From Deltaproteobacteria bacterium PRO3 (GTDB taxonomy: Bacteria; UBA10199; DSSB01): DNA of 39,767 bases. The notes beneath the pieces are model-generated. The model made no database searches, was not told where the DNA came from, and saw nothing but the letters and a program-made list of their open reading frames with translations. Each line of letters begins with the position of its first letter. Position 1 is the first letter of the stretch. Location of the stretch: assembly GCA_030263375.1 (NCBI GenBank), contig SZOV01000058.1, positions 1-39,767 of the forward strand, given 5' to 3'. The translations under genes were made by a program, and so were the position numbers. Positions 1-39,767 of this stretch are shown here, piece after piece.

Positions 1-1943
<1,943 letters not shown>

Positions 1944-2268
1944 AATCACATCACGTTTTGTGAACCTTCTTCTTATTGTGAATTTCTCCGCCTGTCCGGC
2001 CGCAAGCTAAGCCGAAGAATTTTCCTTAAAATTCCATCTCTTAAACCCAGCGTTTTCTTGGCATCCCCGTTGCATTTCCATGAAACGGCTGAGACGCGGC
2101 CCACCAAGCCTTTCTTTATCCGATCCGGGCGCACACCTGAATCGGGCCGCGTCGAGGCCGGGGAACGTTTTGGAAATTCGGGGATGGAACGAGGGGAGTG
2201 TTAGGGATAGCTCGTCCGCTCGCCTCCATTTCAACGACAACGTTTGTCTATTTTGAGGAGGCACTCCT
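1944..2268. other. Intergenic leader region before the first TPR gene
   Basis: This is a non-coding gap of 325 bases. It holds a sigma-54-like element (2058-2074) and a strong ribosome binding site, GAGGAGG, about 8 bases before the ATG at 2269. The heptamer TTGTGAA occurs twice in direct orientation near 1959 and 1976, with no assigned meaning. No terminator with a clear T-run was found after the kinase gene, and no RNA gene was recognised. Confidence 0.5.
2058..2074 (+). promoter_or_regulatory. Candidate sigma-54 (-24/-12) promoter
   Basis: The element TTGGCAT-CCCCG-TTGCA matches the RpoN consensus (TGGCAC, five bases, TTGCW) with exact GG-to-GC spacing; only the last base of the -24 block differs. 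Transcription would start near 2085, giving a leader of about 180 bases before the TPR gene at 2269. If real, an enhancer-binding activator is required. None is encoded in the window. Confidence 0.5.
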
Positions 2269-3948
2269 ATGACCCCACCGATTGCATCGGGCGGCTCGCC
2301 CGTCCCCGTTTCTCCGATACCCGAAGACCCCAAGGCCGGCGCCAGCGGAACCGAAGGCGCTAAGCCGAAGCCCTTCGAGGGCAGCCATCTGCTCAACGGC
2401 ATTTTGAAGAAGTCCGGCCGCGTCCCGACGCACCCGCTGACCGCGAAGCCCCCGCAGGGCGAGACGCCGGCCAAGGAAGTCACTCCCGCGGACGCGAAAA
2501 AGGCCAACAGCTTCCGCCTCAAGGGCGACGAGTATTTCAAAAAGGAAAATTTCAAAAAGGCCCTCGCCTATTACGAGATGGCCCGCAAGGCCAACCCCGG
2601 CGACACGCAAATCCTGCTGAGCCTCGCCAAGGCCGAGCACGCCACCGGCAACCTGCTGCATGCCCACGACCATTACAATGAGCTGCTCGCCTCCGACCCG
2701 AGCCTCCTCGTCGTCCGAGCCCTGCGCAGCGACGCCAACCAGGCGATCCTGATGCAGATGCAGCGGATGGCCCCCAAGATCAAGCCGGAGCAACAGGCCG
2801 AATTCGTCAAGATGGGTCAGATGCTGACCCTCGAGATGGCCGTGGACCGCGCCGCCCTCTTGGCGCACAACGCCGACAAGGAGATCGAGGGCCTGAAGGT
2901 CATGGAGCAGAAACTCGCGACACTTCATGACAAGCCGAAGGCCGAAAAGGAAAAGGCCTGCCAGGCCCTGCTCGCGATGGCGATGGACACCCTGGACCTG
3001 GCCCAGCTGCCGGCGCAGGACCCCAAGGACGCCGAGCTCATCCCGGAAAAGCTCGGGCTCATGATCAAGGAAATCTTCGGCGTCCTCGCGCGCTTCGCGA
3101 AGGCCGACAAGGACCCCGCCCTGCAACGCCTCGCGTCCCTCTTCGAGGGCTACCAGGCCCTCTGCGAGGGCAAGACCGACGAGGCGATGAAGGCCTTCGA
3201 GGTTGTCCGCGAGGAGGGCCTGAAGGCCCTGGGCGACGGCGACGCAGAGAAAGGCGAGAAGCTCCTGCAGGAGCGGATGGAGAAGGCCGCGAAGGCCCTC
3301 GCCGCCAACGACCCCGCGGGCGCGGAGAAGATCTACCAAGAAGAGATCCCTCCCGGCCTGGCCGACGCCTACATCTACCTCAAGCAGTTCGAGGCGCAGA
3401 AGACCCGCCTGGTCAGCCTAGTCGCGATCGCGGCCTGGGAAGAGGACGTCAACGCCCGCCATGCCGAAGGGGCGAAGCAGGCCAACAGCTTTTGGTCGAT
3501 GTTCGGAGAATTCGTCGACGTGGTCGGCGGAGACCCGACGGAACAAGACAAGCTCGCCATCGAGGCCCGCAAGGAACTGAACCTGGTCCACGCGGTCCGC
3601 GACCGCCTGGCCCTCGGCAAGGCCAACACGCTCGAGGAGGCCCTCAAGGACGTCGAGGCCACCGAGAAGGGCGAGCTGAAGGATCAGGCGACCGCACAGC
3701 TGGCCCAGGTCGCCAAAGGCGAGGACCCCGGCATCCTGCCGCTCTCTAAGGTCGTCGAACTCACCAAAAAGCCGAAGATGAGCTCGGAGGCCGCGGGCAC
3801 CCTGATGACCTACGCCGACTCGATGGGGACCTTCGGCGGCCGACCCAAGATGCGGACCCTGCTCTACGCGGCCGTCCAGACCTTCTCCAAGGACAAGGAA
3901 CAGCAGGACAGGGCGGCGGCGGGATTGAAAGAGCTGGCCGAGAAGTAA
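2269..3948 (+). CDS. TPR-containing protein, first of two tandem paralogues
   Basis: This 559-residue protein has no signal peptide or membrane segment and is probably cytoplasmic. After a Pro/Gly-rich N-terminus there is a short block (FEGSHLLNGILKK ... PTHPLT) that is also found in the next gene. Tetratricopeptide-like helix pairs follow at about residues 79-148 (GDEYFKKENFKKALAYYEMA, then LLHAHDHYNELLASDP). The rest is Lys/Glu/Ala-rich and predicted almost entirely helical. The start is supported by GAGGAGG just upstream. It lies between two PEGA-tailed kinases, so an adaptor, scaffold or kinase-substrate role is plausible, but this rests on position. No catalytic motif was recognised. A perfect hairpin terminator follows at 3971-4009. 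Confidence 0.85.
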   Translation: MTPPIASGGSPVPVSPIPEDPKAGASGTEGAKPKPFEGSHLLNGILKKSGRVPTHPLTAKPPQGETPAKEVTPADAKKANSFRLKGDEYFKKENFKKALAYYEMARKANPGDTQILLSLAKAEHATGNLLHAHDHYNELLASDPSLLVVRALRSDANQAILMQMQRMAPKIKPEQQAEFVKMGQMLTLEMAVDRAALLAHNADKEIEGLKVMEQKLATLHDKPKAEKEKACQALLAMAMDTLDLAQLPAQDPKDAELIPEKLGLMIKEIFGVLARFAKADKDPALQRLASLFEGYQALCEGKTDEAMKAFEVVREEGLKALGDGDAEKGEKLLQERMEKAAKALAANDPAGAEKIYQEEIPPGLADAYIYLKQFEAQKTRLVSLVAIAAWEEDVNARHAEGAKQANSFWSMFGEFVDVVGGDPTEQDKLAIEARKELNLVHAVRDRLALGKANTLEEALKDVEATEKGELKDQATAQLAQVAKGEDPGILPLSKVVELTKKPKMSSEAAGTLMTYADSMGTFGGRPKMRTLLYAAVQTFSKDKEQQDRAAAGLKELAEK

Positions 3949-3970
3949 TCCGATTTCCCTTTCACTCCAT

Positions 3971-4009
3971 GCGGTGAAGCCTCGTTTCGGGGCTTCACCG
4001 CTGCTTTTT
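3971..4009 (+). terminator. Rho-independent terminator or attenuator between the TPR genes
   Basis: The arms GCGGTGAAGCC (3971-3981) and GGCTTCACCGC (3991-4001) form a perfect 11-bp stem with a 9-base loop, followed by TG and five T residues. It ends only 14 bases before the ATG of the next gene, so it may act as an attenuator for that gene as well as a terminator for the previous one. Confidence 0.75.
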
Positions 4010-4023
4010 GAAGATAAGCCGCT

Positions 4024-5649
4024 ATGGTCCCATCCATTCCTCGTAGTAAGGATGAATTTCTTTTTCCGTGGGGCCGATTTTCCCGCGACCCCTTTGTGCC
4101 CACATTCTCCGATCCGCCGGCGGGTCCGGAAAAATCCTTCGAAGGCACACACCTATTCAACCTGCTTACGAAGAAATACGACCATCTCCCGACGCGCTTG
4201 CTTACGCAAAATTTCGCCCCGGACATCGAAGGAGCCATTCCTCCCCACCCTGCAGCTCTACGGCAGGCGGAGATCTTCCGCAAAAATGGCAAAAACCATT
4301 TTGAAACAGGGGAATTCAAAAAGGCCCTGGCCTGCTACCGTGCAGCCCACCGGTTACTGCCCCAGGACAAAGGCATCCTCCACGGTTTCGCGAGGTTGGA
4401 AGCCAAGGCTAAAAACTGGGTGCCGGCCCGCGATTACTACGACAAACTCATAGCCCTAAGCCCCGGACATTGGATAGCTCGAGCCGAGCGATTTGCGGTG
4501 AATTCCCGAATTGCGGAGAACCGAGCGGTTAGGGGAATGCCCCCGATCGAACTGTCGGATGCCGAGATTTTGGAAGGAAATTTGGATAGAGCGGCACGGA
4601 TAGCAGTGTCCCTCCCCCGCCACCTTGAAGATGTGAAGTTGCTGGAAACTTACTTGGCAGAATGGCGGAACTTCCCCCTGGGGGATAAGATCGACTTATT
4701 GAAAGGTTCGTTCCTAGTGCCCTTTGATTTTCTGACCCGGGCGCAACTTCCCTTTCCGGGTCCAGCGGATCCGCAATTCGTCCCGGATCGGCTCCGAATA
4801 TTAGCCACGGAGCATTTCGCGGTATGGTTGCGATTCGCCAAGGCCGACTCCGATCCCGCAATCCGAGGTTTTGTCCCGTTGTTGGAGGCGTACCATGCCT
4901 TGTGCGAGGGGCGCGAAGCGGATGCCAAGAAATATTTCACCCAAGTCCGGGAAGAGGGATTTCGTACCCTCGGGGACGGCGATGTGGCGCTGGGAAGAAA
5001 ACAATTCTACAAAAGGCTAGAGGAGGTCGAACGTCTAATCAAATTCGGCAAGCCAGACCAAGCTAGGAATTTATTCCAAGAGCAGATCCCCCTGGGCCTG
5101 GCCGACGCCTACCGATATTTAAAGCCTTATGACGGCGCCAAGACGCGCTTGATAGGACTTTTGGCGATCGGCGCTTGGGAGGAAGACATCCGCGCCCGCT
5201 ACCAAACCCTGGCCGAAGCTGCCGGTGCGCCTGACGAACGAAGCGATCCATCGCTACGCCGGCTGGAGGAGGGGGAGATCTCCTTGGTCCACGCGGTGCG
5301 CGATCGTTTGGCGTGGGGAACCTCCGACAATATCGAGTCCGCCCTGCTGCACGTCCAGGCCTCGGAGCGAGGCGAGCTCAAGGAGCTCGCCGCGACCGCG
5401 CTGTGGCAAATCAATAGCGAGACAAGTCCCGGCCTCCCCCTCTCTAAAATCTTTTCGCTGGCCAGCACCCCTTGGATGGACCCAAACGCCGCGGACCTCT
5501 GGCTTTTTGCCGCCGACACCGCGGAGGACCTTCCGAGCCGCAAGAAATTGCAAATCCTGCTGTATTCGGCGGTGCATGCCTTTTCCCCGAATCGGACCCA
5601 GCGAAACCGAGCCGGAGACGACCTTCGAGTCAGCGTTATAAGTTATTGA
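4024..5649 (+). CDS. TPR-containing protein, second tandem paralogue
   Basis: This 541-residue protein aligns along its length with the preceding gene. Shared blocks include FEGTHLFNLLTKK with PTRLLT near the N-terminus, a TPR-like helix pair (FRKNGKNHFETGEFKKALACYRAAHRL in outline), EQIPLGLADAYRYLK, LVHAVRDRLAWG, and the ERGELKE block near the end. It has no signal peptide or membrane segment. Only one Met is available near the N-terminus, and no good Shine-Dalgarno precedes it. Its codon choice is visibly more AT-rich than the first copy, and an AT-rich stretch follows the stop. The two copies are therefore probably old duplicates or separately acquired. The function is unknown; a scaffold or regulator working with the flanking kinases is an inference. 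Confidence 0.82.
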   Translation: MVPSIPRSKDEFLFPWGRFSRDPFVPTFSDPPAGPEKSFEGTHLFNLLTKKYDHLPTRLLTQNFAPDIEGAIPPHPAALRQAEIFRKNGKNHFETGEFKKALACYRAAHRLLPQDKGILHGFARLEAKAKNWVPARDYYDKLIALSPGHWIARAERFAVNSRIAENRAVRGMPPIELSDAEILEGNLDRAARIAVSLPRHLEDVKLLETYLAEWRNFPLGDKIDLLKGSFLVPFDFLTRAQLPFPGPADPQFVPDRLRILATEHFAVWLRFAKADSDPAIRGFVPLLEAYHALCEGREADAKKYFTQVREEGFRTLGDGDVALGRKQFYKRLEEVERLIKFGKPDQARNLFQEQIPLGLADAYRYLKPYDGAKTRLIGLLAIGAWEEDIRARYQTLAEAAGAPDERSDPSLRRLEEGEISLVHAVRDRLAWGTSDNIESALLHVQASERGELKELAATALWQINSETSPGLPLSKIFSLASTPWMDPNAADLWLFAADTAEDLPSRKKLQILLYSAVHAFSPNRTQRNRAGDDLRVSVISY

Positions 5650-5690
5650 TTTTAATTATAAAATTTATAAAATACGAAGCTCGCATTATT
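5645..5690. other. AT-rich tract after the second TPR gene
   Basis: This short stretch is almost entirely A and T, in sharp contrast to its surroundings. The rest of the gap to 5904 is GC-rich and contains a 7-bp inverted repeat, GGCGAAG-GAC-CTTCGCC (5834-5850), without a T-run. No promoter for the downstream kinase could be assigned. Confidence 0.4.
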
Positions 5691-5904
5691 TTCTCCCCTT
5701 TCTCTTCCATTCTTGAGAAACCCTAGCTGACGGAGCGGACCGGCCGACGCCGTCTCGCCGCCGCCCGAGCGCAACTTTCCCGGGCGACCGACGATAAAGG
5801 CCAAAAATACGGGGCACATGTCTGACCTTTCTCGGCGAAGGACCTTCGCCCGCTTGCCCCATCATGTTTATTAAGAACTCTCCGGCCGCCCTCCTGAATG
5901 GGGT

Positions 5905-8592
5905 ATGGGCTCATTAGGTCTCGCGGCCCGAGAGCGTACGTTCATGACCGCCTCCAGGCTCTCGCAGCCGTTAGCAGTATCGACGGCCACGGCCCAGCCG
6001 GCACCCGCGCCGACCTCCGTCGCCCGCGCGGCGCTGGACGATTTCGCCCGGGCGCTGCCCGTCCTGCCCGGCTCGGCCCCAAAGGCCCTGCTCGCCCGGC
6101 TGGACGAGCTCCGCCGCGAGACGGACGAAGGTCTGCTTCTGACCGATCTCCTGGCGCTCGGCATCCAGCTGAAATCCGAACACCGCGCCGAGGCCGCCTA
6201 CGCCCTGCTCTCGCGCTTAAGCCAAGAAGACATCGCCGACCCGGTCCGCGCCAAGGCCCGTGCCGAGGCCGACGCCATCGAGGGCAAGGGCGCCGCGGGA
6301 CCGCGCGCCGAATTCCTGCTCTCCCGTTTTTGCAAAGACGCCACCGACGCGCGGGTCATCGCGCCGATGATCGCGGCCACGCTGGTCGGCCAAGTCGCCG
6401 GCACCGCCGCCCTCGGCCGCCTGATGGGCCGCCCGGCCTCCTGGCTGACGCGAGGTTTCGGCGCCGAACTCGGCGCGGGGGCCTTCGGCTACGGCGCCGA
6501 GGTCGTCACCTTCGCGGGCTTGAATCGCGCCCTCGCCCCGCATCCCAACGGACCCTTTTCACACGACCTGGCGCGCTCGGCGCTCACCATCGGCGCGCTG
6601 AAGCTCTCTGGTTTCGCCGTCAACTCGGCCCTCGCCGGGCCGGGCACTCGTTTCGTCGCGCGCGGCCGGGCCCCGACCCTGCCCTTCGCGGCGCACCAGG
6701 CCGGCGCCTTCGTCGGCCTCACCGCCTCGCACAAGCTCGAGGAGCATTGGGGACTCAGGCCCCGCGTCGAGGGCTCCACCTTCCTGCTCGACACCTTCGC
6801 CTCGCTGGTCAGCCTGGGCGTCGGGGCTCACCTGGGCCAACGCGCCTTGGGCGAGCGCTTTGCCGACTTCCGGAGCGAGCTGGGCATGGCCGCGAAGCTG
6901 CAAAAATACCGCCCGCAAGAAAAGGCGCGCGCCCTGCTCTCGCCCGCCGTGGCCGGCGGCGACGGCCGCGGTCTTCCCCCGATCCTGATGATGAGCATGG
7001 GCCAGCCGCCGGGCGGTCCCAAGGGCGGTCGGCCCAGCAAGGGCACCTCCTGGCAAGAGTCCCAGGTTCCCGAACCTTCCGACCCGCTTAACGGCCATAT
7101 CTCGGTGACTCCGGCGGATGTCATGCCAAGGGCGCCCACCGAGCCGCCCGACCCCTATATCGGCACCGTCTTTGAAGGCCGTTACCGCATCAACCGGAAG
7201 TTAGGCCACGGCGGCATGGGAGTGGTCTACGAGGCCGTGCATGAGATTATCGGCAAGAAGATGGCCCTCAAACTGCTCCGCCGGGATGCCATGACCAAAG
7301 AAATGGCCGAGCGCTTTCTCAACGAGGCCAAGGCCGCCAGCATGATCGGAAACCCTCACATCATCGAGATCACCGATTTCGGCAGGCTTGCGGAGGGCAC
7401 GCCCTATTTCGTCATGGAATACCTGGAAGGCACCTCGCTCTACGGTCTGATCGAAGGCGATCGACCGGTGCCGATCCCGCGTCTGGTAAACATCGCACGG
7501 CAGATCGCGGAGGGACTCGCCGACGCCCACAAGGCCGGCATCGTCCACCGCGACCTCAAGCCGGAAAATATCTTTTTGATCAACAAGGGCAGCAAGGTCG
7601 ACTTCGTCAAGATCCTGGACTTCGGCATCGCCAAGATCGCCAACGGCGGCAGCAAAGAAAAACTGACGCAGGCGGGCGTGCCCTTCGGAACGCCTCAGTA
7701 CATGTCTCCGGAGCAATCCGCGGGGCAGCCGACGATCGACCATCGCACCGACGTCTACGCCTTCGGCATGCTGCTCTACGAGATGGCCACCGGTCGCCTC
7801 CCCTTCAACTTCGAAAATTTTCAGGAGACGCTCAACGCGCAGATGTACGTGACGCCGGTGCCGCCCAGCGAAATGCAGCCGGTGAAGCAGCCCATCCCGC
7901 CCGGGTTGGAAGCGATCATCATGAAGGCCATCTCCAAGCGCCCCGAAAATCGCTACCAATCGATGAACGAAATCATCGTCGAGCTGGACAAGCTGCAGTC
8001 CGGCCTCGTGCCCGTCGCCGTCACCGAGCTCAAAAACCGCTCGGAAAGCGCGGACCTTCCGGTCGATTATTTCCGCACCGGTCTCACGCCCACCAACCTG
8101 CGCCGTTCGCGCCGCCATTGGCCGATCTTCGCGGGCATCGGCATCGGCGGGGCCTCGGCCCTCGCCGCGGCCTTCTACGCGTTGAGCCGCAGCAACGGCG
8201 TCACGGCCCAGCCCACCGCCGTTCCGCCGCCGGACGACAAGCCCAAGCCTGACGCCGCCCCGGTCGACACGGCTCCAACGGTCACCTCGCTCAAGCGCCA
8301 GGTGGAGGTCAACGTCGACCCCGTGGACGCGCGCGTCTTCCGCAACGGCGAGGATCTGGGCAACAACGTGGTGAAGGTCGAGATGGATCCGGGCCAGAAG
8401 GTCGAGCTCGAGGTGAAGCGCGATGGCTACAAGAGCCGCAAGATCACCCTCGACGGCCTGGAAGAGAGCGTCACCGTGAAGCTGGAGAAGGAAAAGGCCG
8501 TCCGGCCCCGCCCGAGCGGCAATCCCTCGGGTTCGGGAAAGCCGAAGACCAAGCCGACAAATTCCGGCGAAGTCATCAGTCCTTGGAAGTGA
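5905..8592 (+). CDS. PEGA-tailed membrane Ser/Thr protein kinase, complete paralogue
   Basis: This is an 895-residue kinase. Residues 1 to about 410 form an unrecognised domain: helical, then rich in Gly/Ala hydrophobic stretches (for example around PMIAATLVGQVAGTAAL). The kinase domain runs from about 425 to 690, with GHGGMG, Lys456, HRD Asp550 (VHRDLKPEN), DFG Asp572 and [11 protein letters not shown] membrane segment lies at about 739-760, followed by a Pro/Asp linker, a PEGA domain (about 800-862) and a tail ending GEVISPWK, identical to the upstream kinase. The start is uncertain: ATG 5905 has no clear ribosome site, while the in-frame ATG at 5944 has GAGAG nine bases upstream and would remove 13 residues. 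The 3' end overlaps the convergent gene by 17 bases. Active kinase by motif; the signal sensed is unknown. Confidence 0.9.
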   Translation: MGSLGLAARERTFMTASRLSQPLAVSTATAQPAPAPTSVARAALDDFARALPVLPGSAPKALLARLDELRRETDEGLLLTDLLALGIQLKSEHRAEAAYALLSRLSQEDIADPVRAKARAEADAIEGKGAAGPRAEFLLSRFCKDATDARVIAPMIAATLVGQVAGTAALGRLMGRPASWLTRGFGAELGAGAFGYGAEVVTFAGLNRALAPHPNGPFSHDLARSALTIGALKLSGFAVNSALAGPGTRFVARGRAPTLPFAAHQAGAFVGLTASHKLEEHWGLRPRVEGSTFLLDTFASLVSLGVGAHLGQRALGERFADFRSELGMAAKLQKYRPQEKARALLSPAVAGGDGRGLPPILMMSMGQPPGGPKGGRPSKGTSWQESQVPEPSDPLNGHISVTPADVMPRAPTEPPDPYIGTVFEGRYRINRKLGHGGMGVVYEAVHEIIGKKMALKLLRRDAMTKEMAERFLNEAKAASMIGNPHIIEITDFGRLAEGTPYFVMEYLEGTSLYGLIEGDRPVPIPRLVNIARQIAEGLADAHKAGIVHRDLKPENIFLINKGSKVDFVKILDFGIAKIANGGSKEKLTQAGVPFGTPQYMSPEQSAGQPTIDHRTDVYAFGMLLYEMATGRLPFNFENFQETLNAQMYVTPVPPSEMQPVKQPIPPGLEAIIMKAISKRPENRYQSMNEIIVELDKLQSGLVPVAVTELKNRSESADLPVDYFRTGLTPTNLRRSRRHWPIFAGIGIGGASALAAAFYALSRSNGVTAQPTAVPPPDDKPKPDAAPVDTAPTVTSLKRQVEVNVDPVDARVFRNGEDLGNNVVKVEMDPGQKVELEVKRDGYKSRKITLDGLEESVTVKLEKEKAVRPRPSGNPSGSGKPKTKPTNSGEVISPWK

Positions 8593-9721
8593 TCTCGTCG
8601 CCCAAAGACTGCCCCTTGCGCCCGCCGTGCTCGATGTGGCTCGGGGCCTTCATCCCCAACAGCACCTTGGAGAATTCCAGAGAGCGCTCGACCAGCGCCT
8701 TCGCGCCCGCGCGTAGCTGGCGGCTGCGCTCGACGTAGGCGACGTTGCGCTCCATGTTCTCCATCGACCAGCCCAGGGAATGGGCGATGAAGGGAAAGGT
8801 CGGGAACATGAAGCCCAGCTCGGCAAAAAACCCCAGCATCTCTCCGGCCACCGATTGAATGTTGTCCTGCCCGCCCGTGATGATGAAGGCCGCGACCTTG
8901 TTGCGGATCAAGACCCGGTCCGCGGTGGTGATCTGGTTTTGGATGCAGTTCATGCGCTCGACCATCTTGTGGTACAGCCCGCTCGCCGAGCCCCAGCGAA
9001 TGGGCGTCGCGACCACCACCACGTCGGCCCAGTGCACGAAGGCCTCGTAGACCTGGTCGAGTTCGTCCTTGCTGTCGAACTGGGTGATCGCGCAGGGCCA
9101 AATGCAGGCCTGCGCGCTCTTCGAATAATAGCCCTCGCAACTCTTGAAATTAAGATCGTTGAGTCGGATCAGGCGGGTGAGGGCGCCGTGGTCGCGCGCG
9201 GCGCTCTCCAAGGCCGACTCGAGCAGGGCGTCGGAGGTGGAATAGCGGGGATGGCCGCGCGTCATCGCGGTCGTCGAGATGCCGACGACCCGCAGCGGAC
9301 CTTCCTCCCGCTTCGGCTCGCGGGCCAGGGGATGGGGCTCATGCCTGCCCTTGTGGCGCTTGGTGGCGGCCTCGAGGTTGACCCAGAGGTGCCCGCCCTC
9401 TTCCTTCAATTCATAGGTCGGCACCCGCGAATCGCCCATCTCGGGACGCACCGCGCCGGTCTCACGGTGGAAGCGCCAATAATGCCAGGGACAGACAACG
9501 TAGCCGTCGATGAGCGTCCCTTTACCCAGGGGACCGCCGATGTGGTTGCAGACGCCGGAGATGGCGGCGAACTTGCCGTCGAGATAGGTCAACGCGATCT
9601 TGGTCTTGCCGATCACGACCTCGCGCAGGGCGGCGCCTTTCAGCGCGTGCACGGGACCCAGATCGTGCCAGGCGGGCGAGCTCATGGGGACATAGTATCG
9701 GAAGCCCTCTCCTCCTGGCAA
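8576..9721 (-). CDS. Rieske [2Fe-2S] domain fused to NAD(P)H-dependent FMN reductase-like domain
   Basis: This is a 381-residue two-domain protein. Residues about 14-115 form a Rieske ferredoxin-type domain with both cluster motifs, Cys58-x-His60 and Cys77-x2-His80, separated by the usual 16 residues. Residues about 143-350 form a flavodoxin-like fold of the FMN reductase family (VVGISTTAMTRG, then VVVVATPIRWGSASGLYHKM). Electrons could pass between flavin and iron-sulfur cluster within one chain, but the acceptor is unknown. The start is probably the TTG at 9721, because AAGGAG lies four bases upstream directly after the stop of the preceding response regulator. The ATG at 9685 is the alternative and would leave the same AGGAGG too distant. 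It is the last gene of a histidine kinase-response regulator-oxidoreductase run. Confidence 0.85.
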   Translation of the reverse strand: MPGGEGFRYYVPMSSPAWHDLGPVHALKGAALREVVIGKTKIALTYLDGKFAAISGVCNHIGGPLGKGTLIDGYVVCPWHYWRFHRETGAVRPEMGDSRVPTYELKEEGGHLWVNLEAATKRHKGRHEPHPLAREPKREEGPLRVVGISTTAMTRGHPRYSTSDALLESALESAARDHGALTRLIRLNDLNFKSCEGYYSKSAQACIWPCAITQFDSKDELDQVYEAFVHWADVVVVATPIRWGSASGLYHKMVERMNCIQNQITTADRVLIRNKVAAFIITGGQDNIQSVAGEMLGFFAELGFMFPTFPFIAHSLGWSMENMERNVAYVERSRQLRAGAKALVERSLEFSKVLLGMKAPSHIEHGGRKGQSLGDEITSKD

Positions 9722-9730
9722 TTTCTCCTT

Positions 9731-10189
9731 TCAGGAAGATTCCGGCCGCGAGGGGTGCTCCACCGTCTCGAGCCAATACCGCGAGAGATTGCGAAGCACC
9801 TCGACGATCTGCTCGAAGCGGACCGGCTTTCGGATGAAGCTCCCGCCCAGGCTGTAGGTGTATAGGATGTCCTCGTCGTTGCGGGAGGTGGTGAAGACCA
9901 CGACCGGGATCATGCGCAGTCCGGGGTTCGACTTGATCTCCTGCAGGGCCTCGCGTCCGTCTTTTTTCGGCATGTTGAGGTCGAGCAGGATCAGGTGCGG
10001 GCGCGGCACAGAGATATCCGCGGCGTAGGCCCCGCGGCGCAGGAGGTAGTCCATCAGCTCCTCGCCGTCGCGAACCCAGCGCAAATCCACGCCGGCCCTA
10101 GCCTCGGCGAAGGCATCCTTGGCCAACAAAAAATGGTCCTCGTCGTCCTCCGCCAAGAGCACGACTTTTCTAGGGTTATGACCGCTCAC
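9731..10189 (-). CDS. Single-domain response regulator, Rcp1-like
   Basis: This 152-residue protein is a CheY-type receiver with no output domain. It carries the acidic pair in LLAEDDEDH, the phospho-acceptor Asp in LILLDLNMP, the Thr switch in VFTTSRN, and the conserved Lys in FIRKPV. The insertion after the first helix and the tail resemble small regulators of the Rcp1 type that pair with phytochrome-like or PAS-rich kinases. It starts with GTG, preceded by AAGGAG at seven bases, and overlaps the 3' end of the histidine kinase gene by 14 bases. The two are therefore almost certainly translated together and are likely partners. Confidence 0.88.
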   Translation of the reverse strand: MSGHNPRKVVLLAEDDEDHFLLAKDAFAEARAGVDLRWVRDGEELMDYLLRRGAYAADISVPRPHLILLDLNMPKKDGREALQEIKSNPGLRMIPVVVFTTSRNDEDILYTYSLGGSFIRKPVRFEQIVEVLRNLSRYWLETVEHPSRPESS

Positions 10190-12281
10190 CCGGAGGCTCC
10201 TTGGGCAGGCGCAGGCGGAAGGTCGATCCCGCGCCGGGTTCGCTGGTCACGGAGATCTCGCCTCCGTGCCGCTGCACGATCTTTTGGCAGATCGCCAGCC
10301 CCATGCCCGTACCTTCGTATTCTTGACGACCGTGCAGCCTTTGAAAAGGTTTAAATATCACCTCGGAGAATTTCGCGTCGATCCCGATGCCCCGATCCCG
10401 AATCTCGAGCTCCGCAAAACCGTCCTCCGACATGCGGCCCGAGACGCTCACCCGGGGAGGCTCGCCGGGCTTGTGGAACTTCAGGGCGTTCCCCAGAATA
10501 TTCTGGAAGAGTTGGAGCATCTGCGAGCGGTCCGCCTGAACCGCCGGCAGGCGCCCTACCTCGACCTCGGCCCCGGTCTCCGCGATCCGCAACTCCAAGA
10601 CCCCCAAGACCTCCTTGACCACCCCTTCGAGTTCGACGTTCTCGAAGGGCTTGGCGCGCGTCGTGACCCGCGCGTACTGCAGCAGGTCGTCGATCAATTG
10701 CCGCATCCGCAACGCCGCCTTCTGGATGCGCTCCAGGCTGTCCAAGCCCTTCTCGCCCAAGGCCTCTCCGGCGTTGGTCCGGAGCCGGTCCCCAAAGGCG
10801 ATAATTTTATGCAAGGGCTCCTGCAGGTCGTGGGAGGCGACGTAGGCGAAGTCCTGCAACTCCTTGTTGGAGCGCGCCAGCTCGAGGCCCTTCTGCCGGA
10901 TTTCCTCCTCCGCCCGCTTGCGGTCGGTGATGTCGCGGATGAAGGCGCTGAAGAGGAAGTTCTCTCCCCAACGCAGGGGGCTGACCGTGATCTCGACGGG
11001 AAATTCGTGGCCGTCGGCGTGGCGGGCCATGGTCTCGACCCGGCGGTTGAGCATGCCCTCCTGCCCGCTGCGCAGGAAACGGCGGCGAATCCTCAGGTAG
11101 AGATCCCGGTAACGCGGCGGAATCAGGATCTCGGTGTCCTTGCGCCCCATCGCCTCCAAGCCCGACCAACCGAAGATCTTTTCGGCCTGGGGATTCCAAT
11201 AAATGATATGGCCCTCGGCGTCGATGACCACCACCGCGTCCAGGGCGTGGTCGACGATGGTGCGGATTCGCTCCTCGCTCTCCTTGAGCTTTTGCTCCGC
11301 CTGGCGGCGCGCCGTGACGTCGGAGGCGGTGCCCGTGGACCCCAGGACCTCGCCGGCGTCGTTGCGGACCACGATGGCGTTATAGCTCAAGTAAACCGGC
11401 CTGCCGTCCTTCCGGATGTGGATCGTCTCGTACTTGAAAAAGGGCTGCCCCTGCTTCACCTTTTGGAAGGTCTCCAGGTCGATGCGTGCCTGTTCCGGGC
11501 TTTCGAAATCGGTGAAGGGCCGGCCCAGCATCTCCTCCGGCTCGTAGCCGTAGATACTCCGCGTCGCCTGCCGGTTGAGGAAGGTCCAACGGCCCTGCGC
11601 GTCCACCGACCAAATCAGGTCATGCGAGGTCTCGACCAGGTCCCGGTATTGTTTCTCACTGCGCTTCAGCTCTTCCTCGGCGCGGGCGTGCTCCGCGATC
11701 TCGCGCCGCAGCTCTTCGTTGATCCGGGACATCTCCTCCGTCCGCTCCCGGTGAAGTTTTTCCAGCGAGGCCGTGGTGCGGGCCAGCTCGGTGACGTCGC
11801 GGAAGCTCCAGACCCGGCCGACCGCCTCGGATTCGATCATCTGGGGTTTGGAGTAGCGCTCGAAGATCCGGCCGTCCTTGAAATGCAGGATGTCGAAGCT
11901 CTCCGCCTCCGGGTGGGCGTAAAGGTCGCGGACCTTTTGCAAAAAGCCCTCGGGATCCTCCAGCTGGTCGAGGACGAAGGCCAGGGCCGCCCGGTCGTCC
12001 CGCGAGCCGATGATGGCCTCCGGAATTCGCCACATCTCAAGGAATTTCTTGTTAAATCCGACAATCCGGCCGCTAAGGTCGACGACCAGGATGCCGTCCG
12101 CGGTCGAGTCGAGGGTCGCCCGAAGCAAAGACAGGGCCCGCTCGCTGTCCTCCAGGCGCCTGGGATCCGCCACCGAGCTCCGTCCGGCCCTGCGCCGGAA
12201 GCCCCACCAGCCGGCCAGGCCCCCGGCCAGGAAGGCGGCCAACAAAGCCCAGAAAAAGTTGAGGGAAAGGCCCATAGCCAC
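10176..12281 (-). CDS. PAS-rich sensor histidine kinase
   Basis: This 701-residue kinase has one N-terminal membrane helix (about residues 8-28) and no large periplasmic region, so it probably senses a cytoplasmic or membrane signal. Three PAS domains follow: about 51-168, 211-325 and 340-455, with a coiled coil around 168-208. The histidine phosphotransfer site is His484 in ASHDLQEPLHK, the form common in phytochrome-like kinases. The ATPase domain has an N box (NILGNALKF), G1 (DRGIGID) and G2 (GTGMGLAI). No GAF or PHY domain is present, so there is no sign of a bilin chromophore. The start is GTG at 12281 or ATG at 12275; neither has an ideally placed ribosome site. It overlaps the response regulator gene that follows. 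Confidence 0.9.
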   Translation of the reverse strand: MAMGLSLNFFWALLAAFLAGGLAGWWGFRRRAGRSSVADPRRLEDSERALSLLRATLDSTADGILVVDLSGRIVGFNKKFLEMWRIPEAIIGSRDDRAALAFVLDQLEDPEGFLQKVRDLYAHPEAESFDILHFKDGRIFERYSKPQMIESEAVGRVWSFRDVTELARTTASLEKLHRERTEEMSRINEELRREIAEHARAEEELKRSEKQYRDLVETSHDLIWSVDAQGRWTFLNRQATRSIYGYEPEEMLGRPFTDFESPEQARIDLETFQKVKQGQPFFKYETIHIRKDGRPVYLSYNAIVVRNDAGEVLGSTGTASDVTARRQAEQKLKESEERIRTIVDHALDAVVVIDAEGHIIYWNPQAEKIFGWSGLEAMGRKDTEILIPPRYRDLYLRIRRRFLRSGQEGMLNRRVETMARHADGHEFPVEITVSPLRWGENFLFSAFIRDITDRKRAEEEIRQKGLELARSNKELQDFAYVASHDLQEPLHKIIAFGDRLRTNAGEALGEKGLDSLERIQKAALRMRQLIDDLLQYARVTTRAKPFENVELEGVVKEVLGVLELRIAETGAEVEVGRLPAVQADRSQMLQLFQNILGNALKFHKPGEPPRVSVSGRMSEDGFAELEIRDRGIGIDAKFSEVIFKPFQRLHGRQEYEGTGMGLAICQKIVQRHGGEISVTSEPGAGSTFRLRLPKEPPGERS

Positions 12282-12353
12282 GGTCTGGATCTTACCTTAG
12301 GCGGGGTTTTATGGCTAAAATAGAAAATTAAGGCGGTCGGGCTCAAATATTGG

Positions 12354-12382
12354 TTGTACAGACGGCGGGGTCTCTGCTAAAT
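12354..12382 (+). promoter_or_regulatory. Weak candidate sigma-70 promoter for the receiver gene
   Basis: TTGTAC (12354-12359) lies 17 bases before CTAAAT (12377-12382), with a TG dinucleotide just upstream of the -10 block. It sits in the divergent gap between the histidine kinase and the receiver gene at 12442. The match is modest in such a short region. Confidence 0.3.
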
Positions 12383-12441
12383 CCACCTCCCGTTCATTGA
12401 GGGTAAGAGTCCGGTGGCCACAGGGTAAGGCGGAGATTCCG

Positions 12442-12816
12442 ATGATCCCAAAGACCAAAAGGGTGCTCGTCATCGACGACGACCCCGATATCTTGACCCT
12501 GCTGAAAGAGACCCTCGAAGCCAACCATTTCGACTGCAACACCGCGCTCTCTCCGCAGGAAGGCCTCGACAAGGCCGTCGACTTCAAACCCCACTTGATC
12601 CTGCTCGACCTCATGCTCCCCGGCATGAGCGGCTTCGGCTTCATGCGCGAATTAAAGAAGCACAAAGAGCTCGCCGGCACCCCTATTGTCGTACTCACCG
12701 CCCTGTCCGACGAGGAGATCGCCGAAGAAAGCCTCTCGCTGGGGGCCAAGGGCTACTTAAGCAAGGCCTGCAACGCCAAAGAGCTGGTCACCATGGTGCA
12801 GGCCTATTCGGATTAG
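12442..12816 (+). CDS. Stand-alone receiver-domain response regulator
   Basis: This is a 124-residue CheY-like receiver. It has VLVIDDDPD, the phospho-acceptor Asp in LILLDLMLPG, Thr in VVLTALSDEE and Lys in GYLSKACN, and no effector domain. The reading frame is open further upstream, but ATG 12442 is chosen because AAGGCGGAG lies six bases before it and the conserved beta-1 strand begins right after. It is divergent from the PAS-rich histidine kinase, so it may be a second target of that kinase, though this is an inference. A short imperfect hairpin with seven T residues overlaps its stop codon. Confidence 0.88.
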   Translation: MIPKTKRVLVIDDDPDILTLLKETLEANHFDCNTALSPQEGLDKAVDFKPHLILLDLMLPGMSGFGFMRELKKHKELAGTPIVVLTALSDEEIAEESLSLGAKGYLSKACNAKELVTMVQAYSD

Positions 12817-12828
12817 GGCTCTTTTTTT
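12800..12828 (+). terminator. Possible rho-independent terminator after the receiver gene
   Basis: AGGCCTA (12800-12806) pairs with TAGGGCT (12814-12820) apart from one mismatch, with a 7-base loop, and is followed by C and seven T residues. The stem is short and includes the stop codon, so the call is tentative. Confidence 0.45.
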
Positions 12829-12865
12829 CATACCCACGGTTCGCGATTTTCATTAGACAGGTCCC

Positions 12866-14911
12866 ATGAAGCGATCTCTCCTCGGGACTTTATCCATCGC
12901 GATTTGTCTTTACCTTTGCCCAGCCGGCCTGCGGGCCGACCCGGCCGCCTTCAAGCGCGGCTACGAATCTTTCTTGCAAGGGGACTACGGCAGCGCCGTC
13001 GCCCAGCTCTCTTCCCAGGCGGAATCCAAAGGACCGCTGCGGGATTACGTCCTCTGGGCCCTGGGCAAATCCCGGCTTGAAACCGGCGACAACGAGGGCG
13101 GCCGCAAGACCCTCGAGGCCCTGTTGCGGGACGAACCCGGCAGTCTTTTCGCCGACGCCGCCCAGGTCCAGATCGGCCGCTCGCTGCAGGCCCAGGGCGA
13201 GGCCGCCCGCGCCAAGGAGCACCTGCAAAAAATCCTCCCCGGCCTCGGCGAGGCCAGTCGCGGCGAGGCCCTCTATTATCTGGGTTTATCCAAGCTCTCC
13301 CTGAAGGAGACCGAGGCGGGGCTCGCCGATCTCAAGGAGGTCTACCTCAAGTATCCGACCAGCCCCGTCGCCGACCAGGCCTTGAGCCAGCTCACGCAGG
13401 CCTCCGGAGGCCGGACCCCAACCTGGGGCACGGCCGAATACCTGCCGCGCGCCGAGGCCTTCTTTCAAGCGAAGAGCTACACGAAGGCCCTTCAAGTCTA
13501 CGAACAAATCATCACCGGCGGGGAGCCCGGGCTGCGCGACTTGGCCCGGGTGAAAAAGGGTGAATGCCTCTTCAACCTGAAGCGCTACGGCGACGCCGTG
13601 CTCTTCCTCGAACCCGGCCCCTCGGTGCCGGTCGAGATTGCGCGCGGCGCCCTGCTCGACCTGGGCATGAGCCGCCTGCGCAGCCAGGACGAGGCCGGCG
13701 CGGTCGCAACCTTCGAGCGGGTGCAGAGGCTCTATCCCGGGACCCCCGAGGGCGAGGAGGCATTGTACCGCGCGGGGATGATCGCCCATCAGGCCGGCCG
13801 CCTCTCCGAGGCCGCCGAGGTCTTCCGGCGCCTGGCCCAGGCCTACCCACAGGGGAATTTTCGCGACAAGGCCCTCTGGGCCGCCGCGTGGAACGCCTAC
13901 CGGCGCGGGAACTGGGACGAGAGCCTGCAATGGCTGAGTTCGATGGAACAAGGCGCCGCCGACGCAGCCACGCGGGGCAAGGCCCTGTACTGGCAGGCCC
14001 GCGTGCAGGAGCGTCAGGGAAAAAAGAGCGAGGCCCAGGCGACCTTCGCCAAGGCCGCCCAGGCCTCTCCTTATAGTTACTACGGCTTCATGGCCCTGAA
14101 GAAAACCAAGGGTCCGGAGCCCTTCCCCGAGACCCCGGCCGTCCCGCCCGAGTGGAAGGCGCCGCCGCCGGCGCCGCGGGGCGCGGGCGACGGCAAGGCC
14201 GGGACGCACGGGGACCTACACCTGCGCAAGGCGGAGGCCCTGGTGCCGATCGGCCTGGGCCGGCTCGCCCCGGCGGAGGTCGAGGCGGCGCTCAAGCAAA
14301 ACGAAGGACATCCCGCGGGCCTGGCCGCACTGCTCGAGGCCGGAAAGAAAAGCTCGGCCTATTTCATACCTGTGCAATTCGGGCAAAAGTATTGGGACCG
14401 CTTCAAGGGGCTCTTCGCCGACGCCGCCTCGGCCGAGAGCTACCGCAACCGCCTGCTCTATCCCTACGCCTACCGCGGATTGATCGAAAAGGCCGCCGCC
14501 CGTTTTTCGGTGCCGCCGCACCTGGTGGTGGCGCTGATGCGGCAGGAGAGCGGCTTCATGCCCTGGATCAGCTCCGGCGCCAATGCGCAGGGCCTGATGC
14601 AGATGATCCCCTCGACGGCGGCGGGCCGCGCGAAGGCGCTGGGCATCCCGCCCGGGAATCTCTTCGATCCGGAATACAACATCCCACTGGGCACCGCTGA
14701 GCTGAAGGCCATGCTGGACCGCTTCGGCGGCAACTGGGCCCTGGCCTTCGCCGGCTACAACGCGGGCCCGGGGCGGGCGCGGCAATGGGACGAATCCTTC
14801 GGGAGCCTGCCTATCGACGAGTTTGTCGAGGAGATTCCTTTCTCGGAGACGAATCTCTACGTGAAGTTGGTAATGCGGAATTACTGGTCGTACAAAACCT
14901 TGTACCCCTAA
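12866..14911 (+). CDS. slt: Slt-type soluble lytic murein transglycosylase with TPR-like superhelix
   Basis: This 681-residue periplasmic enzyme cleaves peptidoglycan between MurNAc and GlcNAc, leaving 1,6-anhydro ends. It begins with a signal peptide (MKRSLLGTLSIAICLYLC, cleavage likely after LRA). Residues about 30-480 consist of repeated TPR-like helix pairs, as in the ring of Slt70. The SLT domain lies at about 545-670: catalytic Glu561 in MRQESGF, SGANAQGLMQMIP, AFAGYNAGPGR and the closing NYWSYKTLY block. A Pro/Gly-rich linker (PPPAPRGAGDGK) interrupts the helical region near residue 432. The ribosome site (ACAGG) is weak. It is probably an independent transcription unit for cell-wall turnover. 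Confidence 0.93.
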   Translation: MKRSLLGTLSIAICLYLCPAGLRADPAAFKRGYESFLQGDYGSAVAQLSSQAESKGPLRDYVLWALGKSRLETGDNEGGRKTLEALLRDEPGSLFADAAQVQIGRSLQAQGEAARAKEHLQKILPGLGEASRGEALYYLGLSKLSLKETEAGLADLKEVYLKYPTSPVADQALSQLTQASGGRTPTWGTAEYLPRAEAFFQAKSYTKALQVYEQIITGGEPGLRDLARVKKGECLFNLKRYGDAVLFLEPGPSVPVEIARGALLDLGMSRLRSQDEAGAVATFERVQRLYPGTPEGEEALYRAGMIAHQAGRLSEAAEVFRRLAQAYPQGNFRDKALWAAAWNAYRRGNWDESLQWLSSMEQGAADAATRGKALYWQARVQERQGKKSEAQATFAKAAQASPYSYYGFMALKKTKGPEPFPETPAVPPEWKAPPPAPRGAGDGKAGTHGDLHLRKAEALVPIGLGRLAPAEVEAALKQNEGHPAGLAALLEAGKKSSAYFIPVQFGQKYWDRFKGLFADAASAESYRNRLLYPYAYRGLIEKAAARFSVPPHLVVALMRQESGFMPWISSGANAQGLMQMIPSTAAGRAKALGIPPGNLFDPEYNIPLGTAELKAMLDRFGGNWALAFAGYNAGPGRARQWDESFGSLPIDEFVEEIPFSETNLYVKLVMRNYWSYKTLYP

Positions 14912-15069
14912 GGCGCCCTAATAGGATGCAGGACACCCCCCGGAAACAGGCCGAATTTGTCCAAAATGCGAGAGGATTTTCGTTGAATACGGCCCCTCCC
15001 TAAATTAGAGAGGCTCCTGCACTCCCATGAAATCCGGGAACCCTTTACTCAGTCATAACGGAGGAAAAT

Positions 15070-16755
15070 ATGCGTAAATTTCTTATCGGCATCGCCTGTC
15101 TAACGGCCTGCCTGACCTACCCAGGCGCCAGTCAAGCCGCTTCATTGACGGTCACCTGGGACGGCAGCAACGGGCCAGGCTCGATGGCGTTAGATGTCGA
15201 CGACACGGGCGGGGCCGACGACGATTACAATTTCACATTCAACGGAGCCGACCATACTTCCACCACCGACTTCATCGTCTCCGACGGAAACGGCGTCGCC
15301 ATTGGCGACTCAGACTTGACCCCCTTGGACTTTTTAGGCAACGGACTCGCCGTTTTCACGGGCCCCTTCGCCAACCTTCCCAACGTGGATCAATTGGTGT
15401 TGGAAACGGACACCCCCTTCACCCCGATCACCATGTCGGTCAACAATACCGCCCTGACCCTCGAGCAAATCGTCTACGTCAACAACACGAAGGACTACGC
15501 CATCATCGAGCTGCGGGCCGTCAACAACGGCGCTGCGGCCAGCCCGGTGTTCATCGCCGTGGCCAACGACTGGGACATCGACGGCAACAGCACCGACGGC
15601 AGCAGCGACTTCGACGCCGCCCGAAACATGGTGATTCAATTCGACGAGCCGGGACCCGACAACTATTCCATCGGAATGGCCTCGTTGAACAATCCGGTGG
15701 ACCAATTCCTCCTCGGCACCTGCTGCGGGATGACGGACAGCATCGACAACGACCCCGAGCACGCCGATCCCTACGTCCTCCAACGGCATTTCCTCAATAA
15801 CACCAAACCCACCGAGGAATGCGACGACGGCGGCAACGCACCCGCCGACGGCGGCGCCGACACCTGTTCGCCCAAATGCCGCACCGCAGTCGCCGGACAG
15901 GCCTGCGGTAACGGCACCCCGGAAGGCGACGAAGAGTGCGACGACGGTAACCTCGCCAACGGCGACGGCTGCGACAATCGCTGCCTCGACGAAAACAGCC
16001 TCTGCGGCAACGGGGTCCTGGACCCAGGCGAGGAATGCGACGATGCCGGCCGCGCCAGCGGCGACGGTTGCTCGCTGGAATGCACCTCCGAATTCTCCTA
16101 CAACGACTCCGATTTTTGCGGCGACGGCATCGTCAACAACGGCGCCACGGGATTCCAAGCGGACCCCTCCAACGACAGCGACCTCGAATCCTCCCTCTCG
16201 GTGAAATTCGCGAGCGTCGCCCCCGGCCAGGGCGCCGCGGCGGCCTTCTGCATCCTCGGGGCCACCGGCACCGACATGGCGAACAGCGAGGCCAACCTCA
16301 AGGCCAAGGCCGACGACTGCCTCGCCTTCTACCAACAGAACATCGCCGTCTGCGGCAACGGCCTGCAGAACGCCGGCGAGGAGTGCGACGACGGAAACAC
16401 CGCCGACAACGACGGCTGCGACAGCAATTGCACCGTCACCGGCTGCGGCAACGACATCGTCAATCCCGGCGAGGCCTGCGACGACGGCAACATCCAGGAC
16501 GGCGACGGCTGCTCCGCGACCTGCCAAGTAGAGGGCACCTGCGGCGACGGCATCGTCGACGCCGGCGAGGAATGTGACGACGGCAACACCAACGACAACG
16601 ACCTCTGCGACAACGCCTGCGCGGTCAACCCGACCCCGCTGTTCCAGGGCTCCGGTTGCGGCCTGGCGACCGGCGGTGCGGCGACGTCCGCGGCCCTATC
16701 CCTCTGGGTCCTGTTGGGCCTGGGCGGCCTGGCCCTGCGCCGACGCCTCCAGTAA
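15070..16755 (+). CDS. Secreted Cys-rich protein with DUF4215 repeats and MYXO-CTERM-like tail
   Basis: This 561-residue protein has a signal peptide (MRKFLIGIACLTACLTYPGASQA), an unrecognised region to about residue 240 rich in Asp, Asn and Thr, and then repeats of the Myxococcus Cys-rich type. At least five copies of CGNG...EECDDGN...DGCDxxC are visible between about 265 and 520. One interval (about 340-425) breaks the series with non-repeat sequence. The tail from Cys530 is GSGC, a hydrophobic stretch and then ALRRRLQ, which resembles the tripartite MYXO-CTERM sorting signal (Cys, membrane helix, Arg cluster) cut by myxosortase. It is probably surface-displayed. GGAGGA precedes the start and a strong terminator follows. 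Confidence 0.85.
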   Translation: MRKFLIGIACLTACLTYPGASQAASLTVTWDGSNGPGSMALDVDDTGGADDDYNFTFNGADHTSTTDFIVSDGNGVAIGDSDLTPLDFLGNGLAVFTGPFANLPNVDQLVLETDTPFTPITMSVNNTALTLEQIVYVNNTKDYAIIELRAVNNGAAASPVFIAVANDWDIDGNSTDGSSDFDAARNMVIQFDEPGPDNYSIGMASLNNPVDQFLLGTCCGMTDSIDNDPEHADPYVLQRHFLNNTKPTEECDDGGNAPADGGADTCSPKCRTAVAGQACGNGTPEGDEECDDGNLANGDGCDNRCLDENSLCGNGVLDPGEECDDAGRASGDGCSLECTSEFSYNDSDFCGDGIVNNGATGFQADPSNDSDLESSLSVKFASVAPGQGAAAAFCILGATGTDMANSEANLKAKADDCLAFYQQNIAVCGNGLQNAGEECDDGNTADNDGCDSNCTVTGCGNDIVNPGEACDDGNIQDGDGCSATCQVEGTCGDGIVDAGEECDDGNTNDNDLCDNACAVNPTPLFQGSGCGLATGGAATSAALSLWVLLGLGGLALRRRLQ

Positions 16756-16785
16756 TCCCCTTCCCGGGCCTCCCGGCCCCGGATG

Positions 16786-16818
16786 AAAAAACGGCCCCGC
16801 AGCGGGGCCGTTTTTTTT
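16786..16818 (+). terminator. Strong rho-independent terminator, potentially bidirectional
   Basis: A run of six A residues, then CGGCCCCG, a three-base loop, the complementary CGGGGCCG and eight T residues form a near-perfect hairpin ending just downstream of the DUF4215 gene. The A and T tracts also pair, so it can serve both directions. Confidence 0.92.
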
Positions 16819-16905
16819 CGTCCGAAATCGCTACGCTTGGCCCGCGATCCGTTCCGTTTTCATTCGTTCCTCCCCCGCCTCTCCGAAAATAATTGGAGAA
16901 AATGA

Positions 16906-16922
16906 TTGGCATGAAAGCTGCT
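16906..16922 (+). promoter_or_regulatory. Tentative sigma-54-like element
   Basis: TTGGCAT-GAAAG-CTGCT has the GG/GC pairs of an RpoN promoter at the right spacing, but the -12 block starts with C instead of T. A start about 12 bases downstream would fall at the ATG at 16935, giving an essentially leaderless message. The position right after a terminator fits a promoter. Confidence 0.3.
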
Positions 16923-16934
16923 TAGAAGTCCGGC

Positions 16935-17663
16935 ATGACCCTACGCCTGCTCCCCATCCTGATGGCCCTCTTTCTCCTCCCCGCGTCCATTCTCGCCGCC
17001 TCGCTCCCCGACTCGCTCCCGCCCTTGGCACGCCTGGAGCAAACGGCCCTGGCCCGGGCCGGCCTCGACCCGGCCAAGATCGGCCGCTGGGAGCGCAACG
17101 CCCGCCGCGCCGTCGCCCTGCCCCGCCTGCAGGTCGGCTACGAGCAGCAGTCCCAGAACAACAACACCGCGGTGATCCAGGACAGCATCTCGGTCACCGC
17201 CTCGGGAATCACCATCGGTCCCGAATCCAACCGCGTCGACCAGGACTTCGGCAACGACCGCGGCTTCGAGGTCAAGGCCGTCTGGGCCCTGGACGAGCTG
17301 CTCTTCAATCGTGACGAGCTCGAGATCAGCCGCGAGTCCCGCGATCTCTACCTGCTGCGCGGCCGCCTGCAGGAGGACCTGCACCAGGCCTACTTCGAGC
17401 TGAAATCCCAGCTGCTCCGCTTCGAGCTGGAGCCGGAGACGGCGCAGAACCCCTTCGAGCGGTTGAAGGCCCAACAGTGGATGGAGCGGCTCAACAGCTT
17501 AAGCGGCGGCGAGTTCTTCCGCCTCGCCAAGATTTCCCTGCCGCCGCCCCGAAACCCCGAAAGCCAACCCGAATCCCTTCCGGAGGAAAACCATGATCGC
17601 CGCCCCCATCACGCCCCAAAAAATCGCGCGCCTCGGCCTGCTGACGGCGGCCCTGCTCCTTGA
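16935..17663 (+). CDS. Exported protein of unknown function
   Basis: This 242-residue protein has a signal peptide (MTLRLLPILMALFLLPASILAAS) and is therefore periplasmic or in the outer membrane. Residues about 45-110 include alternating polar and hydrophobic strands (LQVGYEQQSQNNNT, then GFEVKAVWALDELLF). A long charged helix from about 120 to 170 (DELEISRESRDLYLLRGRLQEDLHQAYFEL in outline) recalls TolC-family outer-membrane helices, but the full family pattern is not present. I do not assign a family. No Shine-Dalgarno precedes the start. The last 24 codons overlap the next gene by 71 bases; that tail is rich in His, Arg and Pro and probably shaped by the overlapping frame. Confidence 0.7.
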   Translation: MTLRLLPILMALFLLPASILAASLPDSLPPLARLEQTALARAGLDPAKIGRWERNARRAVALPRLQVGYEQQSQNNNTAVIQDSISVTASGITIGPESNRVDQDFGNDRGFEVKAVWALDELLFNRDELEISRESRDLYLLRGRLQEDLHQAYFELKSQLLRFELEPETAQNPFERLKAQQWMERLNSLSGGEFFRLAKISLPPPRNPESQPESLPEENHDRRPHHAPKNRAPRPADGGPAP

Positions 17664-18690
17664 GCTAGGCTGCGGGACGCCGTCGCCGCTGGAGTTTCAA
17701 TCCCTGCTCCTCGAGCAACCCTACGTCTTGGAAGTGCGGCCGACCGACCGCGCGGCCCTGCCCGATGCGGCGGAGATCGAGCTGGAATTCTCGGAACGCA
17801 TCGCCCTCGATTCCCTGGACGGCTCGGCGGTCGCCCTGGTCTCCGGCCTACCCAAAGAGGAGGTCTTGGCGGATGCGGAGGAATTGGCCGAACAGCTCGC
17901 CTCGGGCGAGCTGCCTTCGGTCCCGCTGCAGTATTTCCTGGAGGACGACGAGCGGCGCCTGACTCTGGCGCCTGCGGTGGATTTGGAGGCCGGCGTCTAT
18001 CTCTTGGTCGTCACGCCGCGCCTGCGTTCGGTGCGGGGACTGCCCTTCAACCAAAGGCCCGGCGAGAGCCCCGCGAGCTTCGTCGCGCGCTACACCTACG
18101 GCGACGTCCCGCTGACGAGCCTCGACCCGCTTCCCGGCGGCGAAACCGGCCCCGGCGGCCCGGTCTTCGGGCCTCCGCCGGAGACCCTGGTGATCTCGGA
18201 GCTGCTCTACGACGGGAAGCTCAGCGACACCGACGGCGAGAACTTCATCGAGCTCTACGGCACGCCGGGCTCGGACATCGGCTTATACCAAATCCTATTT
18301 ATCAACGGCGCGGACGGGGCGGAGACGGAGCGCATCACGCTCCCGGCGGGCTCCCTCCTACCGGAGGACGGGATCTTCCTCATCGCGGACCTGAAGACCG
18401 GCTCGACCACCGCATCCAACGTGTCGGGGGCCGACTTCCTCGACCAGTTCGACCCGCAGAACGGGCCGGACGGGGTGCAGCTGCTGAATCGTGAAGGAAA
18501 TCTCGTCGACACGTTGGCTTATGGCGAAGGCCTTCCCCCCGTCGCGGCCAACGGACTGCCTTTGGGCGAAGAAGCCCCAGCGCCCGACGTCGTCGCCGGC
18601 CATAGTCTGAGCCGAATCAACGGCCAGGATAGTCAAGATAATACGCAGGATTTCGTGGATATGACGACACCCACGCCGGGGGTTTTATGA
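17593..18690 (+). CDS. Lipoprotein with lamin-tail (LTD) domain
   Basis: This 365-residue protein starts with a hydrophobic export signal ending at Cys27 (LLLELGC). The Glu at -3 makes the lipobox atypical. Residues about 45-165 look like a bacterial Ig-like domain of the Big_5/SbsA type (VLEVRPTDRAALPDAAEIELEFSERI, closing with a strand near ARYTYGD). After a Gly/Pro linker, residues about 197-355 form a lamin-tail domain (LVISELLYDGK...GENFIELY, LPEDGIFLIAD, GVQLLNREGNLVDTLAYG, GHSLSRI). Such domains are common on surface and extracellular proteins of environmental bacteria and are thought to mediate binding. GGAGGAAAACC before the ATG supports the start despite the 71-base overlap with the previous gene. 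Confidence 0.82.
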   Translation: MIAAPITPQKIARLGLLTAALLLELGCGTPSPLEFQSLLLEQPYVLEVRPTDRAALPDAAEIELEFSERIALDSLDGSAVALVSGLPKEEVLADAEELAEQLASGELPSVPLQYFLEDDERRLTLAPAVDLEAGVYLLVVTPRLRSVRGLPFNQRPGESPASFVARYTYGDVPLTSLDPLPGGETGPGGPVFGPPPETLVISELLYDGKLSDTDGENFIELYGTPGSDIGLYQILFINGADGAETERITLPAGSLLPEDGIFLIADLKTGSTTASNVSGADFLDQFDPQNGPDGVQLLNREGNLVDTLAYGEGLPPVAANGLPLGEEAPAPDVVAGHSLSRINGQDSQDNTQDFVDMTTPTPGVL

Positions 18691-18702
18691 GCCGATCTAA
18701 CA

Positions 18703-18730
18703 TTGACCTTTTACATGATAAATATATGAT
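18703..18730 (+). promoter_or_regulatory. Sigma-70 promoter of the vapBC operon
   Basis: TTGACC (18703-18708) and TATGAT (18725-18730) are separated by 16 bases. Both blocks match the consensus in five of six positions. The ATG of the antitoxin is at 18756. Confidence 0.75.
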
Positions 18731-18740
18731 ATATCATGTA
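18712..18740 (+). promoter_or_regulatory. Palindromic operator candidate for VapB autoregulation
   Basis: TACATGATA (18712-18720) and TATCATGTA (18732-18740) form a perfect 9-bp inverted repeat with an 11-base spacer that contains the -10 block. Antitoxins with AbrB/MazE folds usually bind palindromes over their own promoter, so repression by VapB or VapBC is the likely use. Confidence 0.65.
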
Positions 18741-18755
18741 CACGGAGGTCTTATC

Positions 18756-19004
18756 ATGCAAACGGTTGTGACAGAGCGAGGCCAAATTTCCATTCCAGCT
18801 TCCATCCGGGAAAAGTTCAATTTGCTTCCCGGCACCTCCATTGAATGGCTCGAGAGGGAAGGCATGTTGATCCTTTTCCCTGTTTCCAAAGACCCCATCA
18901 AAGACTTTCGCGACAAGAACAGCAAAGTCTCGGTAGATGACCTATTGAAAGCCAGGGCCCTGGACCGAAAAAAGGAAAGAAGTCCGAGGAAAAACCGACC
19001 ATGA
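18756..19004 (+). CDS. vapB: AbrB/MazE-type antitoxin, VapB
   Basis: This 82-residue protein has the swapped-hairpin AbrB fold at residues 1-47: MQTVVTERGQISIPASIREKF, then LLPGTSIEWLEREGMLILFPV. The basic C-terminal tail (KARALDRKKERSPRKNRP) should wrap the toxin. The frame is open from further upstream, but ATG 18756 is chosen because GGAGG lies eight bases before it, the fold begins at that Met, and the promoter and operator lie in the excluded segment. It overlaps vapC by the four bases ATGA, typical of coupled antitoxin-toxin pairs. The base composition is more AT-rich than that of its neighbours. Confidence 0.9.
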   Translation: MQTVVTERGQISIPASIREKFNLLPGTSIEWLEREGMLILFPVSKDPIKDFRDKNSKVSVDDLLKARALDRKKERSPRKNRP

Positions 19005-19423
19005 AACGTTATTTACTGGATACCTCGGCCCTCTTGACATTGAAGCACGAGGAACTCGGCGCAGATGAAGTGGAATACATCCTAAGGCAGGCAAGCTACG
19101 GAAAAGTGGAAGTCTGGGTATCCTTCATCACGTTTATGGAACTATTTTATATCGTTTGGCAAAAACAAGGACAAGAGGAAGCTTATCGGATCTTCCTTGA
19201 GACAAAAGCGCTGCCGATAAAAAAAATAGATACAAATGAAAGCCTGGGCTTAATCGCCGGAGAACTAAAGGCCAAGTTTTCTATTTCCGTGGCAGATAGC
19301 TGGATCGCCGCCAGCTCCGTGCAAATACAGGCCATATTAGTCCACAAAGATCCAGAATTCGAATCTTTGAAGGACATCCTCGAACTTCAGGCGCTTCCAT
19401 ATAAAAAAATTAAAACCAGTTAA
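19001..19423 (+). CDS. vapC: PIN-domain ribonuclease toxin, VapC
   Basis: This 140-residue protein is a PIN-domain endoribonuclease. The four acidic metal-binding residues are visible: Asp7 in YLLDTSAL, Glu47 in FMELFY, Asp99 in SVADSWIAA and Asp117 in LVHKDPEF. Family members cleave tRNA or rRNA to stop translation until bound by VapB; the target of this one cannot be read from sequence. The length is typical and no residue is missing, so it is probably functional. The gene pair is more AT-rich than the flanks, which suggests horizontal acquisition. Confidence 0.93.
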   Translation: MKRYLLDTSALLTLKHEELGADEVEYILRQASYGKVEVWVSFITFMELFYIVWQKQGQEEAYRIFLETKALPIKKIDTNESLGLIAGELKAKFSISVADSWIAASSVQIQAILVHKDPEFESLKDILELQALPYKKIKTS

Positions 19424-19501
19424 GACGTTTATGGGCGATGGCTTTTTCCCAAGCGTTTTCCAGGTAACTTGCTTCGTCTTCTAACCTTCCATTCGGCCCA
19501 G

Positions 19502-19867
19502 TCAAGGAACCACCACCACCGGATAAGTCTGGATCACCGTCGGGTGATAGACGTAAGGCCTCGGTCCGTCCAGGTCGATGCTGATGCCTTGCCCCAGACG
19601 AATGGTCGAAGGCAGATTGATGCTGAAGCGCCAACCGCCGCGGTAAGGATAGTAGTAACCGCCGCGCGCCGGGCTGAAATAGACCTGCTGGGCGGGATAA
19701 TAGATGTATTTGTAGACGACCTTTTTCTTGTGTTTTTTGTGATAGCCATGGGCGGGGGCCCAGGGCGGAGGATCGGCTTGAAGCGGCTGCGGCAGGCTGG
19801 CGGTGAATCCCAGGGCGATCGCGGCGGTAAACAAGGATAATACGATTTTGCGAAGCGGCTTTTTCAT
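19502..19867 (-). CDS. Small secreted Tyr/Pro-rich protein
   Basis: This 121-residue protein has a signal peptide (MKKPLRKIVLSLFTAAIALGFTASL, cleavage near QA-DP). The mature part begins with Pro/His/Lys-rich sequence (PPPWAPAHGYHKKHKKK), then Tyr-rich segments (YKYIYYPAQQVYFSP, GGYYYPYRG). It ends with predicted strands (GWRFSINLPSTIRLG, GISIDLDGPRPYVYHP). Its composition resembles small envelope proteins of unknown role; I recognise no family. ATG 19867 is chosen because GGAGG lies five bases before it; a TTG four codons earlier lies within that ribosome site. A 6-bp hairpin (AGGCCC/GGGCCT, 19879-19895) sits immediately upstream of the ribosome site and may affect translation. Confidence 0.78.
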   Translation of the reverse strand: MKKPLRKIVLSLFTAAIALGFTASLPQPLQADPPPWAPAHGYHKKHKKKVVYKYIYYPAQQVYFSPARGGYYYPYRGGWRFSINLPSTIRLGQGISIDLDGPRPYVYHPTVIQTYPVVVVP

Positions 19868-20024
19868 AAGAACCTCCAAGGCCCTAGGTGGGCCTCTTCA
19901 TTTTAAGACGCCGTCGTTCTTCAAGGGGTTACATCTAATTTTATTAATAATTTCAGCTAATTATAGACAGACCAGCCATCGCAGGCCTGAGGCCACAAGG
20001 AGGTTTGGGCCGCCAGCAGCAGGT

Positions 20025-20621
20025 TCAGTCACCGAGGAATCCCGCCAGGACCCCCTTCATTTTCTCCAGGGCCCGGCGGCGGTGGGAGATGCGGTTCTTC
20101 TCTTCCGCGCTCAGCTCGGCCAAGGTTTGCGCGAAGCCGGTGGGAAGAAATACCGGATCGTAGCCGAAGCCTCCGGCCCCTCGCGGGGCATCCGCGAGGC
20201 TGCCTCGCAATTCTCCTTCCGCGGAAAATTCCCGCCCATCCGGATGCCGCAATACCAAGACGCAGCGAAAACAGGCCCCGCGGCGGGAAGCCTCCACCGC
20301 CGCCGTCTCGCGCAGGAGCTTTTGCAGGTTCTCCGCGTCGCCCGCTCCCTCCCCCGCGTAACGCGCCGAATGGACGCCCGGACGACCGCCCAGCGCGTCG
20401 ACCTCGAGGCCGCTGTCGTCGGCCAGGGCCCAGTCGCCGCAGTGCTCGGCCACGGCGCGGGCCTTCTTGCGCGCGTTTTCCAGATAGGTCGCCCCGTCCT
20501 CGACGACTTCCGGACATTTTGGAAAATCCCGCAGCGAGAGGACTTCCAGGCCCGGCGCCTCGAGGATGGCCTGGATCTCGCGCCACTTGCCGGCGTTGCG
20601 GGTCGCGACGACGAGCTTCAT
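20025..20621 (-). CDS. rdgB: XTP/dITP diphosphatase (non-canonical purine NTP pyrophosphatase)
   Basis: This 198-residue enzyme of the Ham1/RdgB family hydrolyses XTP, ITP and dITP to monophosphates plus pyrophosphate, keeping deaminated purines out of nucleic acids. Family motifs present: LVVATRNAGKWREI at the N-terminus, TYLENARKKA, ADDSGLEVDALGGRPGVHSARY, GGFGYDPVFLP and SHRRRALEKM. ATG 20621 is chosen because the conserved N-terminus begins there. It overlaps the rph stop codon by ATGA, so it is translationally coupled. It is the last gene of the dnaB-side operon. The rph-rdgB pairing is widespread in bacteria. Confidence 0.96.
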   Translation of the reverse strand: MKLVVATRNAGKWREIQAILEAPGLEVLSLRDFPKCPEVVEDGATYLENARKKARAVAEHCGDWALADDSGLEVDALGGRPGVHSARYAGEGAGDAENLQKLLRETAAVEASRRGACFRCVLVLRHPDGREFSAEGELRGSLADAPRGAGGFGYDPVFLPTGFAQTLAELSAEEKNRISHRRRALEKMKGVLAGFLGD

Positions 20622-21349
20622 CGGCCCCTCCCGGCCTTCGGAAGGATCTTCGCCAGGGCTTGGCGCTGGATGCGGGTGATCTTTTCGATGCCTTGGGCCG
20701 CGGCCCGGATCATCCGTTGGGATTGGGCGAGGCTGAAGGGCTCGTGCTCGGCCGTGCCCTGCAACTCGACGAAGCGGCCGTCGCCGGTCATGACGACGTT
20801 CATGTCGACGTCGGCGGCGGAGTCCTGTTCGTAGCAGAGATCGACGCACAGCTTTCCGCCGACGTAACCCACGCTCAAGGCCGCGACGGTGTCGGTGAGC
20901 GGCCACGCCGCGATCCTCTTCTCGCGCTGCAGGCGCCGGCAGGCCAGAGCCAGGGCGATCATGGCGCCGTTGACGCTGGCGCAGCGCGTCCCGCCGTCGG
21001 CCTGCAGGACCTCGCAGTCCAGAGTGACGGTGCGCGGGCCGAGCTTTTTAAAATCCACCACCGCGCGCAGCGCGCGGCCGATCAGGCGGCTGATCTCCTG
21101 CGTGCGCCCCGAGACCCTGCCCTTCACCGACTCGCGCGCAGAACGGGTGTGCGTCGCGCGCGGCAGCATCGCGTATTCGGCGGTGACCCAGCCCTCGCCC
21201 AAGTTCCGCCACTTGGGAACCTCCTCCTCGACGGAGGCCAGGCAGAGCACCTGGGTATTGCCCATCTCGATGAGACAGGAGCCCTCCGCGTAGCGGTTGA
21301 CCTGGGTCTTGAACTTGAGGGGCCTTAGGGCGAGGGCGCTTCGAGACAT
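20618..21349 (-). CDS. rph: Ribonuclease PH
   Basis: This 243-residue phosphorolytic 3'-5' exoribonuclease trims tRNA 3' ends. Recognisable blocks: SCLIEMGNTQVLCLASVEE, GWVTAEYAMLPRATHTR, the phosphate-binding Arg in GRTQEISRLIGRALRAVVD, the second in GGTRCASVNGA, and DLCYEQDSAADVDMNVVMTGDG in outline. The N-terminus is slightly shorter than usual and lacks the DGR triplet before LRP. The start lies 25 bases inside the end of the glycosyltransferase gene, with AAGGA as ribosome site within that gene. It overlaps rdgB downstream. Confidence 0.96.
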   Translation of the reverse strand: MSRSALALRPLKFKTQVNRYAEGSCLIEMGNTQVLCLASVEEEVPKWRNLGEGWVTAEYAMLPRATHTRSARESVKGRVSGRTQEISRLIGRALRAVVDFKKLGPRTVTLDCEVLQADGGTRCASVNGAMIALALACRRLQREKRIAAWPLTDTVAALSVGYVGGKLCVDLCYEQDSAADVDMNVVMTGDGRFVELQGTAEHEPFSLAQSQRMIRAAAQGIEKITRIQRQALAKILPKAGRGR

Positions 21350-22164
21350 CGGAGTTTTTCCTTGTAGGGATCGGGTTGCTCGGGCCGGCGCTTGGCGAAG
21401 CCCGAGGATAGGATCTTTAACTTATGCGTCAGCTCGGCCGTGGCCGCGCGGCGCTGGGATTCGGAGAGGGCTTCGGAGGCGAACAACTTCTCCAAGGCCC
21501 GCACGCGGAAGCGGTCCATGCCCCAGTGGGCACGCGAGAGCTGGTCGGGGTGGCCGCCCTGCTTGACAACGAGGCGGTCAGGGAGCGTGCGGACGGGCGT
21601 CCGCAGCGCGGCGCGGAGCCAAAGTTCGTAGTCCTCGCAGACGGGAAATTCGGCGTCGAAGCCGCCGAGCCCGAGGAGAAACTCCCGGTCGATCATGACG
21701 GCCGAGGGCGAGATCAGGCAGAGCTTGAGGCAGGCCTCGAAGATCCAGCCCGAGGGCTTGGCGTGCTTCTTCATCGGATTGACGCGCACGCCGTGGCGGA
21801 TCCATATTTCCTCGGTCTGGCAGATCTTATACTCGGGATGCGACTCCAAGAAACGGACTTGGACCTCGAGCTTGCCCGGCAGCCAAGCGTCGTCGGAGTC
21901 GAGGAAAGCGACGTACTTGCCGGAGGCGAGCGCCAGACCTCGGTTGCGCGCGGCGGCGGGGCCTTGATTCTCCTTCCGGATCGCCCGCAGGCGCGGCTCG
22001 GCGAGCGCGCCCAGCCATGCCCAGGTCCCGTCCGTCGAGCCGTCGTCGACGACGATCACCTCGCGGGGCGATGGTTCTTGGGAAAGAACGGAACCCAAGG
22101 CCTTGCGCAGGAATTCCAGGCGATTATGGGTAGGAATGATGACGCTGACGTCGCAGATGGCCAT
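21325..22164 (-). CDS. Family 2 glycosyltransferase
   Basis: This 279-residue protein has a GT-A fold of family GT2: VSVIIPTHNRLEFLRKAL at the N-terminus, VVDDGSTDGTW for nucleotide-sugar binding, the metal-binding LDSDDAW, and a probable catalytic acidic pair in CEDYELWLR. It has no membrane segment. It probably transfers a sugar to a lipid-linked or surface polysaccharide intermediate; donor and acceptor are unknown. It starts two bases after the dnaB stop codon and overlaps rph, so it is fully embedded in the operon. No other polysaccharide gene is nearby, which is unusual for this family. Confidence 0.9.
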   Translation of the reverse strand: MAICDVSVIIPTHNRLEFLRKALGSVLSQEPSPREVIVVDDGSTDGTWAWLGALAEPRLRAIRKENQGPAAARNRGLALASGKYVAFLDSDDAWLPGKLEVQVRFLESHPEYKICQTEEIWIRHGVRVNPMKKHAKPSGWIFEACLKLCLISPSAVMIDREFLLGLGGFDAEFPVCEDYELWLRAALRTPVRTLPDRLVVKQGGHPDQLSRAHWGMDRFRVRALEKLFASEALSESQRRAATAELTHKLKILSSGFAKRRPEQPDPYKEKLRCLEAPSP

Positions 22165-22166
22165 GA

Positions 22167-23564
22167 CTAAAAGGCCGGTGGCGGCCCCATGTCGGGGACC
22201 ATGTCGCCGTAGGTTTCGACCAGCTCCTCGAAGCGGGTGAACTCGTGGAAGAACTTGAGCTTGACGGTGCCGATCGGGCCGTTACGCTGCTTGCCGATGA
22301 TGATCTCGGCGACGCCCTTCTCGGGCGTGTCCTTGTTATAGACCTCGTCGCGATAGATGAAGGCGATCACGTCCGCATCCTGCTCGATCGCGCCCGATTC
22401 GCGAAGATCGCTCAACTGCGGCCGCCGGTCCGTGCGCGACTCGACGCTGCGGTTCAGCTGGCTGAGCGCGATCACCGGGACATGCAGCTCCTTGGCGAGG
22501 GCCTTGAGCGAGCGGCTGATGTCGCTGATCTCGCGCTCGCGGCTCTCGGTGACGTCGCTACGCATCAGCTGGAGGTAGTCGACGACGATCAGTCCCAGCT
22601 CGCGCTCTTTCTTCAGGCGCCGGCACTTGGCCCGCATCTCGAGGACGGAGAGCGCCGGGGTATCGTCGATATAAAGCGGCGCCTGCGACAGGTCGCCGGC
22701 CGCCTTGATCAGGCGCGTCCAGTCGCCCTGCTTGAGGAAGCCGCCGCGCAGCTTGGAAGAGTCGACCCGCGCCTCGGAGCAGAGCATACGCTGCACCAAC
22801 TGCTCTTTGGACATTTCGAGGGAAAAAACCGCCACCGCCTGTTTGGTCTCCAGCGCCGCGTTGGTCGCCAGGTTGAGCGCGAAGGCCGTCTTGCCCATCG
22901 AGGGCCGGCCGGCGACGATGATCAGGTCGGAGCGCTGCAGGCCCGCGGTGATCCGGTTCAGCTCTTTGTAGCCCGTCGGCACCCCCGTCACCGCCGAGCG
23001 GTTTTCATATAGGTGCTCGATCGTCTTGATGCTCTCCTTCACCACGTCGCGGACGTGGGCGAAGGCCTGTTGGATGCTGCGCTCGCTGATCTCGAAGATG
23101 GTCTTCTCGGCGAAGTCCATCAGCCCGCCCACGTCGCCGTCGCCCGCGTAGCCCTGCGTGACGATTTCGGTGGCGGCCTTGATCAGGCCGCGGGTGATAG
23201 CCTTCTCCCGGATGATCTTCGCGTAATAGACGACGGAGGCCGAAGTGGCCACCGAGGCCGCGAGCTGCGCCAAGTAGGGCGCGCCGCCGCTGGCCTCCAG
23301 CTCGCCTTGGCGGGTGAGCTCGTTGGCGAGCGTGATGACATCGGGGGGCTCGTTGTTCTCGAAAAGCCGGAGCGCAGCGCGAAAAATTTTTTGATGGGCG
23401 GGCTTGTAGAAGTCTTCTGGCCGCAGCTGGTCCGCAACCTTGTGGAGGGCCTCGGGGTCGATGAGCAGGGCGCCCAGCAGCGAGGCCTCGGCCTCGAGGG
23501 CCTGGGGCGGAAGGCGGCGCCCCTCTTCGGTGAAATCCGAAATTTTGCTGAGGCGCTCGGCCAT
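22167..23564 (-). CDS. dnaB: Replicative DNA helicase DnaB
   Basis: This 465-residue hexameric helicase unwinds DNA at the replication fork. The N-terminal domain (LPPQALEAEASLLGALLIDPEAL in outline) is followed by the RecA-like motor with Walker A GRPSMGKTAFA, Walker B LIVVDYLQLM, and the motif ALSQLNRSVESR. DLRESGAIEQDADV and the KQRNGPIG arginine-finger region are also present. No intein interrupts the motor. ATG 23564 is chosen over an upstream in-frame start because GAGGGTG precedes it and the family N-terminus begins shortly after. It lies 73 bases downstream of rplI, as in many bacteria. Confidence 0.97.
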   Translation of the reverse strand: MAERLSKISDFTEEGRRLPPQALEAEASLLGALLIDPEALHKVADQLRPEDFYKPAHQKIFRAALRLFENNEPPDVITLANELTRQGELEASGGAPYLAQLAASVATSASVVYYAKIIREKAITRGLIKAATEIVTQGYAGDGDVGGLMDFAEKTIFEISERSIQQAFAHVRDVVKESIKTIEHLYENRSAVTGVPTGYKELNRITAGLQRSDLIIVAGRPSMGKTAFALNLATNAALETKQAVAVFSLEMSKEQLVQRMLCSEARVDSSKLRGGFLKQGDWTRLIKAAGDLSQAPLYIDDTPALSVLEMRAKCRRLKKERELGLIVVDYLQLMRSDVTESREREISDISRSLKALAKELHVPVIALSQLNRSVESRTDRRPQLSDLRESGAIEQDADVIAFIYRDEVYNKDTPEKGVAEIIIGKQRNGPIGTVKLKFFHEFTRFEELVETYGDMVPDMGPPPAF

Positions 23565-23637
23565 GGGGTCACCCTCGAATCGCAGGCCTACCGAAGCCAC
23601 CACGAAAAAAATCCGGCGTCAAGGCGCCGGGCCGAAA

Positions 23638-24090
23638 TTATTTCTTTTCCTGGCGGACGACCCAGAGTTTGAAGGCGGCGCGGATCTCGGGGTGCAATTT
23701 CACCCCGACCTCGTAGGTGCCGATCGTCTTGATCGGGGCCGCAAGCTCGATCAGGTGCTTGTCGATCTGGACGCCCTTTTCGCGCAGAGCGGCGGAGATC
23801 TCGACCTTGGTCACCGATCCGAAGAGCCGGTCGTTGCTGCCGACCTCCCGGGCGATGGTCAGCTCGAGGCTGGCCAGCTTGGCCGCGGCCTCGTCGGCCT
23901 TTTGGCGATCCTTGGCGCGTTGCGCCTCGATCTGCTTCTTTTGGGCCTCGACGGCCTTGAGGTTTTTGGCGTCGGCCAGGACGGCCATCTTGCGGGGCAA
24001 GAGGTAATTGCGGCCGTAGCCGTCGCGGACCTTCACCACCTCGCCGGCCTTGCCCAAGGTCGGGATGTCTTCACGGAGGATGACTTGCAT
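23638..24090 (-). CDS. rplI: 50S ribosomal protein L9
   Basis: This 150-residue ribosomal protein binds 23S rRNA at the base of the L1 stalk. The N-terminal domain has MQVILREDIPTLGKAG and VVKVRDGYGRNYLLPRKMA, followed by a long connecting helix rich in Ala, Lys and Gln, and a C-terminal domain (LFGSVTKVEISAAL, HPEIRAAFKLWVV). ATG 24090 is chosen because AAGGAG lies six bases upstream. The frame is open further upstream, but that part lies within an inverted repeat. The upstream inverted repeat may regulate it separately from the genes before it. Confidence 0.97.
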   Translation of the reverse strand: MQVILREDIPTLGKAGEVVKVRDGYGRNYLLPRKMAVLADAKNLKAVEAQKKQIEAQRAKDRQKADEAAAKLASLELTIAREVGSNDRLFGSVTKVEISAALREKGVQIDKHLIELAAPIKTIGTYEVGVKLHPEIRAAFKLWVVRQEKK

Positions 24091-24111
24091 AACGCGCTCC
24101 TTATCAATCAT

Positions 24112-24199
24112 TTCGAAATCTTCTATGCATTTTTTCATGGGTGGCCGGGCGGGGGTGCAGACCGGACAGGCCCATGAAAAATGTATAGAAGATTTCGAA
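24112..24199 (-). repeat. Long inverted repeat in the DUF2232-rplI gap
   Basis: The arms 24112-24141 and 24171-24199 are reverse complements over about 29-30 bases, with one A/C mismatch and one extra base in an A-run. They are separated by 29 bases of GC-rich spacer. In the message this folds into a long hairpin starting about 20 bases after the DUF2232 stop and ending about 20 bases before the rplI start. There is no terminator-type T-run after it. No second copy was seen in the window. Confidence 0.85.
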
Positions 24200-24220
24200 C
24201 TCCTTAATATTTGTCGAAAA

Positions 24221-25288
24221 CTAAGCGGACTTCGGGACCAGCTTGCGGAAATCGAACCACGAGTCGAAAAATCCGAAGGCCACCAGCAAAAAGCTCAAAG
24301 GTTGAAAGAACAACAGCAACACCGCATACAGAACCAGGCGGATCATCGGCGAAAGCGACCAACGGTTCAGGTAGAAGGCCACGATCGCCAGGCCCTGAAA
24401 GAAATAGATCAGGGCAAAAACGATGAACACGTTGAGCGCCGCCACCTTCAACCAGTCCAGCTTGAGCACGTAGGCGTCGAAGATCCAGAGGAAGGCGAAG
24501 GCGATCACCACCCAAACGCCCAGGAAGGGCAATCGCCAGTTCTTCAGCTCGCCCAGGAAGGGAAAAACGCCGCCCCAGGCCGCGAACAGCCTCCGCGCCA
24601 CGACGATGTTCAGCCACAGCACGAAAAGCAACAGATTGAAAACCATCGCCGGCAACAGGCGCACCGCGTAGTAGGCGATGCCCTCCGCATGGTCCTTCAA
24701 CATGGCCCACTGGACCTGCATTTCCTCGTCGGCCGGAGTCGCCTTCGTGATTTCTTGGAGCATCTTCACGAAGTAACCTTCCAAGCCCCGGACAAAATCG
24801 CCCCAGGTACCCCAAGTGTAGAGGGCCAGCCACAGGGCCAGGAAGAGGAAGACGATCGCCGCCGTCTGCCCCACCAGCCGCGTCATCGAATAGGGCTGGG
24901 CCTCGAACTCGCCGAGCAGCACGCCGATCAGGGCGAAAAACAGGTAGTATGCGATGCCAAAGACCGCCGGGTTCCAGGATTCGACCGTGGGGCCTAGGCC
25001 CAGGCCGGGAACCCAAAAAAACAGCTTCAAGGCCCCCTCGGCGCCGAGCCGATCGGTCGCGAAGGGCAAGAGCGCCCCGTAAATCGCCGCCAGGATCGCC
25101 ATCGGCAGGAGGATCCCAGCCATGGCCTTGATCCCCCGCGCCCGCCGGTAGGCGTAGAGCAAGGGCAAGGGGGTCAACCAAACCAGGAGGCCGCTCAAGT
25201 ACATCAGCAGGGACATCAGCCCCAACCCCAAGGCGCCGAACAGGCTCAGCGGCCGCGATCCTCCGGTGCTAGGCAATGGGACCTCCAT
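24221..25288 (-). CDS. DUF2232 multi-pass membrane protein
   Basis: This 355-residue integral membrane protein has roughly eight hydrophobic helices, for example around LMSLLMYLSGLLVWLTPLPLLYAY, AAIVFLFLALWLALY and VFNLLLFVLWLNIVVARR. Its position between rpsR and rplI matches the DUF2232 family, which is commonly found in this ribosomal-protein neighbourhood and whose function is not established. An YybS-like or transporter-component role has been suggested for relatives. The start has GAGG five bases upstream, and the gene begins 15 bases after rpsR. A long inverted repeat follows the stop codon. Confidence 0.82.
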   Translation of the reverse strand: MEVPLPSTGGSRPLSLFGALGLGLMSLLMYLSGLLVWLTPLPLLYAYRRARGIKAMAGILLPMAILAAIYGALLPFATDRLGAEGALKLFFWVPGLGLGPTVESWNPAVFGIAYYLFFALIGVLLGEFEAQPYSMTRLVGQTAAIVFLFLALWLALYTWGTWGDFVRGLEGYFVKMLQEITKATPADEEMQVQWAMLKDHAEGIAYYAVRLLPAMVFNLLLFVLWLNIVVARRLFAAWGGVFPFLGELKNWRLPFLGVWVVIAFAFLWIFDAYVLKLDWLKVAALNVFIVFALIYFFQGLAIVAFYLNRWSLSPMIRLVLYAVLLLFFQPLSFLLVAFGFFDSWFDFRKLVPKSA

Positions 25289-25303
25289 GACGCCTCGCCG
25301 CGG

Positions 25304-25558
25304 CTAGGCGTGGGTCGCCGTGAAGGGGATCAGCGCCAGGGTGCGGGCCCGCTTCACGGCGGTGGTCAAGGCGCGCTGGTGCAGCGCGCAGTTACCGGTG
25401 ATGCGCCGAGGAATGATCTTTCCGCGCTCGGTGATGAAGAGACCGAGCAGCTTGGGGCTTTTGTAGTCCAGCTTGAAATCCTTGTCGGCGCAGAAACGGC
25501 ACACCTTACGGCGGCTGAAGCTGCGTTTGCGGGTCTTGGGTCGTTGCGCATAGGCCAT
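25304..25558 (-). CDS. rpsR: 30S ribosomal protein S18, zinc-binding type
   Basis: This 84-residue protein binds the platform of the 30S subunit together with S6. Typical blocks: [34 protein letters not shown] and [14 protein letters not shown]. The Cys-x2-Cys pair plus the later NCALH supplies four possible zinc ligands, so this is the Cys-containing form. It lies 18 bases after rpsF and 15 before the DUF2232 gene. Confidence 0.97.
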
Positions 25559-25576
25559 AAATGCTTCTCCCTTGGG

Positions 25577-26059
25577 CTATTCTTCAACGCCTTCAATGGC
25601 GGGTTCGTCGGCGGGGCTCGCATCGCGCCCATGGCCGTGGCCGCCCTCGTGATGCCGGCGATCGCCGTAGCGATCGCGGGGCGGACGGTCGTAGACAGGC
25701 TCTTCGTGAAAGACCTCTTCCGGCGGGAGCGGGGCCTCGCCGGCGCGGGCCAGACGTTCGGCCTGGTCGACCTTTTCGTCAACCTTGACGGTGAGGAATT
25801 TGAGCACCCGGTCGTCGTACTTCAGGATGCGCTCGAGTTCGGCGACCGAGGCCCCCTGATCGAGGTATTGCAGGTACAGGTATTGGGCCTGGGTGAACTT
25901 CTCGACCCGATAGGCCAGGCGGCGCTTGCCCCAGTCGACGTGGTGCAGGATGTGACCGCCGCCTTTGGTAATGATATCCTTGAGTTTTTCTTGGATGGTC
26001 TTGACTTGGTCGCCGGGCAGGTCCGGCTTGAGGACGTAGATCGTCTCGTACTCGCGCAT
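25577..26059 (-). CDS. rpsF: 30S ribosomal protein S6 with extended acidic/His-rich tail
   Basis: This 160-residue protein has the S6 ferredoxin-like fold in residues 1-95: MREYETIYVLKPDL, GGHILHHVDWGKRRLAY, QYLYLQYLDQ and ELERILKYDDRVLKFLTVKV. The tail of about 65 residues is longer than usual and rich in Pro, Glu, Arg, Asp, Gly and His (RYGDRRHHEGGHGHGRD). AAGGAGG lies upstream of the ATG. It is the first of the rpsF-rpsR-DUF2232-rplI group and follows pth by 60 bases. S6-S18 often repress their own message; no clear leader motif was recognised here. Confidence 0.96.
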   Translation of the reverse strand: MREYETIYVLKPDLPGDQVKTIQEKLKDIITKGGGHILHHVDWGKRRLAYRVEKFTQAQYLYLQYLDQGASVAELERILKYDDRVLKFLTVKVDEKVDQAERLARAGEAPLPPEEVFHEEPVYDRPPRDRYGDRRHHEGGHGHGRDASPADEPAIEGVEE

Positions 26060-26119
26060 GTTTCCTCCTTATGGTCCTTAGGTCAGGGCCCCCTTAAAGG
26101 GAGCAAGCAGGATGCATAT

Positions 26120-26698
26120 TCAATTAGGGCGCTTGGTATTAACCATTTGCATCAGGGGGTCAAGCCCCATTTTGACGAAGATCTTCACCGCTTCCGAGGC
26201 CTTAGGCAAGAGCTCTTCGTCCAAAATCTTGCGCTCTTCCTTCGAGAAGGCGGCCAGGACGTGATCGGCCCCTCCCCTTTGGGCCGGGGGCCGGCCGATG
26301 CCCACCCGCAGGCGGCAGAAGTCTTTATGACCCAGGGCCTCGATGATCGAGGCCACCCCCTTTTGGCCGGCGGCGCTGGCGGAGAATTGGGCCTTCATGC
26401 GGCCGAAAGGGAGATCGAGCTCGTCATGGACGACCAGCAGGTCGCCGCCCTCGAGCTTGAGGAAGTCGACCCAGGGGCCGACGCAGCGGCCGCTCAAATT
26501 CATGAAGGTCTCGGGCTTGACCAACAGGATCTTCTCGTCGCCCTCGCGGTGCTCGGCGTAGTGGCCGTGGAACTTCTGCCGGCGAAAGTCCGCACCCCAC
26601 TCTTCGGCCAGGCGGTCGACGATAAAAAACCCGACGTTGTGTCGGGTTTTTTCGTATTCTTTGCCGGGATTGCCGAGGCCGACGATGAGCTTGGGCAT
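26120..26698 (-). CDS. pth: Peptidyl-tRNA hydrolase
   Basis: This 192-residue enzyme releases peptides from stalled peptidyl-tRNA and recycles the tRNA. Asn10 (VGLGNPG), catalytic His20 (KTRHNVGF), Asn67 (TFMNLSG) and Asp92 (VHDELDLP) are all present. The loop usually written GGHNG reads AGQKG here (residues 110-114), so the Asn known to contact substrate in E. coli Pth is Lys. Basic residues at that place occur in some relatives, so activity is not excluded. It starts six bases after rplY, the common rplY-pth arrangement. The His20 codons lie within a terminator-like hairpin. Confidence 0.96.
   Translation of the reverse strand: MPKLIVGLGNPGKEYEKTRHNVGFFIVDRLAEEWGADFRRQKFHGHYAEHREGDEKILLVKPETFMNLSGRCVGPWVDFLKLEGGDLLVVHDELDLPFGRMKAQFSASAAGQKGVASIIEALGHKDFCRLRVGIGRPPAQRGGADHVLAAFSKEERKILDEELLPKASEAVKIFVKMGLDPLMQMVNTKRPN
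26624..26652 (-). other. Perfect terminator-like hairpin inside pth
   Basis: Six A residues plus CCCGAC (26624-26635), a 5-base loop, then GTCGGG plus six T residues (26641-26652) form a perfect 12-bp stem with a T-tract, readable in both directions. It encodes residues around KTRHNVGFF of Pth. Whether it terminates transcription when pth is not translated is not known. Confidence 0.8.
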
Positions 26699-26704
26699 GG
26701 CAGG

Positions 26705-27379
26705 CTACTTTTTCTTCTCTTCCTTTTTCTCGACCTTCTTCTCGGCCTCGCCCTCGGCGGGCTTCTTCTCGGTCAGGACCTCGGGCTGGACGACCTCGGT
26801 CTCGGGGGTCGTGGCGACCTCTTCCACCGGCGCCACGACGGCCGCGACGGTCTCGTCGGAGCCCGGCACCAGCTCGACGCCCTCGGGGAGCTTGAGATCG
26901 TGCACGTGGATGTTATCGCCGATGTTGAGGCCGGAAACGTCCGCCTCGAGGGCGTTGGGAATGGCGGTCGGGAGGCAGTTGACCTTGATGGTGCGGGTGA
27001 TGTGCTCGAGGATGCCGCCTTCCTTGACGCCGGGGGCCTTGCCGACCAGCTGGATCGGGACCTCGACCGAGACCTTCTTGGTCAAGTCGATCTTCAAAAA
27101 GTCGACATGCAGGAATTTGCGGTCGATGACGTGGGCCTGGTAGTCCTTCACCATGACCGGTATCCGCTCCTTGCCCTCGATCTGCAGGTCGACGATGACG
27201 TTGATGCCGGAGGCCGAGCTCACCGCCTTGGTGAAGTCGCGGGTGTTGACCGAGAGGGGCATGGCCTCTTGGCCCTGACCGTAGAGGACGGCCGGGATCG
27301 CGCCCTTGGCGCGCAATTGGCGGGCGACGCCCTTGCCGGTCTTTTGCCGAAGGTTGGCGGTTAACTGTTGGCGTTCCAT
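26705..27379 (-). CDS. rplY: 50S ribosomal protein L25/general stress protein Ctc
   Basis: This 224-residue protein of the long (Ctc/TL5) form binds 5S rRNA. The N-terminal L25 domain (MERQQLTANLRQKTGKG, AIPAVLYGQG) is followed by the C-terminal beta domain (VSVEVPIQLVGKAPGVKEGG, GDNIHVHDLKLPEGV). The tail is rich in Glu, Lys, Val and Pro (EVVQPEVLTEKKPAEGEAEK and on). ATG 27379 is chosen because AAGGAG lies six bases upstream and the conserved start follows. It lies between prs and pth, the usual order. Confidence 0.95.
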   Translation of the reverse strand: MERQQLTANLRQKTGKGVARQLRAKGAIPAVLYGQGQEAMPLSVNTRDFTKAVSSASGINVIVDLQIEGKERIPVMVKDYQAHVIDRKFLHVDFLKIDLTKKVSVEVPIQLVGKAPGVKEGGILEHITRTIKVNCLPTAIPNALEADVSGLNIGDNIHVHDLKLPEGVELVPGSDETVAAVVAPVEEVATTPETEVVQPEVLTEKKPAEGEAEKKVEKKEEKKK

Positions 27380-27397
27380 GACAGACTCCTTAAACAA

Positions 27398-28354
27398 CTA
27401 AACGAACAATGAAGAAACCGAATCGCTGTGGGTGATGCGGCTGATCGCCTCGCCCAGCAGCTTGGCCATCGACAGCACCTTGATCTTGGGGTGCTTGAGC
27501 ACGGCCTCGGGCTGCGAAATTGTATTCGTCACCACCAGGGCCGACAAGACGGATTTTTCGATGCGCTCGACGGCGGGGCCCGAGAGCACGCCGTGGGTGG
27601 CGCAGGCGAAGACGCGCTTGGCGCCGTTGTCCGCCAGGGCCTGGGCGGCTTGGGTCAAGGTGCCCGCGGTGTCGACCATGTCGTCGACGATGATCGCGGT
27701 CTTGCCCTCGACCTCGCCGATGACGTTCATGACCTCGGAGACGTTGGGGCGCGTGCGCCGCTTGTCGATCATCGCGAGACCGACCTCGAGGCGCTTCGCG
27801 TAGGCGCGGGCGCGCTCGGCGCCGCCGGCGTCGGGCGAGACGATGACCAGGTCGTTCATCAGGTTTTCCTTGATGTAATCGAGCAGGATCGGCGTCGCGT
27901 AGAGATGATCGAAGGGAATGTTGAAGAAGCCCTGGATCTGCCCGGCGTGCAGGTCGACGGAGAGCACGCGGTGGGCGCCCGCCGAGGTAATGAGGTCGGC
28001 GACCAGCTTGGAGGTGATCGGGGTGCGGGGCTGGACCTTGCGATCTTGCCGGGCGTAGCCGTAGTAGGGCATGACCGCCGTGATGCGCTCGGCCGAGGCG
28101 CGCTTGAGCGCGTCGATCATGATGAGCAGCTCCATCAGGTGCTCGTTGGCCGGCCGCGAGGTCGACTGGATGATGAAGACGTCCTTGCCCCGGACGTTCT
28201 CGTCGATCTCGACCCAGACCTCGCCGTCGGAGAAGCGCTTGACCTGGGCAGCGCCGAGCGGCACTCCGAGGGAGTCGCAGATCTCCCGGGCCAAGCCCAA
28301 GTTGGCATTGCCGGAGAAAATTTTGATGTCTTCCAAGGGTCGCATCATTTTCAT
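27398..28354 (-). CDS. prs: Ribose-phosphate pyrophosphokinase (PRPP synthetase)
   Basis: This 318-residue enzyme makes PRPP from ribose 5-phosphate and ATP for purine, pyrimidine, His and Trp synthesis. It has the class I pattern: [53 protein letters not shown] and the PRPP loop [13 protein letters not shown]. Three ATG codons (28354, 28348, 28345) lie close together and the ribosome site is weak, so the exact start is open by two or three residues. It begins 25 bases after the tRNA-Gln gene, so tRNA processing probably generates its mRNA 5' end. Confidence 0.97.
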
Positions 28355-28379
28355 TTCAAGCTTTTCCCAAAACCTATTG

Positions 28380-28451
28380 TTGGGGCGGTAGGATTCGAAC
28401 CTACGAATGCCGGAATCAAAATCCGGTGACTTACCGCTTGTCTACGCCCCA
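28380..28451 (-). tRNA. trnQ: tRNA-Gln (anticodon UUG)
   Basis: The minus strand reads as a complete cloverleaf. The 7-bp acceptor stem TGGGGCG/CGCCCCA is closed perfectly, the anticodon stem CCGGA/TCCGG carries the loop TTTTGAT (anticodon TTG), and the T arm has GGTTCGAATCC. The discriminator is A. CCA is not encoded. The gene lies between spoVG and prs, a familiar place for tRNA-Gln in delta-proteobacterial-type genomes. Confidence 0.97.
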
Positions 28452-28549
28452 AAAAAATCCTCTCGTCAAGAAACCCTCCGGTTGGGGGGCTGAAGGGGGA
28501 AGAGTCCCGAAAAAACAAGCCATTCCACCCCCAAAAAGGGGCGCACCGA

Positions 28550-28577
28550 GTTACAACGCAGGTACGCGGATTGTCAA
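28550..28577 (-). promoter_or_regulatory. Candidate sigma-70 promoter for tRNA-Gln-prs
   Basis: On the minus strand TTGACA (28572-28577), a perfect -35 block, lies 16 bases before TGTAAC (28550-28555), a four-of-six -10 block. It falls just downstream of spoVG and about 100 bases before the tRNA. Confidence 0.5.
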
Positions 28578-28601
28578 TGTTTCTAGAGGAAAAAAGGGCC
28601 C

Positions 28602-28952
28602 TCAGTCGTCCGGGGCGGCATAATCCTCGGGCTTGATCTGGTCGGGGGTCTTGGACTCGATTTTGGGGGCCTGAGGGGCCGGGGCGGCGGGCGGCAGGGC
28701 GCCCTTCTCGCGCTCGTAGGCGTCGAGGACGGCGGTCTCGATCTTGGCCCGAAATTCGTTATTTAAGGGATGGGCGACGTCCTTGAAGGTGCCGTCCTTG
28801 CGCTTCTTGGAGGGCATGGCGACGAAGAGGCCGCTGTTGCCGTGGATGACCTTGAGGTCGCGGACCACGAAGCAGTCGTCGAAGGTGACCGTCGCGTAGG
28901 CCTTCAGCTTCTCTTCGTTAACGGGAAATACTCGGACTTCGGTGACTTCCAT
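28602..28952 (-). CDS. spoVG: SpoVG-family RNA/DNA-binding regulator
   Basis: This 116-residue protein belongs to the SpoVG family. Typical blocks: MEVTEVRVFPV, LKAYATVTFDDCFVVRDLKVIHGNSGLFVAMPS in outline, and the strongly conserved FKDVAHPLNNEFRAKIETAVL. The last 25 residues form a Pro/Ala/Lys-rich tail that is not part of the family core. Relatives act as nucleic-acid-binding regulators; the targets here are unknown. A sigma-70-like promoter lies upstream at 29000-29028. It sits between ispE and tRNA-Gln. Confidence 0.95.
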   Translation of the reverse strand: MEVTEVRVFPVNEEKLKAYATVTFDDCFVVRDLKVIHGNSGLFVAMPSKKRKDGTFKDVAHPLNNEFRAKIETAVLDAYEREKGALPPAAPAPQAPKIESKTPDQIKPEDYAAPDD

Positions 28953-28999
28953 GCGGCCTCACCTTCGCCACGGGGCGGTTTCCTGCCGGAGCTTACCCT

Positions 29000-29028
29000 A
29001 ATATAAAATATCATATTTTTCAGGTCGA
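29000..29028 (-). promoter_or_regulatory. Candidate sigma-70 promoter of spoVG
   Basis: On the minus strand TCGACC (29023-29028) and TATATT (29000-29005) are separated by 17 bases. The spacer contains the perfect palindrome AAAATAT-C-ATATTTT (29005-29019), an AT-rich island in a GC-rich region. The ATG is about 48 bases downstream of the -10 block. Confidence 0.5.
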
Positions 29029-29071
29029 TACACGAGGAAAGCCAAAGCGGAGCCAGAAGCGGAATGAAGGG

Positions 29072-29932
29072 TCAGGCGGCGTCCAGGTTTTCGGCCATGA
29101 AAATTTTCCACTCTTTTTGGGCCTTTTTCTCCATGCGCTCGAAGGCCTTGGCCAGCTTGACCTTGTCGGCAAAGATCCCAAAGACCGTGGGGCCGCTGCC
29201 GGTCATCTGGCTGGCCAGGGCCCCCAATTTCAACATTTCGTCTTTAATTTCACCGATGATGGGGAATTCTTTGATGGTGACCCGCTCGAGGTCGTTGTGG
29301 AGGATCTTGGCGACGTCTTTCTTGGTGCGGTAGGCGTTGGGGACCTCGCCCTGCCCGTTGAACTTGCCCCCCTCGAGCTGGTAGCGCCCGTAGACCCAGT
29401 CGGTGCGCACGGGAATATTAGGATTTACCAGTAAAAATAATAACTTAGGCATGGCCTTGACTTTTTTCAGCTGCTCGCCGATGCCCTCGGCCAGGGCCGG
29501 GCCTTCGAAGAGGAAAAAGGGCACGTCCGCCCCTACCTTAAGGCCGATTTTCATGAGCTTTTCTTTGGTCAGCTTGAGCTTGAGGAGGTGGTTGATGCCC
29601 TTGATGACGGTGGCGGCGTTGCTGGAGCCTCCACCCATACCGGCAGCTACGGGGATGCGCTTTTTAATGTGTACCTCGACCCCGACATTACGGCTAGAAT
29701 AGGCCAAGATCTCCTTGATGGCCTTGAAGGCGATATTGCTCTCGTCGTTGGGGACCCCTTCATGGTCGCAGGTGACCGTGATTCCTTTTTCGACGATTTT
29801 CATGTCGATTTCGTCGGCGATGCTGACCCGCTCCATGAGGCTGCGCAGCTCGTGGTACCCGTCCGAGCGCTTTCCGACGACTTCCAGGCGAAGATTGACT
29901 TTTCCGGGAGAAGGAAGGGTGAGGCTTTGCAT
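29072..29932 (-). CDS. ispE: 4-diphosphocytidyl-2-C-methyl-D-erythritol kinase
   Basis: This 286-residue GHMP-family kinase phosphorylates CDP-methylerythritol in the MEP pathway to isoprenoids. The substrate-binding start LPSPGKVNLRLEVVGKRSDGYHE and the ATP loop PVAAGMGGGSSNAATV are clear, as is GADVPFFLFEGPALAEGIGE and the C-terminal MTGSGPTVFGIF. The length is normal. The first gene of the minus-strand block, it has a near-consensus promoter so close to the ATG that the message may be leaderless. Its composition is somewhat more AT-rich than its neighbours. Confidence 0.96.
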   Translation of the reverse strand: MQSLTLPSPGKVNLRLEVVGKRSDGYHELRSLMERVSIADEIDMKIVEKGITVTCDHEGVPNDESNIAFKAIKEILAYSSRNVGVEVHIKKRIPVAAGMGGGSSNAATVIKGINHLLKLKLTKEKLMKIGLKVGADVPFFLFEGPALAEGIGEQLKKVKAMPKLLFLLVNPNIPVRTDWVYGRYQLEGGKFNGQGEVPNAYRTKKDVAKILHNDLERVTIKEFPIIGEIKDEMLKLGALASQMTGSGPTVFGIFADKVKLAKAFERMEKKAQKEWKIFMAENLDAA

Positions 29933-29940
29933 GGTCGGTC

Positions 29941-29969
29941 CTTATATAGACTAAAAATAACCCTGTCAA
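29941..29969 (-). promoter_or_regulatory. Near-consensus sigma-70 promoter of ispE
   Basis: On the minus strand TTGACA (29964-29969) and TATAAG (29941-29946) are 17 bases apart, matching the consensus in eleven of twelve positions. The ispE ATG begins nine bases after the -10 block, and the only ribosome-site-like sequence (AAGGA) overlaps the -10 block. Confidence 0.7.
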
Positions 29970-30025
29970 TACGGTATTTTACCATTGCTTTGTTAGAATG
30001 AGCCTGATACTTTGCGCCGCCTTTT

Positions 30026-31009
30026 ATGAACAAAAGCAAAGGGCCGCGGAAGGCCGTCACACAAAAGAATCCGGGCAAACTTGCCCAGCTGATCCGGCTG
30101 CGGGAGGGCTTCACCAAAAGCTCCGACGGCACCGCGATCTATTACAAGGCGGTCGGCTTCGGATTTCCCATCGTGCTGTGCAACGGCATGGGGGTCTCGA
30201 CCTTTTTTTGGAAATATTTCGAAAACGCCTTCAAGAACCACTTCCAGGTCATCACCTGGGACTATCGCGGCCATGGCCGCTCGGCGGCGCCCAAAAACCG
30301 GGACAACGTCAGCGTCCAGGCCTTGGTCGAGGACTGCAAGGCGGTCTGCGACGAGCTGAAGGTCAAGAAGGCCCTCTTCATCGGCCACAGCCTCGGGACC
30401 CAGGTGGTCCTCGAGTTCTACCGGCGCCACCCGCGCTACGTCGCGGGCATCGTCTCCTGCCTCGGCACCTTCGGCCGGCCGATGGATTATTTTTATAATT
30501 CGCCGCTTTCCAAGTATATCTTCGAGGTCTTCACCGCCTTAGGCCTGCTCTTCCCCAAGCAAAGCAATTTCCTCAGCCAGCTGCTCATCAAGAACCCCTT
30601 CTGGTATCAGCTGGGCGGCCTGATGAAGATGATCAACACGGGGATGGCCGACAAGGCCGACGCCCAGAAGTACGTCGATCACATCCTGAGCCTCGACCCG
30701 CAATTCTTCGCCAAACTCAGCCGCAGCGTGCAGTCGCACAGCGCCGAGGACATGCTGAAGCGTCTCAAGATTCCCACCCTCATCATTGGGGCCGACGGCG
30801 ACACCTTCACGCCGGTCTGGCTGGCCAAGAAGATGCACCGGGTTATCCCCAAATCCGAGCTGATCATCATCAAGAACGGCTCGCACGCCGCCCTCGTCGA
30901 GCAGCCCGAGCTGATCAACCTGAGGATCGAGAAGTTTTTGCGGGAGAGGATCCTGTCGCTGCCGCAGGCCGCGGCAAGAGAGGTGGCCGCGCGCGCCGAG
31001 GCCGGCTGA
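30026..31009 (+). CDS. Alpha/beta-fold hydrolase
   Basis: This 327-residue protein has the alpha/beta-hydrolase fold: the oxyanion-hole region VLCNGMGVSTFFW, the strand ITWDYRGHGRS, the nucleophile Ser in FIGHSLGTQ, the acid Asp in IIGADGDTFTP and the catalytic His in NGSHAALVEQPE. The triad is complete. No signal peptide is seen; the Lys-rich N-terminus suggests a cytoplasmic protein. Substrate is unknown; relatives include esterases, lipases and haloperoxidase-like enzymes. It is divergent from ispE, with no clear ribosome site before ATG 30026, and it ends eight bases before a convergent lipoprotein gene. Confidence 0.9.
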   Translation: MNKSKGPRKAVTQKNPGKLAQLIRLREGFTKSSDGTAIYYKAVGFGFPIVLCNGMGVSTFFWKYFENAFKNHFQVITWDYRGHGRSAAPKNRDNVSVQALVEDCKAVCDELKVKKALFIGHSLGTQVVLEFYRRHPRYVAGIVSCLGTFGRPMDYFYNSPLSKYIFEVFTALGLLFPKQSNFLSQLLIKNPFWYQLGGLMKMINTGMADKADAQKYVDHILSLDPQFFAKLSRSVQSHSAEDMLKRLKIPTLIIGADGDTFTPVWLAKKMHRVIPKSELIIIKNGSHAALVEQPELINLRIEKFLRERILSLPQAAAREVAARAEAG

Positions 31010-31017
31010 GGCCGGCG

Positions 31018-32271
31018 TCAGGGCGCAAACTCCGGAAAATCGAAGAACATCAAATCGGAGGCCGAGGTAAAGGGTAGGAAACCGAGGCCCGTAGTGTTTA
31101 GGCCCAGCGGTTTGCAGAACGCCTCGAAGCTGACACCTTCTCCGGTCGAGATCCTGACGCATTGGTTTGTGAATTGCCGGGGGGGCGGGTCATTCGATTC
31201 GAAGGAGCCCAGCCAATAATCCTGGTTTTCTAGCCAGCGGCCGAATCCCTTAGCGTAATTTCCCATATCCGTCGCGCTGCCGTTACTGGTCTTGAGGGCG
31301 GTGGCATTCGGCCCCAATTGGCTCGCAAAGGCGCGGATGGGCAGGAACACCTCCGGCGGCAAGGGAGGCGTCGCCACCAAGGCCCCGAAGAAGCTGTCGG
31401 TAAATTTATCCTCGGGATCAAAATGGTCGTAATTCGCCGCGACTTGGATGACGGAACCCACCGGCGCAAAGGTGAGATCCTGGCCGCGCAGGCTTCCCGA
31501 ACCGGGGTTCGTCGGCAAGGGGAAATCGTCGAATCGGGCGGCGAGCAGGCGGGACTCCACCACCCCGTCGTCCACCCAAACCCTAACGCAGATCGGAAGC
31601 GCCGCGGTATGTCCCGAGCAACCTTCGGCGCCGCCGATGCCGTCGAGGTCGAAATCGCCGAAGTTAAGCCGGGCAATGTAGGGTTTCGTGCCGATGAAGA
31701 TGACCTTCTCCATCTTATTCAGAGTTGCGTCGACCGGGATCAGGAAGGTGCTCAGCGGCCCCAACAGCGCGGCAAGTCGGGAATTGGCGAAAAAGACCAA
31801 ATTGGCGCTGAAGGCGAGATTTTCGGAATAATCCTCAATTTGACAGGAAGCGCTGCAACCGTCCCCGCTCCGACTCATGCACAACCCGTCGCCGATCAAG
31901 GCACACTCCGCGTCCATCGAGCAGGCGATGCCGTTGCTGCATTGCATGCCGTCATCGCATTGTTCGCCGGTGTCCAAAGCTCCATCGCCGCAGACCCCGG
32001 ACCCGGCCGTCAAGAATTTCGAAAAGGCCTCATCGAGATAGGAATCTCCGAGGGAGGCAAACATGATCGCGCCGCCGTCCATCCGGGTCTTGTTGACGTC
32101 GATGGAGAGATCCTTGGGAATCTGGAGGACGGAAGGCAGCTCGGCTACGGGCGCGGGCGGAGCGGCGAAGTTTCCGGATTCACCGGTGGTCCCAGCGCAG
32201 CCCAGTTGCAGCAAAAAGGCGGCCTGGAGGAAAAGGAGGGCGGCAATCGCCGTTTTTCGCAATATTTCCAT
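31018..32271 (-). CDS. Lipoprotein with an internal DUF4215-like Cys-rich insert
   Basis: This 417-residue protein has an export signal ending at Cys25 (FLLQLGC, with an atypical Gln at -3). Cysteines cluster at about residues 93-146 in one Myxococcus-type repeat (VCGDGALDTGEQCDDG, then GDGCSASCQIEDY), stretched by an insert that resembles one in the neighbouring 1221-residue protein (GDGLCMSRSGDGC versus GEELCITRDGDGC). The rest is unrecognised, with Ca-site-like DFDLDGIGG near residue 207. It starts 21 bases after the 1221-residue lipoprotein gene on the same strand and is probably its operon partner. Likely on the outer membrane or cell surface; no enzymatic motif was found. Confidence 0.82.
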   Translation of the reverse strand: MEILRKTAIAALLFLQAAFLLQLGCAGTTGESGNFAAPPAPVAELPSVLQIPKDLSIDVNKTRMDGGAIMFASLGDSYLDEAFSKFLTAGSGVCGDGALDTGEQCDDGMQCSNGIACSMDAECALIGDGLCMSRSGDGCSASCQIEDYSENLAFSANLVFFANSRLAALLGPLSTFLIPVDATLNKMEKVIFIGTKPYIARLNFGDFDLDGIGGAEGCSGHTAALPICVRVWVDDGVVESRLLAARFDDFPLPTNPGSGSLRGQDLTFAPVGSVIQVAANYDHFDPEDKFTDSFFGALVATPPLPPEVFLPIRAFASQLGPNATALKTSNGSATDMGNYAKGFGRWLENQDYWLGSFESNDPPPRQFTNQCVRISTGEGVSFEAFCKPLGLNTTGLGFLPFTSASDLMFFDFPEFAP

Positions 32272-32292
32272 CGCGCGAGGATCCTCTTTCGC

Positions 32293-35200
32293 CTAACTCT
32301 TAGGCAGCGGCGCGGCACATTTGGTGCAATCCGACGGACAAGTGTCGCAAGATTCCGCCCCGTTACAAATTCCGTCGCCGCAGAACGGATCGGGAGGGGG
32401 CGGACAGGCATTCGGGTCTTCGGCAGGCATTTCAAGGCAATCCTGGTCGCCACCTATGCAATCGACCATGCCGTCACAATCGTTATCGAGTCCGTCGTTG
32501 CAAATTGCCTCGGTTGCCGTGCACGGTACGGCGACACAATTCCCGATGCCCTCCGTCTTTTCGCAATAAAATAAATACCCCGGAGGCGCCCCGCATTGGC
32601 CGGCGATATCCATACATTCCGCGTGCGAGACGCAGGCGAAGGACGGGCTGTCGCAGGATTGGCAGGCCTGGTTCGCATCGCAATAATTTCCCGGATCACA
32701 GGCGCAGCCGGAGGGAGGGCATAGCCTCGCATCTTCCACCGGACAATCCGGATCGCCCCCGGTCACGCATTCGAGCAATCCGTCACAGTCGTTGTCGACC
32801 CCGTCGCCGCAACTGGTCTCCGTCTGCGGGCAATCCGCGGGGCACACCGAATAATTTTCCCCGGCCCCGCAATCGCATAGGCCGTCGCCGCAGGAGGGGG
32901 GGCGCACGATGTCGCAGCTGCCCTTGGGGCAATCCTGCGGGCAATTGACCTCGGTTTCCCCGGACCTACATTCGCAGGTGCCGTCACCGCAGGTATACGT
33001 AGCCCGAATGCAATAACCGGTCCCCCCTTTGTCCGCAGGGCCGCAGACAAATTGCATGTCAGGCGGGGCGCCGCACTTCGCGGCGATATCCATGCACTGC
33101 TGGTCCAGGGTGCAGGCGAAGGCCGAGGTCTCGCAAGCCTGGCATGATTTGGAAAGGTCGCAATAATAACCTTCGGCGCAGGCGTCCTGGGCCTCGCAGG
33201 CGCATTTGCAGGAGGCGCAGGCGGCGCCGCCCGGGCAGGCATCCATGCCGGGTTCGCCGCATTCCTCGCCCGCGGTGGCCTTACCGTCTCCGCAAGCCGG
33301 GAGGGTGCAATCGCTGTAGCAATAATCGTCGTCGAGCTTATTGCCGTCGTCGCAGGCTTCCCCACGGGTCACCACCCCGTTGCCGCAGCCGGTCGGGGTG
33401 CAGTTGCCGTCGCAGCCGTCGCCGTCGGTCAGGTTCCCGTCCTCGCAGACCTCGTCCTTGGTCTGAATCCCATTGCCGCAGCCGGTCAGGGTGCAGTTGC
33501 TGTCGCAGCCGTCACCGTCCCGGGTGATGCAGAGCTCTTCGCCGATCCCCGCGCAGTCGCCGTCGCTTAGACACGGGGTTCCGTCGCCGCAGTGTTTCCC
33601 ATCGTCGCAGGCCTCCGCGGGATTTTCTTTTACCGCGTTGCCGCACACCGCGGGGCAATCGTCCGGACAGTTGAAATAATCTTCCTTTTCACCGCAGGTT
33701 CCGTTGTTGTCGCAGAAGGCGCACGCATCGCCGATGCCGTCCGAATCCGAATCGCGCTGCCCGAAATTGGGGACCCTTCGGCAGTTGTCGCAGGCGTCTC
33801 CGATCAAGTCCCCGTCCGAATCCTTTTGATCCGGATTTTCGATGCCGGGACAATTGTCGCAATCCCAGGTGTCCATGATCCCGTCGCCGTCGGCGTCCCA
33901 ACCCCAGGGAGTTTGGGAGATCAGGCAATAGCTGCAGGCCTGGCCCGGGAATCCCCCGCCTTCCGCGTAAGGGGCCTGGTCGGGGTTATATTGTTTCGGG
34001 CAATTGTCCTCGAGGTTGGAGACCCCGTCGTAATCTCCTTCGCCGCAGGCCTCCGGCTGATTGTAGGGGCTGTAATCCCTCGGGCATAGGTCGCAGGCGT
34101 CGCCCATCGGGTCTTCGTCCTGGTTCGCCTGGTCGGGGTTGTAGTCGAAGGTGCAATTGTCCCCCTCTTTGTCCAAGATCCCGTCCTCGTCGCTGTCGCC
34201 GTTGCAAGCGTCGCCTCGGCCGTCCGGATAGGGATCCCCGCTGTCGTTCACCAAATCGGTCTGGTCCGGATTGGGCGTGCGCGGACAGTTGTCGCAGAGA
34301 TCCCCAACCCCATCGCGGTCGCGGTCGCCTTGGTCGGTTCCATGGGTCAGCGGGCAGTTATCCGACTCGTCGGGCACGCCGTCCCCGTCCATGTCGCCCT
34401 GGCAGGCGTCTCCGACGCCGTCCCCGTCGCTGTCCTTCTGGTTGTCGCTGGAAGGAACCTGCACACATCCCCTGCCGTCGCATTCCCAGACCGGATTGGG
34501 TCCGTTGGCCACCAGCGGGCAATTATCGCAGGGATCGCCCACCCCGTCGAAATCGCGGTCCGATTGGTCGTTATTTGCCGATTGGGGGCAGTTGTCGCAG
34601 GCGTCGCCGACGCAATCCAGGTCGGCATCCGCCTGGTCGGGATTGGCCTGGTTGTCGCAATTGTCCTCCCTGTCCAGCAGGACTTGATCGCCGGGACCCC
34701 CGCCGGAATACCCGGCGTAGATATAGCCGTCCCCGTCCTGGTCGAAGGCGCAACATCCGTTGACGCAGAGGATCTTCGTCCGGCAAGTGTCGCATTCTTC
34801 GCAATGGGAGGCGGCGTCGCAGGCCTGCTTGCAGGCCTCGATGGCCCCGGTATCGCCCCTATAATTATCCTGGCACTCGCTATAACAGTACTCGCATTGG
34901 TAACAGGGGTAGCCGCAGGGCCCCCCGTTGAATTGGGAGAATTCCCGGCTTTGGCAATCGACGGCCGGGCACTCGAGCCCCTGGCCGTTGACGGTCCCGC
35001 CAAAGGAGATCGGGCAAACCTCACCCCACATCCCGGTGCGTGAGCAAGAGCCCGTCGAGCCCCCGCCTCCGTCGTCCGGTGGTGCCAATTTCATGGGGAA
35101 GCAACTCTTTCGACCGCGACTGAGCTCGCATTTTAACGCGTGCCCGAATCCATCCAAGAACTCGGCCGTCTCCGGACATCTCTGGAGAAAGGCATCGCAA

Positions 35201-35958
35201 TCCAGGTCCGAGTCGCATTCAGGGATATCCAGACAGGCGGAGTCGACGGTTTGAGGCGGAGGGGCCGTCGTGGGAGCTGCACTCACCGCGCAAGTCACGG
35301 GCTCGCCGGAGCACTGAAAAACCCGCCCGCCGGCGACGGCGCCGAACGCTGTAACGGTAAGGCGCCAGGCCCCGAAACCGGCCATGCGCCAACGCTCTTC
35401 CAGCACCGCATGGACCTCATTCACCGCGAGGGAGTCGAGTTCCGCGAAGCGAATGCTTAAATTCACCGGATTGGAAAGCTCCATCCGGACCATCGTTGAC
35501 GGGCAAGAGGCGTCGGGCGCCTCCTGCACGCAAGACGGCGGCGGGCTCCACAACGAATGAAAGGACAAGGACCCCGTGAAGGCGGCCAGACCCAGGCCGC
35601 TCTCCCGGAGACAGGCCTTGAACTCCACCGTCCCGATCATTTCCATCGCCGCCCCCTGGGAAGAGCAGGAACCCGACAATTTCAGGCAATCATTCTCGAA
35701 ATCTACAATTTCGGGGCAATGCCAACCTCGGCCGCTGGAGATCGATTTCGAGTCGGAAACACTTCCGGGGAAACCCAAGACGGAGGCATTGGCTTGGGCG
35801 GCCAGGGTGGCGATATTTTTTAGGGATTCCCGAGCCAGGGCCTCCGGGGCGACTCCCGTCGAAACGGCTTTATTGGAGCTGCAGGCGCCTAAACCAAGGG
35901 CCGCAGCCAATAATACAAAAATACCCCCACGGATTTTTTGGGAAACCCCTAGCCCCAT
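32293..35958 (-). CDS. Giant Cys-rich lipoprotein with thrombospondin type 3 and DUF4215 repeats
   Basis: This 1221-residue protein has a lipoprotein signal ending LGAC (Cys26). Residues about 30-300 form an unrecognised domain. About 404-746 hold many thrombospondin type 3-like repeats (DxDxDGxxDxxDNCP), with Asp ladders that bind Ca2+ in the family. About 765-905 carry Myxococcus-type Cys-rich repeats (CGNGxxxxxEACDDGN...DGCDxxC). From 905 to the end, Cys-rich modules include two related copies around CMDIAxxCGAPP near residues 950 and 1112, DNDCDG motifs, and a final CGDGxCNGAESC unit. The modules suggest a disulfide- and Ca-stabilised surface rod or adhesin. This function is an inference. 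The ribosome site is weak (GTGG). Confidence 0.85.
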   Translation of the reverse strand: MGLGVSQKIRGGIFVLLAAALGLGACSSNKAVSTGVAPEALARESLKNIATLAAQANASVLGFPGSVSDSKSISSGRGWHCPEIVDFENDCLKLSGSCSSQGAAMEMIGTVEFKACLRESGLGLAAFTGSLSFHSLWSPPPSCVQEAPDASCPSTMVRMELSNPVNLSIRFAELDSLAVNEVHAVLEERWRMAGFGAWRLTVTAFGAVAGGRVFQCSGEPVTCAVSAAPTTAPPPQTVDSACLDIPECDSDLDCDAFLQRCPETAEFLDGFGHALKCELSRGRKSCFPMKLAPPDDGGGGSTGSCSRTGMWGEVCPISFGGTVNGQGLECPAVDCQSREFSQFNGGPCGYPCYQCEYCYSECQDNYRGDTGAIEACKQACDAASHCEECDTCRTKILCVNGCCAFDQDGDGYIYAGYSGGGPGDQVLLDREDNCDNQANPDQADADLDCVGDACDNCPQSANNDQSDRDFDGVGDPCDNCPLVANGPNPVWECDGRGCVQVPSSDNQKDSDGDGVGDACQGDMDGDGVPDESDNCPLTHGTDQGDRDRDGVGDLCDNCPRTPNPDQTDLVNDSGDPYPDGRGDACNGDSDEDGILDKEGDNCTFDYNPDQANQDEDPMGDACDLCPRDYSPYNQPEACGEGDYDGVSNLEDNCPKQYNPDQAPYAEGGGFPGQACSYCLISQTPWGWDADGDGIMDTWDCDNCPGIENPDQKDSDGDLIGDACDNCRRVPNFGQRDSDSDGIGDACAFCDNNGTCGEKEDYFNCPDDCPAVCGNAVKENPAEACDDGKHCGDGTPCLSDGDCAGIGEELCITRDGDGCDSNCTLTGCGNGIQTKDEVCEDGNLTDGDGCDGNCTPTGCGNGVVTRGEACDDGNKLDDDYCYSDCTLPACGDGKATAGEECGEPGMDACPGGAACASCKCACEAQDACAEGYYCDLSKSCQACETSAFACTLDQQCMDIAAKCGAPPDMQFVCGPADKGGTGYCIRATYTCGDGTCECRSGETEVNCPQDCPKGSCDIVRPPSCGDGLCDCGAGENYSVCPADCPQTETSCGDGVDNDCDGLLECVTGGDPDCPVEDARLCPPSGCACDPGNYCDANQACQSCDSPSFACVSHAECMDIAGQCGAPPGYLFYCEKTEGIGNCVAVPCTATEAICNDGLDNDCDGMVDCIGGDQDCLEMPAEDPNACPPPPDPFCGDGICNGAESCDTCPSDCTKCAAPLPKS

Positions 35959-36066
35959 TTTCCACTACCCTTAGACCTTAGACGGAATCATAGGTTTCCC
36001 GGGTACAAAGAGAATAGGGCATTTTCCTAAATTGGATATTTTTTTCCGGCCGGTGGCCGGACCCGG

Positions 36067-36105
36067 AAAAAAAAGATGCCGGGGCGCGTTATAAGCGCCC
36101 CGGCA
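36067..36105 (-). terminator. Rho-independent terminator after the propeller-cytochrome gene
   Basis: TGCCGGGGCGC (36077-36087 on the plus strand) pairs perfectly with GCGCCCCGGCA (36095-36105) around a 7-base loop. On the minus strand it is followed by CT and then a run of eight T residues (36067-36074). It ends transcription of the gene at 36130-38667. Confidence 0.92.
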
Positions 36106-36129
36106 ACGATATCGTCTCCGGACGTCGGC

Positions 36130-38667
36130 TCAAAGCGTGACCAACACCGCCGTGTCGCAAAGGTCCACGACGTCGTTCAGGTCGAAGGCCGGCGTGTCCT
36201 CGTCGATGGACAAGAGGAAGTTCTTCAGGTCCTCGAACTCCCCCGCTCCTTGCAGGGCGAAGGCGGGATTGGCCCGGGTCAGGTGGTCGGCCCAAGAAGG
36301 ATCCGTCAGAAGCTCGTCCAGGGTCTTCGCCAGGCCGTGGTGGAAATACGGGGCGTTCAGGGCCACGCCGAGGAGGTTGGGCACGTTGTAGCCATTGACC
36401 GAGCCCTGCGCGATCTGGGTGCTGTTGCCGTTCTTGATCTCGAGGAGGGTCGTAAGGCCCGGATTATCGGGATCGCCGAAGGTTCCCACGTTGCGCAGCA
36501 CGCAGGAGACCTGCAAGGGGGCGATGCCCGGGGCCGCGTCGCCACCGTTCTCGGTCTGGATGTTGCGGTTGTTCCCGCTGCCGACGCCGAACTCGTCGAC
36601 CAACTCCTGGTCGTCGAAGGGCCCGATGCCCGAGTTGGGGTTGCCGATGCTGAATCCGGCGGCCAGGTCGAGGGTGTTGTCCCGGGTGACTGGGTAGAAA
36701 AGCTCGGAGGAGGTCCAGCCGGGCCCGCCGTGGCACTTGAAGCAGCCGGCCTCGGCAAAGAGGCCGCGCCCTCGGGCGATGGAAGCCTCCAAGGCCGCGT
36801 CGCCGAAGGTCTTAGGGGCCCGCGGACTCCGCATGGTCCTGGTGAAGGCGTCGACCTCGTCCCAATCCTCGCCGGCGCAGAGCCGCGCCTCGTTGGCCGT
36901 CTCGAGATCCAGGACCGATCCCGCCAAGCCGACGTCGTTGAAGCCGTTGTTGGTAAGCAACTCGTCGGTGTCGTCGCCGTTGATCACGCCGTTCGCGTCG
37001 CCGTCGAGCAGCGAGGGACCTTGGTCGCCGAGGACGTCGCAGTTCGCCGGGTTGGAGGCGTCGTCGTTCTCCGCCGTGGTCAGCACGCCGCGCCCGCCCG
37101 AGACGTTGGTGATATTGCCCTCGAAATCCCGAATCTCGTCGAAGATCGCGGTCCAATTGAGGATCTTTTGCGTCTCCTTGACCCCGTCGCCGTCGCGATC
37201 CTGATAGGTCCAGTGCATCGGGATGGTACGGCGGGGACCCGTCGCGAAGCTCCACACGACGTTGTCGGAGAGGGTTCCGTTCGCGTGACAGGCCGCGCAA
37301 TCGGAGCGCGACTCGACGGACCAACGCGCCCGCGCCGTGAAGAACAGGAGCTGGCCGCGCTCGACCTCAAACTCCTCGCTGCCCGCGGCCGGCGGTGTCG
37401 AGGTCGGCACGGTGGAAGTCGCGACCTGCTGCCCCAGGTCGAGGGTGACCAGCTTGCGCGTCCCGCGGCAATTGACGAAGGCCTTCGGGCTGTTGCGCAA
37501 GACGGAAATGCCCATGGGGGTGCGGCAGGCCGGGAACAGGTCGATCTGGTCGGGCTTGCCGTTGCCGTCGAAGTCGTCGATCGAAACCTGATTATTGCTT
37601 AGGTTGAACAGCACCCGCTGCACGGCGTCGCCGCCGCGGGAGACCGCGTAAAGGACTATATGGGAGGCGTCGGATTCGCTCGCGGAGACGGCCAAGGAGG
37701 TCGTGTCGGAGAGAAAGTTGCGCTTCCCGTCCTCGGTCGGCAGCAGGTCCTGGATCTTTTTCTCGAGGTTGACGCTGAGCGCGGCCAGCTCGTTCTTGCC
37801 GGAGACGCTGCCCACGAGGATCAGCGGGCGCACGTTGCCGCCGCGCACCTGCACGGGACCCGCGGGCGAGACCGCGATGGTCGGCACGAAAAATCGGTCG
37901 CCCAGGACGCTGACCGCGTAGAGCTGATTGGGAGAGGTCCTGGCGGTTCCGAAGCTGCCGACGGGCGAAACTTGGCTGGAACGCGGCTGGAACAGGACCG
38001 TGCCGCTCGAGCCGAGGTCGGAAACGCGCAGCAGCTGCGCCTCGCCGCGGCGGCTGTCGTCGTCGGTGGCGCCGTTGATCGGGGTCCCGTAAAACTGGGT
38101 GACGATCACGGTCTCGTCGTTGTCGTCTCGGTCGAGGTCATTCGTCACCGCGATGCCGAAGGGGGTCTTCGCCGCCGTCGCCGCGACGGGCTCGAGGCTC
38201 TCGGCATCCAGCTTGAGGACCCTCCCTTGCGCCAGCTCGGAAACGAAAAGAGACTTTCCGCTCGGCGCCAGGGCCAGTCCCACCGGCTCGGCGCCCACCT
38301 CGGCGGTGTCCACCACCGCGGGATTTCCCTTGAGGCCCGCCAGCTTCGAGACCGTCGCCGAGGCCTGGTTGACGACGAAGGCGGAATCATTGTCGGGGCC
38401 GATCACCACCGCGACGGGCTCGTCGCCGACCGCGACTTCCTTCACGAGCGCGGGCGGATCCACCGTGATGTCGAAGACGCTGACGGAGTCGGCGTTCTCG
38501 TTGACCGCCACCAGCCGGGTCTCGTCCGGAGACACCATCACCGCGCTGGATTGGGAGGCGAAGGGAAGGAAGACGTCCTCGCCGCCGCCATCCCCGTCAT
38601 CCCCGCCGCCCCCGCATGCCGCCAAGCTCAAGACGGAACAAAGCGCCAAAACACGAAAGGTTTTCAT
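36130..38667 (-). CDS. Lipoprotein fusing YVTN-type beta-propeller and di-haem cytochrome c peroxidase-like region
   Basis: This 845-residue protein has a clean lipoprotein signal (LSLAAC, Cys18) followed by a Gly/Asp linker. Residues about 35-410 form repeated beta-propeller blades of the YVTN/surface-layer type (SAVMVSPDETRLVAVNENADSVSVFD, then PVAVVIGPDNDSAFVVNQASATVSKL in outline). The second half binds haem at Cys457-AA-Cys460-His461 and Cys642-FK-Cys645-His646, in contexts typical of di-haem peroxidase/MauG-like proteins (CAACHANGTLSDN, CFKCHGGPGWTSSELF). EF-hand-like Asp runs (DRDGDGVKE, DGDANGVINGDD) suggest bound Ca. ATG 38667 is chosen since the signal begins there. An outer-surface redox enzyme is likely; the substrate is unknown. 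Confidence 0.87.
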   Translation of the reverse strand: MKTFRVLALCSVLSLAACGGGGDDGDGGGEDVFLPFASQSSAVMVSPDETRLVAVNENADSVSVFDITVDPPALVKEVAVGDEPVAVVIGPDNDSAFVVNQASATVSKLAGLKGNPAVVDTAEVGAEPVGLALAPSGKSLFVSELAQGRVLKLDAESLEPVAATAAKTPFGIAVTNDLDRDDNDETVIVTQFYGTPINGATDDDSRRGEAQLLRVSDLGSSGTVLFQPRSSQVSPVGSFGTARTSPNQLYAVSVLGDRFFVPTIAVSPAGPVQVRGGNVRPLILVGSVSGKNELAALSVNLEKKIQDLLPTEDGKRNFLSDTTSLAVSASESDASHIVLYAVSRGGDAVQRVLFNLSNNQVSIDDFDGNGKPDQIDLFPACRTPMGISVLRNSPKAFVNCRGTRKLVTLDLGQQVATSTVPTSTPPAAGSEEFEVERGQLLFFTARARWSVESRSDCAACHANGTLSDNVVWSFATGPRRTIPMHWTYQDRDGDGVKETQKILNWTAIFDEIRDFEGNITNVSGGRGVLTTAENDDASNPANCDVLGDQGPSLLDGDANGVINGDDTDELLTNNGFNDVGLAGSVLDLETANEARLCAGEDWDEVDAFTRTMRSPRAPKTFGDAALEASIARGRGLFAEAGCFKCHGGPGWTSSELFYPVTRDNTLDLAAGFSIGNPNSGIGPFDDQELVDEFGVGSGNNRNIQTENGGDAAPGIAPLQVSCVLRNVGTFGDPDNPGLTTLLEIKNGNSTQIAQGSVNGYNVPNLLGVALNAPYFHHGLAKTLDELLTDPSWADHLTRANPAFALQGAGEFEDLKNFLLSIDEDTPAFDLNDVVDLCDTAVLVTL

Positions 38668-38902
38668 GGAAAGCCCCCATTCCCGCGCCGGAGCCGACGC
38701 GGATCTGCCCTCGAGAGCGCGCGTCCAAACGCGGCGAAACGCCGGCATCGGCGGCGGCTCTCATGATCGTCGAATTGTCTTGCTGTAACCCCCCGCGGTT
38801 GGAGTGAGGATCCGCGAGACTACGGGCTATTCGGAGTGCATTATCGGAGTAACAAAGGAAAAAGTTCCGTGCAAGGGATAATTTTTTTCGGGCCGCGGCC
38901 CA

Positions 38903-39767
<865 letters not shown>

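Follow-up and report, generated by a model that had tools for sequence, protein, structure and literature searches.

The gene pth, encoding peptidyl-tRNA hydrolase, carries a terminator-like hairpin within the codons of its catalytic histidine motif; in relatives these codons are under sense-strand selection, and the hairpin is concentrated where the gene of ribosomal protein bL25 lies beside pth. In the window (the whole stretch of DNA analysed, 39,767 nucleotides of Deltaproteobacteria bacterium PRO3), codons 16–25 of pth probably serve as a sense-strand intrinsic terminator of the prs–bL25 unit, trimming transcription into pth. Judging by sequence comparison, the codon-kept hairpin most likely limits, in several lineages, run-on transcription from the bL25 gene just upstream.

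Hairpin and gene neighbourhood in the window

The genes and hairpin elements concerned are the following.

26120..26698, minus strand: pth, peptidyl-tRNA hydrolase (PF01195, E 7.5e-64)
26705..27397, minus strand: gene of bL25 (rplY/ctc; PF01386 and PF14693); the listed start is TTG, with an ATG further in
27398..28354, minus strand: prs, ribose-phosphate pyrophosphokinase (PF13793 and PF14572)
28602..28952, minus strand: SpoVG-family gene (PF04026), same strand, upstream of prs
25577..26059, minus strand: rpsF (bS6; PF01250), downstream of pth
25304..25558, minus strand: rpsR (bS18; PF01084), downstream of rpsF
26624..26652, minus strand: embedded terminator-like hairpin, pth codons 16–25 (sequence and fold; kept in the related genomes G001, G002 and G004)
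26647..26652, minus strand: 5' A-tract A6, pairing with the U-tract (sequence)
26641..26646, minus strand: 5' stem arm CCCGAC, codons Thr18–His20 (sequence; covariation in relatives)
26636..26640, minus strand: loop ACAAC, His20–Asn21, with wobbles little constrained in methanotroph relatives (sequence, codon constraint)
26630..26635, minus strand: 3' stem arm GTCGGG, codons Val22–Gly23 (sequence; codon constraint, covariation)
26624..26629, minus strand: U-tract of Phe24–Phe25, TTT TTT (sequence)

The SpoVG-family gene, prs, the bL25 gene, pth, rpsF, rpsR and a DUF2232 gene are co-directional on the minus strand, and 6 nt separate the end of the bL25 stop codon from the pth start codon. On the plus strand, a 684-codon open frame at 25310–27364 runs opposite the bL25 gene, pth, rpsF and the greater part of rpsR; it is probably a GC-rich shadow.

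The hairpin A6-CCCGAC-ACAAC-GTCGGG-T6 spans pth nucleotides 47–75, and its description in the initial annotation, as an intrinsic-terminator shape in the codons of the Pth histidine motif, is exact. Positions 26624–26652 read AAAAAACCCGAC-GTTGT-GTCGGGTTTTTT as written in the window. The codons K17–F25 are AAA ACC CGA CAC AAC GTC GGG TTT TTT; the first letters of the A6 belong to the GAA codon before them. The stem consists of 12 perfect pairs around a loop of 5 nt, and five of the six inner pairs are G-C, which corresponds to the GC-rich stem and short loop of intrinsic terminators; the U-tract UUUUUUAU, likewise typical of them, adjoins the stem directly. For a sense RNA of 56 nt, the folding energy is -21.9 kcal/mol, compared with -9.6 (sd 2.6) in 200 shuffles (z -4.64). 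From the bL25 stop codon to the GC stem there are 58 nt, and the stem begins 52 nt into pth. No Rfam family was found above the gathering score at the hairpin site in the five loci searched, and over the window only sub-threshold matches were obtained, the best being to the last third of AgrB.

The longest perfect inverted repeats of the window (loops of 3–10 nt) are this hairpin and 16786–16816. The latter, the longest of all, is a perfect hairpin of the same build, A6-GC stem-T6, in an intergenic position after the ORF 15070–16755, and the window's genome therefore probably uses such signals. A canonical-looking terminator, an 11-bp GC-rich stem followed by TCTTTTTTTT, is present on the minus strand at 36077–36105. 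In 440 kb of the own genome, strict settings gave 12 terminator-like sites within genes versus 15 intergenic ones; the simple gene caller used there took the mirrored plus-strand frame as a gene, so that the sense match in pth was labelled antisense.

One alternative is that the hairpin arose by chance from the conserved motif of the protein together with codon usage. The protein itself fixes two of the six inner pairs. With the codon usage of the own genome (101,883 codons from 20 stretches), in which TTT makes up 24% of Phe codons, the probability per gene that KTRHNVGFF closes the six inner pairs (G·U pairs included), whichever Lys codon is used and with TTT TTT, is 0.0017; for the exact A6..T6 form, given the same protein, P is 2e-5. 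A genome has thousands of genes, so a lone site such as that of the window could be due to chance, and it is conservation in relatives that speaks against this. The codon choice is thus uncommon but not decisive from the own genome alone; the relatives decide.

Codon selection in relatives

Eight genomes of the window's order were available, seven with a pth match. The hairpin was found in G000, G001 and G002, which belong to one genus, and in G004 of another genus, and is absent from G003, G005 and G007. Eight of the nine hairpin codons are kept both in G001 (85% protein identity) and in G004 (72%), while elsewhere in pth 81 of 148 and 84 of 124 codons of shared residues, respectively, are kept. 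The ninth changes in both genomes from CGA to CGG, giving a G·U pair on the sense strand and an A·C mismatch on the antisense strand. For the window's phylum, 38 of 42 matching genomes were used, and the hairpin was found in 4 of 38 pth loci, all four from the window's own family, which contributes only four genomes. At loci of the phylum with bL25 ending at most 60 nt from pth, runs of at least eight pairs were found in 4 of 31 (0.14 expected from synonymous sampling), and no hairpin was detected in 27 of 31.

A scan with a degenerate hairpin pattern, in one genome per species (84,980 species), found 41 stretches, 34 in pth and seven outside, 20 of the 41 belonging to Methylococcales-type bacteria. 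The seven 25-nt matches outside pth are all intergenic according to a simple ORF call and lie roughly 20–50 nt 3' of a gene. In five of them, all from Pasteurellaceae (Haemophilus and Bibersteinia; L075, L082, L084, L085 and L087), the pattern stands just 3' of rplI (identified by Pfam), in convergent gaps.

Clade samples were drawn by Pfam protein family and not by hairpin, most clades having been chosen after matches in the pattern scan; the methanotroph family, Thiotrichales, Bacillota, Silvanigrellales and the Oscillospiraceae-labelled group entered in this way. The centre genomes L098, L099, L100, L101 and L107 and the hand-picked L197 were already known to bear the hairpin. One genome (G341) occurs in two samples. 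A recognisable TRHN-type motif was required of every locus, which excluded nine of 69 gammaproteobacterial loci as well as L361, L363, L379 and L380.

The methanotroph set comprises 90 loci of 187 matching genomes (the 30 best by score and 60 hand-picked) from the family of the Methylobacter centre genome, which we take to be Methylomonadaceae in GTDB. These pth genes are diverged, a median pair differing at 52% of codons of shared residues. At least eight consecutive pairs in the same register were found in 77 of the 90 loci (76 of 89 after removal of known hairpin bearers) and at least ten in 75 of 90, where synonymous sampling gives 0.36. With bL25 at most 60 nt away, runs of at least eight pairs are present in 76 of 80 genes versus 0.9 expected, far above the synonymous control that the initial annotation had named as one half of its test. 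Its remark that the conserved motif favours such pairing is correct insofar as TRHNxGF lends itself to it; the motif itself, with 0.9 expected against 76 seen, is not sufficient, and it is codon choice, not the protein alone, that makes the hairpin.

Codon constraint follows the same elements. Among 82 conserved methanotroph columns, the paired Arg, Gly, Ala and Thr rank 1, 3, 4 and 7, and the two Leu columns of the U-tract rank 5 and 6, rank 2 being a Ser column. The loop columns Asn and His rank 51 and 64, and the Lys and the two Phe columns show no special constraint (ranks 37, 24 and 34). The U-tract Leu codons are TTA or TTG in 71 of 72 and 76 of 77 cases, and the 8-nt U-tract contains on average 6.9 T in 77 methanotroph loci and 7.0 in the four loci of the window's family. 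Along pth, sense terminator-like matches lie at 50–100 nt in 80 of 90 methanotroph loci, with one at 0–50 nt and none later up to 500 nt. The constraint on the U-tract beyond the stem bears on the alternative of a non-terminating RNA element, i.e., 3'-end protection of a processed bL25 mRNA, an RNase site or an effect on pth translation. Sense-strand selection on the stem would look alike under it and under termination, while constraint reaching beyond the stem argues for the latter, and such an element is regarded as improbable.

Nine methanotroph loci (L108–L115 and L117) lack the bL25–pth neighbourhood, any upstream ORF found being another gene, and their Pth has GFWW in place of GFLF. In these relatives, R, G, A and T rank 26, 37, 50 and 80 of 143 columns (nine sequences only). 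In another methanotroph, L125, three tRNA genes (Rfam; 1140–1403, minus strand) lie about 90 nt downstream of pth (1495–2061), the gene for recycling peptidyl-tRNA, on the same strand.

In the order Thiotrichales, the hairpin was found in 27 of 29 pth loci (26 of 28 without known bearers), and with bL25 at most 60 nt away, runs of at least eight pairs are present in 26 of 27 versus 0.12 expected by synonymous sampling. Among 115 columns of all 29 loci, G and R take ranks 1–2, A 6 and T 11; with ranks of 27 and 33 for N and H of the loop, stem and loop contrast less than in the methanotrophs. The U-tracts of Thiotrichales are interrupted: TTTTGGTTT. The broad gammaproteobacterial sample has the hairpin in 13 of 60 loci, with runs of at least eight pairs in 12 of 46 loci of other gammaproteobacteria with bL25 at most 60 nt away, versus 0.20 expected. 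Recurrence in distant bacteria supports the initial annotation in part.

The remaining samples contain few cases, namely, 3 of 65 loci in the Pseudomonadota-wide sample (one being a centre genome), 2 of 30 in the Bacillota order, 1 of 14 in Silvanigrellales in this register and 1 of 16 in the Oscillospiraceae-labelled family, the last two being the centre genomes only. These two single finds favour chance, and the isolated Oscillospiraceae-labelled match is treated as such and rejected as a selected hairpin. For methanotrophs and Thiotrichales, chance is already contradicted, while it is possible for isolated matches; given the excess over synonymous expectation in four samples, it can hardly be the explanation of the hairpin. 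Synonymous sampling and codon permutation spoke against GC content or the protein motif as the source of the hairpin, and this reading was rejected. A link to GC-rich genomes, as first supposed, was not supported: all 90 methanotroph loci have 37–54% G+C, and among 342 loci, in which the choice of clades weighs, the share with the hairpin is 10 of 68 where G+C is 0.60 or more, 28 of 96 for 0.50–0.59 and 90 of 178 below 0.50.

Adjacency to bL25, strand and other hairpins

Of 342 loci overall, 243 have bL25 ending at most 60 nt from pth, and a terminator-like hairpin lies in the first 130 nt of pth in 139 of them, where synonymous codon permutation within genes gives 9.5. At 130–260 nt there are two matches and at 260–520 nt none. 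An intergenic terminator is present in 0 of 243, which is partly trivial because there is little room at such gaps. With a gap of 61–600 nt (43 loci), 14 matches are intergenic, four lie in the first 130 nt of pth and four later. With no bL25 upstream, a match in the first 130 nt is present in 4 of 56 loci, three of them being a 6-bp version in methanotrophs L110, L112 and L115. No hairpin was detected in 104 of the 243 pth genes with tightly adjacent bL25, which may use other means.

Fisher tests of the hairpin against bL25 context ignore ancestry. On Pth trees, in two runs of 246 and 341 rows, each omitting one locus as too short, the link between hairpin and bL25 adjacency was not significant. 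In the 341-row tree, the embedded state has 31 changes, compared with 103–119 for shuffled labels, and of 12 supported independent pairs only about two are informative, almost always pointing the way expected.

In 119 hairpin loci, the GC stem starts 37–70 nt into pth and at a median of 70 nt (51–102) past the bL25 stop, from which a transcript end some 80–95 nt after this stop is estimated. According to the part of a Term-seq survey used here (PMC12207403), the median distance between the preceding coding sequence and the ends at intrinsic terminators is 38–57 nt for most bacteria and 66–91 nt for Streptomyces and Synechocystis. By these medians, the pth hairpin is near, and somewhat beyond, the place expected for a bL25 terminator, where the next gene has already begun.

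The position within the gene would also suit a translation-sensitive attenuator of pth, the idea of the initial annotation, in which a close ribosome blocks the hairpin and weak translation lets transcription stop, since at 37–70 nt the leading ribosome could matter. No competing upstream segment was found for it: in the 6-mer test used, a 6-mer complementary to the 5' arm is present in 3 of 104 loci versus 3.3 expected, and an upstream antiterminator partner was rejected on this result. Without bL25 upstream, runs of at least eight pairs occur in 2 of 56 loci, both centre genomes chosen for bearing the hairpin, which would be odd for control of pth alone. Such an attenuator is considered unlikely, and the bL25 context suggests trimming of the operon rather than control by pth translation.

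Covariation and strand evidence are clean only within clades. In the 81 methanotroph loci with bL25 (73 distinct sequences), 649 of 657 inner cells pair, and nine double-sided changes were found, while shuffles of the 3' letters gave a mean of 1.1 and a maximum of 5, and slid registers 0–1. In three methanotroph loci, ACC/GGG is replaced by AAC/GGT, changing Thr to Asn with the pair retained. When all 247 loci are pooled, those lacking the hairpin among them, 61 double-sided changes exceed the shuffle maximum of 42, but slid registers reach 91, and the ratio of G·U to A·C is 178:75.

Among methanotrophs with bL25, sense G·U pairs number 36 and sense A·C one. Selection on both strands, expected of a bidirectional terminator, was thus not observed, and the initial annotation's proposal of a block to antisense transcription is not supported, given this asymmetry and the two relatives, G001 and G004, in which the antisense stem is broken. 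Speaking for a bidirectional terminator or an antisense block are the perfect symmetry of the window copy and the many antisense terminator-like matches in the two clades with the strongest signal (59 of 80 loci and 17 of 27); in the first 130 nt of bL25-adjacent loci outside these clades, 36 matches are sense versus five antisense. An antisense or bidirectional role was rejected on the G·U strand asymmetry and is rated as very improbable.

Other hairpins occupy the same bL25–pth border in further clades. A second form, found in eight Pseudomonadota loci around the codons for EGLRFDAAPR, lies about 40 nt further on, at +90 to +96, as a hairpin of 11–13 bp with a T-rich tail; it is absent from nine other loci sharing the GFRF motif. 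In three Silvanigrellales, a third pairing near the first site, CTCACG/CGTGGG, was read by eye. Different hairpins at one border argue for a convergent need. That the alternative hairpins also precede T-rich tails would speak against a non-terminating element, but the scan required such tails, and they are no independent evidence.

Proposed role and comparison with known systems

On the preferred reading, RNA polymerase leaving prs–bL25 would meet the hairpin and part of transcription would end there; a leaky terminator would pass a fraction of polymerases, and pth would be made from the read-through. bL25 is an abundant ribosomal protein and Pth a scarce but essential enzyme, and in this way the two would share a promoter and not a transcript level. 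We infer cotranscription of prs, bL25 and pth, a partial efficiency of termination and a benefit of limited pth dosage. Since only a few nucleotides separate bL25 and pth, the usual intergenic place is missing, and the terminator would lie in the codons of the following gene instead. Counting against a terminator in the window, rpsF and rpsR downstream of pth would need a promoter of their own.

A broader proposal is made tentatively, with slightly less than even confidence: tight operons of a ribosomal protein and an enzyme may repeatedly acquire a terminator in the codons of the downstream enzyme, at pth with several origins, in at least two places and through three pairings, and selection on the RNA may steer amino acids beside the catalytic histidine (Asn for Thr with a compensating Gly codon; Leu for Trp with a longer U-tract).

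A terminator-like match within a gene is easily dismissed as chance; this one is selected and probably functional, so that the same DNA holds two conserved signals, the hairpin and the codons for the active site of an essential enzyme. This would suggest a way in which pth is held at a low level behind a ribosomal protein gene. Synonymous recoding offers a codon-level handle for experiments, and the case is a caution that regulatory signals can be lost when the codons of bacterial genes are changed.

In titles and starts of abstracts among the matches listed, no terminator inside pth or built into a catalytic motif was found, supplements, bioRxiv and most subscription journals lying outside this scope; the word pth is absent from the main texts of a 3'-end paper (PMC8297930) and a methanotroph paper (PMC12403871), and both pth and rplY from that of PMC7815308.

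The hairpin resembles Rho-independent terminators in its GC-rich stem, short loop and U-tract, and the same 25-nt pattern stands in seven intergenic places; unlike the usual ones, it lies 52 nt into an essential gene and is kept through synonymous choice. In rpsU–dnaG and rplL–rpoB of E. coli, as at pth, a ribosomal protein gene is followed by a leaky terminator and a scarcer product, their terminators being intergenic. RNA 3' ends inside ORFs of E. coli, some predicted to be intrinsic, are described in the part of PMC7815308 considered; they share the position inside a coding sequence, and that part makes no link between them and a conserved hairpin encoded by codons. Operon-internal terminators controlling gene stoichiometry are established, as reported in the parts consulted, for ABC importers of Ruminiclostridium (PMC9045158) and for operons of ribosomal proteins and RNA polymerase in Methanococcus (PMC10450193). 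Like these, the pth site lies between co-directional neighbours (prs–bL25–pth–rpsF–rpsR on one strand) and would be a partial terminator between an abundant upstream and a scarcer downstream product, in Methanococcus also after ribosomal protein genes. Their terminators, as there described, are intergenic, whereas the stem at pth is inside the downstream coding sequence and shares codons with the catalytic motif.
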